A DNA stretch of 64,000 nt. Source: Micromonospora rhizosphaerae. GTDB lineage: Bacteria; Actinomycetota; Actinomycetes; Mycobacteriales; Micromonosporaceae. This document shows positions 1-64,000 of this stretch, piece by piece. Where the stretch lies: positions 5,456,001 to 5,520,000 of the forward strand of contig NZ_FMHV01000002.1 of NCBI RefSeq assembly GCF_900091465.1. The letters run 5' to 3'. Within the stretch, counting starts at the first letter, position 1. Each line of letters begins with the position of its first letter. A program made the position numbers and the translations under genes. Under the pieces are notes generated by a model. The model saw only the letters and a program-made list of their open reading frames with translations, searched no databases and had not been told where the DNA came from.

Positions 1-2302
1 GGACGTCGCGGATCACGGCGCTGTCGACGGCGTTGTCGGCCCACGCCAGGTCGACCTCGAGTCCGCCGCGAGCGCGCAACCCCACTACCCGGCCGCCGGG
101 CCATTCCGCGGGCAGTGCGGGCAGCAGCCGGATACGGCCGTGGTGGCTCTGCACAAGCATCTCGGCGATCGCCGCCGTGAAGCCGTAATTGCCGTCGATC
201 TGGAACGGCGGGTGCGTGCTGAACAGGTTCGGCAGGAGCCCGCCCCACTCGGATCCGTCGACGGGGGCGAGCCGGCGGTGGTCGCGGTCGAATGCGGTGA
301 TCGCCTCGAGCAGTAGTGCTCGGGCTTCGGCGGCGTCGCCTAGCCGGGCTCGGAGCGCGATCTTCCACGCCCACGACCAGCCCATCGCCCCAGGTCCGCG
401 GGCGTCGAGGAACCGGCGCGCCGCCTCGGCGAGCTCGGGCGTGCGGACGGGGTCGATGAGATCGAGCGGGTAGAGCGCGACGAGCGGAGACAGGTGCCGA
501 TGGTGCGGGTCCTCGTCCGCGACATCCGTCGACCATTCGCGCAGCCGGCCGTCGGGGCCGGCCTCGAGTTCGGGGAGCCGTTCGAGGGCGGCGGCGAGGT
601 CGACGTCGAGCGGGTCGTCGAGGCCGAGCACGGCGATGGCCGAGCGGGCACGCTCGAACAGCGCTCGGATGAGGGCGATGTCCATCGTCGTCGAGACGCT
701 GAGCGCTTCGGGCCGTCCATCGGGGCCGACGAACAGGTTCTCGGGCGAGGTCGACGGGATGGTGCGCAGCCGGCCGGTCGCGGGGTCGTCGACGAGCCAG
801 TCGAGGCAGAACAGCGCTGCCCCGCGCATGAGCGGCCATACGGTGTGCTCGAGCAGCTTGCGGTCGCCGGTGAACTCGTAGCGGTCCCAGAGGTTGTGGG
901 TGAGCCAGACGCCGCCCATCATCCAGATCGCCCAGCTCGGGGCGCCATGACCCATGCCGACCGGCAGGCTCCAGCCCCAGAGGTCGCTGTTGTGGTGGGC
1001 GACCCAGCCGCGGGCACCGTAGAGGCGGGCCGCGACGTCGGAGCCGGTGCTCGCGATTCGCCGCACGAGTGCGGTCAGCGGCTCGGTCGAGTCGTCGAGT
1101 CCGACCACTGGTGCCGCCCAGTAGTTCATCTGCGTGTTGATGTTGATCGTGTAGTTGGACGACCACGGCGGTCTGAGCTCGTCGTTCCAGATCCCCTGCA
1201 GGTTCGCGGCGGGGTTGCCTGAGCGCGACGACGCTGCGAGCAGGTAGCGGCCGTACTCGGCGAGCACGGTCGCCCGGAGGCCCTCGTCGTCGCCGTGGAG
1301 GATGTCGCGCTCGAGGTCCCAGGTGCCGGCGCGCCGACCGCCGATCGCGAAACGCGCCCCCGAGGCATGGTCCCGCACGTCGGCGAGATGCTCCGAGAAC
1401 CGCTCGTGCGCCGTCTGCCGCAGGGCGGCCGTCGCGTTCGAGCGCGCGCGCTCCCGGATCTCCTCGCGGGACGAGCTCCGCCAGCCAGCGCCGTCAGGGT
1501 CGGCCCACCACAGTCCGGCCCTGCTCGACGTCGAAAGAGCGATCAGCAGTCGGCTCGCCCCGCGGATCCGCAGGGTGTCGCCAGCGGAACCCTCGGTTCC
1601 GTCGCTTCGCACCGCGAGCGCGGCGGCCCCGAAGTGGTCGAAGCCGTCGGCTTCACGGGAGAGGTAGCGATGAGCTGGCTCCACCGCCCTTTCGTGCAGG
1701 GGGGCACCGTCGATCGGCGCGACCACGTCGAGGGTGATGCCTGTCGCGGCGATGTCGCGTCCCGCCTCGCGCAGGCGCGTCGACAGGCGTATGTCGACGT
1801 CGAGCACCGGCCGGTCGGCGAGGTACTCGACGAACAGGCAACCGGCGGGCGCGGAGACGAAGGTGCGGCGCGTGGCGCCGGTGCCGTCGATCTCGAGCGA
1901 TTCGGTCACGTGCGCCTCGTCGAGGTCGAGGATGCGGGCGGCCCGGCCTTTCGCGACGGCCGCGCCGCGCGTCTCGAGCTCCAGGTCGACGAACGGCAGG
2001 AACTCCTGGGAGTACGGACCCTCGAAACTCATCAGGAGGGCTTCGGCGCGTCGGAGGTCTGAGGTGTCGATCGCCGATCGGATTCCGGCGAGGCGTTCGG
2101 GTCCGGATCCGCCCGCAACGAGATCGGCAAGCGCGTCGGCCGGCCCGTCGGGGTGGCCCGACCAGATGGTCGCGTCGTTGACCTGGATGCGGGTCTGAGC
2201 GCCGCCAAAGACCATCGCGCCGATGCGGCCGTTGCCGAGGGGCGTGGCCTGCACCCACTCGCGTGCGGGTTGCCGCCAGGCGAGGCGGAGCGTCTCGGCC
2301 AT
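1..2302 (-). CDS. GH95-type alpha-L-fucosidase, C-terminus cut by window edge
   Basis: The reading frame is open from an ATG at 2302 to the window edge, about 767 residues, so the C-terminus is missing. It begins with the family's sugar-handling N-terminal region ([15 protein letters not shown]) and carries the (alpha/alpha)6-barrel signatures of glycoside hydrolase family 95: [31 protein letters not shown] and [17 protein letters not shown]. Family members release alpha-L-fucose (some alpha-L-galactose) from plant or host glycans by inversion. No signal peptide is seen at the N-terminus, suggesting a cytoplasmic enzyme acting on imported oligosaccharides. The ATG overlaps the stop of an upstream permease fragment (TGATG), so it was probably the last or a late gene of an ABC-transporter operon. 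Family assignment is firm; substrate is inferred. Confidence 0.9.
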
Positions 2303-2466
2303 CACTTGATCCCCGAGAAGCCGATGGAGTTGACGATGCGCGACGACTGCTTGAACACCACCAGCGCGAGGGTGAGCGGCGGCAGGGAGTACGCCTCCTC
2401 GGTCTCGGTCGACAGACCGGGGATGAACTGCCGCGTTCCGCGAGCCGTTGATTCCAAGAGCGCCAT
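2302..2466 (-). pseudogene. C-terminal remnant of a carbohydrate ABC transporter permease
   Basis: A 54-residue frame starts at an ATG preceded by a purine-rich GGAGCAGGAAG and ends TGA overlapping the ATG of the GH95 gene. Its second half ([13 protein letters not shown] then [14 protein letters not shown]) resembles the last transmembrane segment and terminal tail of CUT1-type sugar permeases, which usually end in a short ...GxxxxGxK stretch. The permease core and EAA loop are absent, so the rest of the gene is lost. It could alternatively be a small unrelated protein that is translationally coupled to the glycosidase. The permease reading is an inference from the C-terminal pattern and operon position. 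Confidence 0.4.
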
Positions 2467-2552
2467 TGGTCTTCCTGCTCCCGCATGTTCGACCTGTCGC
2501 GCAGTGCTCGACGGCGAGATGCCCGATCTCGTCCTGCGCTTGCCGCGACAGA

Positions 2553-2571
2553 GTAAACATGATTAATTTAC
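2553..2571. promoter_or_regulatory. AT-rich inverted repeat between divergent genes
   Basis: A short AT-rich island with arms GTAAA and TTTAC nine bases apart stands out in otherwise GC-rich DNA. It lies between the fucosidase operon remnant (minus) and the SGNH hydrolase gene (plus), where an operator or promoter for either direction is expected. The function is inferred from composition, symmetry and position only. Confidence 0.35.
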
Positions 2572-2702
2572 AGCGTCAAGTAATCGTCCTGTAGCCGTCC
2601 ACGGACCCGATCGAACTCTCCGGCGCCGTGCTCGCGGGCCGGCGTTCCCATGCCGACGCTCAATTCGCAGCAGGCGATGCTCATCGACATTGGAGGGATC
2701 TC

Positions 2703-3413
2703 ATGAACGAGCCGACCATCCTCTTCGCCGGCGACAGCGTCACTGACTGCGGGCGGCGTGAAGACCCAGCCGGGCTCGGAGACGGATACGTCCTCCGGAT
2801 CGCCGAGGCCCTGGGGGGCCGGGCGCACTTGCTCAACCGCGGGATCAGCGGCGATCGGAGCCGCGATCTCCGCGAGAGGTGGGACCGAGACGTGCTGGCG
2901 GCGCGACCGGCGCTGGTGAGCGTACTCGTCGGCGTCAACGACACCTGGCGACGCTACGACAGCGACGACCCGACCCCGGCGGCGGACTTCGAGGCGAACT
3001 ATCACGCGCTGCTCGAGCCGCTCGCCGCCAACCGCGTCGGACTCGTGCTCGTCGAGCCCTTTCTGCTCCCGGTGCGGGCGGAGCAGATCGGCTGGCGCGA
3101 CGACCTCGAGCCGAAAATCGCGATCGTGCGGAGCCTCGCGCGGGAGTATGGCGCGGCGCTCGTGCCGGCGGACATGGCCCTCAACGCCGTCGGCGACGCA
3201 GCCGGCCTCGCGCCCGACGGCGTGCACCCAAGTCAGCGCGGTCACGAGGTGCTTGCGACGCTGTGGCTGGAACATGCGACTCCCCAGCTGACGGCGGTGC
3301 TCCGACATGGCGGTGGCGCGCCGCGGCCACAGTGCCCGGGCACTCGCATGCCCGGGGAGATGTCCACGGCCAGCCCGCGTCCATCCCGTCCCCTTGCCGG
3401 ATGGACGCCTTGA
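2703..3413 (+). CDS. SGNH/GDSL-family hydrolase
   Basis: A 236-residue protein with the block I motif FAGDSVTD containing the nucleophilic serine, block II around RGISGDRSRD, block III GVNDTWRR and block V DGVHPSQRGHE with the catalytic Asp and His. This is the order of SGNH hydrolases, the family of bacterial GDSL esterases and carbohydrate acetyl esterases. No signal peptide is seen. The ATG at 2703 follows GGAGGG at ideal spacing. The last 35 or so residues (after ...LWLEHATPQL) are rich in Pro, Gly and Arg, lack family resemblance and may be a late extension. Divergent from the fucosidase gene, so a role in removing acetyl groups from plant oligosaccharides is plausible but inferred. Confidence 0.85.
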   Translation: MNEPTILFAGDSVTDCGRREDPAGLGDGYVLRIAEALGGRAHLLNRGISGDRSRDLRERWDRDVLAARPALVSVLVGVNDTWRRYDSDDPTPAADFEANYHALLEPLAANRVGLVLVEPFLLPVRAEQIGWRDDLEPKIAIVRSLAREYGAALVPADMALNAVGDAAGLAPDGVHPSQRGHEVLATLWLEHATPQLTAVLRHGGGAPRPQCPGTRMPGEMSTASPRPSRPLAGWTP

Positions 3414-3418
3414 TGCCG

Positions 3419-4516
3419 CTACTGTGAGGCGTCCTGGTCGCGGACCCTGAGCTCGCCCCAGTTCGCGAACAAGTTGATCCCTGGAGGGAAGCTCAGTTGT
3501 GTCTGGCCCGTGCCGTCCGGGGTCATTACGAACAGCTGGAGTCCCTGGCCGACCACGAGCCTGTGGAACACGATCTGCTGTCCATCCGCCGACCAGGTAG
3601 CCGTCAAGTCGGGAACGGAGTTGTCGGTCAGCTGTACTAGGCCGCTGCCATCCGCGTGAATCACGCAGATCTCGAAGTCGGCCGTGCCGCCGCCGGCCCT
3701 GCAACTGAACACGATCCGCGTGCCGTCCGGGGACCAGGCAGGCCCTCGCTCCTCCTCGTTGTTGTACGTCAGGCGCTCCGGCATGCCTGTCCCATCGGCG
3801 TTGAGGGCGTAGATCTCCGCGGTATTGGAAGCGCGGGGATCGTCGGTCACATCGTGGCTTGTGAAGGCGATGCTGTGCCCATCGGGTGACCAGTCCGGGT
3901 CATCGTCGATCTTGTCCGGGCTGTTCGTGATGTTCCTCGGCTGCTCGACACCCGTCAGAAGATCGTCCACATTGGCCACGAAGATATCGCTGTCTGTCGT
4001 TGCCGAGCCCGGGTCGGTTCTGATCGGCGTCCCGGTACCGGACGCCGAGGCGTGGAACGCCATGTTCTTGCTGTCCGGCGACCAGGTGGCGGAACTGCCC
4101 CGCGTCAGCAGCGTCTGCTGGGTGCCGTCGGTGTTCATGAGGAACAGGTCCGAGGTGTTGACAGGCTCTCCCTCGGCACGGTTCCGGTTGCTGTCGAAGA
4201 CGATCTCCTTTCCGTCCGGCGACAACGCCGGAAAGGCATCGCCGTCGGTGTTGTACGTCAAGCGCCGGACGTTCGGGGTGACAGGGTCGGGGCTCATCAG
4301 GTAGATCTCAATGGCAGCAGCTTGGCTGGCGGTTGGGTTGTCGCGAGTGCTGGTGAAGGCGATCGTCGACTCTAGGCGGAAGCAAGGCGATTTGGCGGGA
4401 TCGCACGCCCCGGCCACTTGCCCGTTCGTGTTCGTCGGTCCAGTGCTGGCGCCCGCACTGGCCGGAGTGACGGCCAGCATCAGCGCCGCGAGCGGGACCA
4501 GGGCCACCTTTTGCAT
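3419..4516 (-). CDS. secreted TolB-like beta-propeller (PD40 repeat) protein
   Basis: A 365-residue protein beginning MQKVALVPLAALMLAV with an Ala-rich cleavage region, a typical Sec signal peptide. The mature part contains repeated WSPDG-type PD40/WD40-like blades: LSPDGKEIVFDSNRN, DPDWSPDGHSIAFTSH, PAWSPDGTRIVFSCR and a degenerate ATWSADGQQIVFHR. Such propellers resemble the C-terminal domain of TolB and serve as protein-binding or sensory surfaces outside the membrane. It converges with the SGNH gene with a 5-base gap and is followed upstream (same strand) by another secreted protein. No catalytic residues are visible; the function is unknown beyond the fold. Confidence 0.8.
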   Translation of the reverse strand: MQKVALVPLAALMLAVTPASAGASTGPTNTNGQVAGACDPAKSPCFRLESTIAFTSTRDNPTASQAAAIEIYLMSPDPVTPNVRRLTYNTDGDAFPALSPDGKEIVFDSNRNRAEGEPVNTSDLFLMNTDGTQQTLLTRGSSATWSPDSKNMAFHASASGTGTPIRTDPGSATTDSDIFVANVDDLLTGVEQPRNITNSPDKIDDDPDWSPDGHSIAFTSHDVTDDPRASNTAEIYALNADGTGMPERLTYNNEEERGPAWSPDGTRIVFSCRAGGGTADFEICVIHADGSGLVQLTDNSVPDLTATWSADGQQIVFHRLVVGQGLQLFVMTPDGTGQTQLSFPPGINLFANWGELRVRDQDASQ

Positions 4517-4604
4517 GGGATGCTCCTTCCCGGAGATATCGGGATGAGATGGGACACCTACGCTGTGCGAATCCGCTCGACGTAGGCGTTGAGGACGGAC
4601 TACG

Positions 4605-6050
4605 TCAAGACGTGACCGTCACCTGGTTGGAGCAGATCGCGGTGGTCGCCTGGCAGACCTGGTACGTGTAGCTGCCCGGGCCGGACTTACCGATGATGTC
4701 GGTGTAGCCGCTGCCCGCCACGGTGGCGATCTTCGCGCCGTTACGGTAGACGTCGAAGCTCGCGCCAGATTCGTTCCACGACAGGTCAACCTTCTCGACA
4801 CCCCTGACCTTGTAACCCCGGGCCGTAAGGCCGATGAGGGTGACGGCTTTGGCTGTCGTGGTGGTGGCGCCGGCGTTGTCGGTCACCGTCAGCGTCACCG
4901 GGTAGCTGCCCAATTGCGCGTAGACGTGCTCGATACTCACACCGTTGCCACTGGTACCGTCGCCGAAGTTCCAACGGTACGTGGTGATCGCGCCGTCGCT
5001 GTCGGCCGATCCTGCGCCGTCGAAGCTACAGCTCAGCCCGGAGCAGCTGACGGTGGAACTGGCCGTGGGGGGCGCGTTCGGCGGGGCGACGACCGTAACA
5101 GTCTGCGTGTCGGCGCCGGTGGCGTCGGCGTTGTCGGTCACGGTCAGTGTCACCGGGTAGCTGCCCGACTGGGTGTAGACGTGCTGGGCGTTCACACCGT
5201 TGCCACTGCTGCCGTCACCGAAGGTCCAGCCGTACGTGGTGATCGTGCCATCGCTGTCGGCCGACGACGCGCCGTCGAAGCTGCAGCTCAATCCGGAGCA
5301 GGCCAAGGTGAAGCTGGCGGTCGGAGGCGCATTCGGCGGAGCGGCGACCGTAACGGCCTGGGCGACATTATCGAAGGCCCCGGCGTCGTCGATCACCTCC
5401 AGTCGCACGGTGTAAGTGCCGGCCGCAGGGTACGTGTGGGTGGCTGCGCTCGTGTCGCTGCCGAAGGTGGCGCCGTCGCCGAAGTCCCAGCTGTAACCCT
5501 GGATGGTCCCGTCGCTGTCACTCGAGGCGCTGGCGTCGAAGCTACAGCTCAGCCACGAGCAGCTGACGGTGAGGCTGGCCGTGGGAGGCGTGGTGCTCTC
5601 GGCGCACCCGTACGGTCCGTACCACTGGTTTGTGGCCTGGTTCCACCAGTACAGGCAAAACCCGGAGCCGTACCACCAATCCCACGTGAGGAACCGTTGG
5701 CCGTAGTACACACTCTTCGCCTGCGTGCTGTCCCAGTAGTAGTAATCGATCCGGACATCCGCCTCGGGTTCGCTAATGCCATGGAATCTGCAGGTGTACT
5801 CCCACCACGTGGAATCTGTCGGCCATGTATCTCCGTATGTGCTCTGCAAGGACCAGTCGCTGCACGGTTCAATGGGTTCAACCACGTCGACGATCGCCTC
5901 CGCCGGTGGTCGCGTGGCACTGGCCGCGGGCGGCGTGGTGATCGGCGGGGGCGCCGGGTCCGCCCGCGCCACACCGGCTTCCAACGTCAGGGCCGACGAC
6001 GCCGTAGCCAGGACGATCAATCGCAGCGCGATCAGCGTGGCCTTGCGCAT
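4605..6050 (-). CDS. secreted protein with three PKD domains
   Basis: A 481-residue protein starting MRKATLIALRLIVLATASS, a signal peptide, with a Pro/Ala-rich linker, then an aromatic, Trp- and Tyr-rich domain (about residues 60-150, rich in WW and YY pairs), three tandem PKD domains each with a DFGDG/TFGDG/NFGDG core and SDSDG turn (about 155-400), and a C-terminal fibronectin-like segment (VDLSWNESGASFDVYRNG). The ATG at 6050 has AGGAGAAG just upstream; the frame stays open back to 6227 with a Lys/Arg-rich stretch but that lacks a ribosome site and would bury the signal peptide. PKD repeats mediate adhesion or polysaccharide binding. The aromatic domain may be a carbohydrate-binding module; this is an inference. 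Confidence 0.8.
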   Translation of the reverse strand: MRKATLIALRLIVLATASSALTLEAGVARADPAPPPITTPPAASATRPPAEAIVDVVEPIEPCSDWSLQSTYGDTWPTDSTWWEYTCRFHGISEPEADVRIDYYYWDSTQAKSVYYGQRFLTWDWWYGSGFCLYWWNQATNQWYGPYGCAESTTPPTASLTVSCSWLSCSFDASASSDSDGTIQGYSWDFGDGATFGSDTSAATHTYPAAGTYTVRLEVIDDAGAFDNVAQAVTVAAPPNAPPTASFTLACSGLSCSFDGASSADSDGTITTYGWTFGDGSSGNGVNAQHVYTQSGSYPVTLTVTDNADATGADTQTVTVVAPPNAPPTASSTVSCSGLSCSFDGAGSADSDGAITTYRWNFGDGTSGNGVSIEHVYAQLGSYPVTLTVTDNAGATTTTAKAVTLIGLTARGYKVRGVEKVDLSWNESGASFDVYRNGAKIATVAGSGYTDIIGKSGPGSYTYQVCQATTAICSNQVTVTS

Positions 6051-6249
6051 GATCTTCTCCTTCTGATTAGGACGTGCTAGGCGACTCGCAGGCGTAGATC
6101 GTCCTGATCGAAGCCGCGTTTTGAGCTTGTCGATCCGCGTTTGGGTGCGGTTAAGGTCCTTCACCTTTTGCTCATGGTCGCCTCCCTCGAATTGATCAGC
6201 CGTGACCGGCACGGCTGCAGCAACCATGCCGGCGCGCCTTTGAGGCGAA

Positions 6250-6640
6250 TTAGGGGCGGGGAAACGGCTCTGCCGTCAGGCCGAGTTCGTGCATCCGGGC
6301 GACGCAGGTCCGGTAGCGGCGGCGTGCCTCGCCATGACGGCCCTGACTCGCCAGGCCACGCGCCAGCCCCAGGGCCCCGGCGTGTTCCACGGGTCGCATT
6401 CAAGGAGGCGTTGCCAGTGATGCGCGGCGGACACCGGGTCGCCGGCCGACTCCGCGAGTTCGGCGAGTGCGCGAGTCACTGAGAGGTACGCCTCCCGAGC
6501 CTCCTCCGGCAGTGGGACACTCCAGTCCGCGTACACGTCCTCCTCGAGGAAGTCACCGTCGTCGGCCGTCGCGACCACCGCGAGGAGCGCGTCCGATCCG
6601 GTGCTTCGCCCGACCGCCGTGCCAGAATGGTCACCAGGAC
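6250..6640 (-). pseudogene. BTAD (SARP/LuxR-type activator) fragment, frameshifted
   Basis: One frame gives DGDFLEEDVYADW followed by a helix-rich AYLSVTRALAELAESAGD and QRLLECDPWN, the bacterial transcriptional activator domain of SARP and large LuxR regulators. At DPWN the frame shifts: the next frame continues exactly as the family should (GLARGLASQGRHGEARRRY then a HELGL end) and stops at 6250. The N-terminal DNA-binding part is absent; upstream sequence fuses into a quinone oxidoreductase remnant. It is therefore a truncated and frameshifted relic. A sequencing indel could explain the shift but not the truncation. Confidence 0.7.
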
Positions 6641-6689
6641 CGTACGGCGGATGACTGTGTCGATGTCCCACAGCCGGTAGGTGTCGGTG

Positions 6690-7073
6690 GTGGGTGGTGC
6701 GCGGTGATGCCCTGCATGAGGCAGGCGGCGGCAGTCTCGTCATCGATGTCGTCCGGCACGGGCACAGCCCTTTCAGCGTCCACGGTGGACTCCGAGAAGC
6801 TGCCCCGACCCCGAGACCGCCATCCGACACGCTGCCCAGGAACGAGGTCCGTTACTCCAACTCCCACAGCCGCGACAGTCCCGACCCCTCGACGCCCGCG
6901 CGGAAGGGCGTCCGCAGCGGGGTGGCGCCGGTTCGCTGGTATACGTCGAGGAAGCTGACCCCGGAGACAGTGACTCTCACCAGCGCCCGATGCGGTTCCG
7001 GCTCGGGTTGCTTGACCTCGACCTCCCGAAGGACGTCGGGGCCTCCGAACTCCTCGACTACGATCGCTTTCAC
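6690..7073 (-). pseudogene. zinc-independent quinone oxidoreductase (MDR family), truncated and frameshifted
   Basis: A GTG at 7073 with GGAGG upstream opens MKAIVVEEFGGPDVLREVEV, the N-terminus of NADPH:quinone oxidoreductases of the medium-chain dehydrogenase family, continuing through VTVSGVSFLDVYQRTG. After GVEGSG the frame ends in a spurious tail, while the next frame continues the family (TVAAVGVGVTDLVPGQRV, then VPVPDDIDDETAAACLMQG). Homology stops near 6690, before the nucleotide-binding domain, where the BTAD fragment begins. The gene is inactive: at least one frameshift plus loss of the C-terminal two thirds. Confidence 0.75.
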
Positions 7074-7182
7074 GGGTCCTCCCTTTCGTCGCGGCGATCG
7101 GATCGAGACCTGGTCGTGCTGTGATCAAGTCCGTCAGGTCGGGAGGCGTGTGAACGCCTGGACATGCCTGCTGGCGCTTTTT

Positions 7183-8160
7183 CTAGCTGATCGAGACCGG
7201 CTGTTTCGGGTTGTCGAGGTCGGGTCGGTTCGGCACCCGGTGTGGCACTGCGCCGCGGTGTCCGGGGTGTGTCCGTTGCACCTGCAGGGCGGCCACGGAC
7301 GACAGGACGAGCAGGCCACCCGTTATCTGCACGGAGGTGAGGATCTCGTCGAGCGTGAGCGCCGCCAGCGCCGTGGTGACGACCGGTTCGAACGTCGACA
7401 GGATGGCTGCAGTCGAAGGGCCCGTCCGCCGCAGGCCGGCGAAGAAGGTCAGCATCGCCAAGACGGTGGAGACGACCGCGATGCACGCGAGCCAGAACCA
7501 TCCCCGCAGCCCGAAGCTGAGGTCGACCCCGCCCCTCACGATGGCGCGTGCGCCCAGGGTGAAGGCGGCCCCTGCCATCACCAGCGCGGACAGCATCACC
7601 GGTGGCAGCCGGTGCACGACGGTGTCAGCAACGAGGATGTAGACCGTGTAAGTGACAGCGGCGCCGAACGCCAGGGTCGCCCCGAGCGGGTGGAAGTCCA
7701 CACCGCCGGTACCGAGGAGGACGAGCAGCGTCCCGCAGGAGGCGGCCACCAGTGCGGCGCAGCGGCCGGGTGTCAGGCGGTCCCGGCCCAGCAGGACAGC
7801 CGTGAGGGTGACCAGCAGCGGGTATGTGTAGAAGACCAGGGACAGCAGCGAGGCGTCCATCACCTCCAAGGCCGCGAAATACAGGGACGCCTGGGTGGCG
7901 TACCCGACGGCGCCCAGGCCGAGGGCCGTCACCAGCAGACCCAGGGTCACTCGAGCGGGACCCGTCCTTCGGTCTGGGCTCGCAGGGTCGCGCCGCAGAC
8001 CCGGTCGCAGGAGCAGCAGCATCGCCAGCAGGCCGGCGGCAAAGCCGAAGCGCGCCAAGAGCAGCGCTTCAGGCGAGACGCCCGCGGCGTACGCGAGCTT
8101 CCCGAAGATCGCCATGGCGCCGAAGCACGCGGCTGACAGAAGGCACAGTGCGGGACCCAT
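7183..8160 (-). CDS. EamA/DMT-family membrane exporter
   Basis: A 325-residue hydrophobic protein with about ten predicted transmembrane helices in two EamA repeats, starting MGPALCLLSAACFGAMAIFG. Drug/metabolite-transporter superfamily members export amino acids, cofactors or small toxic metabolites across the inner membrane. It is divergent from a LysR-type regulator with a 73-base gap, the classical arrangement in which the regulator controls the exporter in response to the exported compound. A C-terminal hydrophilic tail follows the last helix. Substrate cannot be read from the sequence. Confidence 0.88.
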   Translation of the reverse strand: MGPALCLLSAACFGAMAIFGKLAYAAGVSPEALLLARFGFAAGLLAMLLLLRPGLRRDPASPDRRTGPARVTLGLLVTALGLGAVGYATQASLYFAALEVMDASLLSLVFYTYPLLVTLTAVLLGRDRLTPGRCAALVAASCGTLLVLLGTGGVDFHPLGATLAFGAAVTYTVYILVADTVVHRLPPVMLSALVMAGAAFTLGARAIVRGGVDLSFGLRGWFWLACIAVVSTVLAMLTFFAGLRRTGPSTAAILSTFEPVVTTALAALTLDEILTSVQITGGLLVLSSVAALQVQRTHPGHRGAVPHRVPNRPDLDNPKQPVSIS

Positions 8161-8233
8161 GTCCTAGAGCATCGGCGCCCGCACACTCCAGGTCTAGTGA
8201 CGATATGTGGACCTGATTCGTTAGTATTTCTGC

Positions 8234-9187
8234 ATGGTAACGCTGGATCTTCGTCGGCTCCGTCTGCTCCGCGAGCTCGAGGAACGAGGGACCCTGGGCG
8301 CGGTGGCCTTGGCTCTCGGCTACAGCCCTTCCTCGGTGTCCCAGCAGTTGAGCGTTCTGGAGAAGGAGGTAGGCGCGCGCCTGCTCGAGAAGGCCGGCCG
8401 TGGTGTGCGGCTCACCGACGCCGGGCGTCTGCTCGCACAGCACGCCCGGGTCCTGCTGACAGCAGCCGAGGCGGCGTCAGCGGACCTGGCCGCACTGGCC
8501 GGTGAGGTGCGGGGCACCGTGCGCGCCGGCGGTCTGCAGTCAGCGGCTCGTCGCCTGCTGGTTCCCGCAGTGGCACGCATGATGGTCGAGCACCCGCACG
8601 TACGCACCGAGGTCTCCGAGCTCGAACTCGAACAGGCGTTACCAGGACTGCGGCTCGGAGCGGTCGACCTGGTGATCAGCGACGAGTACGACGGTCACCC
8701 ACGCCCCCGGCCGGCAGGGCTGCGGTTCACGCTCCTGCACGAGGAGCCACTGAAACTGGTCCTGTCACCCGGGCATCGGCTGGCCAAGCATGGCGGACCC
8801 ATCGCATTGTCCACGCTGCGGGAAGAGGTCTGGGTAGCCTCCGACGCGGGCACCGGCCATCACGACATGGTCGTGGGAAGCTGCCGGTCCATCGGCGGCT
8901 ACGAACCCGACGTACGGCACCGGTCCAGCGACGCGGACGTCCAGCTCGAACTCGTGCGCACCACCGGAGCCGTCGCGCTACTGCCGGCGCTGACACTGCC
9001 CGCAGCAGACCCAGCCCTTGCGATCCGTGACATCGCCGAGGAGAAGCTCGGACGTCGACTGGTCGCTGTCCTTCGAGACGGCCCCGCAGCCCCCGCGCTC
9101 GCGGCCTTCCTGGCCGTCGTGGCAGACCAGGCCCGCAATCTAGAGCAGAACCCGACGACTAACCCTGCGCTCGACACGCCGACATGA
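8234..9187 (+). CDS. LysR-family transcriptional regulator
   Basis: A 317-residue protein with an N-terminal winged helix-turn-helix (LRLLRELEERGTLGAVALAL then SPSSVSQQLSVLEKEVGARL) and a type-2 periplasmic-binding-like effector domain (LRLGAVDLVISDEY, EEPLKLVLSPGHRLA). LysR regulators are tetramers that bind an intergenic site and respond to a small ligand. The 73-base divergent spacer to the EamA exporter makes that gene the probable target. The variant SSVSQQL helix is typical of actinobacterial LysR proteins that pair with transporters. Start ATG at 8234 is the first in-frame start after the intergenic region. Confidence 0.9.
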   Translation: MVTLDLRRLRLLRELEERGTLGAVALALGYSPSSVSQQLSVLEKEVGARLLEKAGRGVRLTDAGRLLAQHARVLLTAAEAASADLAALAGEVRGTVRAGGLQSAARRLLVPAVARMMVEHPHVRTEVSELELEQALPGLRLGAVDLVISDEYDGHPRPRPAGLRFTLLHEEPLKLVLSPGHRLAKHGGPIALSTLREEVWVASDAGTGHHDMVVGSCRSIGGYEPDVRHRSSDADVQLELVRTTGAVALLPALTLPAADPALAIRDIAEEKLGRRLVAVLRDGPAAPALAAFLAVVADQARNLEQNPTTNPALDTPT

Positions 9188-9194
9188 CCCCCCG

Positions 9195-9361
9195 GCGGTA
9201 CCTACTGCGACCACCACGCCGGGTACCGGTACCCGACCCTGGGCTTCCAGGTCGCGGCCAACCTGGACGACGGAACCTGTGGCCGGTGTCGTACGCGCTC
9301 CAAAAGTGGAGCCCAGTGGTAGAGAAGAAGCTCGTCGAGCTGGTGCAGGCTGCGGTCTCCT
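9195..9361 (+). pseudogene. possible DUF1801-type C-terminal remnant
   Basis: Two overlapping frames together read GYRYPTLGFQVAANLDDG and then, after a one-base shift, LWPVSYALQKWSPVVEKKL followed by VELVQAAVS and a stop. This order (LDDG-WP-ALxxxxPxVExxxxxLVxxAVS) matches my recollection of the C-terminus of actinobacterial DUF1801-like proteins. The N-terminal part is missing. The identification is tentative; a homology search with the joined frames would decide. Confidence 0.35.
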
Positions 9362-9404
9362 GACCGTTGCCACGACCGCCGCCGGCGCTGACCAGCAGGC
9401 CTAC

Positions 9405-9591
9405 CGCCGCCGACGCGGCAGTCGCGGCGGCCGGCCGCCGGTTTTCGAAAAGCAGCTCTACAAGCACCGCAACGTCGTGGGGCGCTGCTTCAACCGCCTC
9501 AAGCAGTGCCGCAACCGCCATCCGCTACGACAAGACAGCGACCTCGTGCCAGGCCACGGTCGCCGTCGCCGCGTTCCTGCAATGGTTGTGA
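9405..9591 (+). mobile_element. IS5-family transposase C-terminal remnant
   Basis: One frame reads GRPPVFEKQLYKHRNVVGRC then FNRLKQ, the conserved region around the catalytic Glu of IS5-family (IS427-group) transposases; after a one-base shift another frame completes it with AIRYDKTATSCQATVAVAA and FLQWL then a stop. Nothing upstream belongs to the transposase, so only the last 60 or so codons persist. No inverted repeat is recognised. It is an inactive scar of an old insertion. Confidence 0.7.
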
Positions 9592-9683
9592 CTCTTTGAA
9601 GACGGGCCCAAGTGCCCGGCGGCTGCTCCCGTCCGCAGCGGCCGGCCGTGGTTCGCGGCTCCAACCGCTTCCCGGGGCGGTGG

Positions 9684-10050
9684 TCATGGCGCCTCGGCCG
9701 GGCAGGTTTGGTGCAGCCGGGCCAGCACCGCCCTGCTCGCCTCGTGCAGGGCGTCGACCTGGGCCGGTGAGCGCGTCGAAGAACAGCTCGCGGAGCCGGG
9801 CGGCGTGGGCGGGCGCGGCAGACCGGATGCCAGCCAGGCCTGCGTCGGTGAGCCGGACCGTGGGTGCCCGGCCGTCCTCCAGGCACGCCTCCCGGACGAC
9901 CAGGCCCCGCTGCTCCATCCGACGGATCTGGTGGGCGAGCCGGCTCTTCTCCCACTGGAGCTCGGCCCGGAGCGTCCGGGCCCGCATGGCGTGGTCCGGG
10001 GCGCCGGCGAGGGCGGCGAGCATCTCGAAGTCGGACTCGGAGATGCCCGA
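9684..10050 (-). pseudogene. MarR-family regulator remnant, frameshifted
   Basis: The frame contains ISESDFEMLAALAGAP, a winged-helix core (RARTLRAELQWEKSRLAHQI then RRMEQRGLVVRE) and a wing (DGRAPTVRLTDAGLAGI), all typical of MarR regulators. At ...FFDALTG one base is out of register; the neighbouring frame continues with AQVDALHEASRAVLARLHQT and ends at 9684. The N-terminal dimerisation helix is missing and the 5' end runs directly into an oppositely oriented oxidase remnant, so the regulator is broken at both ends. Confidence 0.65.
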
Positions 10051-10054
10051 ATCC

Positions 10055-10815
10055 AACCGCGTTCGAGTTCGAGGTCGACGAGGTCGGGCCGGTCGGCTGG
10101 GCCCAGTTCGTCCTCGACGCGAGCGACCCGGCCGACCTGATGGTCAAGTGGGCCGCCGCGGTCGAGGCCGCGCCGCGCGACCTCACCAGCGCGATCATCA
10201 TGGGCCCGCCCCGGCTGGGTCAGCCGCCGGTGGCCCACGTGATGGCGATGGTCGACTCGGACGACCCGGCCACGATCGTGGCCCAGCTCCAGCCGGTCGC
10301 CGACATCGCCCCGGGCTACGACCAGTCGGTGGTGCTCACCTCGTACGCCTCGGTGATGGCGAACGCCAGCGACGGCCCGCACCAGGCGCAGGGCGAACCG
10401 ATCTCCCGCACTGGCCTGATCGAGCACCTCACGCCCGCGTTCGCCGAGGCCGCCGCCCGCCCTGCTGGCCGGCGGCGTCGTCTACTTCTTTCACATCCGG
10501 TCGGTCGGCGGCGCGGTCACCGACGTCGACCCGGACGCCATGGCGTGGCGCCACCGGGCGGTGAACTTCCACGTCACCGCGTTCGGGCGGCACCGCGGCC
10601 GGCTGGACGCGCGGTGGGACGACCTCTTGGCCCCCTACCTGCACGGCACCTATCTCAGCTTCGAGACCGACCTACGGCCGGAGCGCCTCGCCGAGGCGTT
10701 CCCGCCCCGCACCCTGGCCCGGTCGCGCACGCTGAAGAAGCGGTACGACCCGGACGGTCTGTTCCGCGACAACTTCCTCATCACACCCGACACCGCATCG
10801 AGGACCACGCCATGA
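10055..10815 (+). pseudogene. FAD-linked oxidase (BBE domain) remnant, N-terminus missing
   Basis: The frame gives the substrate domain of berberine-bridge-type FAD oxidases (GPVGWAQFVLDASDPADLM, DLTSAIIMGPP), then near 10455 shifts by one base; the next frame continues PALLAGGVVYFFHIRSVGGA, AVNFHVTAFG and the C-terminal BBE motif (RTLKKRYDPDGLFRDNF). The FAD-binding PP-loop domain is absent, so at least half the gene is lost. The stop overlaps the ATG of the downstream LLM oxidoreductase, showing the two were once an operon. Confidence 0.75.
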
Positions 10816-11720
10816 CCGACTACGGGCACGACCTGCTGTTCGGAGCCTTCGTCACGCCCACCGCCCAGCCCGTCCGGCACGCCGTCGACCTGGCCGTAAC
10901 GGCCGAACGGGCCGGGCTCGACCTGGTCACCTTCCAGGACCACCCGTATCAGCCGCGGTTCCACGACACCTGGACCCTGCTGAGCTATGTGGCCGCGCGC
11001 ACCGAGCGGATCCACCTCAGCGGCAACGTCCTCAACCTGCCACTGCGGCAGCCGGCCGTGCTGGCCCGCAGCGCGGCCAGCCTCGACCTGCTCAGCGGCG
11101 GCCGGTTCGAGCTGGGCATCGGCGCGGGCGGGTTCTGGGACGCCATCGAGGCGATGGGCGGCCGTCGGCTCAGCCCCGGCCAGGCGGTCGACGCGCTGGA
11201 GGAGGCGATCCGGGTCGTCCGCGAGATCTGGGCCGCCGGCAAGCCCGGCGGCGTACGCGTCGACGGCGAATACTACCGGGTCCACGGCGCCAAGCGGGGA
11301 CCCGCCCCGGCCCACGACGTGAACGTCTGGATCGGCGCGTACAAGCCGAGGATGCTGCGGCTCACCGGGCGGGTGGCCGACGGTTGGCTGCCCACCCTCC
11401 AGTACCTCCAGGGCGGGCCGGCCGACCTGACGCAGATGAACGCGCTCATCGACGAGGGCGCCGCGGCGGCCGGCCGGGAGCCCGCGCAGGTCCGGCGGCT
11501 GCTCAACATCGGCGGCCAGTTCGCATCGACCGGCCGGTCGCTGCTCAACGGCCCGCCCGAGCAGTGGGCGGAGGACCTCGCCGGGCTGACCCTGGAGCAC
11601 GGGGTGAGCGCCTTCATCCTCGCCGCCGACGACCCGGCGGCGATCGAGCTGTTCGCCGCGGAGGTCGTCCCGGTCACCCGGCAACTGGTCGCCGAGGAAC
11701 GCGCCCGCCGCGCGGCCTGA
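10812..11720 (+). CDS. LLM-class flavin-dependent oxidoreductase
   Basis: A 302-residue luciferase-like monooxygenase family protein: FGAFVTPTAQP N-terminus, LVTFQDHPYQPRF, SYVAARTERIHLSGNVLNLP, SGGRFELGIGAG and VRVDGEYYRVHG are hallmarks of the TIM-barrel that binds F420 or FMN. Such enzymes reduce or oxygenate small organic substrates. It starts ATGA-overlapping the stop of a decayed FAD oxidase gene, and no frameshift is seen in it, so it remains potentially active. Cofactor (F420 versus FMN) and substrate are not readable. Confidence 0.88.
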   Translation: MTDYGHDLLFGAFVTPTAQPVRHAVDLAVTAERAGLDLVTFQDHPYQPRFHDTWTLLSYVAARTERIHLSGNVLNLPLRQPAVLARSAASLDLLSGGRFELGIGAGGFWDAIEAMGGRRLSPGQAVDALEEAIRVVREIWAAGKPGGVRVDGEYYRVHGAKRGPAPAHDVNVWIGAYKPRMLRLTGRVADGWLPTLQYLQGGPADLTQMNALIDEGAAAAGREPAQVRRLLNIGGQFASTGRSLLNGPPEQWAEDLAGLTLEHGVSAFILAADDPAAIELFAAEVVPVTRQLVAEERARRAA

Positions 11721-12004
11721 CGCCGTCGGCGGCGCGCGGGCCACCGCTGGCGGCCGAGGCAGCGGGCGGCGGGGGCTTGGCGTCAGCCGTCGGTGTCCCG
11801 GCCTGCCGCCTCGACCGCGTCCAGCCGGCGGCGCAGGTGCGGCCGCTGCTGCCGATGCCTGTTGGCTGCACCATCTGCCGCCCCTGCTGGTCTCGCCCTC
11901 TGTCTGGCCGCCCCGTACTCCTTCGTATGGACGGGATGGGCGGCGCAAGAGCTAGCCACCCGCCACAATGTCAATTGCCCGCGCACGGAATGGAAGGATG
12001 GGCG

Positions 12005-12877
12005 ATGAGACTAGGTCTGCACTACTGGAACTTCTCCACGCCCGCCCACCCGTCGGAGATGGCTCCGACCCTGGCGGAAACCGCTCGGATCTCGGAGGAG
12101 GCCGGTGTCTCCGCGTTCACCGTCATGGACCACTACTTCCAGATGGAGTTCACGACGTCGGCAGATGAGCCGATGCTCGAGGCCTACACGACTCTGGGCT
12201 ATGTGGCCGCGAAGACTGAACGGATGACACTGGGTGTCCTCGTCACCGGGGTGATGTACCGCTACCCCGGCCTCCTCGCCAAGATTGTCACCACTCTCGA
12301 CGTGCTCTCCGGCGGGCGGACCCGGCTCGGCATCGGCGCGTCGTGGTACGACCGCGAGCAGCGCGGCCTGGGCGTACCGATCGTGCCAGTCAGGGAGCGC
12401 TTCGAACGGCTCGAGGAAACATTGCAGATCTGCTTGCAGATGTGGAGCGACAACAACGGCCGGTTCGACGGCAGGTACTACCAGCTGGCTGAGACGCTGA
12501 GCATGCCGGCCCCGATCAGCCGACCGCATCCACCGATCATGATCGGTGGCAGCGGCGAGAAGAAGACCCTGCGGCTCGTGGCCCGCTACGCCGACGCGTG
12601 CAACCTGTTCGGCAACAGCCCGCCCGAGGTTGCGCACAAGCTCGACGTGCTGCGGGAGCATTGTGCCGCCGAAGGCCGGGACTACGGCAGCATCGAAAAG
12701 ACAGTGCTCGTCATGCGTCCACCCCTGGCTGACGTCGACGCGTTCGTGGCCGAGGTGGCAGAGTACGCGGCGCTCGGCGTGACCGAGGTGCAGACGATGC
12801 CCGACCGACACCCGGTGGAGTTCGCGCAGCAACTGGCCGACGAGCAGGTCGTAGCACGACTGGCGGAATTAGCCTGA
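12005..12877 (+). CDS. LLM-class F420-dependent oxidoreductase
   Basis: A 290-residue luciferase-like protein starting MRLGLHYWNFSTPAHPSEM, with FTVMDHYFQMEF, TTLGYVAAKTERMTLGVLVT, SGGRTRLGIGASWYDREQRG and SRPHPPIMIGGSGEKKTLRL. These match the actinobacterial F420-dependent subgroup in which the MDH(Y/F) segment and the IGGSGE(K/R)KTL loop sit at the cofactor pocket. ATG at 12005 is preceded by a GAAGG-rich stretch. The 285 bases before it show no gene. The substrate is unknown. Confidence 0.88.
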   Translation: MRLGLHYWNFSTPAHPSEMAPTLAETARISEEAGVSAFTVMDHYFQMEFTTSADEPMLEAYTTLGYVAAKTERMTLGVLVTGVMYRYPGLLAKIVTTLDVLSGGRTRLGIGASWYDREQRGLGVPIVPVRERFERLEETLQICLQMWSDNNGRFDGRYYQLAETLSMPAPISRPHPPIMIGGSGEKKTLRLVARYADACNLFGNSPPEVAHKLDVLREHCAAEGRDYGSIEKTVLVMRPPLADVDAFVAEVAEYAALGVTEVQTMPDRHPVEFAQQLADEQVVARLAELA

Positions 12878-13152
12878 TCTCGGCGTTCAAGCGAGGCCCA
12901 GCAACCGCACACCCTTCTCCGGGCGGGCCGGCCCAAATTGTGCCGGCTGCTTGACCTCTTCGGTCTTCTCTGGGAGGTCACGCCGACCCGTTTGCCCACA
13001 TCACCGCAGGTCAGGGCGCTGCCCCCGGCCGACCTCGGTGATGCCGCCAGGCGACATGGAGTGCGGTCGACTGCTGCCAGATACTGCTGAGCACTCCGTG
13101 TGAAGCAGGACACCGCGCCGGCACTGACCTGGGGAAGAGGGATGATGCGGAC

Positions 13153-13950
13153 GTGGCCAATGACAGCGGTTATCTGCTCGACAATCAGCAGGCGGAAGCG
13201 GGGACGCGCTTTGGCGCCCTGGCGGCGCTGTTCAACCCTTCCACGTTCCGGCACATCGACGCGCTCGGCATCGCGGGAGGCTGGCGGTGTTGGGAAGTCG
13301 GCGCCGGAGGCCCCAGCGTGCCCTCCTGGCTCGCCGCGCGCGTCGGTCCGGCCGGGCACGTGCTTGCCACCGACATAGACGTCTCGTGGATGACCGCTGC
13401 CGCCGGCGCCGGCTACGAGGTCCGCCGCCACAACGTCGGCGTCGAGCCGCCGCCAGGGGATGGATTCGTCCTGGTGCACGCGCGCCTCGTCCTGGTGCAT
13501 GTTCCACAGCGTGCCGCGGCGCTGGCCGCCATGATCTCGGCTCTGCGGCCTGGCGGCTGGTTGCTGGTGGAGGAGGCCGACCCGATGATGCAGCCGCTGG
13601 TCTGCCCGGACGAGTCGGGTCCGGCCCAGCGGCTGGCCAACAAACTCAAGCGCGACTTCCGCACGCTGATGGCTCAGCGTGGTGTCGACCTGTCCTACGG
13701 GCGGGCGTTGCCTCGATTGTTACGCGGCGCGGGACTCGTCGACGTCGAAGCCGACGCCTTCTTCCCGATGACCGGCGCTGCCTGCACCCTGCTGGAGCAG
13801 GCCACCGTGACGCAGATCCGCGACCGGCTGGTCGCCGCCGGCCTGGCTACCAACGAAGAAGTCGACCGGCATCTCGACAACGTCGCAGCGGGGCTTCTCG
13901 ATCTCGCTACCTCGCCCATGATCTCGGCCTGGGGCCGGAAACCTGCTTGA
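13153..13950 (+). CDS. SAM-dependent methyltransferase (class I)
   Basis: A 265-residue protein: after a conserved N-terminal region (LAALFNPSTFRHIDALGI) comes the Rossmann motif I as CWEVGAGGPSVPSWLA, motif II VLATDIDVSW, and motif IV around GFVLVHARLVLVHVPQRAA, followed by LRPGGWLLVEEADP. This architecture matches actinomycete small-molecule methyltransferases of the UbiE/Methyltransf_11 type. GTG at 13153 follows GGGAAGAGGG. It stands alone between intergenic stretches. Substrate unknown. Confidence 0.85.
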   Translation: MANDSGYLLDNQQAEAGTRFGALAALFNPSTFRHIDALGIAGGWRCWEVGAGGPSVPSWLAARVGPAGHVLATDIDVSWMTAAAGAGYEVRRHNVGVEPPPGDGFVLVHARLVLVHVPQRAAALAAMISALRPGGWLLVEEADPMMQPLVCPDESGPAQRLANKLKRDFRTLMAQRGVDLSYGRALPRLLRGAGLVDVEADAFFPMTGAACTLLEQATVTQIRDRLVAAGLATNEEVDRHLDNVAAGLLDLATSPMISAWGRKPA

Positions 13951-14473
13951 ATCGCTCGAAAATCCGTACGATCGTCCACCGGCACTGCAACGGGTCCCCG
14001 CCCCACATCCTCGTCTCGACACATGACAGCGCACGGCGTCAGACGCTACCAACGCGCGGACAGCGGCTATGACAGGACATTCGGCTAGGTTCCGGCTGCA
14101 TTGAGTTCGTCGGCGTAGTGCCTGGCCTTCCCAAGCAGCTTTCTCAATCGACGGAGGCCCTCGGCCGAGGGCAGCTGTGACTGCCACGGGGAGACGGCAT
14201 GCCAGCCCTTGCTACACAACGGCTCGGTGTGGTCCTCAACCTCCACGCCCTCTGGTGCCTGCGGTAACCGGAACAGCAGCGTGTCCGTGCCTAAGGCCAC
14301 AACGGCCACCACGCCGTTGTGCACGATCACAGCGACCCCGTACAACGGGACGACCACGTGCGGTGAGCCGGCGATATCGCCCAGCCGCTCAATCAGGTCT
14401 GGGTGCGCGTGCATCTCCCAGCCGTCGAGGTCCGCTTCACGTCGCCCCGTACCCGGCTGCGCTTGGGCTCTTA

Positions 14474-15343
14474 GGGCGCGTCTCATTTGGATGGTCGTTG
14501 GCCTGGGGCATGATCTGCTCCCGTGGACGGGGCCATGATCCGTACTTGGGCGCCGGATGATCTCTGGGAGATAGCGGCGCCGTTGATCCCGCCCGCGCCG
14601 GTTCGTCGGCAGGGTGGTGGTCGCCGGCGGGTGGATGACCGGGCGGTGCTGGCCGCGATCGTGTACGTGACCCAGGCGGGTTGTTCCTGGTGGAAGCTGC
14701 CTGAGGCGTCGTTCGGTGTCACCAGGGCCACCGCGCACCGCAGGTTCACCGAGTGGACCGCGGCCGGGTTCTGGCTCCGGCTGCACGAGGCGACCCTGGA
14801 CCGGCTCGGCGCCGACCGGCGGATCGACTGGTCGAGGGCGGTGGTCGACTCGATCAGTGTGCGGGCGGAAAAGGGGGCGATCTGACTGGCCCAAACCCGG
14901 TCGACCGCGGCAAACCAGGCAGCAAACTCCACGTCATCTGCGACCGGAAGGGGCTGCCCCTGGCTGTGCTGGTCACCGCCGCGAACGTCCACGACAGCCA
15001 ACTGCTGCTGCCCATGCTCGACAGCGTCCCGGCGATCCGCACACCCAACGGGCGCCGCCGGTGGCGGCCAGACAAGTTGCACGCCGACAAGGCGTACGAC
15101 GCCCGCGAGCTGCGCCGCGAGGTCCGGCGACGGGGGATCAAGGTACGCATCGCCCGTAAGGGCATCGAGTCCTCCACGCGTCTGGGCCGGCACCGCTGGG
15201 TCGTTGAAGCCTGCATGTCCTGGCTGATGCGCTACCGGCGCCTCGTTCGCCGCTATGACCGCAAGGGCGATCACTTCGAAGCCTTCGCCACCATCGCCAG
15301 CACCCTGATCTGCTACCGCCGCCTCACCAAATGAGACGCGCCC
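14474..15343 (+). mobile_element. IS5-family insertion sequence, 870 bp, TTA target duplication
   Basis: The element is bounded by perfect 17-bp inverted repeats (GGGCGCGTCTCATTTGG and its complement) and flanked by TTA on both sides (14471-14473, 15344-15346), the TNA-type duplication of the IS427 group of IS5. It carries one two-frame transposase. The stop codon of the transposase lies within the right repeat. Complete ends and intact frames indicate a potentially active copy. Confidence 0.92.
14535..15334 (+). CDS. IS5-family transposase, expressed by -1 frameshift
   Basis: The first frame (MIRTWAPDDLWEIAAPLIPP... to SVRAEKGAI) holds the N-terminal HTH part and the first catalytic Asp (VVDSIS). 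Its end lies on AAAAGGGGG (14869-14877); slipping back one base joins GGDLTGPNPVDRGKPGSK and the rest, with the second Asp in LHADKAYDA and the Glu in RWVVEACMSWL. The DDE triad is therefore only complete in the fused product, as in other frameshifting IS427-group elements. A GTG at 14523 is an alternative start. Confidence 0.88.
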
Positions 15344-15535
15344 TTAGATACTCCAGCAGATCCAGGTTGACCTCGGAATCCGATAGACCCATTCCTCCAT
15401 TGAACTAGGTATCGACAGCCGCCGACAGAAGTGCACCCGTAGGGCAGGGTTGCCCGGTCACTGGAGGGCCGCCACACTGGGAACGCCGTCAGCCCCCTCG
15501 GCGCAGCCACCCCGCCCTAGCTTTCGGAGCAACTC

Positions 15536-16297
15536 GTGGAACGCCCCGACGCCGCCTCGACGTTCACGCCCGTGCTGCGCCTGTTGCTGGGCCTGCTCGG
15601 AGCGGGGTCGTTTGGCGCCGGGACGACGGCGGTGTTCCTCACCGAGAACGGCACAGGCAGTGCCGTGATGCTCGCGTTCGGGGGTGTGCTGCTGGTCCTG
15701 GCGCTATTGGGCAACCGCATCGAGAGCCTGGAGTTCGGTGGCGCCCAACTCAAGCTGCGCGCCGCCGCAGCGGAGAAGTTCGCCCTGGCCGAGGAGTCCG
15801 AGCAACTGGGAAACGACGCGCTGGCACAACAGCTACGCACCGAAGCCCATTCACTGCTAGACGCAGCGGCCGGTCCAGTCGCGGCCAACTACCGCTCCGT
15901 ACGCAACTCGATGCGCGCCGGACCTGACCGCACTCGGGCAATGGAAGCGGTTGTAACCCAAGCCCGCCGCCTCGCCACCACGCACTCGTTCGAGCCAGAT
16001 CAAGTCCGGCACTGGCTACGCGAGGGCACCGACGAGGAGCGAATCACCGCACTGGCCATGATGCAGGCGGAGCCCGCGCTGCGAGACTTCGACGCGATGT
16101 TGAGCGCCATCGCCGACTCACGCAGCGCGTTCGAGCAATACCACGCGTTGCGGCTGGCCGTCGAAATGATTGACGGGCTGGAAGAGGTACAGCGGATCCG
16201 GCTCGCCCAGACCGTTCGGGACGCACGCGGCATCCGATTCCGGCAGGGCACCGACCGCTGGCAGCTCAGCGAGAAGATCCTGCACCGGCTCGGCTAA
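15536..16297 (+). CDS. membrane-anchored hypothetical protein
   Basis: A 253-residue protein with two N-terminal transmembrane helices (FTPVLRLLLGLLGAGSFGAG and VMLAFGGVLLVLALLG) followed by a charged, helical cytoplasmic domain rich in Ala, Glu and Arg (heptad-like around KLRAAAAEKFALAEESEQL). GTG at 15536 has CGGAG upstream. No catalytic motif or known domain is recognised. The topology suggests a small membrane-bound scaffold or regulator; this is only an inference from shape. Confidence 0.6.
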   Translation: MERPDAASTFTPVLRLLLGLLGAGSFGAGTTAVFLTENGTGSAVMLAFGGVLLVLALLGNRIESLEFGGAQLKLRAAAAEKFALAEESEQLGNDALAQQLRTEAHSLLDAAAGPVAANYRSVRNSMRAGPDRTRAMEAVVTQARRLATTHSFEPDQVRHWLREGTDEERITALAMMQAEPALRDFDAMLSAIADSRSAFEQYHALRLAVEMIDGLEEVQRIRLAQTVRDARGIRFRQGTDRWQLSEKILHRLG

Positions 16298-16653
16298 TTC
16301 AAGAGTCGGTCTTCATCGTATGCAACGACTGCCGGCGCAGTATGTCTTGTCTCGGAGGACCGGGCCGCTGGGTATGGCCTTCCGGCAGGTACAGGATCGG
16401 CCGGTTGGCGTTTGACCGCCGGCACCCCGTGTGCCGGACGGGTAGGCCACGAAGGATGGCCTCAGCCCGGCATCTTCCTCAGGCGGCGCCGTCCCCGGCA
16501 GTGGAGCCGGTGCATCACGTAGCACGGCCTACGACACGGGCGGTCGCAGTGAATAGGTGACGCGGAAAGGCGATGCGGCTCATTGGCTGCTCTGGGTGAT
16601 GATGCTTCGGGTTCCGCCGGGGCGGGGTGCTCGTCTCGCCGCCGCCTGTCCGG
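16298..16653. other. gap without a supported gene
   Basis: About 350 bases between the membrane protein and a truncated gene. Short frames exist on both strands but none has a credible start, codon pattern or family motif. No repeat, RNA gene or terminator hairpin stands out. Confidence 0.4.
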
Positions 16654-16917
16654 TCATGCCGTCGGGTGGTGACCGAAGCCGGCCATCGCCACGCCAACCG
16701 CCTTCTCGTACAGCACCACATTGCTGAGACCTACCCGTCGCCCGTCAGCAAGGCTCCGGCACGACGGCCACATGATCGACCGCAGTCCCGGATGCTCGAC
16801 GACGCGGAGCGACTCACTCGACTCCAGCTCCACCCCGCTCTCGTCGCACCAGGCGACGACAGCGGACCAGAACCGGTCCACGCTCTCCCAGCCGTTGCAA
16901 AGAGCCTCAGCGGCTCT
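16654..16917 (-). pseudogene. C-terminal part of an unknown gene, cut by the IS607 element
   Basis: Starting at the element's 3' border, the minus frame reads ALCNGWESVDRFWSAVVAWC, then ELESSESLRVVEHPGLRSIM and ends VGVAMAGFGHHPTA at 16654. The composition is protein-like, with no start codon before the border, so the 5' part was probably displaced by the element. The matching N-terminal half is not recognised on the other side of the element, where sequence has also been lost. Family unknown. Confidence 0.4.
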
Positions 16918-17100
16918 CAGCAATTCCAGCCTTTCGGCTGGAAAGGTCCGTACCGGTGTCACCGGAGCCTGAGGGCTTCGGTGACCTGATGACGGTCTCC
17001 CGTTTCCTGCTGCCGCTGGTGCGGCAGGTTTGTGCCACCTGCCCACCCCGCCCTGGCCTTTCGGCTGGGGCGGGTGTTGCGGGTCTTCTGGTCGGCTCCA
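16918..17100 (-). ncRNA. predicted TnpB guide RNA (omegaRNA) scaffold region, copy A
   Basis: TnpB nucleases use a guide RNA transcribed from the 3' part of tnpB through the element's right end. Here the 42 bases after the tnpB stop match those of the second copy almost exactly and contain the hairpin CCAGCC-GAAA-GGCTGG (16926-16941). The last bases before the border are identical in both copies; downstream DNA, the expected guide, differs. The 5' boundary is arbitrary. Confidence 0.6.
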
Positions 17101-18404
17101 CGGGGTTTCGACGCTTGTGCGTCCTGGTCTCCGGCCACTCCGGTACCAGTGGCCGCTGCGAGAGCGGCGAGGTTGCGGGCTGCGTTCTCGTCCCGGTCAA
17201 GGACGAGGCCGCAGGCGTCGCAGTGGTAGGTCCGGACGTGCAACGGCAGCTTGGCTTTCACCGCCCCGCAGCCCGAACAGGTCTTCGAGGACGGGTACCA
17301 GCGGTCGGCGACCACGGTCCGCCCGCCCGTCCAGCCGGTCTTGTAGGTGATCTGCCGCCGGATCTCGCCGAACCCGGCGTCGGCGACCTTGCGGGCCAGG
17401 CGCCGGTTCTTGAGCATTCCCGCGACGTTGAGGTCTTCGACCACCACGGTGGCGTATTCGGCGGTGATGGTGGTGGTGAGCTTGTGCAGCGCGTCGGCGC
17501 GCAGGTTCGCCACCCGGTAGTGGACGCGGTTGCGCTCAAGGTCGGCCTTGAGCCACCGCTTCGACGGCGTCTGCCTGGTGCGGCGGTCCAGCCCCTGCCG
17601 GCGGGAGACACGGCGACACAGGCGCTTGAGCTGTTTGATGGCCTGGTCGTAGTGGGCTGGGTTGGACACGTACCGGACTTCACCTGCCGAGTCGGCCATC
17701 ACGGCGAGGCACTTCACGCCGAGGTCCACGCCGGCGGCCACTTCGGGCCGGCTCGGAGTGCGCTGGGCGCGTTCGATCTCCACCTGGAAGGACACGAACC
17801 AGCGGCCACGTTCCAGCCGCACGGTGGCGGACAGGATGCGGGCGGTGCCGTTATCCACGCGGCGCTCAAGCTTGCGGGTGGACTCGTGCGTGCGGATCGT
17901 CCCGAGCCGGGGCAGGGTGATGTGCCGTCGGTCCGCCTCGACACGGATGGTGCCGGTGGTGAACCGGCAAGACATGCGCGCCCGGTGCTTCGACTTGCGG
18001 CGAGGAACGCCCATACGCTGGCCTTTGCGCTGCCCACGCTTGGACTTGGCGTAGTTGTCAAACGCGGCAGCTGCGGCTGCCAGCCCGGTGTTGTATGCCT
18101 CCTTGGAGTTCTCCTGCCACCAGCGGCAAAAACGCGGGTCGGTCTTCTTGACCTGGTTGAACTCCTTGCGCAGCGCGGGCAGCGACCACGGCCGCCACGG
18201 CGTCAGATGCTGCCCCGAAACGCCGTAGGACTCCTCCGCCCCGCGCTGCCACCACGATGCCGAAACCCACGACACGGCCCAGTTGTAGGCTGCACGCGCC
18301 GCACCGCAGTGCGACCGCAGCGCCTGCTGCTGACTGGCGTTTGGGTCGAGCGCGAAGCGGAACGCCTGCACCACCCAGCCGGGGCGCGGTTCGAACTTCT
18401 TCAC
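16959..18404 (-). CDS. tnpB: TnpB, RNA-guided DNA endonuclease of IS607-type element A
   Basis: A 481-residue protein with the TnpB order: N-terminal KKFEPRPGWVVQAFRF and SHCGAARAAYNWAVSW helices, a wedge/beta domain, then a RuvC fold with Asp227 in AAGVDLGVKCLA, Glu323 in VVVEDLNVAGM and the DRD at 403-405 in LDRDENAARNLA. A four-Cys zinc ribbon (CSGC at 376-379, CDAC at 395-398) lies between. All catalytic residues are present. The GTG start overlaps the orfX stop (GTGA), so it was expressed by coupling. TnpB cleaves DNA next to a short motif using the omegaRNA, favouring retention of the element at its donor site. Confidence 0.92.
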   Translation of the reverse strand: MKKFEPRPGWVVQAFRFALDPNASQQQALRSHCGAARAAYNWAVSWVSASWWQRGAEESYGVSGQHLTPWRPWSLPALRKEFNQVKKTDPRFCRWWQENSKEAYNTGLAAAAAAFDNYAKSKRGQRKGQRMGVPRRKSKHRARMSCRFTTGTIRVEADRRHITLPRLGTIRTHESTRKLERRVDNGTARILSATVRLERGRWFVSFQVEIERAQRTPSRPEVAAGVDLGVKCLAVMADSAGEVRYVSNPAHYDQAIKQLKRLCRRVSRRQGLDRRTRQTPSKRWLKADLERNRVHYRVANLRADALHKLTTTITAEYATVVVEDLNVAGMLKNRRLARKVADAGFGEIRRQITYKTGWTGGRTVVADRWYPSSKTCSGCGAVKAKLPLHVRTYHCDACGLVLDRDENAARNLAALAAATGTGVAGDQDAQASKPRGADQKTRNTRPSRKARAGWAGGTNLPHQRQQETGDRHQVTEALRLR

Positions 18405-18621
18405 CGCCCGCAGTCTCCACGATGCACCGCCCACGTCGAGTGGTTGAACGGATCAACACCGGCCCATCGCAGGGCGGCGATGTCCAGGTCGCTCAACAGC
18501 TCCGGGTCGATCTCTCCGCAGGTATCGGTGTGGGCACGCACCAGCTCCTTACTGGCGCGAAATGCCATGTCGGAGGCGATCAACTCTTCCTCCGGGCTCC
18601 GGAAGTGCCTGGCTCCCGCTA

Positions 18622-19751
18622 GTGTCGTGAGTCGTTAATTCGGCCGCAGATAGTAGGCTGTGGGGGTGGCTGGTCGTCCTCGTGGTCTTGTCGAGCTGAC
18701 TGATGATGAGCGTGCGTGTCTGACCCGGTGGGCGCGGCGGGGTAAGTCGTCACAGGCGTTGGCGTTGCGGTCGAAGATCGTCCTGTTGTGCGCCGATGGG
18801 CTGGTCAATACCCATGTCGCGCAGCGGCTTGGTGTGTCGCGGGACATGGTGGGCAAGTGGCGTAGCCGGTTCCTGGCGCGCCGGTTGGAGGGCCTGGTCG
18901 ACGAGCCGCGGCCTGGGGCGCCTCGCCGGATCAGCGACGACCAGGTCGAGGAGGTCATTGTTCGTACGCTGGAGCAGCAGCCGGCCAATCAGGACAGTCA
19001 CTGGTCGACACGGTCGATGGCCAACGCCACCGGGTTGTCGCAGACCGCGGTGTCGCGGATCTGGCGGGCGTTCGGGCTCAAGCCGCATCTGGTGGACACC
19101 TGGAAGCTGTCCGCGGATCCGCTGTTCGTGGAGAAGGTCCGTGACGTGGTCGGCCTGTACCTGGATCCGCCGGTCAAGGCGATGGTGCTGTGCGTGGACG
19201 AGAAGTCGCAGATGCAGGCCCTGGAGCGGACCCGGCCGATGCTGCCGATGATGCCCACGGTCCCGGCCCGACAGACCCACGACTACGTTCGTCATGGTGT
19301 GGCGAGTCTGTTCGCCGCGTTCGACGTCGCCACTGGCACGGTCATCGGGCAGGTCCACCGCAAGCACCGTCACCAGGAGTTCCTGCGCTTCCTCAAGACC
19401 ATCGACGCGAACACCCCCGCCGAGTTGGACCTACACCTGATCCTGGACAACTACGCCACCCACAAGACCCCGGCCGTGCAGCGATGGCTGGCCGCGCATC
19501 CCCGCTTCCACCTGCATTTCACCCCGACCTCGGCGTCCTGGCTGAACCTCGTCGAGCGGTGGTTCGCCGAACTGACCAACCGGAAACTGCGCCGATCCAG
19601 CCACCGGAGCCTCGCCGAACTCGAAGCCGACGTCCGCGCCTGGATCGACGCATGGAACGCCGACCCGAAGCCCTTCGTCTGGACCAGGACCGCCGACGAC
19701 ATCCTCAACAGCGTCGCCACCTACTGTGGCCGAATTAACGACTCAGGACAC
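18622..19751 (+). mobile_element. IS630-family insertion sequence, TA target duplication
   Basis: Inverted ends of about 27 bp (GTGTC[G/C]TGAGTCGTTAATTC then GGCC) with a single early mismatch are flanked by TA (18620-18621 and 19752-19753), the duplication of IS630/Tc1-type elements. The element is 1130 bp with one transposase gene. It interrupts orfX. Collapsing the insertion recreates GGCTCCCGCTAGGAGCC, a perfect 6-bp inverted repeat around the TA, so the target was a small hairpin. Confidence 0.92.
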
Positions 19752-19754
19752 TAG
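18660..19754 (+). CDS. IS630-family transposase
   Basis: A 364-residue single-frame transposase: N-terminal double HTH (LVNTHVAQRLGVSRDMVGKW and SRIWRAFGLKPHLVDTW) and a DDE domain with Asp in LCVDEKSQMQAL, Asp in LHLILDNYATHK and Glu in SWLNLVERWFAELT. The last codons run through the right inverted repeat and the stop TAG is completed by the TA duplication plus the flanking G, so its C-terminus depends on the insertion site. GTG 18660 is used; another GTG lies at 18666. It appears intact. Confidence 0.9.
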   Translation: MGVAGRPRGLVELTDDERACLTRWARRGKSSQALALRSKIVLLCADGLVNTHVAQRLGVSRDMVGKWRSRFLARRLEGLVDEPRPGAPRRISDDQVEEVIVRTLEQQPANQDSHWSTRSMANATGLSQTAVSRIWRAFGLKPHLVDTWKLSADPLFVEKVRDVVGLYLDPPVKAMVLCVDEKSQMQALERTRPMLPMMPTVPARQTHDYVRHGVASLFAAFDVATGTVIGQVHRKHRHQEFLRFLKTIDANTPAELDLHLILDNYATHKTPAVQRWLAAHPRFHLHFTPTSASWLNLVERWFAELTNRKLRRSSHRSLAELEADVRAWIDAWNADPKPFVWTRTADDILNSVATYCGRINDSGH

Positions 19755-20055
19755 GAGCCGGCGGGTGACCTTCTCCTCGGCGATGACCAACTTGTGGCGC
19801 CGCTCCAGCTCTTCGCGTTCCTCGCGGGCGATCCGCTGCGCCTGCCGCGCCGCACTCTCAGCCAGCAGTCCGATGAACCACTGCGGTGCACCGGCTGGAA
19901 CCTTCATCCACTCCCTGGCGTGCTGCGGGGTGAGCTGCTCGATCACATCAGCGGCACGCATTGCCGCCGCAACCTCATGCACCTTCAACTGCATGATGTT
20001 TGCCACCTGCACCGGGCACAGGGCGCGGTCGGCCTTCTTCTGCGGGCTGATCTTC

Positions 20056-20280
20056 TTACCCACGGCCTTCTTTTCCCGTTGCGGCGGCAACAGCGCGGGC
20101 GGCGCGGTTCTTCGCCGCCCGCTGGCCGTATAGACGTACACACATCGACGTGAGCACGTCAGTCATGTCTTTCACCAGGTCGTCCGTGGACTCCTCCGGG
20201 TCGAGGATCAGCAGCTCCCGGCCGGTAGCGGTCAGAGCGGCTTGCAGGTGCTCGACGCCGAAGCGCGCCAGCCGGTCCTT
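20056..20280 (-). pseudogene. tnpA: IS607 TnpA serine recombinase, C-terminal remnant
   Basis: The minus frame reads KDRLARFGVEHLQAALTATG, then DPEESTDDLVKDMTDVLTSM and ends RGQRAAKNRAAR-like to TAA at 20056, closely matching the C-terminal half of the intact TnpA at 61 kb. Upstream of KDRL homology stops abruptly, so the MerR-like DNA-binding domain and the catalytic serine are gone. It overlaps the orfX start by 8 bases. Confidence 0.8.
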
Positions 20281-20672
20281 TCGCCCTCCTCAACCAGCAA
20301 CTCCTCGACGACGGCAAGAGTTGCCGTTACCCGCCTGCTCCTACGCTGCACCACGTCCATGACGACGTCCTGCACTAGGATCTCGCCACCCGCTGTGGGG
20401 AGCCCGGCGGCGGCCATGAGCCGCCCGACGGGAGTCAACGGTCGCCGCTTGAAGAGTCCCACTGGCATCACCTTCGGTAACCGCGGCGTCCGGGCCGGTC
20501 GCCGTCCGGGTCGCCTGATCATGCCAGCCGCCTCCGTACCAATCAGCTTCGTTTCTTCCCGGCCTGCTGGTCGGCCCGGGCGCCGAACACCGCCCGCGCG
20601 GATCGCGGCTATGAGAATGCGCTCGCGTCGCGTACAGAGTTCCCCCGCCTACGTTCGCCTTGCGATGATCCA
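20281..20672. other. region upstream of the broken IS607 end
   Basis: A minus-strand frame from ATG 20468 (GAAGG upstream) reads MPVGLFKRRPLTPVGRLMAA and GGEILVQDVVMDVVQRRSRR before running out of register into the tnpA remnant. It could be the start of the host gene that received the element or a deletion junction. No family is recognised. The remaining bases up to the VOC gene show only weak frames. Confidence 0.3.
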
Positions 20673-21071
20673 GTGGTGACCTCCTACGTATCCCACACCA
20701 CCGTGGATTGTGCCGACGCCTACGCCTTGTCTCGTTGGTGGCAAGCCGTTCTCGACTACAGCGAGAACCCGGACGATCCGAACGAGCCCGGCCACGAGGA
20801 ATGCATGATCTACTCCCGTGACGGGCGGCACCGCCTGCTCTTCATCGAGGTGCCGGAAGTAAAGCAGGTCAAGAACAGGATCCATCTCGACTTGCGTCCT
20901 GTCGACGGCACGCGCGACGCCGAGCTGGCGCGGCTGACCGAGCTCGGTGCGGCCGTCGTGGCTGACCGCCGCGAGGCCGACGGAACGGGATGGGTTGTGC
21001 TTGCCGACCCGGAAGGCAACGAGTTCTGCATTCTTCGGAGCGACGCCGAGATCGCTGGCTCGCGGCCATGA
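20673..21071 (+). CDS. VOC-superfamily (glyoxalase-like) protein
   Basis: A 132-residue protein with the beta-alpha-beta-beta-beta pattern of the vicinal oxygen chelate fold: HTTVDCADAYALSRWWQAVL at the N-terminus, KNRIHLDLRPVD in the middle and a C-terminal WVVLADPEGNEFCIL, the standard Glu-bearing metal-site strand of actinobacterial glyoxalase-like proteins. Likely a cytosolic small-molecule enzyme or binding protein. Start GTG 20673 or the adjacent GTG 20676. Confidence 0.88.
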   Translation: MVTSYVSHTTVDCADAYALSRWWQAVLDYSENPDDPNEPGHEECMIYSRDGRHRLLFIEVPEVKQVKNRIHLDLRPVDGTRDAELARLTELGAAVVADRREADGTGWVVLADPEGNEFCILRSDAEIAGSRP

Positions 21072-21263
21072 CGGCGTTGGGCTTGCCCATGCAGCCGGTC
21101 GCTACGTCCGCTCATCGGCGTCCGGACGGCATCCGGGCCAGCTCGGCGTGACGGTACGTAGCGCGCGGATGCGGCAGATGAGGATGCCGGCCCACCAGCC
21201 GGGCACTGATCTTGCAGGCGACAGCTCGCACGATGGTCCGGCGCATAAGGAAGACTGGCGGGC

Positions 21264-21854
21264 ATGGCTGATCTGGGAGACCCGAAGGCGGCGCTGCACC
21301 ACTACCTGCAGGCGACTCGCGATGACCTCATCTGGAAGCTCGAGGGGCTGAGTGAACGCGAGGCCAGACTGCCCCGCACCACGACCGGCAACAACCTGCT
21401 GGGAGTCCTCAAGCACTGCCTCAATGTCGAAGCCGGCTACTTCGGGCCTACCTTCGGGCGTGAGTTCCCGACGCCCGAGGAACTGGTCCCCATGCCGGCG
21501 TACGACGAGGATCCGCAGGCAGACTGGTACGCGCGGGAGGACGAGACGAAGGATGGGCTGATCGACCTGTATCGCCGTGTCGGGGTGTTCGCGGATCAGA
21601 CGATCGAACAGCTACCGCTCGACGCGCCGGGGCGAGTGCCGTGGTGGCAGCCTGGTAGGCAGATCGTGACGCTGCAAAGGATCATCGTCCACGTGACCTG
21701 CGACCTCGCCCGTCACGCCGGTCACGCCGACATCATGCGCGAGCAGTACGACACGGCGATCGGCTTGCGGCGGGAGAACACCAACGTCCCTCACGACTAT
21801 GACTGGCCGGCGTACGTCACCAAGCTGACGAAGCTCGCTGACCGGTTTGAGTAG
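21264..21854 (+). CDS. DinB-family (DUF664) protein
   Basis: A 196-residue four-helix-bundle protein: LHHYLQATRDDLIWKLEGLS, TGNNLLGVLKHCLNVEAGYF with the first metal-ligand His, and IVHVTCDLARHAGHADIMRE with the second His cluster, as in DinB/DUF664 thiol- or metal-dependent transferases (YfiT-like). Members act in mycothiol- or bacillithiol-linked detoxification or maleylpyruvate isomerisation. ATG 21264. It is separated by 190 bases from the VOC gene and may not share its operon. Confidence 0.88.
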   Translation: MADLGDPKAALHHYLQATRDDLIWKLEGLSEREARLPRTTTGNNLLGVLKHCLNVEAGYFGPTFGREFPTPEELVPMPAYDEDPQADWYAREDETKDGLIDLYRRVGVFADQTIEQLPLDAPGRVPWWQPGRQIVTLQRIIVHVTCDLARHAGHADIMREQYDTAIGLRRENTNVPHDYDWPAYVTKLTKLADRFE

Positions 21855-21934
21855 CCGAACGGTTCCATCGATACAAGCGGTGAGGCCAGCACACGCTCAT
21901 CGGCAAAGTAGAACCGCTCAGATGGCGGTCGTGA

Positions 21935-22156
21935 TCAGGTGCGGTCTTCCGGCCGCCACGCTTCGTAGCCGCGGTCCTGGACGACCGGGAATCGCCGATA
22001 AGCCGCGTCGATCCACGCATCGATGGCTTCCGGAGAGCGCCTGATCGCATCGATGAGGTCCTGGACGGCGTCCCATTTTTCAGTGCTGAGGTGCTGGCGA
22101 AGTTCCGCTTCGGTCACCTCCGTGTAGGTCATGGCGAGCTGCCACCAGAACTTCAT
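21935..22156 (-). CDS. small hypothetical protein
   Basis: A 73-residue frame (MKFWWQLAMTYTEVTEAELR ... ending RGYEAWRPEDRT). A shorter start, MTYTEVTEAEL at 22132, is equally likely. The protein is acidic and helical (KWDAVQDLIDAIRRSPEAID), with no recognised domain. No ribosome site is convincing for either start. Kept because the codon pattern is consistent over the whole frame. Confidence 0.4.
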   Translation of the reverse strand: MKFWWQLAMTYTEVTEAELRQHLSTEKWDAVQDLIDAIRRSPEAIDAWIDAAYRRFPVVQDRGYEAWRPEDRT

Positions 22157-22343
22157 CAGCGCCCCGGCGAGTCGTACAGGGGAAGACGAACACGAATGGC
22201 ACTGGGTCGATTGTGCAGACGTCGAGCTTGCCCTTACGTTGACAACGCTGCGGTCCCGAGACGGCTCCAACAGGTCGGGCTGATATGCAGATCAGGCTGA
22301 GATGTCTGTGCTTCGCGCGTCGTTCTGTCGGACACAACGACGA

Positions 22344-23531
22344 CTAACCCGAGTCTGTCGTGCCTGCCAGTTCCGTTAGCCGGCGTTCAAGGAAGCGTCG
22401 TTCGGCGCCGTCGTCGGTGAGTTGTCTCGCACGTCGATAGGCGTCACGCGCCTCGTCGGTGCGCCCGAGACGTCGCAGGAGTTCGGCCCTGGTCGAGTGC
22501 AGATAGCGGAAGTCGTCGAGACCGAGTTGGTCGACGATACGCAGGCCGGCCTCGGGGCCTTCGGCCTCGGCGATGGCGATGGCGCGGTTGAGCTCCACGA
22601 CGGGCGAGCCGGTCAGGCGGCCGAGCTGGCCGTAAAGTGCCGCGATCTGCGCCCAGTCGCACGGCATCTCGGCGTGCAACGAGGCGATCGCGGCCTGCAG
22701 CACATACGGCCCGCGGCCACCCAGGGCCAGCGCGCGATCGAGCTCGGCGCGGCCATCGGCGATTTGCTCGGTGTTCCACCGGGACCGGTCCTGATCGCCG
22801 AGCAGCACGAGCTCGCCGTCGCTGAACCGCGCCTCGCGTCGGGAATCGTGCAGGAGCATCAGCGCCAGCAGCCCGTGAACCTCGGGGTCGTCCGGAAGCA
22901 GTTCGGCCAGCGCGCGCCCCAACCAGATCGCCTCCGCCGCCAACTCGTCGCGGCCGCCGTAGCCCTCGTTGTAGATCAGGTAGACGACGGCGAGAACGGC
23001 GTCGAGACGCTCGCGGAGCAGGTGAACCGGTGGCACGCGAAACGGGATGCCCGCCGCTTTGATCTTTCGCTTGGCCCGCACCAGCCGCTGCGCCATCGTG
23101 CGCTCCGGTACCAGGAAGGCCCGGGCGATCTCGTCCGTGGTGAGCCCGCCCAGGGTGCGCAGCGTGAGCGCAACCTGCGCCTCGACTGCGAGCGCCGGGT
23201 GACAGCAGGTGAAGATGAGCTCCAGGCGCTCGTCGGGAAACATCGTGGTGTTCATCGGCACCTCGGCACGATCGCCGGCGACGAGCAGGCCGAACTTGGC
23301 CGTGAGCGCCCGATCGCGGCGGATGCGATCCGTCGCGTGATTCCGAGCCGTCGTCATCAGCCAGGCGCGCGGGTTGCGGGGGATGCCGTCGCGTGGCCAC
23401 CGGTCGGCGGCGATGGCGAACGCCTCCTGCGCGGCTTCCTCGGCGAGGTCAAAATCGCCGAGGAAGCCGATCAGGGCGGCCAGGACGCGGCCCCACTCCT
23501 CGCGGAAGACCTGATCGAGCGCCGCTACCAA
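22344..23531 (-). CDS. ECF42-type sigma factor with TPR-like C-terminal extension
   Basis: A 395-residue protein. Region 2 ([39 protein letters not shown]) and region 4 ([37 protein letters not shown]) are those of group IV sigma factors; the roughly 200-residue helical extension ([43 protein letters not shown]) is the hallmark of ECF42, which replaces an anti-sigma factor. Members are encoded next to DGPF proteins and activate those genes. TTG 23531 overlaps the stop of the upstream DGPF gene (TTGGTAG), so the two are coupled. Confidence 0.92.
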
Positions 23532-23872
23532 TACACCTCCGACGGGCGGATCTCGACGGCGCCACCATAGCGTGCCGCAGGGACACGGGCGGCCACCTCG
23601 ATGGCCGCGTCGAGGTCGTCCGCCTCGAGGATGAACCAGCCGCCGACGGCCTCCTTCATCCCGACGAACGGGCCGTCGGTCGTCAGGGTCTTGCCGCCCT
23701 CGACCCGCACGGTGGTCGCGTTGTCGGGCAGGCCCATCGGCAGCCCGGGGGTGACGCCCGGCGTCTGGTTGATCCCTTGGTAGTCGGCGTAGACCTGCTT
23801 CTGCTGCTCCTCGGGCAGCGCGGCCTGTCGCTCAAGCGCGGGGCCTTGATAGATCAGCATGACGTACTTCAT
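23525..23872 (-). CDS. DGPF-family (YCII-related) protein
   Basis: A 115-residue protein starting [20 protein letters not shown] with a [20 protein letters not shown] core, the DGPF(A/V)E/MKE motif, and a C-terminal [23 protein letters not shown] proteins are small ferredoxin-like enzymes or binders whose genes are the main targets of ECF42 sigma factors. The gene lies immediately upstream of its sigma factor in the same operon, with the stop overlapping the sigma TTG. Biochemical role unknown. Confidence 0.92.
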
Positions 23873-24153
23873 CGCGTCCTCCTCGTCACTACCAGATGGT
23901 CACGCAATAAGACGAACGACGAGCCAGGAAAACGACAGCTCGACACCGGAAATCTTGACCTCCTCCGTACTTGACCTTGTCCAGACCTCGTCTATCCTGC
24001 GGGGTTGACAAGACCGACGTCGGTTTCCCATCGCCGATCACCCGACTGATCAACTTTGGTGGTACGAAAGCCGCACCCTCATCCCGGAGGATCGCGATCC
24101 GGCAACGGCACCCAGCGTGCCGAACGAGTCACGGATCCCGGTAGGGCAAGACC

Positions 24154-24330
24154 GTGACCAACGACGAAACCACCCACCGGCTGACACTCAGCCCAGCCAC
24201 GGCACGCGCCCACGTCAGCCGCGCGATGATCAAACTCGCCGCCCGTGACCGAGCCCAGCTGGTCGTATTCGCCTACCAATCCGGGCTCGCGCCAGCGAAC
24301 GTCACCCCGGGACCCAGTCGCGTCGTCGCA
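24154..24330 (+). pseudogene. C-terminal LuxR-type HTH remnant of a response regulator
   Basis: The frame contains LSPATARAHVSRAMIKLAAR and DRAQLVVFAYQSGLA, the second half of a NarL/LuxR DNA-binding domain and its usual end. The receiver domain and first half of the HTH are missing, replaced by unrelated sequence. After the natural end the frame drifts on without homology. It is an isolated scrap of a lost two-component regulator. Confidence 0.65.
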
Positions 24331-24496
24331 ACTGCGTCCACTCAGATCGATCGAATCACTGACGACCGTCGGCGTCAGCGCCCGGCGTCGCGCGTCGACC
24401 ACAAGCGTCTGAGCGGCAGCCGCGGGCACCGTCACCGGCAGATCAATGCTCCACCCGGCGGGACGCAACCCGCGCGTTCTGGTGGATCATCGGAGC

Positions 24497-24922
24497 ATGG
24501 TCGGACCGGCTCCATCGATGGCGCACGTCCCGCTACACGAGGTACTACCGCGTGACTACTTGAGCGCTGAAGGCGAGCTGCGGAGGTTGGCGAACGAACT
24601 CGACAGCCACCCGTCGGCTGCCGACCGCACGGTATGGCATTGGCATCCAGACCGGACGGAGCCCCCGCAGGCCTCGAACAGACGCCGTTACCTGCTGCTC
24701 GTCGACACGACGATCACGTTGTACAACACCCGCGACGACTGGCTCGAACTCACACTCGACATCGCCTGGCTGGCACCACCAAAGCTCACCGTGGACGCGG
24801 CGGTGGAGGTGGCGTGCTGGTGCCCGCAGGACCACAACATGCACCAAGTGCGTCAGGCGCAATGGCACGCGGTAAACAGCCACGAGCTGGTCGAGACGTT
24901 CGCTGCCGGCACGGCGATGTGA
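24497..24922 (+). CDS. hypothetical protein
   Basis: A 141-residue frame from ATG 24497 (CGGAG upstream) reading MVGPAPSMAHVPLHEVLPRD, then SNRRRYLLLVDTTITLYNTR, DDWLELTLDIAWLAPP and VEVACWCPQDHNMHQVR. The alternating hydrophobic strands suggest a small beta-rich or alpha/beta protein. No known domain is recognised. An upstream start at 24446 would add a weakly convincing stretch. Confidence 0.5.
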   Translation: MVGPAPSMAHVPLHEVLPRDYLSAEGELRRLANELDSHPSAADRTVWHWHPDRTEPPQASNRRRYLLLVDTTITLYNTRDDWLELTLDIAWLAPPKLTVDAAVEVACWCPQDHNMHQVRQAQWHAVNSHELVETFAAGTAM

Positions 24923-25320
24923 TGGACGTCCTCGCCTCGGGCCCATTCGAACCGCATCCCTGGCGAGTCCAGGTCGGCCTGCCTGATGCGCCTGAGACCA
25001 GCCGGTAGCCGACCGTCCGCTCATCGCAGAGTCGGACGTACCCGCCGGCGGATCTGCGAACGCGCCACTCGCGGCATGGGTGAGCGGATGTCAGCGACAG
25101 GGCCCGGCGGGTCCGGGTGGCCACCTCGGCCGGTCGATCGACGGAGAGCGTTGACCCACGGGCCCGGCGGGGAAACGCACCACCGGCGAGGCAGCGGGCG
25201 CCGCAGCCGCGGGTGGGCACCGTGGGACGGGTTGCCACTACGATGAGGGCGCGTGGCCGAAGTGGACGGGCCGGACCGCCGCGTCCGGCTCGGCAGACAT
25301 CAGAGCCGATGGAGGCACCT
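24923..25320. other. gap without a supported gene
   Basis: Nearly 400 bases before the methyltransferase start. Frames on both strands are Arg-rich and typical of high-GC antisense noise. The end of the stretch carries the GGAGG ribosome site (25311-25315) of the next gene. Nothing else is seen. Confidence 0.4.
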
Positions 25321-26169
25321 GTGAGCAGCGAAGAGACGAGATTCTCGCCGGTCGCCGCGGAGCTGACGTCATCGCGGATCGACACGTCGGTGGCGCATCC
25401 GGCCCGCCGATACAACTACTGGCTCGGCGGCAAGGACAACTTCCAGGCCGACCGGGAGTCCGGCGACGCGATCGCAGCAGCCTTCCCCGCCGTCCGCATC
25501 GCCGCGTTGGAAAACCGTTACTTCCTGCGCCGCGCCGTGTCCTTCCTGGCCGAAGAGGCGGGGATCCGGCAGTTCCTCGACATCGGCACCGGAATCCCGA
25601 CCGCCAACAACACTCACGAAGTCGCACAGTCCATCGCCCCGCATTCGCGGATCGTCTACGTCGACAACGACCCGATCGTGCTGTCCCACGCCCGCGCCTT
25701 GCTCACCAGCTCTCCCGAAGGCGCCACCGCCTACATCGACGCCGACCTGCGCGAGCCGGAGAAGATCCTCAATCACCCGGACCTGCTGCGCACCCTGGAC
25801 CTGTCCCAACCGGTGGCGCTGATGCTGATCGCGATCACGCACTTCATCGTCGACTCTGAGGACCCGTACGGGATCGTCACCCGGCTGCTCGACGCGCTGC
25901 CATCGGGCAGTTATTTGGCTGTCACCAACGTGACCACCGATCTCATGCCGCCAGAGCAAAAGAGGGAGGCCGACGCCGCTGCCACCAGCGGCCGGCACGG
26001 CCCGATCCGGTTCCGCAGTCGCGATGAGTTCGCCCGCTTCTTTGACGGGCTCGAGCTGGCGCCTCCGGGGATCGGTCCGGTGGCGGAGTGGCGGGCCGAA
26101 AACGAGCCGCAGCCGCGCCCGTCCGCCGCCGAGGCTTCCGTCTACGGAGGCGTCGCCCGCAAACCCTGA
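25321..26169 (+). CDS. SAM-dependent methyltransferase, DUF574/Methyltransf_19 family
   Basis: A 282-residue protein with the DUF574 signature HPARRYNYWLGGKDNFQADR near the N-terminus, ENRYFLRRAVSFLAEEAGIR, the SAM motif FLDIGTGIPTANNTHEVAQS, VYVDNDPIVLSHARALL and DLSQPVALMLIAITHFIVD. These proteins are abundant in actinomycetes, often near DUF397/helix-turn-helix genes, and their substrates are unknown. GTG 25321 is chosen because GGAGG ends 5 bases before it; an ATG at 25309 overlaps that site. Confidence 0.92.
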   Translation: MSSEETRFSPVAAELTSSRIDTSVAHPARRYNYWLGGKDNFQADRESGDAIAAAFPAVRIAALENRYFLRRAVSFLAEEAGIRQFLDIGTGIPTANNTHEVAQSIAPHSRIVYVDNDPIVLSHARALLTSSPEGATAYIDADLREPEKILNHPDLLRTLDLSQPVALMLIAITHFIVDSEDPYGIVTRLLDALPSGSYLAVTNVTTDLMPPEQKREADAAATSGRHGPIRFRSRDEFARFFDGLELAPPGIGPVAEWRAENEPQPRPSAAEASVYGGVARKP

Positions 26170-26420
26170 CCGACTCGGCACCGTGGAGATGCTGCTTCGT
26201 TGGCATCCTGAACTGGTCTCCCGGCGGTGGGCGTCGCCCTTGCCGAAAACCTCATCCGCCCGGGTGGGAGCAGCTGTAAGCGGATCCTGACCGGGCGGCA
26301 GGAGCCGGGTCCTCTCCCGACTGTCTGTCCCACGCGCGGCATGATGATCGGCTGTGCTGCTTCGACTGGCCTATCTCGGTGTGACGAACGCGGCCCGCGG
26401 ACAGGGCGGTCCGACGCGAG

Positions 26421-28103
26421 TCAGTCGACGTCCGGGGGGCCGGTCTCCAACAGGCGCCCCTCGGAGAGCCGCAGCCAGCGGTCGACCTTGAGCTCCGCGA
26501 GGAACCGTTCGTCGTGGCTGACCACGACGAACGCGCCCTGGTAGGCGCCCAGCGCGCTTTCCAATTGACCGACGCTGACCAGGTCGAGGTTGTTGGTTGG
26601 TTCGTCCAGGAGCAGCAGTTGGGGCGCTGGTTCGGCGTACAGGACGCAGGCCAGGGTGGCACGCAGCCGCTCGCCGCCGGAGAGCACCCCGACCGGAAGA
26701 TGCATGCGGGTGCCCCGGAACAGGAACCGGGCGAGTAGGTTCATCCGTTGCGCCTCCGGCATGGCGGGCGCGGACGCGGCCAGGTTCTCCGCCACGGTAC
26801 GGTCGAGGTCCAGTAGATCCAACCGCTGGGACAGGTAGGCGATCCGGCCGGCCCGCTTCACCTGTCCGCCGTCGAGCTCCAGATCGCCGTTGATCAGGCG
26901 CAGCAGGGTGGACTTGCCGGCCCCGTTGGGGCCGAGCAGCGCGATCCGTTCGGGTCCCCGGATGGTGAGGTCGACACCGTCGCCGGCGAAGAGGTCTCGC
27001 CCGCCGTAGCGGACCTGCATCCGTTCGCCGAGGAAGACCGTACGTCCGGCCGGTACGTTGGTGCCGGGCAGTTCCAGCGTGATGCTCTGCTCGTTGCGCA
27101 GGGCCCGGCTCGCGTCGTCGAGTCGCGCCCTGGCCTCGCTGACCCGGGCTGCGTGCGTCTCGTTGGACCGCCCGGCGGACTCCTGCGCAGCGCGCTTCAG
27201 ACCCCCGGCGACGATCCTCGCCAGTCCGGCGTTCTTGAGATTGCGGGCGGCGTTGCTGGCCCGGCGTTCGGCCCGCTCGCGGGCCTGCTGCATCTCCCGC
27301 TTCTCCCGCTTGATCTCCTGCTCGGCGTTGCGGACGTTCTTCTCGGCGACCTCCTGCGCGGTGCGCGCGGCCTGCTCGTACGCGGTGAAGTTTCCGCCGT
27401 AGAACCGGAGTTCGCCGCGGTCGAGTTCGCCGATCCGGTCCATCCGGTCGAGCAGCGCCCGGTCGTGGCTGACGAGCAGCAGGCAGCCGGCCCAATCGTC
27501 GAGCACGTCGTAGAGCTTGTGCCGGGCGTCGACGTCGAGGTTGTTGGTCGGTTCGTCGAGCAGCAGCACGTCGGGCCGCTTGAGCAGCTGTGCCGCCAGG
27601 CCGAGGGAGATGACCTGGCCGCCGCTAAGGGTGTGCAGGTGCCGGTCGAGCGGGACGTGTTCGAGGCCGAGCCGGTCCAGCTGGGCTCGGGTGCGCTCCT
27701 CGATGTCCCAGTCGTCGCCGACCGTGGTGAAATGCTCCTCGCTCGCGTCCCCGGACTCGATGGCGTGCAGTGCCCGGATCACCGGGGCGATCCCCAGTAC
27801 CTCGGCGACGGTCAGGTCAGATCCCAGGGCCGGTGTCCCATCGGGGCGTCTTGGCGGTGCCGGATCGCCGACCAGCGGCAGGTTCTGCGGGAGGTAGCCG
27901 AGCACTCCCCGCACGGAGACCGTCCCGGCGGTGGGTCGCAACTCGCCGGCAATCAGCCTGAGCAGTGTGGTCTTCCCGGCGCCGTTCGGGGCGACCAGGC
28001 CGGTGCGGCCGCCACCGACGGTGAAGGACAGATCCCGGAAGACCGGTGTGTCGTCGGGCCAGGAGAAGGACAGGTTCGAACAGACGATGAACGCGTCGGA
28101 CAT
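26421..28103 (-). CDS. ABC-F family ATPase (ribosome-associated)
   Basis: A 560-residue soluble protein with two ABC domains: Walker A GLVAPNGAGKTTLLRL and LLGPNGAGKSTLLRL, signatures LSGGQVISLGLA and LSGGERLRATLA, Walker B LLLDEPTNNLDV and LLLDEPTNNLDL. Between them is a long basic coiled linker (VRNAEQEIKREKREMQQARE, then ARNLKNAGLARIVAGGLKRA), the P-site tRNA interaction motif region. ABC-F proteins act on the ribosome, some giving resistance to antibiotics that bind the peptidyl-transferase centre. No transmembrane domain partner is present. The leader contains a short coupled ORF and a perfect palindrome, suggesting regulated expression. Whether it is a resistance factor is not decided by sequence alone. 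Confidence 0.9.
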   Translation of the reverse strand: MSDAFIVCSNLSFSWPDDTPVFRDLSFTVGGGRTGLVAPNGAGKTTLLRLIAGELRPTAGTVSVRGVLGYLPQNLPLVGDPAPPRRPDGTPALGSDLTVAEVLGIAPVIRALHAIESGDASEEHFTTVGDDWDIEERTRAQLDRLGLEHVPLDRHLHTLSGGQVISLGLAAQLLKRPDVLLLDEPTNNLDVDARHKLYDVLDDWAGCLLLVSHDRALLDRMDRIGELDRGELRFYGGNFTAYEQAARTAQEVAEKNVRNAEQEIKREKREMQQARERAERRASNAARNLKNAGLARIVAGGLKRAAQESAGRSNETHAARVSEARARLDDASRALRNEQSITLELPGTNVPAGRTVFLGERMQVRYGGRDLFAGDGVDLTIRGPERIALLGPNGAGKSTLLRLINGDLELDGGQVKRAGRIAYLSQRLDLLDLDRTVAENLAASAPAMPEAQRMNLLARFLFRGTRMHLPVGVLSGGERLRATLACVLYAEPAPQLLLLDEPTNNLDLVSVGQLESALGAYQGAFVVVSHDERFLAELKVDRWLRLSEGRLLETGPPDVD

Positions 28104-28110
28104 GTGAGAC

Positions 28111-28167
28111 CTAGGGTGAGACGCGGGCGGTGAACACGCCCGGCGGGGAACAGGTGGACGACATCAT
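28111..28167 (-). promoter_or_regulatory. candidate leader peptide ORF of the ABC-F gene
   Basis: An 18-residue ORF, MMSSTCSPPGVFTARVSP, ends TAG seven bases before the ABC-F ATG. The ABC-F start has no good ribosome site of its own, so coupling to this leader is plausible. Translation-attenuation leaders are common for ABC-F and other ribosome-protection genes. Presence of the ORF is directly visible; its role is inferred. Confidence 0.35.
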
Positions 28168-28208
28168 GGCCACGGCGGCGTCCTCTTGCCCGCCTGCCCG
28201 TAGCCGAT

Positions 28209-28233
28209 CATTTCCGGGTATCACCCGGAAATG
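28209..28233. promoter_or_regulatory. perfect 11-bp inverted repeat upstream of ABC-F gene
   Basis: CATTTCCGGGT, a 3-base spacer and its exact complement. It lies 106 bases upstream of the ABC-F start and 268 bases upstream of the divergent alcohol dehydrogenase gene. It may be an operator or an RNA hairpin in the leader; there is no U-tract, so a terminator is less likely. Confidence 0.5.
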
Positions 28234-28500
28234 TCGTCATCACCTGCCATCGTCTGGTCTCCCTCGTTCCCGATCACTCACCACCTAATCTAGCAGGCGT
28301 GGACGTGTGGCGGACCGAAGCACGCGACGCGCTCTTCCTCCACCTGCACGCGACTACCGGAGCCCTTCACCGAGCTGTGCGCCCCGACGCTGGTTGCTAG
28401 CACCAGCAGAGCCGTCGGTAGCTGTGTAACAACACCATCGTATGAGCCGTGGCAGCGGCCTACGTTGCTTGCTGAGCAGGCATGGTGAAGGGGTCGCCGT

Positions 28501-29649
28501 ATGAAGGTCAGCGCCGCAGTCCTTACGACGACGGGGAGGTCCGCGCCGTACGGCACCAGCCGCCCGCTGGTCATCGAGGAACTGGAACTCGATCCGCCCG
28601 GGCCGGCGGAGGCGCTCGTCCGGATCGGTGCGGCCGGATTGTGTCACTCAGACCTGTCGGTGATCAGCGGTGTGCGACCGCGACCGACTCCAATGGTACT
28701 AGGTCACGAGGCCGCCGGCGTCGTCGAGGAGGTAGGCCCCGGAGTCACCACGCTTCGCCCTGGCGACCACGTCGTCTTCTCGTTCGTGCCGGTCTGCGGG
28801 ACCTGCGTGTCCTGCCAGTCCGGCCGGCCCGCGTTGTGTGAGCAGGGCGCTGCGGCCAACAGGGCCGGGACACTGCTGTCCGGAACGCGGCCTTTCCGTC
28901 GCAGCGATGGACAACCGGTCCACCACCATCTCGGGGTGTCGGGCTTCGCCGAGCGGACCGTTGCGTCAGCCGCCTCGTTGGTCGTCGTGCCGGACGACGT
29001 CCCGTTCGAGACGGCGGCGCTGTTCGGCTGCGCGCTGGTCACCGGTGTCGGCGCCGTGATCAACACGGCCCGCGCCGAGCCGGGCTGCTCGGCGGTGGTG
29101 TTCGGCCTTGGTGGCGTCGGCCTCAGCGCCGTGATGGGCGCGCGGCTTGCCGGTTGCCATCCCATCATCGCTGTGGACACGGCGCCGGCCAAGTTCGAGG
29201 TGGCGAAACGACTCGGCGCGACGGAGGTGATCCGGGCCGGCGATCACGCGGTCGAGGCGATCCGGGATCTCACCCGGGGCGGTGCTCATTACGCGTTCGA
29301 GGCGGTCGGCGACGCCGACGTTCTCGCCGCGGCCTATGCGGCCACCCGTCCGGGCGGCACGACGGTCTCGATCGGGCTGCCGCATCCGGACCAGCGGCTG
29401 ACCCTTCCGGCTTTGGGCATTGTGGCCGAGGAGCGTCGTCTGATCGGCTCGTATATGGGCTCGGCGGTGCCCCGCCGTGACGTGCCGCGCTACCTCGCGC
29501 TCTATCAGGCGGGCCGGTTGCCCGTGGACGAGCTGCACAGCCGCGACGTCCGGCTCGCGGAACTGAACTCCGCCTTTGACGCGCTGGCGAGCGGGGACGT
29601 CGTTCGTCAGACCCTCCTCTTCGAGGGATCGACCACGATCCGCCCTTAA
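28501..29649 (+). CDS. zinc-dependent alcohol dehydrogenase (MDR family)
   Basis: A 382-residue protein with catalytic-zinc motif AGLCHSDLSVISG and GHEAAGVVEEVGPGV, the structural-zinc Cys loop VCGTCVSCQSGRPALCEQG, and the Rossmann GLGGVGLSAVMGARLAG for NAD(P). This is the class-III-like alcohol/formaldehyde dehydrogenase architecture used for many alcohols. It heads a plus-strand set with an MHS transporter, a decayed aldehyde dehydrogenase gene and a PucR-type regulator, so it probably oxidised an imported alcohol to an aldehyde. ATG 28501 follows AAGGGG. Confidence 0.92.
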   Translation: MKVSAAVLTTTGRSAPYGTSRPLVIEELELDPPGPAEALVRIGAAGLCHSDLSVISGVRPRPTPMVLGHEAAGVVEEVGPGVTTLRPGDHVVFSFVPVCGTCVSCQSGRPALCEQGAAANRAGTLLSGTRPFRRSDGQPVHHHLGVSGFAERTVASAASLVVVPDDVPFETAALFGCALVTGVGAVINTARAEPGCSAVVFGLGGVGLSAVMGARLAGCHPIIAVDTAPAKFEVAKRLGATEVIRAGDHAVEAIRDLTRGGAHYAFEAVGDADVLAAAYAATRPGGTTVSIGLPHPDQRLTLPALGIVAEERRLIGSYMGSAVPRRDVPRYLALYQAGRLPVDELHSRDVRLAELNSAFDALASGDVVRQTLLFEGSTTIRP

Positions 29650-29695
29650 CCCCCGAATTACCCCCAACCCCCAGAGACCGTACGGAGGACACGTC

Positions 29696-31060
29696 ATGTC
29701 TAGTACCGCACGTGTGGAGCGTTCATCCATCCGAAAGGTGGTGGCAGCGAGTCTGGTCGGCACCACGATCGAGTGGTACGACTTCTTCGTCTTCGGATCC
29801 GCCGCCGCGCTCGTCTTCAATACCCTGTTCTTTCCGAAGTTCGACCCGCTCGTCGGGACGATCCTGGCATTCGCCACCTACGCCGTGGGTTTTGTCGCCC
29901 GGCCACTCGGTGGCATCGTGTTCGGTCACTTCGGTGACCGGGTCGGGCGTAAGGGCATGCTCGTGCTGAGCCTGCTGATCATGGGCGTGGCGACGTTCGC
30001 GATCGGGCTGCTGCCGACCTACGCCTCCATCGGCGTGTGGGCGCCGATCCTCCTGGTCATCTGCCGCCTGCTGCAGGGCTTCGCCGTCGGCGGTGAGTGG
30101 GGCGGCGCGGTACTGATGGTCGCCGAGCACGGCGACCCGGCGCGGCGCGGATTCTGGGCCAGCTGGCCACAGGCCGGCGTGCCCGCGGGCAACCTGCTCG
30201 CCGTCGGTGTGCTGGCCATCATGGCCGCCACGACCTCCGATGCGGCCTTCGCCTCTTGGGGCTGGCGGGTGCCGTTCCTACTCAGTGCTGCTCTGGTCGC
30301 CATCGGCCTCTATGTCCGCGTGTCGTTGAGCGAGTCACCGGTCTTCCAGCGGGCCCAGGCGGAGATGGAGCGCGCGCAGGAACGCCGGCGGGCGCCGATG
30401 CTGGAGGTCGTACAGCGGTACCGGCGCGCGGTCCTCGTGGCGATGGGCGCCCGCGTCGTGGAGAACGTCTCGTACTACATCTTTACCGTGTTCGTCCTGA
30501 CATATGTCACGACCGAGCTTGGCATGCGCAGGGCGACCGCCCTGAATGCGGTACTGATCGCTTCGGCCGTTCATTTCGCCGCCATCCCGCTGTGGGGCGC
30601 CCTCTCCGACCGGGTCGGACGACGGCCGATCTACCTGCTCGGCGCGGGCGGGGTCCTCGTCTGGGCGTTCCTGTTCTTCGCGCTGGTGGACACCAGGTCG
30701 TTCACCGCCATCACCGCCGCCATCACTGGCGGTCTGATCTTCCACGCCGCGATGTACGGTCCTCAGGCGGCGTTCTTCTCTGAGCTGTTCGGCACGGGTG
30801 TGCGCTACAGCGGCGCCTCCATCGGCTACCAGCTCGCCTCGGTGTTCGCCGGCAGCCTCGCCCCGATCATCGCGGTGGCGCTGCTCGCCGAGTTCAACTC
30901 GGCTTTGCCGATCTCGATCTATGTCGCCGCCATGGCGGTGATCACCATCGCCGCCCTGATCGCTTCGCGGGAGACCGTGCGGGCCGACCTTGCGGACGAG
31001 CCCGGTTTCCCACCCGCCGCGGCGGTTCCCACCCGCGCCACCGTCGACGAGACCGCATGA
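29696..31060 (+). CDS. MHS-family major facilitator transporter
   Basis: A 454-residue 12-helix transporter. N-terminal LVGTTIEWYDFFVFGSAA and the loop GHFGDRVGRKGMLVLSLL are diagnostic of the metabolite:H+ symporter family (shikimate, alpha-ketoglutarate, proline/betaine carriers); a second RPIY-type loop (GALSDRVGRRPIYLLG) follows helix 8. It takes up an organic acid or related substrate with protons. ATG 29696 has CGGAGG upstream. Its stop overlaps the ATG of a broken aldehyde dehydrogenase gene, so the three genes were one operon. Confidence 0.92.
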   Translation: MSSTARVERSSIRKVVAASLVGTTIEWYDFFVFGSAAALVFNTLFFPKFDPLVGTILAFATYAVGFVARPLGGIVFGHFGDRVGRKGMLVLSLLIMGVATFAIGLLPTYASIGVWAPILLVICRLLQGFAVGGEWGGAVLMVAEHGDPARRGFWASWPQAGVPAGNLLAVGVLAIMAATTSDAAFASWGWRVPFLLSAALVAIGLYVRVSLSESPVFQRAQAEMERAQERRRAPMLEVVQRYRRAVLVAMGARVVENVSYYIFTVFVLTYVTTELGMRRATALNAVLIASAVHFAAIPLWGALSDRVGRRPIYLLGAGGVLVWAFLFFALVDTRSFTAITAAITGGLIFHAAMYGPQAAFFSELFGTGVRYSGASIGYQLASVFAGSLAPIIAVALLAEFNSALPISIYVAAMAVITIAALIASRETVRADLADEPGFPPAAAVPTRATVDETA

Positions 31061-31473
31061 CTGAGACCGTCACGCCGTGCTGGATCGCCGGGTAGCCGTA
31101 GCTGGGTGACACCGCCCTGCGCGTCGCCCATCCCTACGACGGCAGGCACGTGGGTACGGTGTCGATCCCCACCGCACCTCAGGTCGAGGCGGCAGTCGCC
31201 GCCGCGTACGCCATCCGGTACGCGGCGGCGGCGCTGACCGGAAGGTGTACGACGAGCTGCGCGAGCGGCTGCCACCGGACTCGACGAAGCGGGCCAATGC
31301 GAGGCTGAACGTCGGCGGCGTGATCGTCGGAGACATCCCCTCCTACCGCGCCGACCAGATGCCGTACGGCGGGCGGGATGAGGGCCTCAGGTGTCGGCAG
31401 GGAGGGGATCCGCGCGGCCATGGAGGACTGCACCGACGTACGGGTCTTGGTGTTCAGCGGAGTCGACCTTTAG
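31057..31473 (+). pseudogene. aldehyde dehydrogenase, internal deletion and two in-frame stops
   Basis: The ATG (ATGA overlap with the MHS stop) opens MTETVTPCWIAG, then two TAG codons interrupt before LGDTALRVAHPYDGRHVGTV and SIPTAPQVEAAVAAAYA, the N-terminus of an NAD-dependent aldehyde dehydrogenase. The sequence then jumps to the extreme C-terminus (VIVGDIPSYRADQMPYGG, IRAAMEDCTDVRVLVFSG). About 1.1 kb encoding the catalytic core, including the active-site Cys and Glu, is deleted. The operon therefore lacks its own aldehyde-oxidising step. Confidence 0.85.
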
Positions 31474-31503
31474 CCCCGCACGTGGCAGACATAACCTCCT
31501 GTC

Positions 31504-33426
31504 ATGGCACGTTCATTCGTTGAACTCCTTAACGAGGAGGCCCCGCCCGAGGCGTTCGAGGAACAGCTTCGCCTCGCACGCGACGAAGACGCGAGCGAGG
31601 CGGAGCTTGAGCGGCTGCGGGCGGAGATCGAGGTCTCGCTCCGGGTACGCACCAAGATGACGCAGCAACGCCAGCGCGAGGCGGAGCTGCGCGCGCTGTA
31701 CGAAACGGCGACTGACCTGGCCGCCATCCGCGACGTCGACGCAGTGCTGCGCGCCATCGTCCGCCGCGCGCGCGACCTCCTCGGCGTCGACCTCGCCTAC
31801 CTCAGCCTCATCGACGACGAACGGCACGACGTGTACATCCGGGTCACCGACGGGTCGGTGTCCGCCCGGTTCCGCGCGATCCGGTTGCCCCTCGGAGCGG
31901 GATTGGGCGGACTCGTCGTACACACCGCCACCCCGTACGCCACCGGCGACTACCAATCGGATGGTCGTTTCGTGCACACCACCGACGTCGACGCCGCCGT
32001 CAGCGACGAGGGTATCCACGCCCTGCTCGGTGTGCCGCTGCTGCTCGCCGGCAGAGTCATCGGGGCGTTGCTCGCCGGAAACCGTTCACCGCGCCCGTTT
32101 CCACCCGAGGAGGTGGCGTTGGCCACCCGCCTCGCCGCGCATGCGGTCGTCGCGCTCGAGAACGCCCGGTTGTTCTCCGAGACCCAGGCGGCGTTGCATG
32201 AGCTGGATCAGGTGACCGCCCTCTTACGGCGGCATGCACACGAAGTCGAACTCGCCGCCGACGCGCACGACCGACTTACCGGAGTGCTGCTCCACGGTGG
32301 CGGCGCCGTCGACGTCGCCAAGGTACTCGCCGAAGTTCTCGGCGGCGACGTTGCGGTACTTGATCCCGACGGTGCCGTGCTTGCCGCCGTCGGCGGCGAG
32401 CCACCCCTGGTCGACGAGTCGCTGCTCGCCGCCGTACACGAAGCCCGCCGCACCGGAGGCACCGTCGAACTGGACCTGGCGATCGACCGCTGCTGGCTGG
32501 CGGCCGCGGTGGCCGGCACCAACCACCTGGGCACCCTTGTGTTGTCCGGCCCTGACCGGCTGACCCAGTCAGCTCAGCGGATCTTCGAACGCGCGGCGGT
32601 CGTCACAGCGCTGCTGTTGCTGTTTCAACGCTCGGTCGCCGAGGCCGAGCACCGCGTACGAGGGGAGCTCCTCGAGGACGTGCTGCTGCATCCGGAGCGG
32701 GACTCCGCTACGTTGCGCGAGCGGGCCCGCCATCACCGTGCCAACCTCGACGTCGAACACGCCATCGTCGTCGCCGCAATGGACTACAGCGACCGGGATC
32801 GGGCCGTGGCCGTGGCCGCCCGGCTGGCAGCGGAGCATCGAGGCCTCGCTGGACACCGCGACGGTCGTCTCGTCGTGATCCTCCCGGCTAGGGCACCGGC
32901 CGAGGCGGCGCAGCTCGTCTCGGCTCGGCTACGCGAGGCACTCGGCTGCGTCGTCACGGCGGGCGCCGACGGACCCGCCGCCGGTCCCGCGGCGATCCGC
33001 GACGCCTATCACGAAGCCCGCCGCTGCCTGTCCGCCCTGCTCGCGCTTGGCCGACACGGAGAATCTTGCGACGTCGGCGGGCTCGGATTCGCCGGGATGA
33101 TCCTCGGCTCCCCCGGGCCTGACGACGTCGATGACTTCGTACGGGCGAAACTGGGACCGCTGCTCGATCATGACACACGTCGGGGAAGCGACCTCGTCGG
33201 CACGCTGGAGGCATACTTCGCCGCCGGCGGAAACCTCAAGGCGGCGCGATCGATACTGCAGGTGCACACCAACACCGTCGCGCTGCGACTCGAGCGCATT
33301 GCCACCCTGCTTGGCGTCAGCTGGAAGCAGCCACAGCAGGCGCTGGAACTGCAACTCGCGTTGCACCTGCGGCGGCTTCGGCAGGCCGATGACGGAACCG
33401 GCAACCTCGTATCCGTCTTGACCTGA
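31504..33426 (+). CDS. GAF-domain, PucR/CdaR-type transcriptional regulator
   Basis: A 640-residue protein: N-terminal acidic coiled segment, a GAF domain (about 65-225; LLGVDLAYLSLIDDERHDVY, GIHALLGVPLLLAGRVIGAL), a GGDEF-like middle region as in CdaR, and the C-terminal PucR HTH (LVGTLEAYFAAGGNLKAARS, LQVHTNTVALRLERIATLLG). Such proteins sense small aromatic or carboxylic effectors and control adjacent catabolic operons. It lies just downstream of the ADH/MHS/ALDH set in the same direction, so it probably regulates it. Intact despite the decay of the ALDH gene. Confidence 0.9.
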   Translation: MARSFVELLNEEAPPEAFEEQLRLARDEDASEAELERLRAEIEVSLRVRTKMTQQRQREAELRALYETATDLAAIRDVDAVLRAIVRRARDLLGVDLAYLSLIDDERHDVYIRVTDGSVSARFRAIRLPLGAGLGGLVVHTATPYATGDYQSDGRFVHTTDVDAAVSDEGIHALLGVPLLLAGRVIGALLAGNRSPRPFPPEEVALATRLAAHAVVALENARLFSETQAALHELDQVTALLRRHAHEVELAADAHDRLTGVLLHGGGAVDVAKVLAEVLGGDVAVLDPDGAVLAAVGGEPPLVDESLLAAVHEARRTGGTVELDLAIDRCWLAAAVAGTNHLGTLVLSGPDRLTQSAQRIFERAAVVTALLLLFQRSVAEAEHRVRGELLEDVLLHPERDSATLRERARHHRANLDVEHAIVVAAMDYSDRDRAVAVAARLAAEHRGLAGHRDGRLVVILPARAPAEAAQLVSARLREALGCVVTAGADGPAAGPAAIRDAYHEARRCLSALLALGRHGESCDVGGLGFAGMILGSPGPDDVDDFVRAKLGPLLDHDTRRGSDLVGTLEAYFAAGGNLKAARSILQVHTNTVALRLERIATLLGVSWKQPQQALELQLALHLRRLRQADDGTGNLVSVLT

Positions 33427-33648
33427 CGCCACGCCCGGCGAGACCGGCTTGCATGGTCCCTAACGCGCTGGAGGTCGAGCCGATCCCGCACCTGTGCCAG
33501 GCCGGCCCGCACGTCGCCGAGTAGGCGAGGTCGCGTCGCGGACGGGGCGGCGGCCCGCACCGTCTACGACTCCATGACCCCGGGCTGCAACCCCTTGTGA
33601 GCGCTTGTGGGTGTACGAGTTAGGTGCGGGATGAGGAACTGCGGCCCG

Positions 33649-33826
33649 TCAGGCAAGGGGCCGACCAGTGATCGCGCTGATCATCTCTGCGGTGCGGGCG
33701 GTCGCGGCATGCGGCTCCATCCGCCCGGTAAGGACGGCCTCAAGCATCGACTGCAGCTGAGCGGAGACCCCGGGGTACTGGGCGGTCACCGGCCGCACCA
33801 CGGCCTGTTCGAGCAGGGGCCCGCAG
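33649..33826 (-). pseudogene. C-terminal remnant of an ABC-transporter solute-binding protein
   Basis: The minus frame reads LLEQAVVRPVTAQYPGVSAQ, then QLQSMLEAVLTGRMEPHAAT and ends ISAITGRPLA at 33649. The (A/S)xxRPVTxxYxxVSxxLQ pattern followed by a helix with an AA(T)A repeat is the standard C-terminus of sugar-binding proteins. The lipoprotein N-terminus and the rest are absent. Family call rests on this pattern. Confidence 0.5.
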
Positions 33827-33889
33827 GCCGGACGAGATCGAGTTCGCCACCCGATCAGAGTTGGCCGCCAGCATGATCGCTACGACGAT

Positions 33890-34138
33890 CGACGCCGGGG
33901 TGCCGGCACGGAGGGCGGCCGGGAGGCCATGCGCTGCCTGAAACGGCGACTGTCCGACCTGGTCTACAAGCAGATGGTCAACGACGCGAAAACAACCAGG
34001 ACGGGCCCGGGAGGACAACGGGGAGCGGCTCTGCAATCCAGCGCGGCTGACCCAATCCCCGAGGCCAGCTCTTCGGAACAGTCACTTCCCGGACCCGCCG
34101 AGACTCAGCTTAGAACCCCGCTCCCGACGGTGTCTTGA
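33890..34138 (+). mobile_element. IS110-family transposase C-terminal remnant
   Basis: The frame reads EAMRCLKRRLSDLVYKQMVN and later GPGGQRGAALQSSAADPIPE, SSSEQSLPGPAETQ and a stop. This Arg-rich tail plus the GPGG-AL-SSAA-SLPGP ending is typical of a subgroup of IS110-family recombinases in actinomycetes. The catalytic DEDD and Tnp20 domains are missing, so only a scar remains. Confidence 0.65.
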
Positions 34139-34199
34139 CATAGAGGGGAGCCAAGAGCGGGCAGAAGCAGCTAGGGTACCGCCCTACTCGCCTTGTGGG

Positions 34200-34616
34200 T
34201 CAGCGGTGGTCCAGGGCCTCAGCCACATCCACCCCGTCCAGCCGCGCGAGCACCATCGCCTGGAACCGCGGGCACGACTGGTAATCCGGGTGCCGGCACC
34301 GCAACGCGTGTTCCAGCAGCGTCTGCGACAGCGTGAGCCGGGCGATGCGCTCCCGTACCTGGGCCAACTGGCCGCGCAGCACCTCCCGCCGCCGGTCCCG
34401 ATTCGGAGCGGTGAACAGCTTCCGCAACTGCTCCAGGGTGAACCCCGCGTCCTTACCCAGCAGGATCTCCGCCACACGGGTCACATGCGCGGCGCCGTAC
34501 ACCCGGCGCCCCGCCACCCGCCGCGCCGGCGACAGCAACCCCACATCCTCCCAATGTCGCAACACGTGCGTGGCCAGCCCGAAGCGGGCCGCCAGTTCCC
34601 CGATCGAGTACTCCAC
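34200..34616 (-). CDS. MerR-family transcriptional regulator
   Basis: A 138-residue protein with the MerR winged HTH at the N-terminus (EYSIGELAARFGLATHVLRH then WEDVGLLSPAR), the wing GRRVYGAAHVTRVAEILLGK, a dimerisation helix and two His/Cys-bearing segments near the C-terminus (LEHALRCRHPDYQSCPRF) that could bind a metal or ligand. GTG 34616 starts at the HTH, as usual; longer starts would enter the operator. It is divergent from a methyltransferase gene with two operator-like repeats between them, the standard MerR arrangement. Confidence 0.9.
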   Translation of the reverse strand: MEYSIGELAARFGLATHVLRHWEDVGLLSPARRVAGRRVYGAAHVTRVAEILLGKDAGFTLEQLRKLFTAPNRDRRREVLRGQLAQVRERIARLTLSQTLLEHALRCRHPDYQSCPRFQAMVLARLDGVDVAEALDHR

Positions 34617-34629
34617 CGACCATCCCCCC

Positions 34630-34691
34630 GACTTCAGGCTCACCTTAAGAGCAGCCTTACTTGACTTCAGGTCTACCTGAAGTCGCACACT
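34630..34691. promoter_or_regulatory. divergent MerR-type promoter/operator region
   Basis: The perfect repeat GACTTCAGGT, 2-base gap and complement (34663-34684) is embedded in a promoter whose -35 TTGACT (34661-34666) and weak -10 CACACT (34686-34691) are 19 bases apart, the long spacing that MerR proteins correct by twisting DNA. The -10 ends 7 bases before the methyltransferase ATG, predicting a leaderless message. A degenerate second copy (ACTTCAGG...CCTTAAG, 34631-34647) faces the merR gene. Confidence 0.7.
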
Positions 34692-34698
34692 CCGTCCC

Positions 34699-35460
34699 AT
34701 GACCGACACGCACACCGCCTACACCGACACCAGAACCCTGATCCGGGTACTCGACGCCGCCGAGACCACGCCCGGCGCCGCCACGCTACGCGCCCGCAGC
34801 TACCAGCTGCTGCGGCTGCTCCCGGGCGCGACGGTGGTCGACGTCGGCTGCGGCGCCGGCCGCGCTGTCTCAGAACTCGCCCAGCACGGCGCCCACGCCA
34901 TCGGTGTGGACCTCGACCCCACCATGCTGGCTGCCGCTCGCAGCCGGTTCCCCGACATCGACGTACGCGACGCGGACGCAACCGACCTGCCGCTGGGCGA
35001 CGGGCAGGCTCACGGGTATCGGGCCGACAAGGTGTACCACGTCCTGCCCGACCCGCCCGCCGCCCTGGCCGAAGCCCGCCGGGTCCTCGCGCCTGGTGGC
35101 CGAATCGTGCTGCTCGGCCAGGACTGGGACACCCTGGTCATCGACTCCGACCACCCCGAACTGACCCGCCGCATCGTCCACGCCCGCGCCGAGACCATCC
35201 CCCACCCACGCATCGCCCGCGCCTACCGCAACCTGCTCCTCGACGCCGGCTTCCACGACGTCGAGGTCGAGGTCCACACCGCAATATTTACCGACGCCAC
35301 CATGCAGCCGCTGCTCACCGGACACGCTGCCGCCGCCCACCAGACAGGTGCCATCAGCGGCGAGCAGGCCGAGGCATGGGTCAGTGAGCAGACCCAGCGT
35401 GCCGCCGCCGGGCGGCTGATGGTAGCCATCCCCATGTTCCTGGCCGCAGCCACCCGTTGA
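34699..35460 (+). CDS. SAM-dependent methyltransferase controlled by divergent MerR gene
   Basis: A 253-residue protein: GATVVDVGCGAGRAVSELA is SAM motif I, HAIGVDLDPTMLAAARSRF motif II, and YRADKVYHVLPDPPAALAEA with RVLAPGGRIVLLGQDWDTLV the downstream motifs of class I small-molecule methyltransferases. The MerR-type operator overlapping its promoter suggests induction by a toxic ligand that the enzyme modifies. ATG 34699 probably starts the transcript. Substrate unknown. Confidence 0.9.
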   Translation: MTDTHTAYTDTRTLIRVLDAAETTPGAATLRARSYQLLRLLPGATVVDVGCGAGRAVSELAQHGAHAIGVDLDPTMLAAARSRFPDIDVRDADATDLPLGDGQAHGYRADKVYHVLPDPPAALAEARRVLAPGGRIVLLGQDWDTLVIDSDHPELTRRIVHARAETIPHPRIARAYRNLLLDAGFHDVEVEVHTAIFTDATMQPLLTGHAAAAHQTGAISGEQAEAWVSEQTQRAAAGRLMVAIPMFLAAATR

Positions 35461-35467
35461 GCCCACA

Positions 35468-35720
35468 TTGCGCCGTCAGCGACCGGACCTTCGACGGCAG
35501 ATCACGGAACTCGTCCAGCAACTGGGCGACATCGCCGCCGCCTTGAGCGAGGCCGACCCAGCCGACCGCGCGGAGGTCTACCGGCAACTCGGACTGCGGC
35601 TGACCTACACCCGCAACAACAGAAAGTCCGCGTCCAGGCACAGCCTGTCGCGGACTTTCATGGGGAAATTGATCGTGTCCGAGGGGCCACGTCAACCACA
35701 GGTCCATGATCGTCATACAG
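35468..35720 (+). pseudogene. serine site-specific recombinase C-terminal remnant
   Basis: LRRQITELVQQLGDIAAALS and EADPADRAEVYRQLGLRLTY match the coiled C-terminal end of large serine recombinases of actinomycete integrative elements. Just after, the frame is off by one: the next frame reads QQKVRVQAQPVADF, while the end GKLIVSEG returns in the first. The catalytic and zinc-ribbon domains are missing. It probably marks the former end of an integrated element. Confidence 0.6.
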
Positions 35721-36017
35721 GACGAGGTACAGCTGGCGCCGAAATGACGGCAACAGCGCCCCAGGTCCCGGCCACCAGCGGTCCCGATCGGGTACGCGGT
35801 GGGATAACGGCTACGGCCTGGGCACGCCGGGCGGGCATCGCAGCCGCACGTGGCCGACCACGCCGAAGCGATCGTCAAGGCGCGCAATGCCGGGCTCGGC
35901 CGCGGCGACCGAGCGGGCGAACCTGCCGGTGAGCGCAAACGCGACTTGCAGATCATCCCGGATCATCGCCAGCGCCTCGGGATAGGCACGCAGTTCCTTG
36001 TATCGCCGGACCAGACC

Positions 36018-36725
36018 ATGCCCCTGGACCAGCTGCGCAAGCTGCTCGCGTACGAGCGGTACGACAGCGACACCACCGACGCGCTGTGGCGGCAGCTTGC
36101 TCACCACGCCCGCGAGTGGGGACCCGCGTGGAGTCGTCGGAGCGCTCGGCGTTGCGCTGCCCGCCTTGACCCACATGGCCGCGAAGATCAGCCGCGGATA
36201 CGCCCGGCACGCCGATGACGTCGACTCCGAAATCCTCGCCGGGTTCCTACACGCGCCGTGTAGGGCGCCGCTCGAGCCGCCCCGGGGCGTGGCTGCGGCT
36301 GTGCTGCGCCCTTGCCCGGCTCGGCTCCCGCCACGCCGACGCCGCCCTGGGCGGCATGGCGCGCCGGGATCGTGGTGGTGAAGGCCGACGACACCGAGGA
36401 ACTGCCATCGGGCGTGCCGACCGGCTCCCGCTCGCCGTCGCATCCCTACGGCCACCCGGACCTGTTGCTCGGCCGGGCCGCCGCCGGCCTCACCGCCGAA
36501 GCCGGCGAGCTGATCAGCTCCACGCAGTTCGGTGACGCGCTGATCGAGCAGCTGGCTGCCGAGCAGGGCGTGACCGCGCCGGTGCTACGGATGCGCCGCC
36601 GATGCGCCGAGCGCGTGAGGCGGCAGCTCGTGCGGGATCGTCCAACCGGCCGCCTCGCTGGCGCTCTTCGCGCGGATGTTCGTGGGACCGCGAACTCAGC
36701 CGGAGCATCAGGACGCTCCGTGTAA
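36018..36725 (+). pseudogene. conserved hypothetical protein gene with at least three frameshifts
   Basis: Four consecutive pieces in different frames form one plausible protein: MPLDQLRKLLAYERYDSDTT with RQLAHHAREWGPAW; VVGALGVALPALTHMAAKIS with ARHADDVDSEILAGFLHA; AWLRLCCALARLGSRHADAA; and ELPSGVPTGSRSPSHPYGHP with LLLGRAAAGLTAEAGELIS, AAEQGVTAPVLRMRRRCAE. This resembles a sigma-region-like hypothetical protein often carried on actinomycete integrative elements, an impression from memory. Between 35720 and 36018 a minus-strand frame (ALAMIRDDLQVAFALTGRFA) may be another remnant of unknown kind. Confidence 0.55.
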
Positions 36726-36820
36726 ACCCTGATCGCGTCACCGCCACCAGAACTCACTAACTGCCGCGATCCGTACCCGCCTGCTGGTCCTGCTGCGCGC
36801 AGGTGTGCTGGGGTGGCCTG

Positions 36821-37792
36821 GTGGATGCCGTGGACCTCGCCCGACGCTTCGCTCTTGGCGGGGCCGCGAGGCTGTCGGACGGGCCGGTCGCGCGGGGCAA
36901 GCAAGGCCTCGTGTGGCGGCTGGAGACGGAAGACGGCAGCTGGGCGGTGAAGGTGCCGTTCCACCAGTCCGGTGAGGACGAGGTGCGGTTGGCGACAGCG
37001 TTTCAGGAAGCGGCCTACACCGCCGGCGTACCGACGCCGCAGGTGCGCCGCACCACGGAGGGAAGCGTGTTCGCCACCGTGGAAGGCAGACAGGTCAGGG
37101 TGTACGAGTGGGTCGACGTGAAGGCCCCCGACCCCTGTCTCGACCCGGCGCTGGTGGGCACGGTCGTGGCCGCCATTCACCGCGTACCGGTCACCGAGCC
37201 CGGCCAGTTGGACCCCTGGTATCACGAACCAGTCGGCGCCGATCGCTGGGACCAACTGGTCCAGCAGCTCGTGGAAGCGGGGGCGCCGTTCGCCGCCCAG
37301 TTGGCCGATCTGCGTGATGAGCTGGTCGCATTGGAGTCCTGGCTCGAGCCGCCCCAGATGCTGCGGACCTGCCACCGCGACCTGTGGGCCGACAACGTCC
37401 TGCCAACCGCGGACGGCGGAGTGTGCGTCATCGACTGGGAGAACAGCGGGCCGGCTGATCCGAGCCAGGAGCTCGGGTGCGTGCTCTTCGAGTTCGCCCG
37501 CGCCGATCCGGGCCGAGCCCGCGCCCTGATCGACGCCTACCGGGAGGCCGCTGGACCGGCGACGGTGAACCGGCGCGGACACTTCTCGATGCTCATCGCG
37601 CAACTCGGGCACATCACCGAGATCGCCGCCACCGACTGGCTGACGCCAAACGCTCGCTCCCCGGAGCGCGCCGACTCCGCCGCGTGGATCAGTGAGGTTC
37701 TTGACGACCCGCACACCCGCGAGCTGCTCGAAACCCTCTTGACGGTGGTGTGCGGAGGCGCCGCGCCGTCATGGCAGCCACCGGAGATCTGA
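36821..37792 (+). CDS. aminoglycoside phosphotransferase (APH)-family kinase
   Basis: A 323-residue protein with the APH/choline-kinase fold: N-lobe GKQGLVWRLETEDGSWAVKV with the ATP-binding Lys, Brenner motif TCHRDLWADNVLPTADGG (HxDxxxxN) and the DFG-like VIDWENSGPAD. Family members phosphorylate aminoglycosides, macrolides, homoserine or other alcohols, and the substrate is not predictable here. GTG 36821 is used; GTG 36803 is an alternative. The gene ends 65 bases before the group II intron. Confidence 0.88.
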   Translation: MDAVDLARRFALGGAARLSDGPVARGKQGLVWRLETEDGSWAVKVPFHQSGEDEVRLATAFQEAAYTAGVPTPQVRRTTEGSVFATVEGRQVRVYEWVDVKAPDPCLDPALVGTVVAAIHRVPVTEPGQLDPWYHEPVGADRWDQLVQQLVEAGAPFAAQLADLRDELVALESWLEPPQMLRTCHRDLWADNVLPTADGGVCVIDWENSGPADPSQELGCVLFEFARADPGRARALIDAYREAAGPATVNRRGHFSMLIAQLGHITEIAATDWLTPNARSPERADSAAWISEVLDDPHTRELLETLLTVVCGGAAPSWQPPEI

Positions 37793-37857
37793 GCTGTCCG
37801 CACAAGGGTCCGCGTCGGTCGCGGCGGTGTGCAGGCGGGCGCTCTTGCCGAGATGAG

Positions 37858-38432
37858 GTGCGACACGAGGTCGCACGTGTTGAGTGAGTACGTCGATTGG
37901 AGGTCGGGTGTAGATGCCCGAGACGTAGCTCCCGGTCAGTGTCCGAGACCGGTCCCCGCCCTGACGTGCGTGGCTAGTAATGGCTGGGTGCGAAGCTCAG
38001 GGGAAAGCCCGAGGACTCCCGCACCGACTGGGAGTCACAGGTGAGGGGAAGGCCGAAAGGGTGAATATGGTGAACCCTCGTTGATGCCTCGTCACGGCAA
38101 TTCCCCGGGTCGGACATGTGGTGCCGGGGAGATAAAGAGGCTAGCCGCTGAGAGTCGGCAGACGACGATCGAGGACTCATCTACGGTCGTGTGGATACCG
38201 TCGCCTCCGGGGTCAAGAGGGCGCCCGACCCGGCCGTGTCTCACGCGTGTGGAACGTGGAAACCCCGGCACGGTCCACGATGTCCTCGGATGTCGTGGTA
38301 AGCCGACCGTAAGGAGAGCCCAACTCCGTGGCGGGAACAGGACGCCCAAGAAGCGAACGCCGGCAGGCTGAAAGGCAGCGGGAAAGCGGGAACGTTCAGA
38401 CCGGTCCTCCTACCGGTCGTTGTCGTATGGGC
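37858..38432 (+). ncRNA. group II intron RNA, domains I-III (5' part)
   Basis: Starting with GTGCGAC, the region has no convincing protein frame but many short self-complementary stretches typical of intron domain I (for example GTGCGACacgagGTCGCAC at the 5' end) and ends where the IS3 copy begins (GGC target repeat at 38430-38432). Domain-level folding was not computed. Confidence 0.7.
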
Positions 38433-38768
38433 TTGACCCGTTTCGACGGACAGGGTCGATGTGTTGACTCACGCTACCTTGCTGGCCGGTAGCGGGTTGA
38501 TGATGGCGCTGGCTTCGTAGGCGGCGGGGCTGAGGTAGCCGAGGCTGGAGTGCCGGCGTCGGGTGTTGTACCAGCCTTCTACGTATTCGAATATTGCCTG
38601 CCGGGCGGTGGTGCGGGTCGGCCACGGCTGGCGGTGCAGCAGTTCGGTCTTGATCGTGGCGAAGAACGACTCGGCGACGGCGTTGTCCCAGCACTGCCCG
38701 CGCCGGCCCAGTGACAGTCGGATCCCGTGGCGCTTGGCGAGACGGGCGTGCTGGGTGCTGGTGTATTG

Positions 38769-40223
38769 GGCGGATTCAACTGGTCGTCGCAACACCTTGT
38801 CGGAGAGGTGAAGCGATGGCGTATGGGCTGGGGCAGAAGCGGGTTCGGGAGTATCGGGGTCAGATTCCTTCGCCGGGACGGCCGACGGTGGCGTGGCGTG
38901 AGGACCGGGTCAGGTTCTGGGCTGCGATCAGTCGCGGTGTGATGACCGAGGACGCGGCCGCGGCGGCGGGCGTGTCCTCGCCGGTCGGGTTCCGGTGGTT
39001 CCGGCACGCTGGCGGCGTGAATCCTGCGTTGCCGCCGAGGGTGTCGGGCCGCTATCTGTCGTTCAGCGAGCGCGAAGACATCGCTCTGTCGCGGGCGCAA
39101 GGCATGGGCGTCCGCGAGATCGCACGCCAGCTCGGCCGGGACCCGTCGACGATCTCGCGGGAGTTGCGGCGCAACGCCTCGACCAGGACGTACCGCCTGG
39201 ATTACAAGGCTTCGACTGCGCAGTGGCATGCTGAGCGTCGAGCCCGCCGGCCGAAGACCGCGAAGCTGCTGGCCAATGAGCGGCTTCGAGAGTACGTCCA
39301 GCAACGGCTTGCGGGTGCGATCCGGACAGCGGGCGGCCGACTGGTCGCTGGGCCGCAGGGCCCGCAGTGGAAGGGCCGCAACAAGCCTCACCGTGGTGAT
39401 CGGGCATGGACTATCGGATGGAGCCCGGAGCAGATCTCCCGCAGGCTCAGGGCCGAGTTCCCGGAGGATGAGTCGATGCGCATCAGCCACGAGGCGATCT
39501 ACCAGGCGCTCTACGTCCAGAGCCGCGGCGCCCTCAAGCGCGAACTCGTCACCTGCTTGCGGACCGGGCGGGCGCTTCGCGTTCCCCGGGCACGCGCGAA
39601 GCAACGCGCGTGGGCGCACGTCACCAGCGACACGCTGATCAGTGAACGTCCCGCTGAAGTCGCGGACCGTGCCGTGCCCGGGCACTGGGAAGGGGATCTG
39701 ATCATCGGTTTGCAGCGTTCCGCGATCGGGACACTGGTCGAGCGGACGACGAGGTTCACGATGCTGATCCACCTGCCTCGTGAGGACGGCTGGGGTGTGA
39801 TCCCGCGGACGAAGAACGGGCCGGCTCTCGCCGGCTATGGGGCGATCACGATGAGCAAAGCCCTCGCCGCGACAATCACCCAACTGCCCGAGCAGCTCCG
39901 CAGATCGCTGACGTGGGACCGCGGCAAGGAGTTGTCTGCGCACGCACGCTTCACGGTCGAAACCGGCGTCCCGGTGTTCTTCGCCGACCCCCACAGCCCC
40001 TGGCAACGCGGCACCAACGAGAACACCAACGGGCTGCTGCGGCAGTACTTCCCGAAAGGCACCGACCTGTCCAGATGGAGCGCCGACGAGATCAACGCCG
40101 TCGCCCACGCCCTCAACAGCCGACCCCGGAAAACCCTCGACTGGAAGACCCCAGCCGAAGCCCTCGACGAACACCTACGATCGCTCCAACAACCCAGTGT
40201 TGCGACGACCGATTGAATCCGCC
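38769..40223 (+). mobile_element. IS30-family insertion sequence, TTG target duplication
   Basis: The ends share GGCGGATTCAA, then two mismatches, then GGTCGTCGCAACAC as inverted repeats, with TTG directly repeated (38766-38768, 40224-40226). Length 1455 bp with a single intact transposase gene. It sits inside orfB of the IS3 copy in the opposite direction. Confidence 0.92.
38816..40216 (+). CDS. IS30-family transposase
   Basis: A 466-residue transposase: N-terminal region, an IS30 HTH (LSFSEREDIALSRAQGMGVR, EIARQLGRDPSTISRELRRN) and a DDE core with Asp in GHWEGDLIIGL, Asp in TWDRGKELSAH and Glu in RGTNENTNGLLRQYFP. ATG 38816 has GAGAGGTGAAG upstream. No frameshift or missing catalytic residue; the gene looks functional. 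Confidence 0.92.
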   Translation: MAYGLGQKRVREYRGQIPSPGRPTVAWREDRVRFWAAISRGVMTEDAAAAAGVSSPVGFRWFRHAGGVNPALPPRVSGRYLSFSEREDIALSRAQGMGVREIARQLGRDPSTISRELRRNASTRTYRLDYKASTAQWHAERRARRPKTAKLLANERLREYVQQRLAGAIRTAGGRLVAGPQGPQWKGRNKPHRGDRAWTIGWSPEQISRRLRAEFPEDESMRISHEAIYQALYVQSRGALKRELVTCLRTGRALRVPRARAKQRAWAHVTSDTLISERPAEVADRAVPGHWEGDLIIGLQRSAIGTLVERTTRFTMLIHLPREDGWGVIPRTKNGPALAGYGAITMSKALAATITQLPEQLRRSLTWDRGKELSAHARFTVETGVPVFFADPHSPWQRGTNENTNGLLRQYFPKGTDLSRWSADEINAVAHALNSRPRKTLDWKTPAEALDEHLRSLQQPSVATTD

Positions 40224-40849
40224 TTGGCAGCCGCGGTCGGAGTGGAAGATCAACCCCGACGGTGGCCGCCGACGGCGGATGGCGTCGGTGAGGGCGGCGT
40301 CGACCAGGTCGGTGCGTAGATGGTCGGCGACGGCCCAGCCGACGACCCGGCGGGAGGCCAGGTCGATGACGGTGGCCAGATACAGCCAGCCTTCCCACGT
40401 GTTGATGTAGGTGATGTCGCCGCACCAGCGGGTGTCGATCGCGGCCGCGTCCGTTTCGAAGTCCCGGCCGACCAGGTCAGGACGCGCTTCGGCCGTCGGG
40501 TCTGCGACGGTGGTGGTGCGCCACCGGCGCCGGCACCTGCCGGCGATCCCGGCCGTGCGCATCAACCGTGCGACGCGTTTACGGCCGTGCCGCAGCCCGA
40601 CCGCGGCCAGTTCGGCGTGCACCCGCGGCGCCCCGTAGGTGCCCCTCGACATCGCGTGCACCTCGGTGATCTTCTCGGTCAGCGCCTGGTCGACGCGCTC
40701 CCGCTCGGACCGCTCACCGCGAACGTGCTGGTAGTAGGCGGACCGGGAGACCTGCATCAGCTCACACGCACGCTTCACGCTGCGCGAGCCGGCCTGCTCC
40801 GCCTCGATGAACGGGTACACGTTCACCGGGTCTCCTTGATGCTCCTATG

Positions 40850-41935
40850 TCAAGCCGCCGCCGTCATCACGGTTGTCAGGTTGGTAGGAGGCGATGTCGT
40901 GACGGTTCGGGCGGGCTGGGATGCGCGGCGTTCGTCGGCGATGAGGGCGGTGAAGACCCGGTCGGACAGCCGGCGGCGCAGCAGCCGCAGCGCTTCGGTG
41001 CGGGTCTTGCCAGCGGCGAGTTGCTTGTCGACGTAGTCCTTGCCAGGGCCGACGCCGCGGGCCTGCGTGACGGCGATCATGTGAAGGGCGGTGTTGACGA
41101 CCCGGTTGCCGCCACGGTTGAGCCGCACCCGCACCGTGTTGCCTGACCAGACCGGGATCGGCGCCGTGCCGTTGAACCGGGCGTAGGCGTGCCTGGAACG
41201 GAACCGGGCGGCGCCGGCGGTCTCGCCCAGGATCATCGCCGCGCCGAGAACACCGCAGCCGGGAACGGCGATCAGGCTCGGCGCCAGGACGCGGACCAGG
41301 TCGCGTAGTTCCCGCTCCAGGCTGTTGATCTGCACGGTCAGCTCCCGGCACCGCACGAGGAGGTCCCGGGCGATCCGAGCCACCGTTCCCTCGGCTCCGG
41401 CGAGCCGGTCGCTGAGGTCGTCGATGACGCAGTAGCGGCGCAGACCTCGAGACGGGATCTGCAGCCCCGGGTCAAGTTCGTGCAGATGCCACCGCAGCCG
41501 GTTGACCAACTTGGTCCGCTCCACGACCAGATCCCGGCGGTGGTCAGACAGGAGTTTCACCTGGCGGGCCGGGCCGTCCAGCTGCGCCACCGGCAGGTCC
41601 GGTTCACGCAGCGCCGCGTGCGCCACCGCGAGCGCGTCAATCGGATCAGACTTGCCGGCCTGCCGCGAACCCCGACGCGCCGCGGCCATCAGCCGGGTCG
41701 GCACCCGCACCACCTGGTGCCCGGCGCCCAGCAAGTCGCCTTCCAGACGGCGGGTCAGGTGCCGGCAGTCCTCCAGCGCGAAGCGGACCTGCGGCCATTG
41801 CGCGGCCCACTGCACCGCCTGCAAATGCCCGTCGCTGGTCGTTCCGACCGTCCGTTCGCCCAGCTTGCGGCCCAACTCGTCCGCCGCCACCAGCGTGTGG
41901 CTGCGCTTATGCGCGTCGACCCCGATCACGACCAT
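40850..41935 (-). CDS. IS110-family DEDD recombinase
   Basis: A 361-residue protein: RuvC-like DEDD domain with Asp in VIGVDAHKRSHTLVA, Glu-Asp in FALEDCRHLTRRL and Asp pair in KSDPIDALAVAHAAL, followed by a long coiled segment and the Tnp20 domain (LIAVPGCGVLGAAMILGETA, RFNGTAPIPVWSGN) with the nucleophilic Ser. These recombinases use a bridge RNA encoded in the element's noncoding end. The ATG at 41935 starts at the DEDD domain as usual. Intact. Confidence 0.92.
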   Translation of the reverse strand: MVVIGVDAHKRSHTLVAADELGRKLGERTVGTTSDGHLQAVQWAAQWPQVRFALEDCRHLTRRLEGDLLGAGHQVVRVPTRLMAAARRGSRQAGKSDPIDALAVAHAALREPDLPVAQLDGPARQVKLLSDHRRDLVVERTKLVNRLRWHLHELDPGLQIPSRGLRRYCVIDDLSDRLAGAEGTVARIARDLLVRCRELTVQINSLERELRDLVRVLAPSLIAVPGCGVLGAAMILGETAGAARFRSRHAYARFNGTAPIPVWSGNTVRVRLNRGGNRVVNTALHMIAVTQARGVGPGKDYVDKQLAAGKTRTEALRLLRRRLSDRVFTALIADERRASQPARTVTTSPPTNLTTVMTAAA

Positions 41936-42140
41936 GCCGTCTCCCTCGCCTCGACCAGCTGAAACCTTCAGCCGGGCAGCGGGGGCACGCCTTCATCGAG
42001 CATCGGCACGCACCTATCAAGCCACACCGCGGCCCGGTGCAGGATCCGGCGGGGCCGCACATCAACGAAAAGCCACCAGCCAAGGCCGGGGCAGCAAAGA
42101 AACGAGCGAACCCCGCCGGACCACGATCAGGCTGGCATGA
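41936..42140 (-). ncRNA. candidate bridge RNA region of the IS110 element
   Basis: About 205 noncoding bases lie directly upstream of the recombinase gene, the place where IS110-group elements encode their bridge RNA. The stretch includes local inverted repeats (for example GCGGCCCGGTGC...GGGGCCGC around 42025-42060). The RNA is inferred from family knowledge and position; no structure was computed. Confidence 0.4.
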
Positions 42141-42438
42141 ACGCGAAGAAAGCCGTCGCCCGCTTCAAAATTTCGACGTCCTCACGCAGCCGCCGGTTCT
42201 CCCTGCGCAGCTGCGCCAACTCGGCCCGCTCATCACTGGTCAACCCATCACTGCGGGTTCCGGCATCGAGTTCGGCCTGCTTGACCCACTCCCGCACCGC
42301 GGTCTCGGTCAGGTCGAAATCCTTCGCGACCTGCCCGATCGTGCGGTCTCCCCGCTGACACAGCTCCACGATCTCGGCCTTGAACTGTGCCGTGAACGAC
42401 CGACGAGGCCGAGGCCGCTTCCTACCCACGCTCTCCAT
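42127..42438 (-). CDS. IS3-family transposase OrfA
   Basis: A 103-residue HTH protein: RRSFTAQFKAEIVELCQRGD, KDFDLTETAVREWVKQAELD and a leucine-zipper-like end (LAQLRRENRRLREDVEILKR) with the ATAFFA terminus. This is the DNA-binding subunit normally fused to OrfB by frameshifting. The last four residues are changed by the IS110 insertion just after it. ATG 42438 or 42450 may be the start. Confidence 0.85.
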   Translation of the reverse strand: MESVGRKRPRPRRSFTAQFKAEIVELCQRGDRTIGQVAKDFDLTETAVREWVKQAELDAGTRSDGLTSDERAELAQLRRENRRLREDVEILKRATAFFAFMPA

Positions 42439-42626
42439 GATGCTGGACATCCTCCCGGAGCCCACCGGCTCCTGATCTCAGATGTCCGCCAAAGCGGGTC
42501 AGGCCCAGTATAACCGGCCGGATACCGGACCTTGTGCCCGGCTGCGAAGGCAGGCTGACGTGTGGCGGGTGAGCCTTTGACGACGGCGCACCGCAACCAC
42601 CCGAACCGAAGGACAAGTTAGACGCG

Positions 42627-44381
42627 ATGACGGCTTTAGCTTTCGATGTTGCGATGGCGGCCCTCGGAGTGAACGGACCTGAGGACGTATCTCCGCAGTG
42701 GGACACCGTCGCCTGGCGGCGCCACGAGGAGAACGTACGGCGGCTACGGGGCAGGATCTTCAAGGCGACGAAGGAAGGCGACTGGCCCAGGGTCAGGAAC
42801 CTGCAGAAGATGATGCTGCGGAGCTGGTCTAACACGCTCATCAGCGTGCGCCAAGTCGCGCAGCGCAACGCTGGCCGCACGACCGCGGGCATCGACGGGC
42901 AGGTCGCGTTGACCTCCCCGGCGCGAATGGACCTGGCGGTGCAGACACACCGCACGGCCCGGTCCTTCACCCCCTTCGCGGTCAAGCGGGTGTATATACC
43001 GAAAGCCAATGGGAAACAGCGCCCGCTCGGCATTCCCGTAATCTCGGATCGCGTCCACCAGGCGCGACACCGTAACGCACTGGAGCCCGAATGGGAGGCC
43101 CGGTTCGAACCCAAGAGTTACGGGTTCCGGCCGGGTCGTAGCTGCCAGGACGCGATCTCTGTCATCCACGTGACGTCGTGCGGCGTGACCGCGCAACGCT
43201 TGTGGGTGCTGGACGCGGACCTCAGCGCGGCATTCGACAGGATCGACCACGACCATCTCCTCGCCACGATCGGGATGTTCCCCGGCCGGACAATGATCCG
43301 GGACTGGCTGAAGGCGGGCGTGTTCGAACCGGGCAAGGGATTCACGCCGACCGATGAGGGAACCCCGCAAGGCGGCGTGATCAGTCCCTTGCTGTTGAAC
43401 ATCGCGCTGCATGGGCTGGAAGAGGCGGCAGGAGTCCGGAAAGAACGCAGCGATGAGCGGCGGACGAAACGTGGCTCCCCTTCACTGATCAGATACGCCG
43501 ACGACATGGTCGCCCTCTGCCACTCCAGGCAGCAGGCCGAAGACGTCAAAGCGAGGCTCGCCGCATGGCTGGCGCCCCGAGGTCTCACCTTCAACGAGGA
43601 CAAGACGAGGATCGTCCACCTCGATGACGGGTTCGATTTTCTGGGATTCACCGCCCGCCGTCACCACGGCAAGCTGCTCATCAAACCCAGTAAGGCGGCC
43701 GTCAAACGAGTCAGGCAACGCCTCGCCGTCGAGTTCCGCGCCCTGAGAGGCACGAACGCGGCAGCAGTCCTCGCGCGGATCAACCCGATCGTGCGGGGAT
43801 GGGCGAACTACTACCGCGGGGCGGCGTCGTCCATCGTGTTCGCAGCTCTGGACGTGCACCTGTGGCGACTCACCTACAAATGGGCCTGCCACCGCCACCC
43901 CCACAAGCCGAAGCGCTGGATCATCAACCGGTACTTCGGCCGGTACAACACCGCCAGGCAGGACCGCTGGGTGTTCGGTGACCGCGACAGCGGCGCATAC
44001 CTACCCAAGTTCGCCTGGACAAAAATCGTCCGGCACCGGCTGGTACGCGGCGAGGCCTCTCCCGACGACCCCGCCCAAGCCAGCTACTGGGCCGAACGGC
44101 GTGGCAAGAGCAAACCCCCGCTCGACCGCAGGACCCTACACCTGCTCCGCAGGCAGAACGGATCCTGTCCGATCTGCGGACAACTGCTCCTACACGCCGA
44201 CCGCGAGCCACAAAGCCCCCGTGAATGGGAACAGTGGCACCGCACCACCCGCAAGGCGATCACCAGACAACACATCATCGCCCACGGGACAGGCACGCCG
44301 GACGAAACCCGACTCGTTCACTCCTCCTGCCACCGCCGTGCAACCGGCACGCAGAAGGACCCAGCACCCCTGCACACCTGA
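42627..44381 (+). CDS. group II intron reverse transcriptase/maturase with HNH domain
   Basis: A 584-residue intron-encoded protein. RT fingers and palm: RVYIPKANGKQRPLGIPVIS, RFEPKSYGFRPGRSCQDAI, TPQGGVISPLLLNI and the catalytic LIRYADDMVALC; maturase domain X around NPIVRGWANYYRG; DNA-binding/HNH endonuclease at the C-terminus (SCPICGQLLLHADREP ... KAITRQHIIAHGTG). It binds intron RNA to assist splicing and target-primed reverse transcription. Start ATG 42627 follows AAGGAC. The gene is intact although the intron RNA is split upstream by the IS3 copy. Confidence 0.93.
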   Translation: MTALAFDVAMAALGVNGPEDVSPQWDTVAWRRHEENVRRLRGRIFKATKEGDWPRVRNLQKMMLRSWSNTLISVRQVAQRNAGRTTAGIDGQVALTSPARMDLAVQTHRTARSFTPFAVKRVYIPKANGKQRPLGIPVISDRVHQARHRNALEPEWEARFEPKSYGFRPGRSCQDAISVIHVTSCGVTAQRLWVLDADLSAAFDRIDHDHLLATIGMFPGRTMIRDWLKAGVFEPGKGFTPTDEGTPQGGVISPLLLNIALHGLEEAAGVRKERSDERRTKRGSPSLIRYADDMVALCHSRQQAEDVKARLAAWLAPRGLTFNEDKTRIVHLDDGFDFLGFTARRHHGKLLIKPSKAAVKRVRQRLAVEFRALRGTNAAAVLARINPIVRGWANYYRGAASSIVFAALDVHLWRLTYKWACHRHPHKPKRWIINRYFGRYNTARQDRWVFGDRDSGAYLPKFAWTKIVRHRLVRGEASPDDPAQASYWAERRGKSKPPLDRRTLHLLRRQNGSCPICGQLLLHADREPQSPREWEQWHRTTRKAITRQHIIAHGTGTPDETRLVHSSCHRRATGTQKDPAPLHT

Positions 44382-44402
44382 AATCGCCCAAGCGGCTTGC
44401 TT

Positions 44403-44476
44403 GAGCCGTGTGCCGCGACGAGTGGCACGCACGGTTCTTAGGGGGGCGGGACGCAGCAATGCGTCCCGCCTACCCG
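44403..44476 (+). ncRNA. group II intron domains V and VI
   Basis: GAGCCGTGTGCCGCGACG followed by AGTGGCACGCACGGTTC (44403-44437) folds as the 34-nt domain V hairpin with the catalytic AGC-like base and GNRA-type loop replaced by CGAC/G; a second hairpin (GGGACGCAGCAATGCGTCCC) with a bulge A before the 3' end is domain VI. The 3' splice site is placed near 44476. Confidence 0.85.
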
Positions 44477-44497
44477 ACTGCGGACAGATGAGGGCCG

Positions 44498-45514
44498 TTA
44501 CTGGCTTGGGAGCGATCGCGGTAGCCCGAACGATGGGAGGACGCTGTTTTCAAAGCGGGTCATGGCGCAGATCCGGTCGCCGGTGAGGGTGAGGACGTAG
44601 AGGCCGATCCCGTGGCTGATTCCGTTGGCGGCGCGCAGGTAGGCGCCGAACGCCGGCTGACCGTTGGCTCGCGTGGGGACGAGGTCGAACCTGCGACCTG
44701 CGCGGAAGATGCTGGCGCAGAAGCGGGCCACGACGTCTCGGCCCTCGTACTCGAAGGGCATCGGTGGCATCGACACGAAGACGTCGTCGGTCAGAAGGGC
44801 CACCAGCGCGTCAAGATCGGCGGACTCCCACGCGCGGACGAACCTCGCCACGATCGCATCTTCAGAGGGTGAGTCGGAGGCGGGCGGCGGTTCTTGGTCG
44901 TCGGTCGTGGGCCGTCGGTGCTGCAGGCTGGCGCGCGCCCGTTTGAGGGCGCTTTTGACCGATTCGGCGCTCGAGTCGAGCATGTCGGCCACCTCGTTGG
45001 CGTGGAATCCGAGGACGTCGCGCAGGATGAGCACGGCGAGCTGGCGAGGCGGCAGGATCTGAAGGGCGGTCACGAAGGCCAGGGAGATGGCTTCGGTCTG
45101 CTCGTAGCGGGCCTCCGGGCCGGGCGGTGCGTCGATGGCACCCTCGAGCAGGGCGTCGGGATATGGTTCGAGCCAGACGACTTCGCCGAGCCCGGTTGGC
45201 TCGGGCGGTTCAACGTCGGGTATGTCCCACTGCTTGGCCGGGCGTCGGCTGGCCGCCCGGCGTGTGTTGAGGCACCGGTTGGTGGCGATCCGGTAGAGCC
45301 AGGTGCGCAGCGAGGCGCGTCCCTCGAACCGGCCGAGGCCTTGCCAGGCGGCCAGCAGCGTGTCTTGCAGGGCGTCCTCGGCGTCCTGGAACGATCCGAG
45401 CATCCGGTAGCAGTGCACCTGCAGCTCTCGGCGGTGCGGCTCGGTCAGCTCCCGGAACGCCTCGCCGTCCCCGGCCCGTGCCCTGGAGATCAGATCAGCG
45501 GCCACGTCCCCCAC
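44498..45514 (-). CDS. ECF sigma factor with SnoaL-like C-terminal domain (SigG-like)
   Basis: A 338-residue sigma factor. Region 2: HRRELQVHCYRMLGSFQDAE, WLYRIATNRCLNTRRAA; region 4: LQILPPRQLAVLILRDVLGF, ADMLDSSAESVKSALKRARA. After a Pro/Asp-rich linker a SnoaL_2-like domain follows (FVRAWESADLDALVALLTDD, GISHGIGLYVLTLTGDRICA), as in actinobacterial SigG/ECF56-type proteins where it may sense a ligand. It is divergent from a DHFR-like gene across a 147-base promoter region; such sigma factors often control a neighbouring small oxidoreductase. Confidence 0.9.
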   Translation of the reverse strand: MGDVAADLISRARAGDGEAFRELTEPHRRELQVHCYRMLGSFQDAEDALQDTLLAAWQGLGRFEGRASLRTWLYRIATNRCLNTRRAASRRPAKQWDIPDVEPPEPTGLGEVVWLEPYPDALLEGAIDAPPGPEARYEQTEAISLAFVTALQILPPRQLAVLILRDVLGFHANEVADMLDSSAESVKSALKRARASLQHRRPTTDDQEPPPASDSPSEDAIVARFVRAWESADLDALVALLTDDVFVSMPPMPFEYEGRDVVARFCASIFRAGRRFDLVPTRANGQPAFGAYLRAANGISHGIGLYVLTLTGDRICAMTRFENSVLPSFGLPRSLPSQ

Positions 45515-45661
45515 CCTCGGTCATCCTCTTCCCACGTCTTGTCGCACTTCTTGTATAGACACCGGCCAGGGGGCAAACGGGGCGGTTGGCGGGCGCCACT
45601 TTGCCGAGGTCGCGGTGTCGACATCAGTGGTAGCTGACCACGCCAACGAAGGAGAACCGAA

Positions 45662-46240
45662 ATGGGAAAGATCGTCATCAGCGAGAACGTCTCGCTCGAC
45701 GGAGTCATCCAGGACCCGACGGGTGAGGAGGGCTTCAGTCGCGGCGGCTGGTTCGGCCAGGTTGGGGACAAGGACCGCGAGGCGTGGGCCAAGGTCGAGC
45801 GCGACGAGGCGCTGGGCGCCGAGGCGCTGCTGCTGGGTCGACGGAGCTACGAGTGGTTCGCCGCGAGGTGGCCATCCCGGACTGGTGAGTGGGCGGATAG
45901 GTTGAACAGACTGCCCAAGTACGTCGTGTCCTCGACCCTCGAAGACCCCGACTGGAACAACTCGACCGTCCTGAAGGGCGACGTGGTGAACGAGGTCTCG
46001 AAGCTGAAACAGAGGGTAAACGGGGACATCGTCGTCTATGCCAGCGGCCAGCTCGTGCACACGCTGATCGAGCACGACCTCGTCAACGAGCTGCGGCTGA
46101 TGATCTACCCGTTCGTGCTCGGGGCCGGCAAGCGCCTCTTCGGCGAGACCAGTCACAAGAAACCCATGCGCCTGGTCGACACCCGCACCGTCGGTGACGG
46201 CCTCGCCTCCCTCACCTACCAGCCCATCCGAGACGCCTAG
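45662..46240 (+). CDS. dihydrofolate reductase/RibD C-terminal family protein
   Basis: A 192-residue protein: MGKIVISENVSLDGVIQDPT at the N-terminus, ALLLGRRSYEWFAARWPSRT, LPKYVVSSTLEDPDWNNSTV, DIVVYASGQLVHTLIEHDLV and LMIYPFVLGAGKRLFGE are the standard blocks of actinobacterial DHFR-like flavin/NADPH reductases of unknown substrate. ATG 45662 follows AGGAG. Divergent from the SigG-like gene, its likely regulator. Confidence 0.92.
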   Translation: MGKIVISENVSLDGVIQDPTGEEGFSRGGWFGQVGDKDREAWAKVERDEALGAEALLLGRRSYEWFAARWPSRTGEWADRLNRLPKYVVSSTLEDPDWNNSTVLKGDVVNEVSKLKQRVNGDIVVYASGQLVHTLIEHDLVNELRLMIYPFVLGAGKRLFGETSHKKPMRLVDTRTVGDGLASLTYQPIRDA

Positions 46241-46334
46241 TGACTAGCCACCGCTGTATCGACGTCGGCCGGCGAGCGCCTCCTTGGGTCACCGCACTCC
46301 GGGACGGTTTCCATGCCGCTGCCGTTGTCCAAGG

Positions 46335-46529
46335 TCACGTGTACGGATCTGCCGCTACCGCGCGCTGTAGCGCGGCGGCGTCCCAGCCCCCGACCGCGGC
46401 CAACTCCCACCTCATGAACGGCAGGAGCGCCAGAGCGACAACGAGCCCGATGGAGGCGACGATTCCGGTTCGCCGCAGGGCAGGGGCGTGCCAGCCCAGG
46501 CATCGGTGATACAACATCTCCGGGGGCAT
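46335..46529 (-). pseudogene. possible DUF1345 membrane protein N-terminal remnant
   Basis: From ATG 46529 the frame reads MPPEMLYHRCLGWHAPALRR, then IGLVVALALLPFMRWELAAV and GGWDAAALQRAVAADPYT. The hydrophobic helix followed by GWDAAAL matches the first helix of DUF1345 membrane proteins. The rest of that protein (three more helices) is not found downstream. Either a remnant or a short peptide. Confidence 0.35.
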
Positions 46530-46886
46530 GCCGGTCATCGTCCGAGTGTCTCCCACCGCATCGCATGGCGTGCTCATCGCCGCGCACAGCGCCCGTTGGT
46601 CACCTGGATGGCCCACCGATCTAGCAATCGGCATGCCTCTGCGCCCGTCGAGCTGTGCGACTCGACTGCATGCGAGCGAATGGAACGTCCGCAACTGCCG
46701 CGACCCGCGCGTCACCGAGCGTAACCAGCTGACTAGGCAAGGCGTCCGGACGTGTCGATGTGGGCGCATTCGTCGCTGGTCACCGCGACCAGCGCCGTGG
46801 CGGGCACTACGGGCCAGGCCTGCCGACCTGTCCTGGCCAGCCTCGGTGTCCAGCTCGGCAGTGAGGTCGGCAGGCGACGCCAGGGT

Positions 46887-46925
46887 CCCAGGCCCGAGCG
46901 GCGTCATGAGCCGCTCGGACCTGGG
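46887..46925. terminator. hairpin downstream of the S8 protease gene
   Basis: CCCAGG c CCGAGCGG loop CCGCTCGG a CCTGGG forms a 14-bp interrupted stem nine bases beyond the protease stop. A U-tract is lacking, as is usual in actinomycetes. It probably ends the minus-strand transcript. Confidence 0.6.
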
Positions 46926-46933
46926 TCGCGCGG

Positions 46934-49900
46934 TTATCGGTGCCGCACCTCATAGGCACGGTAGACGGTCTCCGTGACCTGGTTGCCGTCCTGGTCGGCC
47001 AGCGTGACGCGGAGCGCGACGTGCCCTGATGCGGACGGGTTGCGGACCATGACTTTGCCCAAGTTCCCCGCAGGCCCGGCGGTGACCGGCAGCGGCCGCC
47101 AGGTGCCGCCCTCGTCGAAGGACACCTCCGCCCGCTCCACCCGCGTGGCCCGGACGCCGCCGGTGGGCTGGCCGCCCACGCCGATTAGCACCGTGGTCGA
47201 CGACCCGCTGACGGCCCGGTTGTACTCGTCGAGGCCGACGGCCGCCAGGCGGGGCACGATGAGCGGATTGGCGACATCCGACTCGGTGCCCGCGGCGGTG
47301 AACCGCCACTCGGTGTCGATCCTGTTCGACAGGGCCGAGAACGGCACGTCGCGGCTGACGCTCGCCCGCAGGGTGTACGTCGACTCCTGGGCCGGCAGCC
47401 CGTAGACGTAGCCCCACTGACTGGCCGGCCACTGGGTGATCTGCTGTCCGTCCCGACTGAGGGTGAGCGTGCCGGACGCGGGGCTGTAGCCGAAGGTGTG
47501 CGGCTCGGCGTCGACGAACCAGGGGATGCTCGGAATCGACATGAAGTCCTCCCGGCGCATCCCGGTCGTGGCGTCCAAGTTCGGCCCGAGGATCGCGTTG
47601 TTCCAGGTTTGCCCGCTCTCCTGGGCCAGGCTGACCGCCTTCGCCGGCGCGAAGATCCAGTTGTCCCCGATCCGGATGTCGCTCTCGTACCTGCCCGGCG
47701 AGCGGTACTCAGTCACGGTCGACGGATAGTTGACGGGGCCCTCGAAGGACAGTGTGGGCAGCCCGCCGTCGCTGACCATGCCGACCGAGGCGAATCCGCT
47801 GGAGGCGACGCCGGGTGCCTTGAAGTTCATGACGACTCGGGCGAGTTCCTCCTTGGCCAGGGTCCGCACCGGGTCGGTCGGGATGCCCTCGCGGACGTCG
47901 GCGACGCGGTAGTAGTACGGGCTCGGCGACTGCGCCGTCGATCCCTTCTTGTCGAAGACCGCCCGCGCGTTGTACATGACGGCAGGGTCGTCCAGCGGAA
48001 GCACGTAGTTGGCGCCCTCCAGGCCGAAGGCGCCGCCGTGCGCCAGACGCTTGCCCGCCACGGCGAGGGTGAGGTCCACGGACGTCACGACATGCTCGGC
48101 CGATCGGTCTGAGACATCGAGCCTGACCTGCTTACCGAGGCGGGCGTCGATGGTCACTGGCAGGACCGTCGTCTCGTCGGTGACGGTGATCGGCACGATC
48201 CCATAGGTGAAGGTGATGTCCTCCGGCCCACCCGGGTACACGCTCGTCAGCAGGTAGTGCCGGCCGGCGGGCAGCAGCGCCCGCGCCGCGCCCCCGACGA
48301 CGGTCAACCAGGTCAACTCGCCGGTGGCGCCGTTCACCACGGCGACACCGCCGTCAGCGGGTTCACCGAGCCGGTTGATCAGGTTCACGGAGACGTCGTA
48401 GCGCGCCTCCTGGTGGTACGTCAGGGCGGTCTGCGCCACCTGGGTCCCCTCGATGGTGGCAGTGAGGGCGCCCAGGTGGTAGTCCTCGGTCTCACCCTGG
48501 CTGCCGACGGTGACCGTGACCGAGGCGCTGTCGCCGGCCGGCACCTCCAGCCGCGAGGTGCTCAGCGTGACCAGCGCGGTCGGTACCGAGGACACGGCCA
48601 GGTCGAGCACGACGGGCGCGGTCCCGTCGTTGCGGTAGCTGACCGTACGGGTGAGGGGGGCCGCCGGACGGGGCCACGGCTGGTTGACGTTGATGGCACC
48701 GACGCTCGGGGTGACCTGAGCGGCGATCGCCCGCGCGACGTCCACCCGGCCAGTCCCGTACCTGGTCGACGGCGTACCCGCCCAAGGGACCTTGGCCGCG
48801 GTGCTCATCAGGGCCGCCTTGAGCTGCTGACCGGTCCAGTCGGGGTGCTGCTGGGCCAGGATCGCCGCTGCCCCGGCGACGTGCGGGGTGGCCATCGAGG
48901 TGCCGCTGAGGGTCCCGTAGCCGCCGCCGGGGACCGCCGCGGTGATGTTCACGCCCGGGGCGCTGATCTCCGGCTTGAGCGCGGAGTCACCGCCGCGGGG
49001 ACCGCAACTGGAGAAGCTGGCGACGTAGTCGTTCTGGGCGACCGCGGCCACGCTCAGCGCTGTGTCGGCAGTGCTCGGTGAGCCGACCGGGTGGACGCCG
49101 TACCCGCAGCCGCCGTTGCCCGCCGCGATGACGAAGAGCGCCCCGGTCTGGGCCGACAGGTCGTTCACCGCGGCCTCAAGCGGATCGACACCGGGCGTGT
49201 CGACGCCGCCGAGGCTCATGTTGATGACCTTGGCATGCACCTCGGTGGCTGCCCACTGCATCCCGGCGAGAATCGCCGACCAGGGGCAGCCGTCCTCGCT
49301 GCAGACCTTGCCCTCGGCCAGCTTCGCGCCGGGCGCCACACCCTTGCGCAGCCCGTCGGAGGCGGCGCCACTGCCAGCGATGGTCGAGGAGACGTGGGTG
49401 CCGTGTCCGACGTGGTCGTCCATGGTGCCCTCGCCGACGAAGTCGGCGGACGCGACGACCGCGTCCGTGAGGTCGGGGTGGTCGAGGTCGTAGCCGGTGT
49501 CGAGGACCGCGACGGTGACGCCGGAGCCGGTGAGTCCCGCCTGCCATGCGGTGGGGGCGCCGATCTGCGGCACGCTGTGGTCCAGCGAGACTCTCATCTT
49601 GCGGTCCAGCCAGAGCTTGCCGAGGTCGCCGCGCAACCGGTGGGCGGACTTCTCGCCGCCGGTGACCGCACGCCACATGCGGCCGGTGTTCGTCGGCGTC
49701 ACCCGCACCGCGTTCAACCCGAGTCGGGGCAGGGTGCGGGTGGTCCGGGCGGTGTCGGCGAGCAGGGCTCGCACCTGGTCGGACCGCGCCGCCGTGGTCG
49801 CCTTGCCGTACTGAGCGAGAAGTGGCAGGTCGCCGCCGACGGTGGAGGCGTTGTCGATCAGCGCGCCCAGGTCGAACAGCTGGGGGTCCAGGTGGTCGGT

Positions 49901-50242
49901 AGCGAGCAGAGTCAGCGCGTCGGAGGGGATGACGGAGACGGAGCCGTCGCCGGAGGACCGGGTCAGGAACGTGATGTCCTGGCGTCCGGGGCCGGGGGTG
50001 ACGCGGTACGAGGTGATGCCCCTCCGCCCGCGGGTGACCGCCACCGTATCTCCGGTGACCAGGGCGACCGCGTGGTGTTCGAGGCGTTGCCGCGCAGGGT
50101 CGGACGCGGTGGCCGGCTGCGGTGAGGCGAGCGCCGATGATGGGGGCACGGCGGCCAGAGCGGCTATCCCTACCACCGCAAGGGCACCGGCTGCCGCCCT
50201 ACGGACGGCGTGCCGGGGTAACCGGAGAAGATGCACAGACAT
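46934..50242 (-). CDS. large secreted subtilisin-like (S8) serine protease
   Basis: A 1102-residue protein. N-terminal signal peptide (MSVHLLRLPRHAVRRAAAGA... SSALASP), a prodomain, then the catalytic domain: Asp248 in TVAVLDTGYDLDHPDL, His280 in DHVGHGTHVSSTIAG and the Ser in TLSGTSMATPHVAGAAAIL, with the Asn oxyanion segment FVIAAGNGGCGYGVHPVGSP. The C-terminal half is a long beta-rich region of unrecognised modules, common in actinomycete extracellular subtilases. ATG 50242 has AGAAGAGG upstream. Role: extracellular protein breakdown. Confidence 0.93.
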   Translation of the reverse strand: MSVHLLRLPRHAVRRAAAGALAVVGIAALAAVPPSSALASPQPATASDPARQRLEHHAVALVTGDTVAVTRGRRGITSYRVTPGPGRQDITFLTRSSGDGSVSVIPSDALTLLATDHLDPQLFDLGALIDNASTVGGDLPLLAQYGKATTAARSDQVRALLADTARTTRTLPRLGLNAVRVTPTNTGRMWRAVTGGEKSAHRLRGDLGKLWLDRKMRVSLDHSVPQIGAPTAWQAGLTGSGVTVAVLDTGYDLDHPDLTDAVVASADFVGEGTMDDHVGHGTHVSSTIAGSGAASDGLRKGVAPGAKLAEGKVCSEDGCPWSAILAGMQWAATEVHAKVINMSLGGVDTPGVDPLEAAVNDLSAQTGALFVIAAGNGGCGYGVHPVGSPSTADTALSVAAVAQNDYVASFSSCGPRGGDSALKPEISAPGVNITAAVPGGGYGTLSGTSMATPHVAGAAAILAQQHPDWTGQQLKAALMSTAAKVPWAGTPSTRYGTGRVDVARAIAAQVTPSVGAINVNQPWPRPAAPLTRTVSYRNDGTAPVVLDLAVSSVPTALVTLSTSRLEVPAGDSASVTVTVGSQGETEDYHLGALTATIEGTQVAQTALTYHQEARYDVSVNLINRLGEPADGGVAVVNGATGELTWLTVVGGAARALLPAGRHYLLTSVYPGGPEDITFTYGIVPITVTDETTVLPVTIDARLGKQVRLDVSDRSAEHVVTSVDLTLAVAGKRLAHGGAFGLEGANYVLPLDDPAVMYNARAVFDKKGSTAQSPSPYYYRVADVREGIPTDPVRTLAKEELARVVMNFKAPGVASSGFASVGMVSDGGLPTLSFEGPVNYPSTVTEYRSPGRYESDIRIGDNWIFAPAKAVSLAQESGQTWNNAILGPNLDATTGMRREDFMSIPSIPWFVDAEPHTFGYSPASGTLTLSRDGQQITQWPASQWGYVYGLPAQESTYTLRASVSRDVPFSALSNRIDTEWRFTAAGTESDVANPLIVPRLAAVGLDEYNRAVSGSSTTVLIGVGGQPTGGVRATRVERAEVSFDEGGTWRPLPVTAGPAGNLGKVMVRNPSASGHVALRVTLADQDGNQVTETVYRAYEVRHR

Positions 50243-50584
50243 CGACCCTCTTCTTGAGCTGACTATTCGGGCCATCGTGGAGATGAGCTCGGCAGAGTGT
50301 CACACTTGGCACCACCCGGGGCTAGATCACTTTGCGGCGTAGATGCGCCCTGGCACAGGTGCGCCACCCTGGTTCGGTTGCACCGCACGCATGTCTGCGG
50401 CGTTTGCCGCCACCGCCATGGCGATCTGACCTCGGACCGATACAGGTTCAACGCGTTCGACGATCCAGTAAACGCAACGCCGCCCGTGTCAGACCCCGCG
50501 CTACCGCCCAACGCCAGGTCACCGTCGAGCGCTGATGCTGCTAACCGCACCTCATGGGCAGACACCCGCATTGGCCCTCGTCCA
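50243..50584. other. gap without a supported gene
   Basis: About 340 bases between the protease start and the SDR stop. Frames present are antisense-like. It probably holds the protease promoter, but no clear -10/-35 or operator is recognised. Confidence 0.35.
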
Positions 50585-51334
50585 TCACCTCGGGAGGCGT
50601 AGTCCGTGCATGCCGCCGTCCACGGCCAACGCGGAGCCGGTCGTGGCAGCGGCCGCCGGCGACGCCAGGTAGTGCACCGCGTCGGCCACCTCCTCAGCCG
50701 TGACAAGCCGGCCCGTCGGCTGCCGCGCCTCCAGCCGGCGCCGCTCCCCGTCCGGGTCCGCGGACGTGGCGAGCAGCCGGGCGACCCACGGGGTGTCGAC
50801 AGTGCCGGGGCACACACAGTTGACGCGGATGCCGTCGGCCACCAGGTCGGCGGCCATGGCCAGCGTCATGGCGTGTACGGCGCCCTTGGTCGCCGAGTAC
50901 AGGACCCGGTTGGGCAAGCCAGCGAAGGCGACGACCGACGAGATGTTCACGATGGCCGCGTGGGCAGAGTTGCGCAGGTACGGCAGGGCCGCCCGACTGA
51001 CCCGAGCGACCCCGACGATGTTGACATCGAGCACCCGGTGCCATTCGGCGTCGTCGTTGGCGTCGACCCCTCCGACGGCGCTGACGCCCGCGTTATTGAC
51101 CACGATGTCCACCCCGCCGAACGCGGCGGCGACCAAATCCAGCGCCGCCTCGACGGACGTGGCGTCGGCCACGTCGGCGTGCACGGGCAGCACCCGGTCG
51201 TCGGTCCGGTCGCCCGCGGTCACGTCCAGCGCGGCCACCCGCGCGCCGGCATCCACGAACCGACGCACGCATGCGGCGCCGATGCCCGATGCGCCGCCGG
51301 TAACAACCGCCACCAGACCATGCATTGTGCTCAC
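50585..51334 (-). CDS. short-chain dehydrogenase, last gene of the sugar cluster
   Basis: A 249-residue SDR: TGGASGIGAACVRRF cofactor loop, NNAGVSA, catalytic Ser in NISSVVAF, Tyr-Lys in YSATKGAVHAM, and GTVDTPW for the cofactor tail. In L-fucose-type oxidative pathways an SDR next to FAH hydrolase and fuconate dehydratase is the 2-keto-3-deoxy-L-fuconate dehydrogenase, producing the 2,4-diketo acid cleaved by the hydrolase. That role is inferred from cluster position. GTG 51334 or ATG 51325 starts. Confidence 0.85.
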   Translation of the reverse strand: MSTMHGLVAVVTGGASGIGAACVRRFVDAGARVAALDVTAGDRTDDRVLPVHADVADATSVEAALDLVAAAFGGVDIVVNNAGVSAVGGVDANDDAEWHRVLDVNIVGVARVSRAALPYLRNSAHAAIVNISSVVAFAGLPNRVLYSATKGAVHAMTLAMAADLVADGIRVNCVCPGTVDTPWVARLLATSADPDGERRRLEARQPTGRLVTAEEVADAVHYLASPAAAATTGSALAVDGGMHGLRLPR

Positions 51335-51370
51335 CTAATGGCTCCCATCGTTGGTAAGGCGAGGTAACGG

Positions 51371-51790
51371 TCATCGCCACGCGGCGTCATATGGATCTCG
51401 GAAGCGGTCGAACCTCTCGGCGCCGATCCCGGCGGAGTACCGGTAGCGGTCGGCGCGACGTAGTGGCCGTCGCGGATCACCACCGGGTCGACGAAAGGTT
51501 TCGCAGGCGCTCGATGTACCTGCGCAGCCCGACGCCCGCCAGCAGCCTGTCGTCCGGGCTGGTCGGCTCCTCGCTCCACCACCGTCGTCCAGGCGAGGAC
51601 GCGCAGCCATTCCACCGCGCGGACCGACGTGCCAGCGCTGGTCGGTGTCCACGCCGATGCGCGCGTGCCGGACCATTCCGTCCCGGGCGCCGCGCATCCA
51701 ACGCCCATCCTCGGCCAGGTTGGCGCCCACCTTGAGCTTGCCGTCCGCGACCGCGCGCCGGAGCCGGATGAGCTTCCGGGGCCGGGTTCC
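51371..51790 (-). pseudogene. L-fuconate dehydratase-like (enolase superfamily) remnant
   Basis: The upstream part reads RKLIRLRRAVADGKLKVGAN, LAEDGRWMRGARDGM and VDTDQRW; the frame then shifts (EEPTSPDDRLLAGVGL in another frame), and after an internal deletion of several hundred bases the C-terminal motif FVDPVVIRDGHYVAPTA resumes and ends DRFRDPYDAAWR. These are segments of L-fuconate dehydratases. The metal-binding Glu/Asp core is partly lost. It lies between the FAH hydrolase and the last SDR, the usual place in fucose clusters. Confidence 0.8.
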
Positions 51791-51866
51791 TCGCGTCTGA
51801 CCCGTGGACCTCTGCGGAGGCCAGGTAACGTAGGCGACGAGGTGGATCGTGGCGAGCTCATCGTGC

Positions 51867-52718
51867 TCACGCCTGCCGGCAGGTGTTGCGTTGCCGGCCT
51901 AGGCCGGCCACCTCGACCTCTACGACATCACCCGGGCGTAAGTAGCCGAAGCGGCCCGACAGCGCCACCCCCTGCGGCGTCCCGGTGTTGATCACATCGC
52001 CTGGCTCCAGCACGGTGAACTGGGACAGGTGCCACACCAGGTGCGCCACCTCGAACACCATGTCCTTGGTGGAGGAATCCTGGCGCGGCTCGCCGTTGAC
52101 CCAGCTGCGCAGCGGAAGGTCCTGCGGGTCGCCGACCTCATCGGGGGTGACCAGCCACGGTCCGAGCGGGTTGAACGTCTCGCAGCTCTTGCCCTTGGAC
52201 CATTGCCCGCCGGAGCGGTCAAGCTGGAACTCCCGCTCGGACAAGTCGTTCGATGTGGCATACCCGGCCACGCAGGTCAGCGCATCATCGGGGGTGTCGA
52301 GATAGCGGGCGCGAGCACCGATCACAACGGCCAGCTCCACCTCCCAGTCGGTTCGCGTCGAACCGCGCGGGATCACCACGTCGTCGTACGGCCCCACAAG
52401 GGTGTTGGGTGCCTTGTAGAAGATGACCGGTTCGGCCGGAGGGGCGGCGCCAGACTCGGCCGCGTGCGCGGCGTAGTTCATACCGATGCACAGCACGACG
52501 CCCGGCCGCGCCACCGGGGCGCCGACGCGCAGGCCGGAGACGTCCACCTCCGGCAGCCGGCCCGACTGGTAGGCGGCGCGGACCCGCGCCACACCGCCCG
52601 TGGCGAAGAATTTGCTGTCCAGGTCCGCCGTAACCGGCGTCAGGTCATGGTGCCGGCCGTCATCTCCGACGAGCACCGGGTGTTCGTGGCCGGCCGGGCC
52701 CACCCGCATCAGCTTCAT
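51867..52718 (-). CDS. FAH-family hydrolase (2,4-diketo-3-deoxy-sugar acid hydrolase-like)
   Basis: A 283-residue fumarylacetoacetate hydrolase-fold protein: VVLCIGMNYAAHAAESGA, DWEVELAVVIGARARY (metal Glu residues), SNDLSEREFQ, GKSCETFNPLGPWLVTPDEV and GDVINTGTPQGVALSG. In oxidative fucose/rhamnose/arabinose pathways it splits a 2,4-diketo-3-deoxy acid into pyruvate and a short acid. ATG 52718 overlaps the stop of the upstream mannonate-dehydratase-like gene by one base and has AGGAG ahead. Substrate by context. Confidence 0.88.
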   Translation of the reverse strand: MKLMRVGPAGHEHPVLVGDDGRHHDLTPVTADLDSKFFATGGVARVRAAYQSGRLPEVDVSGLRVGAPVARPGVVLCIGMNYAAHAAESGAAPPAEPVIFYKAPNTLVGPYDDVVIPRGSTRTDWEVELAVVIGARARYLDTPDDALTCVAGYATSNDLSEREFQLDRSGGQWSKGKSCETFNPLGPWLVTPDEVGDPQDLPLRSWVNGEPRQDSSTKDMVFEVAHLVWHLSQFTVLEPGDVINTGTPQGVALSGRFGYLRPGDVVEVEVAGLGRQRNTCRQA

Positions 52719-53770
52719 CAGCTCTCCTGTCCGGCGGGTAGCCGTCCGCAAGCCGTGAGGATGCCCTGAAGGTAGCCAATCGCGTGGGCGCGCCCGCGGC
52801 TGCAATAGGCGGCGGACGAGGTGTCGCCCCACGTGTCGAGATCGTCGGTCATAGCCGGGGTATGGTCGTCGATGATGAAGCCGTCGAAGCCGACCGACGC
52901 GAGCCGGGCCATCACGGCGGCCGGGTCGAGGTTCCCCTCGCCGAGGAAACACTCCGTGAATGCGGGCACGGTGCCGTTCACGTCGCGGAAGTGGACGTAG
53001 CTGATCGCGTTCGCACGACCGAAGTAGTCGATCACCTCGTCGACGCTGCGGTGTCCGTCCATCTCGGACACCGTGCCGAGGCAGAGGTTGAGGCCCCACG
53101 CCGGGCTGCCGTTGGCCCGCCGGTGACCCTCCTCGAGGGCGGCCGGGGTGGTGAAGATGCGCGCGGCGCCGCCGAGCGGGGCGTCGACCGGCGGGTCGTC
53201 GGGGTGCAGGGCGAGTCGGACGCCGGCCTCTTCGGCGACTGGTAGCACGGCATCGAGGAAGTACTGGTAGTTGGCCCACATCTGCTCGGCGGTGATCGGC
53301 GGTTCGATCGGTTCGCTGGGTGTCAGCTTGTAGCTGGCCAGGGCGTTGCCGGCGCCAACGTCGGCGAGGTCGAACGCGGTGACGCGGGCGCCGCCCCGGC
53401 CGGCGGCACGCATGTCGGTGCGCCACACGTAGGTCGTGATGAAGTGGTAGCCGAGCAGGAAGATCCCGGCCCGGGCCAGGTTACGGATCGTGCGCTGGTA
53501 GTTTTCGATCTGCTCGTCCCGCCCGGCCGCGCCGCGCTGGATCTTGTCAAAGAGGGCTGCCGGAACGTTCTCCAGCCCTTCGATGGTCAGGCCGTCGCGT
53601 GCGCAGCGGTCCTGCAGCGCCCGCAGGTCTGGGTATGTCCAGTAGCCGGCGTCACTCGGGAGGTTGCTGGGGGCGTGCAGTTGCACGCTGGTCAAACCGA
53701 GCTGTCGGGCGAACGCCGCGGTCCGGTCGTCGTAGGTGTCGATGTGGCCGAGGGCGATGCGCATGCTCAT
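52718..53770 (-). CDS. mannonate dehydratase-like (UxuA-family) TIM-barrel protein
   Basis: A 350-residue protein: MSMRIALGHIDTYDD, ENVPAALFDKI, ENYQRTIRNLARAGIFLLGY, VAEEAGVRLALHPDDPPVDA, VIDYFGRANAISYVHFRDVN and FDGFIIDDHTPAM. The HPDDPP and HFRDV motifs are those of UxuA-type mannonate dehydratases, which turn D-mannonate into 2-keto-3-deoxygluconate. The protein is shorter than classical UxuA and lacks the insert after the first barrel helix. ATG overlaps the lactonase stop (ATGA). Here it may act on mannonate or another 6-carbon acid. Confidence 0.85.
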   Translation of the reverse strand: MSMRIALGHIDTYDDRTAAFARQLGLTSVQLHAPSNLPSDAGYWTYPDLRALQDRCARDGLTIEGLENVPAALFDKIQRGAAGRDEQIENYQRTIRNLARAGIFLLGYHFITTYVWRTDMRAAGRGGARVTAFDLADVGAGNALASYKLTPSEPIEPPITAEQMWANYQYFLDAVLPVAEEAGVRLALHPDDPPVDAPLGGAARIFTTPAALEEGHRRANGSPAWGLNLCLGTVSEMDGHRSVDEVIDYFGRANAISYVHFRDVNGTVPAFTECFLGEGNLDPAAVMARLASVGFDGFIIDDHTPAMTDDLDTWGDTSSAAYCSRGRAHAIGYLQGILTACGRLPAGQES

Positions 53771-54624
53771 GGCCGTGTCCCTTTCTCGCGGAACGGGCCC
53801 AGCGGGAGCCCGGTGGCCCCGGTTTCGACGGCGGACAGGTGCCAGCGGCCGAGGTTGGCCGCGATCAGGGTGCCGCCGAGGAACGCCACGTTCGTGGGGT
53901 GGCACAACTCGTGGGCGCCCGGGTCCCGCGCCAGGACCGACACGGCGCCGCCGGGGGCGACGACCAGGATCTGGCTGGGCTCGTAGCAGGCGACGTAGAG
54001 GTTGCCGTCGGTGTCCAGCGCAAGCCCGTCGGGCAGCGCCTCGCCCAGCCGCGCGAGAACGCGTCGCGCACCGGGCGCACCGTCGGCGGTGATGTCGATC
54101 GCCGTGACGCGGTGACCCCAGGTCTCGGCCACGTACAGGGTGCGGCCGTCCGCGGACAGGGCCAACCCGTTGGCAAAGTCGAACGGCCCGGTATGCCACA
54201 GCACCCCAGCGCCGTCCGGCTCGAGCCGGGCGATGCCCGGGCCCGGTACGTGCGGCGTGCCGCTGTCGGACACGTACAGTCGCCCAGCCGTGTCGAACAC
54301 TGGATAGTTGGGGTTGACGAAGCGGTGGCCCGGCACGCCGTCAGCGAACGTGTCGACCTGGCCAGTGACCGTGTCCAACCGCATCACCGCCGCGTGGGCC
54401 GCGTCGCACACGAAGACGTGTCCCGCGGCGTCCAACGCCAGGCCGAGACAGAACCCGCCCGTCGACGCGACCTGCTCCAACCGGCCGTCTGCCAGACGGT
54501 AGATCTGGCCCTGCTCGCCGCCGCACCACAGCGTCCCGTCCGGGGCTACTGCCACACCCTCCGCGTGGTCCAACCGCGGTTCGGTGAACAGACCGTCGAA
54601 ATAGATCCGTACGTCAGTGGTCAT
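53767..54624 (-). CDS. SMP-30/gluconolactonase-family lactonase
   Basis: A 285-residue six-bladed propeller: FTEPRLDHAEGVAVAPDGTL with the metal Glu, GLALDAAGHVFVCDAAHAAV, NPNYPVFDTAGRLYVSDSGT, FANGLALSADGRTLYVAETW and ALPDGLALDTDGNLYVA. SMP-30 lactonases open sugar lactones to the acid form. Start ATG 54624 gives a standard N-terminus; the ATG at 54705, overlapping the SDR stop (ATGA), would add 27 residues. It belongs between the sugar dehydrogenase and the dehydratase in the inferred pathway. Confidence 0.88.
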   Translation of the reverse strand: MTTDVRIYFDGLFTEPRLDHAEGVAVAPDGTLWCGGEQGQIYRLADGRLEQVASTGGFCLGLALDAAGHVFVCDAAHAAVMRLDTVTGQVDTFADGVPGHRFVNPNYPVFDTAGRLYVSDSGTPHVPGPGIARLEPDGAGVLWHTGPFDFANGLALSADGRTLYVAETWGHRVTAIDITADGAPGARRVLARLGEALPDGLALDTDGNLYVACYEPSQILVVAPGGAVSVLARDPGAHELCHPTNVAFLGGTLIAANLGRWHLSAVETGATGLPLGPFREKGTRP

Positions 54625-54701
54625 GACTCCCGTCCCGAAGGTGTTGGAGATCCGGCTCGACCCAGCCACCGGCTCGTCTACTGTCAGTTCCAGTCCCGTC
54701 G

Positions 54702-55532
54702 TCATTCGGGCAGCGCCACGGCCAGGTTGGCGAGCAGTCCTCCGTCGACCCGGATTTCCGCGCCGGTGACGAAGCTGGCCCGCGGACCGGCCAGGAACGC
54801 GATGACCTCGGCCACCTCGTCGGCGCGGGCGACCCGGCCCAGCGGGTGGCTGGCCCCCCAATCCCGCAGGACGTCATCTTCGGCGCGGCCGTTGCCGAAC
54901 TGCCGGGCCGAACGACGGAGCATCGGCGTGTCGACGGAACCCGGTGAAACCACATTCACCCGGATGCCGTCGGCCGCATGGTCGATGGCCATCGCCCGGG
55001 TTAGTGCGACGATGCCGCCCTTGCTGGCGGAGTACGCCGCTACCCCCTTCTGGGTCGCGTGGGCCTGCACCGAGGCGACGGCGACGATGGCGCCGCCGCC
55101 CCGCTCCCGCATCCTGGGTACGGCGTGGTGCGCGGCGAGGTACAGGCCGCGTAGGTTAACGGCGATGACCTCGTCGAACCCGGAGGCGGTGGTGTCTACG
55201 ACGGTGCCGTACCGCTGGATGCCCGCGCAGTACACCAACACGTCCAGCCCGCCGAACCGGCCCGCTGCGGTAGCGCACAACCGGGCCATGTCGTCATCGT
55301 TGCGCACGTCGCCCACGTCGCCGTCCACCACGGCCCCCTGGGCGCCCAGCCGGTCCACGACAGCCTTCACATCATCGGCCTCGTGCCCGCCGATGACGAC
55401 CGCCGCGCCGGCGCTCGCTAGCCGAAGCGCGGTCGCGGCGCCGATGCCGGTAGACCCGCCCACCACGACCGCTACCTTGCCGGCAAGGTCGCCGGCGTAC
55501 ACCATGTCGCCATCCCCCATCCGTTCACCCAT
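54702..55532 (-). CDS. short-chain dehydrogenase, probable sugar 1-dehydrogenase
   Basis: A 276-residue SDR: GGSTGIGAATALRLASAGAA, YCAGIQRYG, Ser in VASVQAHATQ, Tyr-Lys in YSASKGGIVAL and PGSVDTPML. The C-terminal GAEIRVDGGLLANLAVA is typical of classical SDRs. In this cluster it precedes a lactonase, so oxidation of the free sugar to a lactone is its likely step. ATG 55532 has GAGGAGG upstream. The protein is about 160 bases downstream of the GH38 gene. Confidence 0.88.
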   Translation of the reverse strand: MGERMGDGDMVYAGDLAGKVAVVVGGSTGIGAATALRLASAGAAVVIGGHEADDVKAVVDRLGAQGAVVDGDVGDVRNDDDMARLCATAAGRFGGLDVLVYCAGIQRYGTVVDTTASGFDEVIAVNLRGLYLAAHHAVPRMRERGGGAIVAVASVQAHATQKGVAAYSASKGGIVALTRAMAIDHAADGIRVNVVSPGSVDTPMLRRSARQFGNGRAEDDVLRDWGASHPLGRVARADEVAEVIAFLAGPRASFVTGAEIRVDGGLLANLAVALPE

Positions 55533-55692
55533 GCCGTCCTCCTCGTCATTCGGCGGTTATCCCCGTCCACGACCGACCGCCCTGGAAAGTGATCACCGGA
55601 CCAGTCGGTGGGCGGACATGGCACCTTTCGATCAGTCGTGACGTCCGTTTCCGTCGGCGGTCACCGTGAGGGTGAGTGCGCTGCTTCGAGAC

Positions 55693-58600
55693 TCACCCGG
55701 CTCGACCCGGAAGCGGTGGTTCACACGCCGGCTCCTTCAGCGCGACGGTGACGACTTCGTACGGGCGCAGGGTGACGGCTACGGTGCCGTCCGCCCCGAC
55801 GGGTAGCGACTCGATCGGTTCTTCGGTCGCGGTGCAGCGCAGCGCGACGGCCCCCGGGCCGGTATGTGGGTGCCGGACAGATGCGGTGGCGGCGGTGCCG
55901 GCGAGCTCGCGGAGCCGGACCACGATGCCGTTCGCCCTGCGGCCGGCGAAGACCGAGGCGTCCACGTTGGGCGGCAGGGCGGCGTCGAGAAGGGCGCCGG
56001 CGGCGGGCCGTCGCGGTGTGCTATCGCCCTTGTCCAGCCACGTGACCAGGTTGGCCAACACCGGCGCGCGCAGGTCGCGGCCGAGTCGCCAGGCGGCAAC
56101 CGGGTCGTACGTGGACAGCGGTGTGAACGCGTATCGCAGGATGACCGTGCCGTCCTGGCTGGCCGGCGTGTTTGTCCACCAGTAGTTGTTCATGACCCAG
56201 GACAGGACCACGCCGCTCGGGGTGGCGGTGCGTGGCCACCGACCACGCACGATGTCGCCGAGGGTGAACAGCGGCGCGTCGGCGCTTGCCCAGGCCACGC
56301 AGAGGTCCGGGCCGGCAACGGTGACGGCGTCCTGCGCCGTGAACCACTCGTTGCAGGCGCCGGGCTGGTGATCGCGGGCGGGGTCGACCCAGCCCTGCTG
56401 CCGGTCGTACCGCACGATCGGATCGGGCACGGCGAACGGGAACGCGACGTACACCGACTCCTTCGCCAGCTCAGCCTCCTTGACCAGAGTGACCGTGAGG
56501 TCAATGCGGTCACTGTCGTCGTGCAGTCGCAGCGTCGTACGCACCACAGGCAGGCTCGGCGCAGCGCCGACCGCGCTGATCTCCCAGCCCCAGGGCAGAC
56601 GGCGGGCCCCCTCGGCCCGCATCGCCGCCGCGTTGACTGTCAGCTGTGGTGGGGGCAGGGTCGGGTCGATGTCGTTGAGGGAGGTAGCTTCGTCGCCCAG
56701 CCCACGCCTGCTGGCGGTGCCGCCACCGGTCACGTGTAGCACGTCGCCGAGCGCCCAGCCATGGCTCGGGTCGAGCAGCTCCCGGTCGAGTCGGTGGTGG
56801 CGCAGGCTGGTCGGCCGGCCGGTGTCCGGGTCGAATTCGACCCGGTAGCGCGGCGTATCCAGAGTGGACGGCACGGGGTGGGCCGTGACCTCACGGGATG
56901 GCACAGTGTCACGACGCACGGCGTACGTCGCATAACCGAAGCCGGGCAGCGAGCCGGTGCGCACCCGGACGACCCCGGGCGCGGAGCCGAGCCGGATCGC
57001 GGGTAGCGGGGTGCCATCGAGCGTCTCGACGCGCTCGTCGGCGGCCAGCTCCACCTCGATCTCAACGTTCCGCGCGAAGCTGGCCGGGTTCGCGACCACC
57101 AGCGCGGGGCCGTCGGTGGGCACGAGCTCGGCCAGTTGGGACAGTGCTCGCCGGGCCTCGTCGGTCGCGATGCGCAGCCCTTCGTCGATCTGGCCGATCT
57201 TCCAGTCGCGCTGGTCGATCACATCCGCCGAGTGTGGGCGGATGGTCGCATGGGCCGCGGTCCAGGTGTGCTCGCAGCCGAGCAGCAACCGGCGCCAGCC
57301 CTCGTCGAGGGTGGACAGGTCTGGGCGTACGGTCGGATCTGCCGCCGCGACCAGCGCGGACATGGCCTCGGCCGCAGGCATGAGGGCTTGCGCGCGACGA
57401 TAGCGGGCGATCGCAGCGGCCTGCGTGCCGACGCCGTCCTCCCAGTAGCTGCCGCCGTCGCCCTCGAGTACCGGCAGCCGGTCGGCGAGCGGGCGAATGG
57501 CGTCGAGATAGTCGGCGATGGTGCTGAAGCGCAGTCGGGGATAGGCGTACCGGGCATTCCACCGCTCGACCAGGTCGGCGTATCCGTCGGCGACGTCCTC
57601 GTTGTCAGCGTGCGTGCCAACGATCGGCAGGTCGTGCGGGACATAGTCGGGTCGGTCGTAGCGGGCCGCGTAGCGCGGGAGTGACGCGGACATGCCCGCG
57701 AGCGACGGCGGGTCCGCGCACATGAAGCGCAGTTGAGAGTACGAGTCGGAGAAGTACGCGACCACCTCGGCGCCGTCCGGGCCGCGCCAGCGAACAGGCG
57801 AGAGCAGGTGCAGGGTGTCGCTGTCCGGGTTCCCGCCGCGGGTGTGGTTGGCGATGCCGAAGAAGCCGGCCAGCCCAAGCGCGGCGACGATCGACGGGAT
57901 CGCCTGCGGGTACGACGGCACGTCGGTGAGGTTGGCCGTGCGCATCGGCAGGCCCAGGTCACGGCCGAGCTGGGCGGAGAGGTAGGCCGCCCGGTAACAC
58001 TCCTCGAGGCTCGCCACGCCGGCGAGGAACAGGGCGTAGAACGCGTTGACGCCGACCTGGCCCGCGCGGATCGCCTCGAGTGCCGCGGCTGTGGGCGCCT
58101 CGGTACGGGACCGCAGGAAGGTCTCCAGGATCATGCTGCCGTCGATCGTGAACGCATAGTCGGGTGTGCGGCGCAAGATCCCGGTCACCCGATCGATGTT
58201 GCGGTTGTGCAGCTCGATGACCTTCGCCTGGTTGTCGGTGTAGCCGACGTCCAGGTGCACGTGAGGGATCAGATGCAGCGTCCAGCGCCGTGCGGGGCGG
58301 AACGGCGTCCAGGGCAGCTCGACCCGGCGGCCGTCGAGGTCGAGCGTGGCGTGGGCATCGATCTCGGTGTCGGTGTCGGTGTCGAATCGGGCGGGCACGG
58401 CGAACCTGATCCGGATGTCGCCGAAGTCGATGCCCTCCACCGGAGATGACAGCTCGTGGGAGCCGACCCGCAGGGCGGCGGTGCCCGCGGCGAACCCGTG
58501 CGGAGTGGTCAGGTCCAGGTCGACCAGCTCGAAGAGGTCGCCGTCGCGTTCGACGTACAGCGGGGTGGGGCGAAGCCGCAACGTCGGTTCAGCAGGTGTG

Positions 58601-59211
58601 GTGCCGGCGGCGAGCGAGAGTCCCCGCCAGGACAGTGCGCTGCCGAACCACACCCCCAGATGCGGCAGATGTGGCCGCGTCTTCGTGAGGTCGGGCTCGA
58701 CCTCCTCCGGGCAGTGCGTGGTCAGGATGATCTCGTTCCGGCCGGCCCGGATGAGCCCGGGCCGCAGCGGGACGACCCGGTCGATCGGCCCTGAAATCGG
58801 CGAGGGCGGCATCGGCGCGTGGGCCCGGTCGTCGCGTACCGGGTCGAGCAGCACCAGACCGCGCCGGCCGTTGACCGTGACGATCAGATCCGGGCAGGGC
58901 CCGTGGCTGGCCAGCGCATGTAGGTGCAGGTCATGCCAGAGCTCCTCGGAGCCGGCCGGAGCGTCGAACCGGATCGTCGCGTCCGCGGGCTGCCAGCCGT
59001 GTCCGGCGTCAAGTGGGCCCGGCTGGACCGCCGGCCAGTGCGTCGAGGCGTCGCTGCGGCCGATCTCGAAGACGGGACCTCGCTCGGCCGGGTCCGGTCT
59101 GTCCACTGGGGAGTACGGCGAGGGCCGCGCGTCGGTGCCGGCGTACCAGTGATCGGCGAACTGACGCGGGCCGGCAGCCGGGTCGCCGAGCTGCCAGAGT
59201 CGCCTACTCAT
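55693..59211 (-). CDS. GH38-family alpha-mannosidase-like protein
   Basis: A 1172-residue protein without signal peptide. An N-terminal carbohydrate-like beta region precedes the GH38 core: the zinc His/Asp motif LHLIPHVHLDVGYTDNQAK, GMSASLPRYAARYDRPDYVP, the nucleophile region RTANLTDVPSYPQAIPSIV and later the helix and beta-sandwich domains. GH38 enzymes remove alpha-mannose residues from oligosaccharides. Its ATG overlaps the epimerase stop (ATGA). As first downstream glycosidase of the operon it should supply free mannose. Family firm, exact linkage unknown. Confidence 0.85.
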   Translation of the reverse strand: MSRRLWQLGDPAAGPRQFADHWYAGTDARPSPYSPVDRPDPAERGPVFEIGRSDASTHWPAVQPGPLDAGHGWQPADATIRFDAPAGSEELWHDLHLHALASHGPCPDLIVTVNGRRGLVLLDPVRDDRAHAPMPPSPISGPIDRVVPLRPGLIRAGRNEIILTTHCPEEVEPDLTKTRPHLPHLGVWFGSALSWRGLSLAAGTTPAEPTLRLRPTPLYVERDGDLFELVDLDLTTPHGFAAGTAALRVGSHELSSPVEGIDFGDIRIRFAVPARFDTDTDTEIDAHATLDLDGRRVELPWTPFRPARRWTLHLIPHVHLDVGYTDNQAKVIELHNRNIDRVTGILRRTPDYAFTIDGSMILETFLRSRTEAPTAAALEAIRAGQVGVNAFYALFLAGVASLEECYRAAYLSAQLGRDLGLPMRTANLTDVPSYPQAIPSIVAALGLAGFFGIANHTRGGNPDSDTLHLLSPVRWRGPDGAEVVAYFSDSYSQLRFMCADPPSLAGMSASLPRYAARYDRPDYVPHDLPIVGTHADNEDVADGYADLVERWNARYAYPRLRFSTIADYLDAIRPLADRLPVLEGDGGSYWEDGVGTQAAAIARYRRAQALMPAAEAMSALVAAADPTVRPDLSTLDEGWRRLLLGCEHTWTAAHATIRPHSADVIDQRDWKIGQIDEGLRIATDEARRALSQLAELVPTDGPALVVANPASFARNVEIEVELAADERVETLDGTPLPAIRLGSAPGVVRVRTGSLPGFGYATYAVRRDTVPSREVTAHPVPSTLDTPRYRVEFDPDTGRPTSLRHHRLDRELLDPSHGWALGDVLHVTGGGTASRRGLGDEATSLNDIDPTLPPPQLTVNAAAMRAEGARRLPWGWEISAVGAAPSLPVVRTTLRLHDDSDRIDLTVTLVKEAELAKESVYVAFPFAVPDPIVRYDRQQGWVDPARDHQPGACNEWFTAQDAVTVAGPDLCVAWASADAPLFTLGDIVRGRWPRTATPSGVVLSWVMNNYWWTNTPASQDGTVILRYAFTPLSTYDPVAAWRLGRDLRAPVLANLVTWLDKGDSTPRRPAAGALLDAALPPNVDASVFAGRRANGIVVRLRELAGTAATASVRHPHTGPGAVALRCTATEEPIESLPVGADGTVAVTLRPYEVVTVALKEPACEPPLPGRAG

Positions 59212-60209
59212 GCCAGCTCCCGCACGGTGACGGTGACGGACGCGGTCCGCGTCTCACCGGGGGCGAAGACGACCTGGGTGCCCGTGTTGGCCCGTACGGC
59301 TGCGATGCCCTGGCCGGGGAAGCTCGTTGCCGGCTCGATTGCCAACACGTAGGCGCTGCGATACCACGGGAATCCCGCGCCGCCACCCGCCTCCAGCCAG
59401 TACCACGCGTGCGGCAGGGTCGCCGCGTCCCAGTCCACCTCGACGGCCAGGCCCAGGCGCGGGTTGCGGATCGCCGCGTGACCGCGGGTGAAGTCGGTGA
59501 GGTAGCCCATCCGGTCGACGCCTGCGTCGGGTGCCGGGATGCGGGTCAGGTCAACGGTCCCGCCGCCCCGGCCGGGGACGTGGGGCCATGTGGCGCGGAC
59601 GCCGAGCGCGAGGTCGCCGCTCGGCGTGTCGCGCCGGTCATCGACAACGAACGTGCCGGCGGTCGCCTCGATGAGCGTGTCGGGCCCGATCAGCGGCGCC
59701 CCGAAGGCAGGGTGTTGGCTCCACATCGCCTCAATGGGTTCGCCGCCGACGTTCGTGATGGTTTCGCTGACGCTCAACCGGTCAGCGTCCAGGACGACTC
59801 GCTTGACGATCTCGAATGGGCTGCGTACGAGCCGGGCGCGCAGCTCGACGCCGCAGCCGCCACCGGCGCCGTTTACGGGCGTCCAGTCGAACGGTGTCAG
59901 CCAAGCCTCGCCGTGCATGCCCCAGGCGACGCCGTGTTCGGTGACCGCGTCGCCGCCGTTAGGGAAGACGGTTTGCCAGCCGCCCGGGTACGCCTCGATC
60001 AGTCGGGCCACGTCGTGCTCGCTCGTCGTGACGGCGCCGCGAGCGCGCAGCCCCCATGGCGACTGCCACAGCAACTCGGTTGCCGTGCCAAGCCACTGCA
60101 GCGACAGGACATCGCCACCCTTGCCGGGCAGGACCTCGGCGGCCAGCAGATCAGAGCCGAGCCGGACGATCTCCCACCCGCGCCGTTCCACGACGTCGAG
60201 CCGTCTCAC
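59208..60209 (-). CDS. aldose-1-epimerase-like (DUF4432/galactose mutarotase fold) protein
   Basis: A 333-residue galactose-mutarotase-like protein: GGDVLSLQWLGTATELLWQS, GGWQTVFPNGGDAVTEHGVA, HGEAWLTPFDW, WSQHPAFGAPLI and GRGGGTVDLTRIPAPDAG. The HGxAW and WSQHPAFG blocks mark the DUF4432 branch whose members interconvert anomers of sugars. GTG 60209 starts; the operator palindrome lies 57 bases upstream. As the first gene of the operon it prepares mannose or fucose for the dehydrogenase. Confidence 0.87.
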   Translation of the reverse strand: MRRLDVVERRGWEIVRLGSDLLAAEVLPGKGGDVLSLQWLGTATELLWQSPWGLRARGAVTTSEHDVARLIEAYPGGWQTVFPNGGDAVTEHGVAWGMHGEAWLTPFDWTPVNGAGGGCGVELRARLVRSPFEIVKRVVLDADRLSVSETITNVGGEPIEAMWSQHPAFGAPLIGPDTLIEATAGTFVVDDRRDTPSGDLALGVRATWPHVPGRGGGTVDLTRIPAPDAGVDRMGYLTDFTRGHAAIRNPRLGLAVEVDWDAATLPHAWYWLEAGGGAGFPWYRSAYVLAIEPATSFPGQGIAAVRANTGTQVVFAPGETRTASVTVTVRELA

Positions 60210-60265
60210 CGTCGCGCCTCCTGCTGTCCGCTGCTGGCTCTTGGGCGGTCACCGTAACCCGCTCC

Positions 60266-60277
60266 GACAACGTTGTC
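60266..60277. promoter_or_regulatory. operator-like palindrome GACAACGTTGTC (copy 1)
   Basis: A perfect 12-bp palindrome followed by TAGA, 57 bases upstream of the first gene of the sugar cluster. The same GACAACGTTGTCTAGA recurs upstream of the GH43-like gene at 63.9 kb. LacI-family repressors of sugar operons bind palindromes with an ACG core like this. Shared regulator inferred. Confidence 0.7.
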
Positions 60278-60294
60278 TAGACCCGGTCCGCCTC

Positions 60295-60349
60295 GTGATC
60301 AGAGCGTCCCCCCTGGTCGTTAGGACGGCATGACGGACGCTCTGATCAC
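60295..60349. terminator. hairpin downstream of the GH43-like gene
   Basis: GTGATCAGAGCGTCC and its exact complement (60335-60349) form a 15-bp stem around a 25-base loop, starting seven bases after the GH43-like stop. It likely ends the minus-strand transcript and shields the sugar cluster downstream from read-through. Confidence 0.7.
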
Positions 60350-61048
60350 GGAGGAACTAGTCGGTGCCTTGGCGGTCCTGCCGCAGGTACGCGGTGCCGT
60401 GCGTGAACGTCCGGATCTCGAACGTATGGCCCGCACGGCCCTCCCACGCGAACGGCACGATCATGAACTCATAGTGGTTGGCCTGTTGGAAGTCGTGCCG
60501 GAAGATCTGCCGCACAGCGATGATCTGGCCCGCCGTCGCGTCGTATACGTCGATCGTCGCCACGAGATCGTTGCCGGCCGTGACGTTGTCGATCGCGAGC
60601 TTGACCACGCCGGTGTTCCAGTCGGGCACGACGTTGTTGTTGTACGGCCCGTACGCGAGAAACCCCGGCCCGTCGGACGTGTTCGCCGACCAGCCGTCCC
60701 CGTCGGGGCGACCCACCTGGTGGTACGGCATCGACTCGGTTTCGAACATCAGCCCCCACCCGCCGTTGGTCTCGTTGGAGACCTTGGCGCGACGGGTTAC
60801 GCTGCCGAACTGGCCGATACTGCGGTAGTACACCCACCGCTCCCCGCCTAGGCTGAGGAATGCGGGCCCGTCGTTACCGAACCCGCTCTCTGGAGCGAGC
60901 GCCGGGTTCTGCCGGTAGTTCGACCAGGGGCCGGACGGGTTCGGTGCCCGGGCGAGCCCGCTCGACCACTGCGCGGTCTCAAAGGGGGCTAGCAACTGCT
61001 CCCGATTGCATGGGCAATCATAGTCGCATGTAGTCGTATCATGTCCGT

Positions 61049-61624
61049 GTGAAGCTCTCAGACTGGGCGCGCCAGCAGGGCGTGACCTATCAGACCGCCT
61101 GGCGGTGGGTGAAGGACGGCAAGATGCCCGTCCCTGTCCGTCAGGCGCCGTCTGGTACGTGGATCGTGGAGGAGGCGCCGGCCGCGGCCGGCCGGGTGGT
61201 CGTCTACTGCCGAATTTCCTCCAGTGATCAGAAGAGCGACCTGGACCGCCAGACCGCACGGGTCGTGGAGGGGGCAAACGCTCAGGGCTTCGCCGTGGCG
61301 GAGATCGTGACCGAGGTCGGCTCGGGCCTGAACGGCAAGCGCCGCAAGCTACATCGCATCCTCGCCGATCCGGCTGTGGCCGTGATCGTGGTTGAGCACA
61401 AGGATCGGCTGGCCCGGTTCGGCGTGGAGCAGCTGCAAGCCGCGCTCGCTGCGACCGGGCGCCGTCTGGTGATCATCGACCCGGAAGAGTCCACAGACGA
61501 CCTGGTCAAGGACATGGCCGACGCGCTGACGTCGATGTGTGCCAGGCTGTACGGACGGCGGGCGGCGAAGAACCGCGCCGCACGCGCTTTGGCCGCCGCG
61601 ACCGCCGCGGAACCGTCGGTGTGA
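61049..61624 (+). CDS. tnpA: IS607 TnpA serine recombinase
   Basis: A 191-residue protein: N-terminal MerR-like HTH (LSDWARQQGVTYQTAWRWVK then VPVRQAPSGTWIV), then the serine resolvase catalytic domain with the nucleophilic Ser in VVVYCRISSSDQKSDLDRQ, GSGLNGKRRKLHRIL and EHKDRLARFGVEQLQAALA. IS607 recombinases cut and join at short core sequences without long target duplications. GTG 61049 starts; the stop overlaps the tnpB start (GTGA). Confidence 0.93.
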   Translation: MKLSDWARQQGVTYQTAWRWVKDGKMPVPVRQAPSGTWIVEEAPAAAGRVVVYCRISSSDQKSDLDRQTARVVEGANAQGFAVAEIVTEVGSGLNGKRRKLHRILADPAVAVIVVEHKDRLARFGVEQLQAALAATGRRLVIIDPEESTDDLVKDMADALTSMCARLYGRRAAKNRAARALAAATAAEPSV

Positions 61625-63078
61625 AGAAGTTCCAGCCGCGGTCTGGTTTCGTGGTCCAGGCGTTGCGTTTCGCGTTGGACCCGAACGTCACGCAAGAGCA
61701 GCGGCTGCGGTCGCACTGCGGGGCGGCTCGTGCCGCCTACAACTGGGCCGTCTCCTGGGTGGTGGCGTCGTGGTGGCAGCGGAAGGCGGAGGCGTCGTAC
61801 GGCATCGGCGAGGAGGAGTTGACGCCGTGGCGGCCGTGGTCGCTGCCGGCGTTGCGGAAGGTGTTCAACGAGGTCAAGAAGACTGACCCGCGTTTTGCTG
61901 ACTGGTGGGGGGAGAACTCCAAGGAGGCGTACAGCACGGGCCTGGCGAACGCGGCGGCGGCGTTCGACAACTACGCCACGTCCAAGCGTGGGCAGCGTCA
62001 GGGCAAGCGCGTGGGGATGCCTCGGCAGAAGTCCAAGCACAAGGCCCGGCTCGCCTGCCGGTTCACCACCGGCACCATCCGGGTAGAGCCGGACCGGCGG
62101 CACGTCACGCTGCCACGGCTCGGGACGATCCGCACCCACGAGTCCACCCGCAAGCTGCAACGCCGCATCGCGAACGGTACCGCCCGCATCCTGTCCGCCA
62201 CGGTCAGGTTCGAGCGGGGCCGGTGGTTCGTCTCCTTCCAGGTCGAGATCCAGCGTGCCGCCGACCGCGCTGCGGCGCGCCCAGACGTGGCGGCAGGTGT
62301 GGACCTGGGCGTGAAGTGCCTCGCGGTGATCGCCGACAGCCAGGGCACGGTGCGGTTCGTGCCGAACCCGGCGCACTACGACGGCGCGCTCACGCAGCTC
62401 AAGCGGCTCTCCCGGCGGCTGGCCCGCCGCCGGGGGCCGGACCGGCGCACCGGACAGGAGCCGTCCGGGCGGTGGCTCGCCGCGAACACCGAGCGCAACC
62501 GCGTGCACCACCGGGTGGCGAATCTACGCGCTGATGCCCTGCACAAACTCACCACCGGCATCACCGCCGAATACGGCAGCGTCGTGGTCGAAGACCTCAA
62601 CGTGGCCGGCATGCTCCGCAACCGGCGCCTGGCCCGCAAGATCGCCGACGCCGGGTTCGCAGAGATCCGCCGCCAGATCGCCTATAAGACCGACTGGACG
62701 GGCGGCACCACCGTGGTCGCTGACCGCTGGTACCCGTCTTCCAAAACCTGCTCGAACTGCGGCGCCGTGAAAGCCAAGCTGCCGCTGCACGTCCGAGTCT
62801 TCATCTGCGACGCCTGCGATCTGGTCATTGACCGGGACGAGAACGCAGCCCGCAACCTCGCCGCCCTCGCGGCGGCAGTAACAACGGGTACCGGAGTGGC
62901 CGGAGACCCGGGCGTGCCAGCGCCGAAACCGCGTGAAGCCGACCAGAAGACCCGCGCCACCACCCGTAGCCGCAAGGCCACGGGTGGGCGGGCAGGTGGC
63001 GCAACCCTGCCACACCAACGGCAGCAGGAAACGCGAGACCGTCATCAGGACACCGAAACGCAACACGCACTCCGGTGA
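61621..63078 (+). CDS. tnpB: TnpB RNA-guided endonuclease of IS607 element B
   Basis: A 485-residue TnpB with N-terminal KKFQPRSGFVVQALRF, RuvC Asp in AAGVDLGVKCLA, Glu in VVVEDLNVAGML, the zinc ribbon CSNCGAVKAKL...CDAC and the final DRD in LVIDRDENAARNLA. All three catalytic acidic residues are intact. It differs from copy A at many positions but keeps the same length pattern and domain order. With an omegaRNA from its 3' end it is expected to cut empty copies of the donor site. Confidence 0.93.
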   Translation: MKKFQPRSGFVVQALRFALDPNVTQEQRLRSHCGAARAAYNWAVSWVVASWWQRKAEASYGIGEEELTPWRPWSLPALRKVFNEVKKTDPRFADWWGENSKEAYSTGLANAAAAFDNYATSKRGQRQGKRVGMPRQKSKHKARLACRFTTGTIRVEPDRRHVTLPRLGTIRTHESTRKLQRRIANGTARILSATVRFERGRWFVSFQVEIQRAADRAAARPDVAAGVDLGVKCLAVIADSQGTVRFVPNPAHYDGALTQLKRLSRRLARRRGPDRRTGQEPSGRWLAANTERNRVHHRVANLRADALHKLTTGITAEYGSVVVEDLNVAGMLRNRRLARKIADAGFAEIRRQIAYKTDWTGGTTVVADRWYPSSKTCSNCGAVKAKLPLHVRVFICDACDLVIDRDENAARNLAALAAAVTTGTGVAGDPGVPAPKPREADQKTRATTRSRKATGGRAGGATLPHQRQQETRDRHQDTETQHALR

Positions 63079-63119
63079 CACCGTTACGGACCTTTCCAGC
63101 CGAAAGGCTGGGATTGCTG
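62950..63119 (+). ncRNA. predicted TnpB guide RNA (omegaRNA) scaffold region, copy B
   Basis: The 42 bases from the tnpB stop to the element border equal copy A in length and include CCAGCC-GAAA-GGCTGG (63096-63111). The scaffold probably extends into the 3' end of tnpB. Bases beyond the border (from about 63120), part of the GH43-like gene, would act as the guide. Start coordinate is approximate. Confidence 0.6.
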
Positions 63120-63868
63120 ATACCCGACTACGGAATCAGCAACGGCGTCAGTGCTGCCCTCGTAGACCATGTAGTAGTACGAGCCCTTCTTGACTATGTC
63201 CCGTTTCCCGATCGTGCCGGCGTCCCACGAACCGCCCGGGCCAGTGCTCAGCACCGGGTTGCTGCCGCTCTTCGAGAGCGAGGTGAGGCTCGCTCCGCTG
63301 GCGAAGCCGACGCGCACGTCCGTGCCGTCGTACCCGTGGTAATAGAGGTGCCAGGTACCGTTCTCGTACCACAGGTTCGGCGTACTGATGTTCGCCGACT
63401 CCCACCCAGACGGGTTGTGCGTGAGGATCCGTCCGGCCTTCGTGAAGGTGACCCCGTCGGTCGACGTTGCCAGGCCGATGTCACCCGGGTTGGCGGGGTT
63501 GAAGCCAGCTCCCTCGTACACGAGGTAGAACGTGCCATTCACGTACGCCACGCCAGGGAAGCTCGCGATCCGGTCGTCCCAGGAGCCGGAGGGCCCGGTG
63601 TTGAGCACGATGCCGTGGTCGGTCCAGTTGACACCGTCGGTGGACGTAGCGAGGGCGGTTGCGAAGGTGCCGTCGGGCTTGTTCTTGATGTAGTACGCCC
63701 AGATCTCTCCGCCGATAGTGACCGTGGAGATGAAATGCATGTTGAACGGGACGGGCCACGCACACGTGGCGCCCCAGTCGTGCGCAGCGAATGGAGCGTT
63801 CGTCCTGGCGCGGCATCCTCGGGGTCGTGATATAGATCGCGATCTGTCAGTTAGAGTAGCCATAATCT

Positions 63869-63880
63869 GACAACGTTGTC
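63869..63880. promoter_or_regulatory. operator-like palindrome GACAACGTTGTC (copy 2)
   Basis: The same 12-bp palindrome and flanking TAGA as at 60.27 kb, here 6 bases upstream of the annotated GH43-like ATG. Repressor binding here would block transcription of the glycosidase gene. The two sites are the only copies recognised in this window. Confidence 0.7.
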
Positions 63881-63912
63881 TAGAGTCGAACCCCGCACCG
63901 AGGTCGCAGTAC

Positions 63913-64000
63913 GTGGCGCGGAAAACACAAGCTGCGCGGGCCGCGGCGGGGTCGACGACGGAACGTGCGACAGCAGCGACGGTTCGCAGCCGCGTGCGAT
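63913..64000 (+). CDS. possible start of a gene running off the window
   Basis: A GTG at 63913 opens MARKTQAARAAAGSTTERAT and continues to the edge without stop. It is divergent from the GH43-like gene next to the operator, where a regulator gene would be expected, but the visible 29 residues show no HTH or domain. Could equally be chance. Confidence 0.25.
   Translation, partial: MARKTQAARAAAGSTTERATAATVRSRVR

Follow-up and report, generated by a model that had tools for sequence, protein, structure and literature searches.

A third gene between tnpA and tnpB

The window analyzed here is a 64-kb stretch of a Micromonospora rhizosphaerae contig, to which all coordinates refer. On its minus strand lies an IS607-type locus in which a third gene, designated orfX, is placed between the gene for the serine recombinase TnpA and the gene for the RNA-guided nuclease TnpB (Table 1). 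Both overlaps described in the initial annotation are present: the orfX start codon overlaps the tnpA stop codon by 8 nt, and the orfX stop codon overlaps the tnpB start codon by 4 nt. The designation as a three-gene IS607 element holds for gene order and overlaps, but tnpA is truncated, and the window copy is therefore not a complete element. Likewise, all 3 genes had been regarded as translationally coupled, which the overlaps, while present, make plausible rather than establish. It should be noted that the open frame of the first orfX piece extends into the IS630-family insertion, to position 19743.

Table 1. Features of the IS607-type loci in the 64-kb window.
Feature	Position	Strand	Description
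tnpA remnant	20056..20277	-	C-terminal 73 codons plus TAA, IS607 serine recombinase; remainder absent
8-nt overlap GTGGGTAA	20056..20063	-	orfX GTG (at 20063) and tnpA TAA
orfX, first piece	19752..20063	-	about 104 codons, ending at the IS630-family insertion
IS630-family insertion in orfX	18619..19754	+	31-nt inverted ends, 94% complementary; located at a TA
IS630-family transposase	18660..19754	+	NF033545, 276 bits
orfX, second piece	18401..18619	-	72 residues plus TGA
4-nt overlap GTGA	18401..18404	-	tnpB GTG (at 18404) and orfX TGA
tnpB	16959..18404	-	481 residues, open; IS607-type RNA-guided nuclease
Element right end	16917..16958	-	conserved, ends TTGCTGA; from alignment
Second-copy tnpA	61049..61624	+	191 residues; NF033518, 194 bits, above cut-off
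Second-copy tnpB	61621..63078	+	485 residues; joined directly to tnpA by GTGA, no orfX

The tnpA remnant matches positions 128–187 of model NF033518 with 69 bits (cut-off 110) and is 84% identical over 51 residues to the TnpA of a second IS607 copy in the window. As the initial annotation had noted, the full-length tnpA of this second copy runs straight into tnpB, and orfX is absent. TnpB of IS607 and IS605 elements is related to Cas12; the TnpB encoded at the three-gene locus reaches 540 bits with NF038280 (cut-off 350) and contains the motifs VDLG, EDLN, DRDENAARN, and CxxC. Furthermore, the right end was found by alignment to be common to both window copies and to the Streptomyces and Nonomuraea elements described below. 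Searched against Rfam with gathering thresholds, the window returned 2 group II intron matches only and no RAGATH-18-type guide RNA (the IS607 reRNA) at the 3' end of tnpB; an actinobacterial reRNA may score lower than these thresholds.

orfX represents an actinobacterial protein family

The 2 pieces of orfX were searched separately, and the continuity of the gene rests on a 176-residue relative, P0002 (11 member sequences), which is 95% identical to the first piece and 97–99% identical to the second (97% over P0002 residues 103–176). The first piece is also 88% identical to P0003 from Micromonospora sp. NPDC003776 and 68% identical to P0004. Intact 176-residue relatives (P0002 and P0003) thus identify orfX as a real gene, and the claim that it is a genuine addition placed precisely at the tnpA/tnpB junction is firmly supported.

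Profile searches yielded 86 proteins in one set and 42, of which 4 were new, in another, amounting to 90 identifiers including the window's own frame (P0001). The 89 further proteins make up an actinobacterial family that carries no name, with sources including Streptomyces, Kitasatospora, Saccharopolyspora, Actinomadura, Actinoplanes, Dactylosporangium, Hamadaea, Parafrankia, Rhodococcus, and Micromonospora. Scans against Pfam, NCBIfam, and PHROG gave no clear family model for the orfX pieces and 10 relatives, and structural matches were weak or absent, with no clear fold match. The structure model of P0002 (pLDDT 93.9, pTM 0.68) begins with a helical domain of basic character, followed by a helix of 44 residues that could pair 2 copies of the protein. 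The C-terminal part is again helical and, in roughly half of the family members aligned, includes a possible Cys/His metal site. The net charge of residues 1–60 is positive in all 51 aligned rows (median +6).

In a tree of 81 OrfX rows, IS607-borne and stand-alone rows require 2 changes each, and neither forms a single group. The assignment of the three-gene element L022 to Streptomyces is deduced from its zero distance in a tree to P0027 (Streptomyces sp. R41), and that of the stand-alone copy L023 to Actinoplanes from its zero distance to P0039 (Actinoplanes sp. L3-i22).

orfX occurs both within IS607 elements and on its own

DNA context is available for 9 orfX loci. Four of them, from 3 genera, have the gene placed between tnpA and tnpB, namely the window locus, L022, L008, and L006. 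In L022 (Streptomyces G984), all 3 frames are open, encoding 191 (TnpA), 178 (OrfX), and 483 (TnpB) residues, with overlaps of 1 nt (TAGTG) and 4 nt (GTGA); TnpA (184 bits, NF033518) and TnpB (504 bits, NF038280) both pass their cut-offs. The second element, L008 (listed also as L002 and L027), comes from G382, which matches the contig of Micromonospora sp. ATA32 and is assigned to Micromonospora on this basis; it has an open orfX frame with the overlaps ATGA and GTGA. The L008 TnpA passes NF033518 (216 bits) and is 34% identical to that of the second window copy, while its TnpB passes only the general model NF040570 (111 bits compared to a cut-off of 100). With the window TnpBs as tblastn queries at 1e-4, the L008 TnpB was not recovered, but other TnpB queries reach its clade weakly, and the window and L008 TnpBs both match NF040570. 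In the third, L006 from Nonomuraea wenchangensis, tnpA and tnpB are decayed, and the overlaps are TAGTG and ATGA. Thus, the overlaps, whose conservation in other copies the initial annotation had required, are retained at both ends in other genera, and the orfX stop overlaps the tnpB start by GTGA or ATGA in all 4 three-gene elements.

At the remaining 5 of the 9 loci, neither tnpA nor tnpB was found in the examined flanks. These comprise stand-alone, full-length or nearly full-length copies in Saccharopolyspora (L007), Parafrankia (L009), and Actinoplanes (L023) as well as partial copies in Streptomyces (L010) and on a viral contig (L011). The initial annotation had held that homologs occurring mainly as stand-alone genes would speak against its reading, and this applies in part, with 3 stand-alone genes and 2 fragments facing 4 copies inside elements. 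The 5 loci count against a dedicated IS607 role for orfX, and those with a stand-alone gene suggest that OrfX is able to function without TnpA or TnpB.

Two further relatives, known as proteins without DNA, also point to the junction; they may have arisen by deletion or from faulty assembly. In P0026, a TnpA C-terminus that is 79% identical over 33 residues to the remnant in the window precedes OrfX in frame, and in P0084, an N-terminal part of TnpA (64% over 107 residues) is fused to the end of OrfX, which is 98% identical over 23% of P0002.

The three-gene form is rare among IS607 loci

We surveyed the junction at 138 IS607 tnpA loci. Micromonospora accounts for 110 of them, with 99 of the 112 matches above the NF033518 cut-off plus 11 below it, Streptomyces for 15 (all 15 matches), and Actinoplanes for 13 (13 of 15 matches). 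These loci are not independent, as G334, G379, G365, G400, and G163 each contribute many of them; the window three-gene copy and L006 were found by other routes and are not part of the set. In line with the two-gene make-up that the initial annotation had given as the norm, tnpA is followed directly by tnpB at 129 loci (104 Micromonospora, 14 Streptomyces, and 11 Actinoplanes). Only 2 loci carry orfX (L027 and L022), and 1 carries a different gene, orfY (L093). The others comprise 2 loci with broken tnpA frames (L127 and L128), 3 that end at the edge of a contig or stretch, and L110, where tnpB was not found and tnpA is followed by what we take to be an IS110-like frame. One further candidate, L129, was counted as direct, its match to orfX being 25% identical and on the opposite strand. 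The three-gene form is therefore rare among IS607 elements.

In a count of 70 Micromonospora loci, 66 are direct, and the bases at the tnpA stop are GTGA in 56, CTGA in 9, and ATGA in 1 of them. Since GTGA or ATGA is usual at direct junctions (57 of 66), the overlap into tnpB is a trait of the family that orfX has kept rather than a feature special to orfX. This bears on the proposal that OrfX acts on TnpB or on the guide RNA, as an inhibitor, chaperone, or switch, and is for this reason translated just ahead of tnpB. While it is in favor of this proposal that orfX directly overlaps the start of tnpB in all 4 three-gene elements, the same overlap marks the ordinary tnpA-tnpB junction, and stand-alone orfX copies lack TnpB in the examined flanks. 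Moreover, orfX adjoins 2 distant TnpB clades, which lowers the likelihood that its role depends on a single TnpB or a single guide RNA. On balance, we consider an action on TnpB or its guide RNA improbable.

The distribution of the third gene was also followed on a TnpB tree of 30 rows, of which the window locus, L022, and L008 represent the three-gene form (L006 was left out because its tnpB is decayed). The minimum for these 3 rows is 3 gains or losses on branches with good support; the two-gene copy of the window clusters with the three-gene L022 (98/85), and the L008 TnpB sits amid two-gene rows of its own clade. However, shuffled labels give a mean of 2.9 changes, so that 3 changes for 3 rows show scatter and nothing more.

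Such a scatter has to be set against the idea that orfX is a host gene caught by chance and functionless inside IS607. The copies that occur on their own in Saccharopolyspora, Parafrankia, and Actinoplanes are compatible with a capture of this kind, as are the rarity of the gene in IS607 and the decay of 2 of the 4 three-gene elements. Nevertheless, three-gene elements occupy separate parts of the TnpB tree, the frame is open in L022 and L008, and the overlaps are retained at both ends, which renders a chance capture very unlikely.

A second, unrelated gene occupies the same junction

At L093 (G205, Micromonospora), a 137-codon frame, orfY, lies between tnpA and tnpB, overlapping the former by TAGTG at its start and the latter by GTGA at its end. 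orfY is unrelated to orfX. The element is related to the second window copy (71% identity for tnpA and 70% for tnpB) but is itself decayed, with an internal TAG in tnpA and with tnpB matches in 2 frames that miss about 50 residues. Pfam, PADLOC, and PHROGs gave no meaningful match for orfY. Distant relatives (32–50% identity) were found on 14 Streptomyces plasmid records; 1 of these matches covers at least 80% of the query, and 10 are located less than 5 kb from the end of the record. The 3 plasmid records that were opened are all linear. Their orfY matches are separated from an end by 1.1 to 3.4 kb, with DUF3846, DUF932, or DUF6573 genes, which are linked to anti-defense regions, among the neighbors.

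These plasmid relatives are a point in favor of another reading, according to which orfX is an actinobacterial mobile-DNA accessory gene of the anti-defense or establishment type that is merely carried by IS607, with the junction as a neutral parking place. The orfX fragment on the viral contig L011 and the existence of stand-alone and domain-extended relatives (P0087 and P0077) fit this reading as well. By contrast, tblastn searches returned no orfX relative from 50,697 phage records (queries P0048, P0002, and P0019) or 72,556 plasmid records (queries P0019, P0075, P0016, and P0048), PADLOC, which models known anti-phage defense genes, at an E-value of 0.5 gave nothing for P0002, P0048, and P0087 (nor for orfY), and the recurrence of precise overlaps in 4 elements also counts against this reading. 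We therefore regard a merely carried accessory gene as rather unlikely, albeit not to the degree of a chance capture.

Discussion

Taken together, the presence of orfX in 4 elements from 3 genera and of orfY in a fifth makes the junction look like a cargo slot, and relatives of the three-gene elements occur without any third gene. We infer that the junction functions in this way. A short frame that entered the junction so as to overlap both neighbors would be translated off the tnpA-tnpB transcript by stop-start coupling, and a gene acquired in this manner would need no promoter of its own and would leave tnpA and tnpB undisturbed. The recurrence of orfX in several soil bacteria suggests that the junction serves as a slot for acquiring helper genes.

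With respect to the protein, our best guess, based on the structure model, is that OrfX is a basic, helical, putative nucleic-acid-binding protein made together with TnpA and TnpB, most likely a small accessory protein. Most likely, it would serve to tune the element, at the level of expression, of binding to the ends, or of strand exchange, or else to aid its establishment in a new replicon. The roles raised in the initial annotation, concerning TnpB, the guide RNA, transposition, defense, or retention of the element, are candidates, with no PADLOC hit on the side of defense. Any such mechanism is, at best, evenly balanced between being right and wrong. The same even balance applies to the best overall explanation, which combines a cargo slot at the junction with OrfX as a nucleic-acid-binding accessory protein. 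A further-reaching version is tentative and more doubtful. In it, the junction of actinobacterial IS607 elements would be a standing slot with inbuilt translational coupling, which unrelated small genes, among them orfX, orfY, and probably others, enter and leave precisely, and OrfX would found a new family of nucleic-acid-binding accessory proteins encoded by the element and steering transposition or protecting the element on arrival.

If OrfX is co-translated with its neighbors, the third gene may add a regulatory or protective layer, one that is undescribed in the literature surveyed; alternatively, it may show how very small elements acquire cargo without loss of function. Since the window holds copies with and without orfX and the Streptomyces element is fully open, this question is directly testable.

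In the published accounts considered here, the IS607 family is described as encoding 2 protein-coding genes (PMC6188088), a make-up also given as the rule in PMC9956272, and 80% of IS607 loci are stated to encode 2 ORFs (PMC11061315). Likewise, PMC8612924 counts IS607 and IS605 among the simplest mobile elements, with genes only for transposition and its regulation. Among the matches listed, titles and abstract openings from a largely non-subscription literature did not mention any IS607 element with a third gene, and none of 6 cargo-type terms occurs in PMC10711439.

Among known systems, MerR-type regulators (e.g., PbrR691, 5gpe) resemble OrfX weakly in structure or not at all, and no sequence model links the two. 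The element itself resembles the IS607 family in the models matched by its tnpA, which in the truncated window copy stays below the cut-off, and tnpB, in their order, in the stop-start overlap, and in the right end conserved between copies, and differs from it by the additional gene between tnpA and tnpB. IS607 elements are further characterized by GG cleavage sites and, as a rule, by the lack of terminal inverted repeats and of target duplications. As orfX is present in 4 elements, the three-gene form represents a variant of IS607 rather than an ordinary member. Furthermore, it resembles insertion sequences with passenger genes in carrying an accessory gene aboard a small transposable element. 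However, while passenger genes usually lie beside the transposase genes, orfX is placed inside the transposase-nuclease pair, with its codons overlapping those of its neighbors.

The tnpA/tnpB junction and the orfX family

At L093, a locus in the Micromonospora genome G205, the junction between tnpA and tnpB is occupied by a different gene, orfY, in the same position as orfX (Table). Distant relatives of orfY were found on Streptomyces plasmids, with 10 of 14 located at most 5 kb from a record end. The orfX family itself includes larger proteins (P0077, P0086, P0087, and P0078), three of which, with 300-332 residues (P0077, P0086, and P0087), have an added C-terminal region, while P0078 harbors two N-terminal units. 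Beside orfX, the tnpA remnant, which has lost its 5' part, ends abruptly at window position 20277 and is abutted by unrelated sequence (20278-20522).

Table. Coordinates of features at L093 and in the window.
Feature	Location	Positions	Strand	Remarks
orfY	L093 (G205:C22:195006-198218)	2140-2553	minus	137 codons, unrelated to orfX
Frames flanking second IS607 copy	window	60357-61277 and 63084-63863	minus	one on either side of the copy
Transposase-like frames	window	14523-15334	plus	split over two reading frames; ORF list
Group II intron match, RF02012/RF00029 pair	window	37931-38048 and 44401-44478		Rfam scan

Other mobile DNA

By eye, the frames on either side of the second, two-gene IS607 copy resemble pieces of one gene, which suggests that insertion of this copy split a single gene (window region 60357-63863). 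Elsewhere in the window, approximately 6.4 kb separates the two group II intron matches, and the split transposase-like frames in the ORF list are arranged as in IS5-type elements with a frameshift.

Other IS607-type loci

The genome of the window encodes two more IS607-type TnpB proteins (L018 and L019), near which tblastn with the window's tnpA revealed no tnpA in the surrounding stretch examined. At four further loci (L112, L118, L119, and L169), frames of 658-675 residues lie downstream of an IS607 tnpA, joined to it by TAGTG or GTGAG. Because the L112 frame, the one examined of these four, contains a Cas12f1-like TNB domain, it is taken to be a TnpB of a large type.
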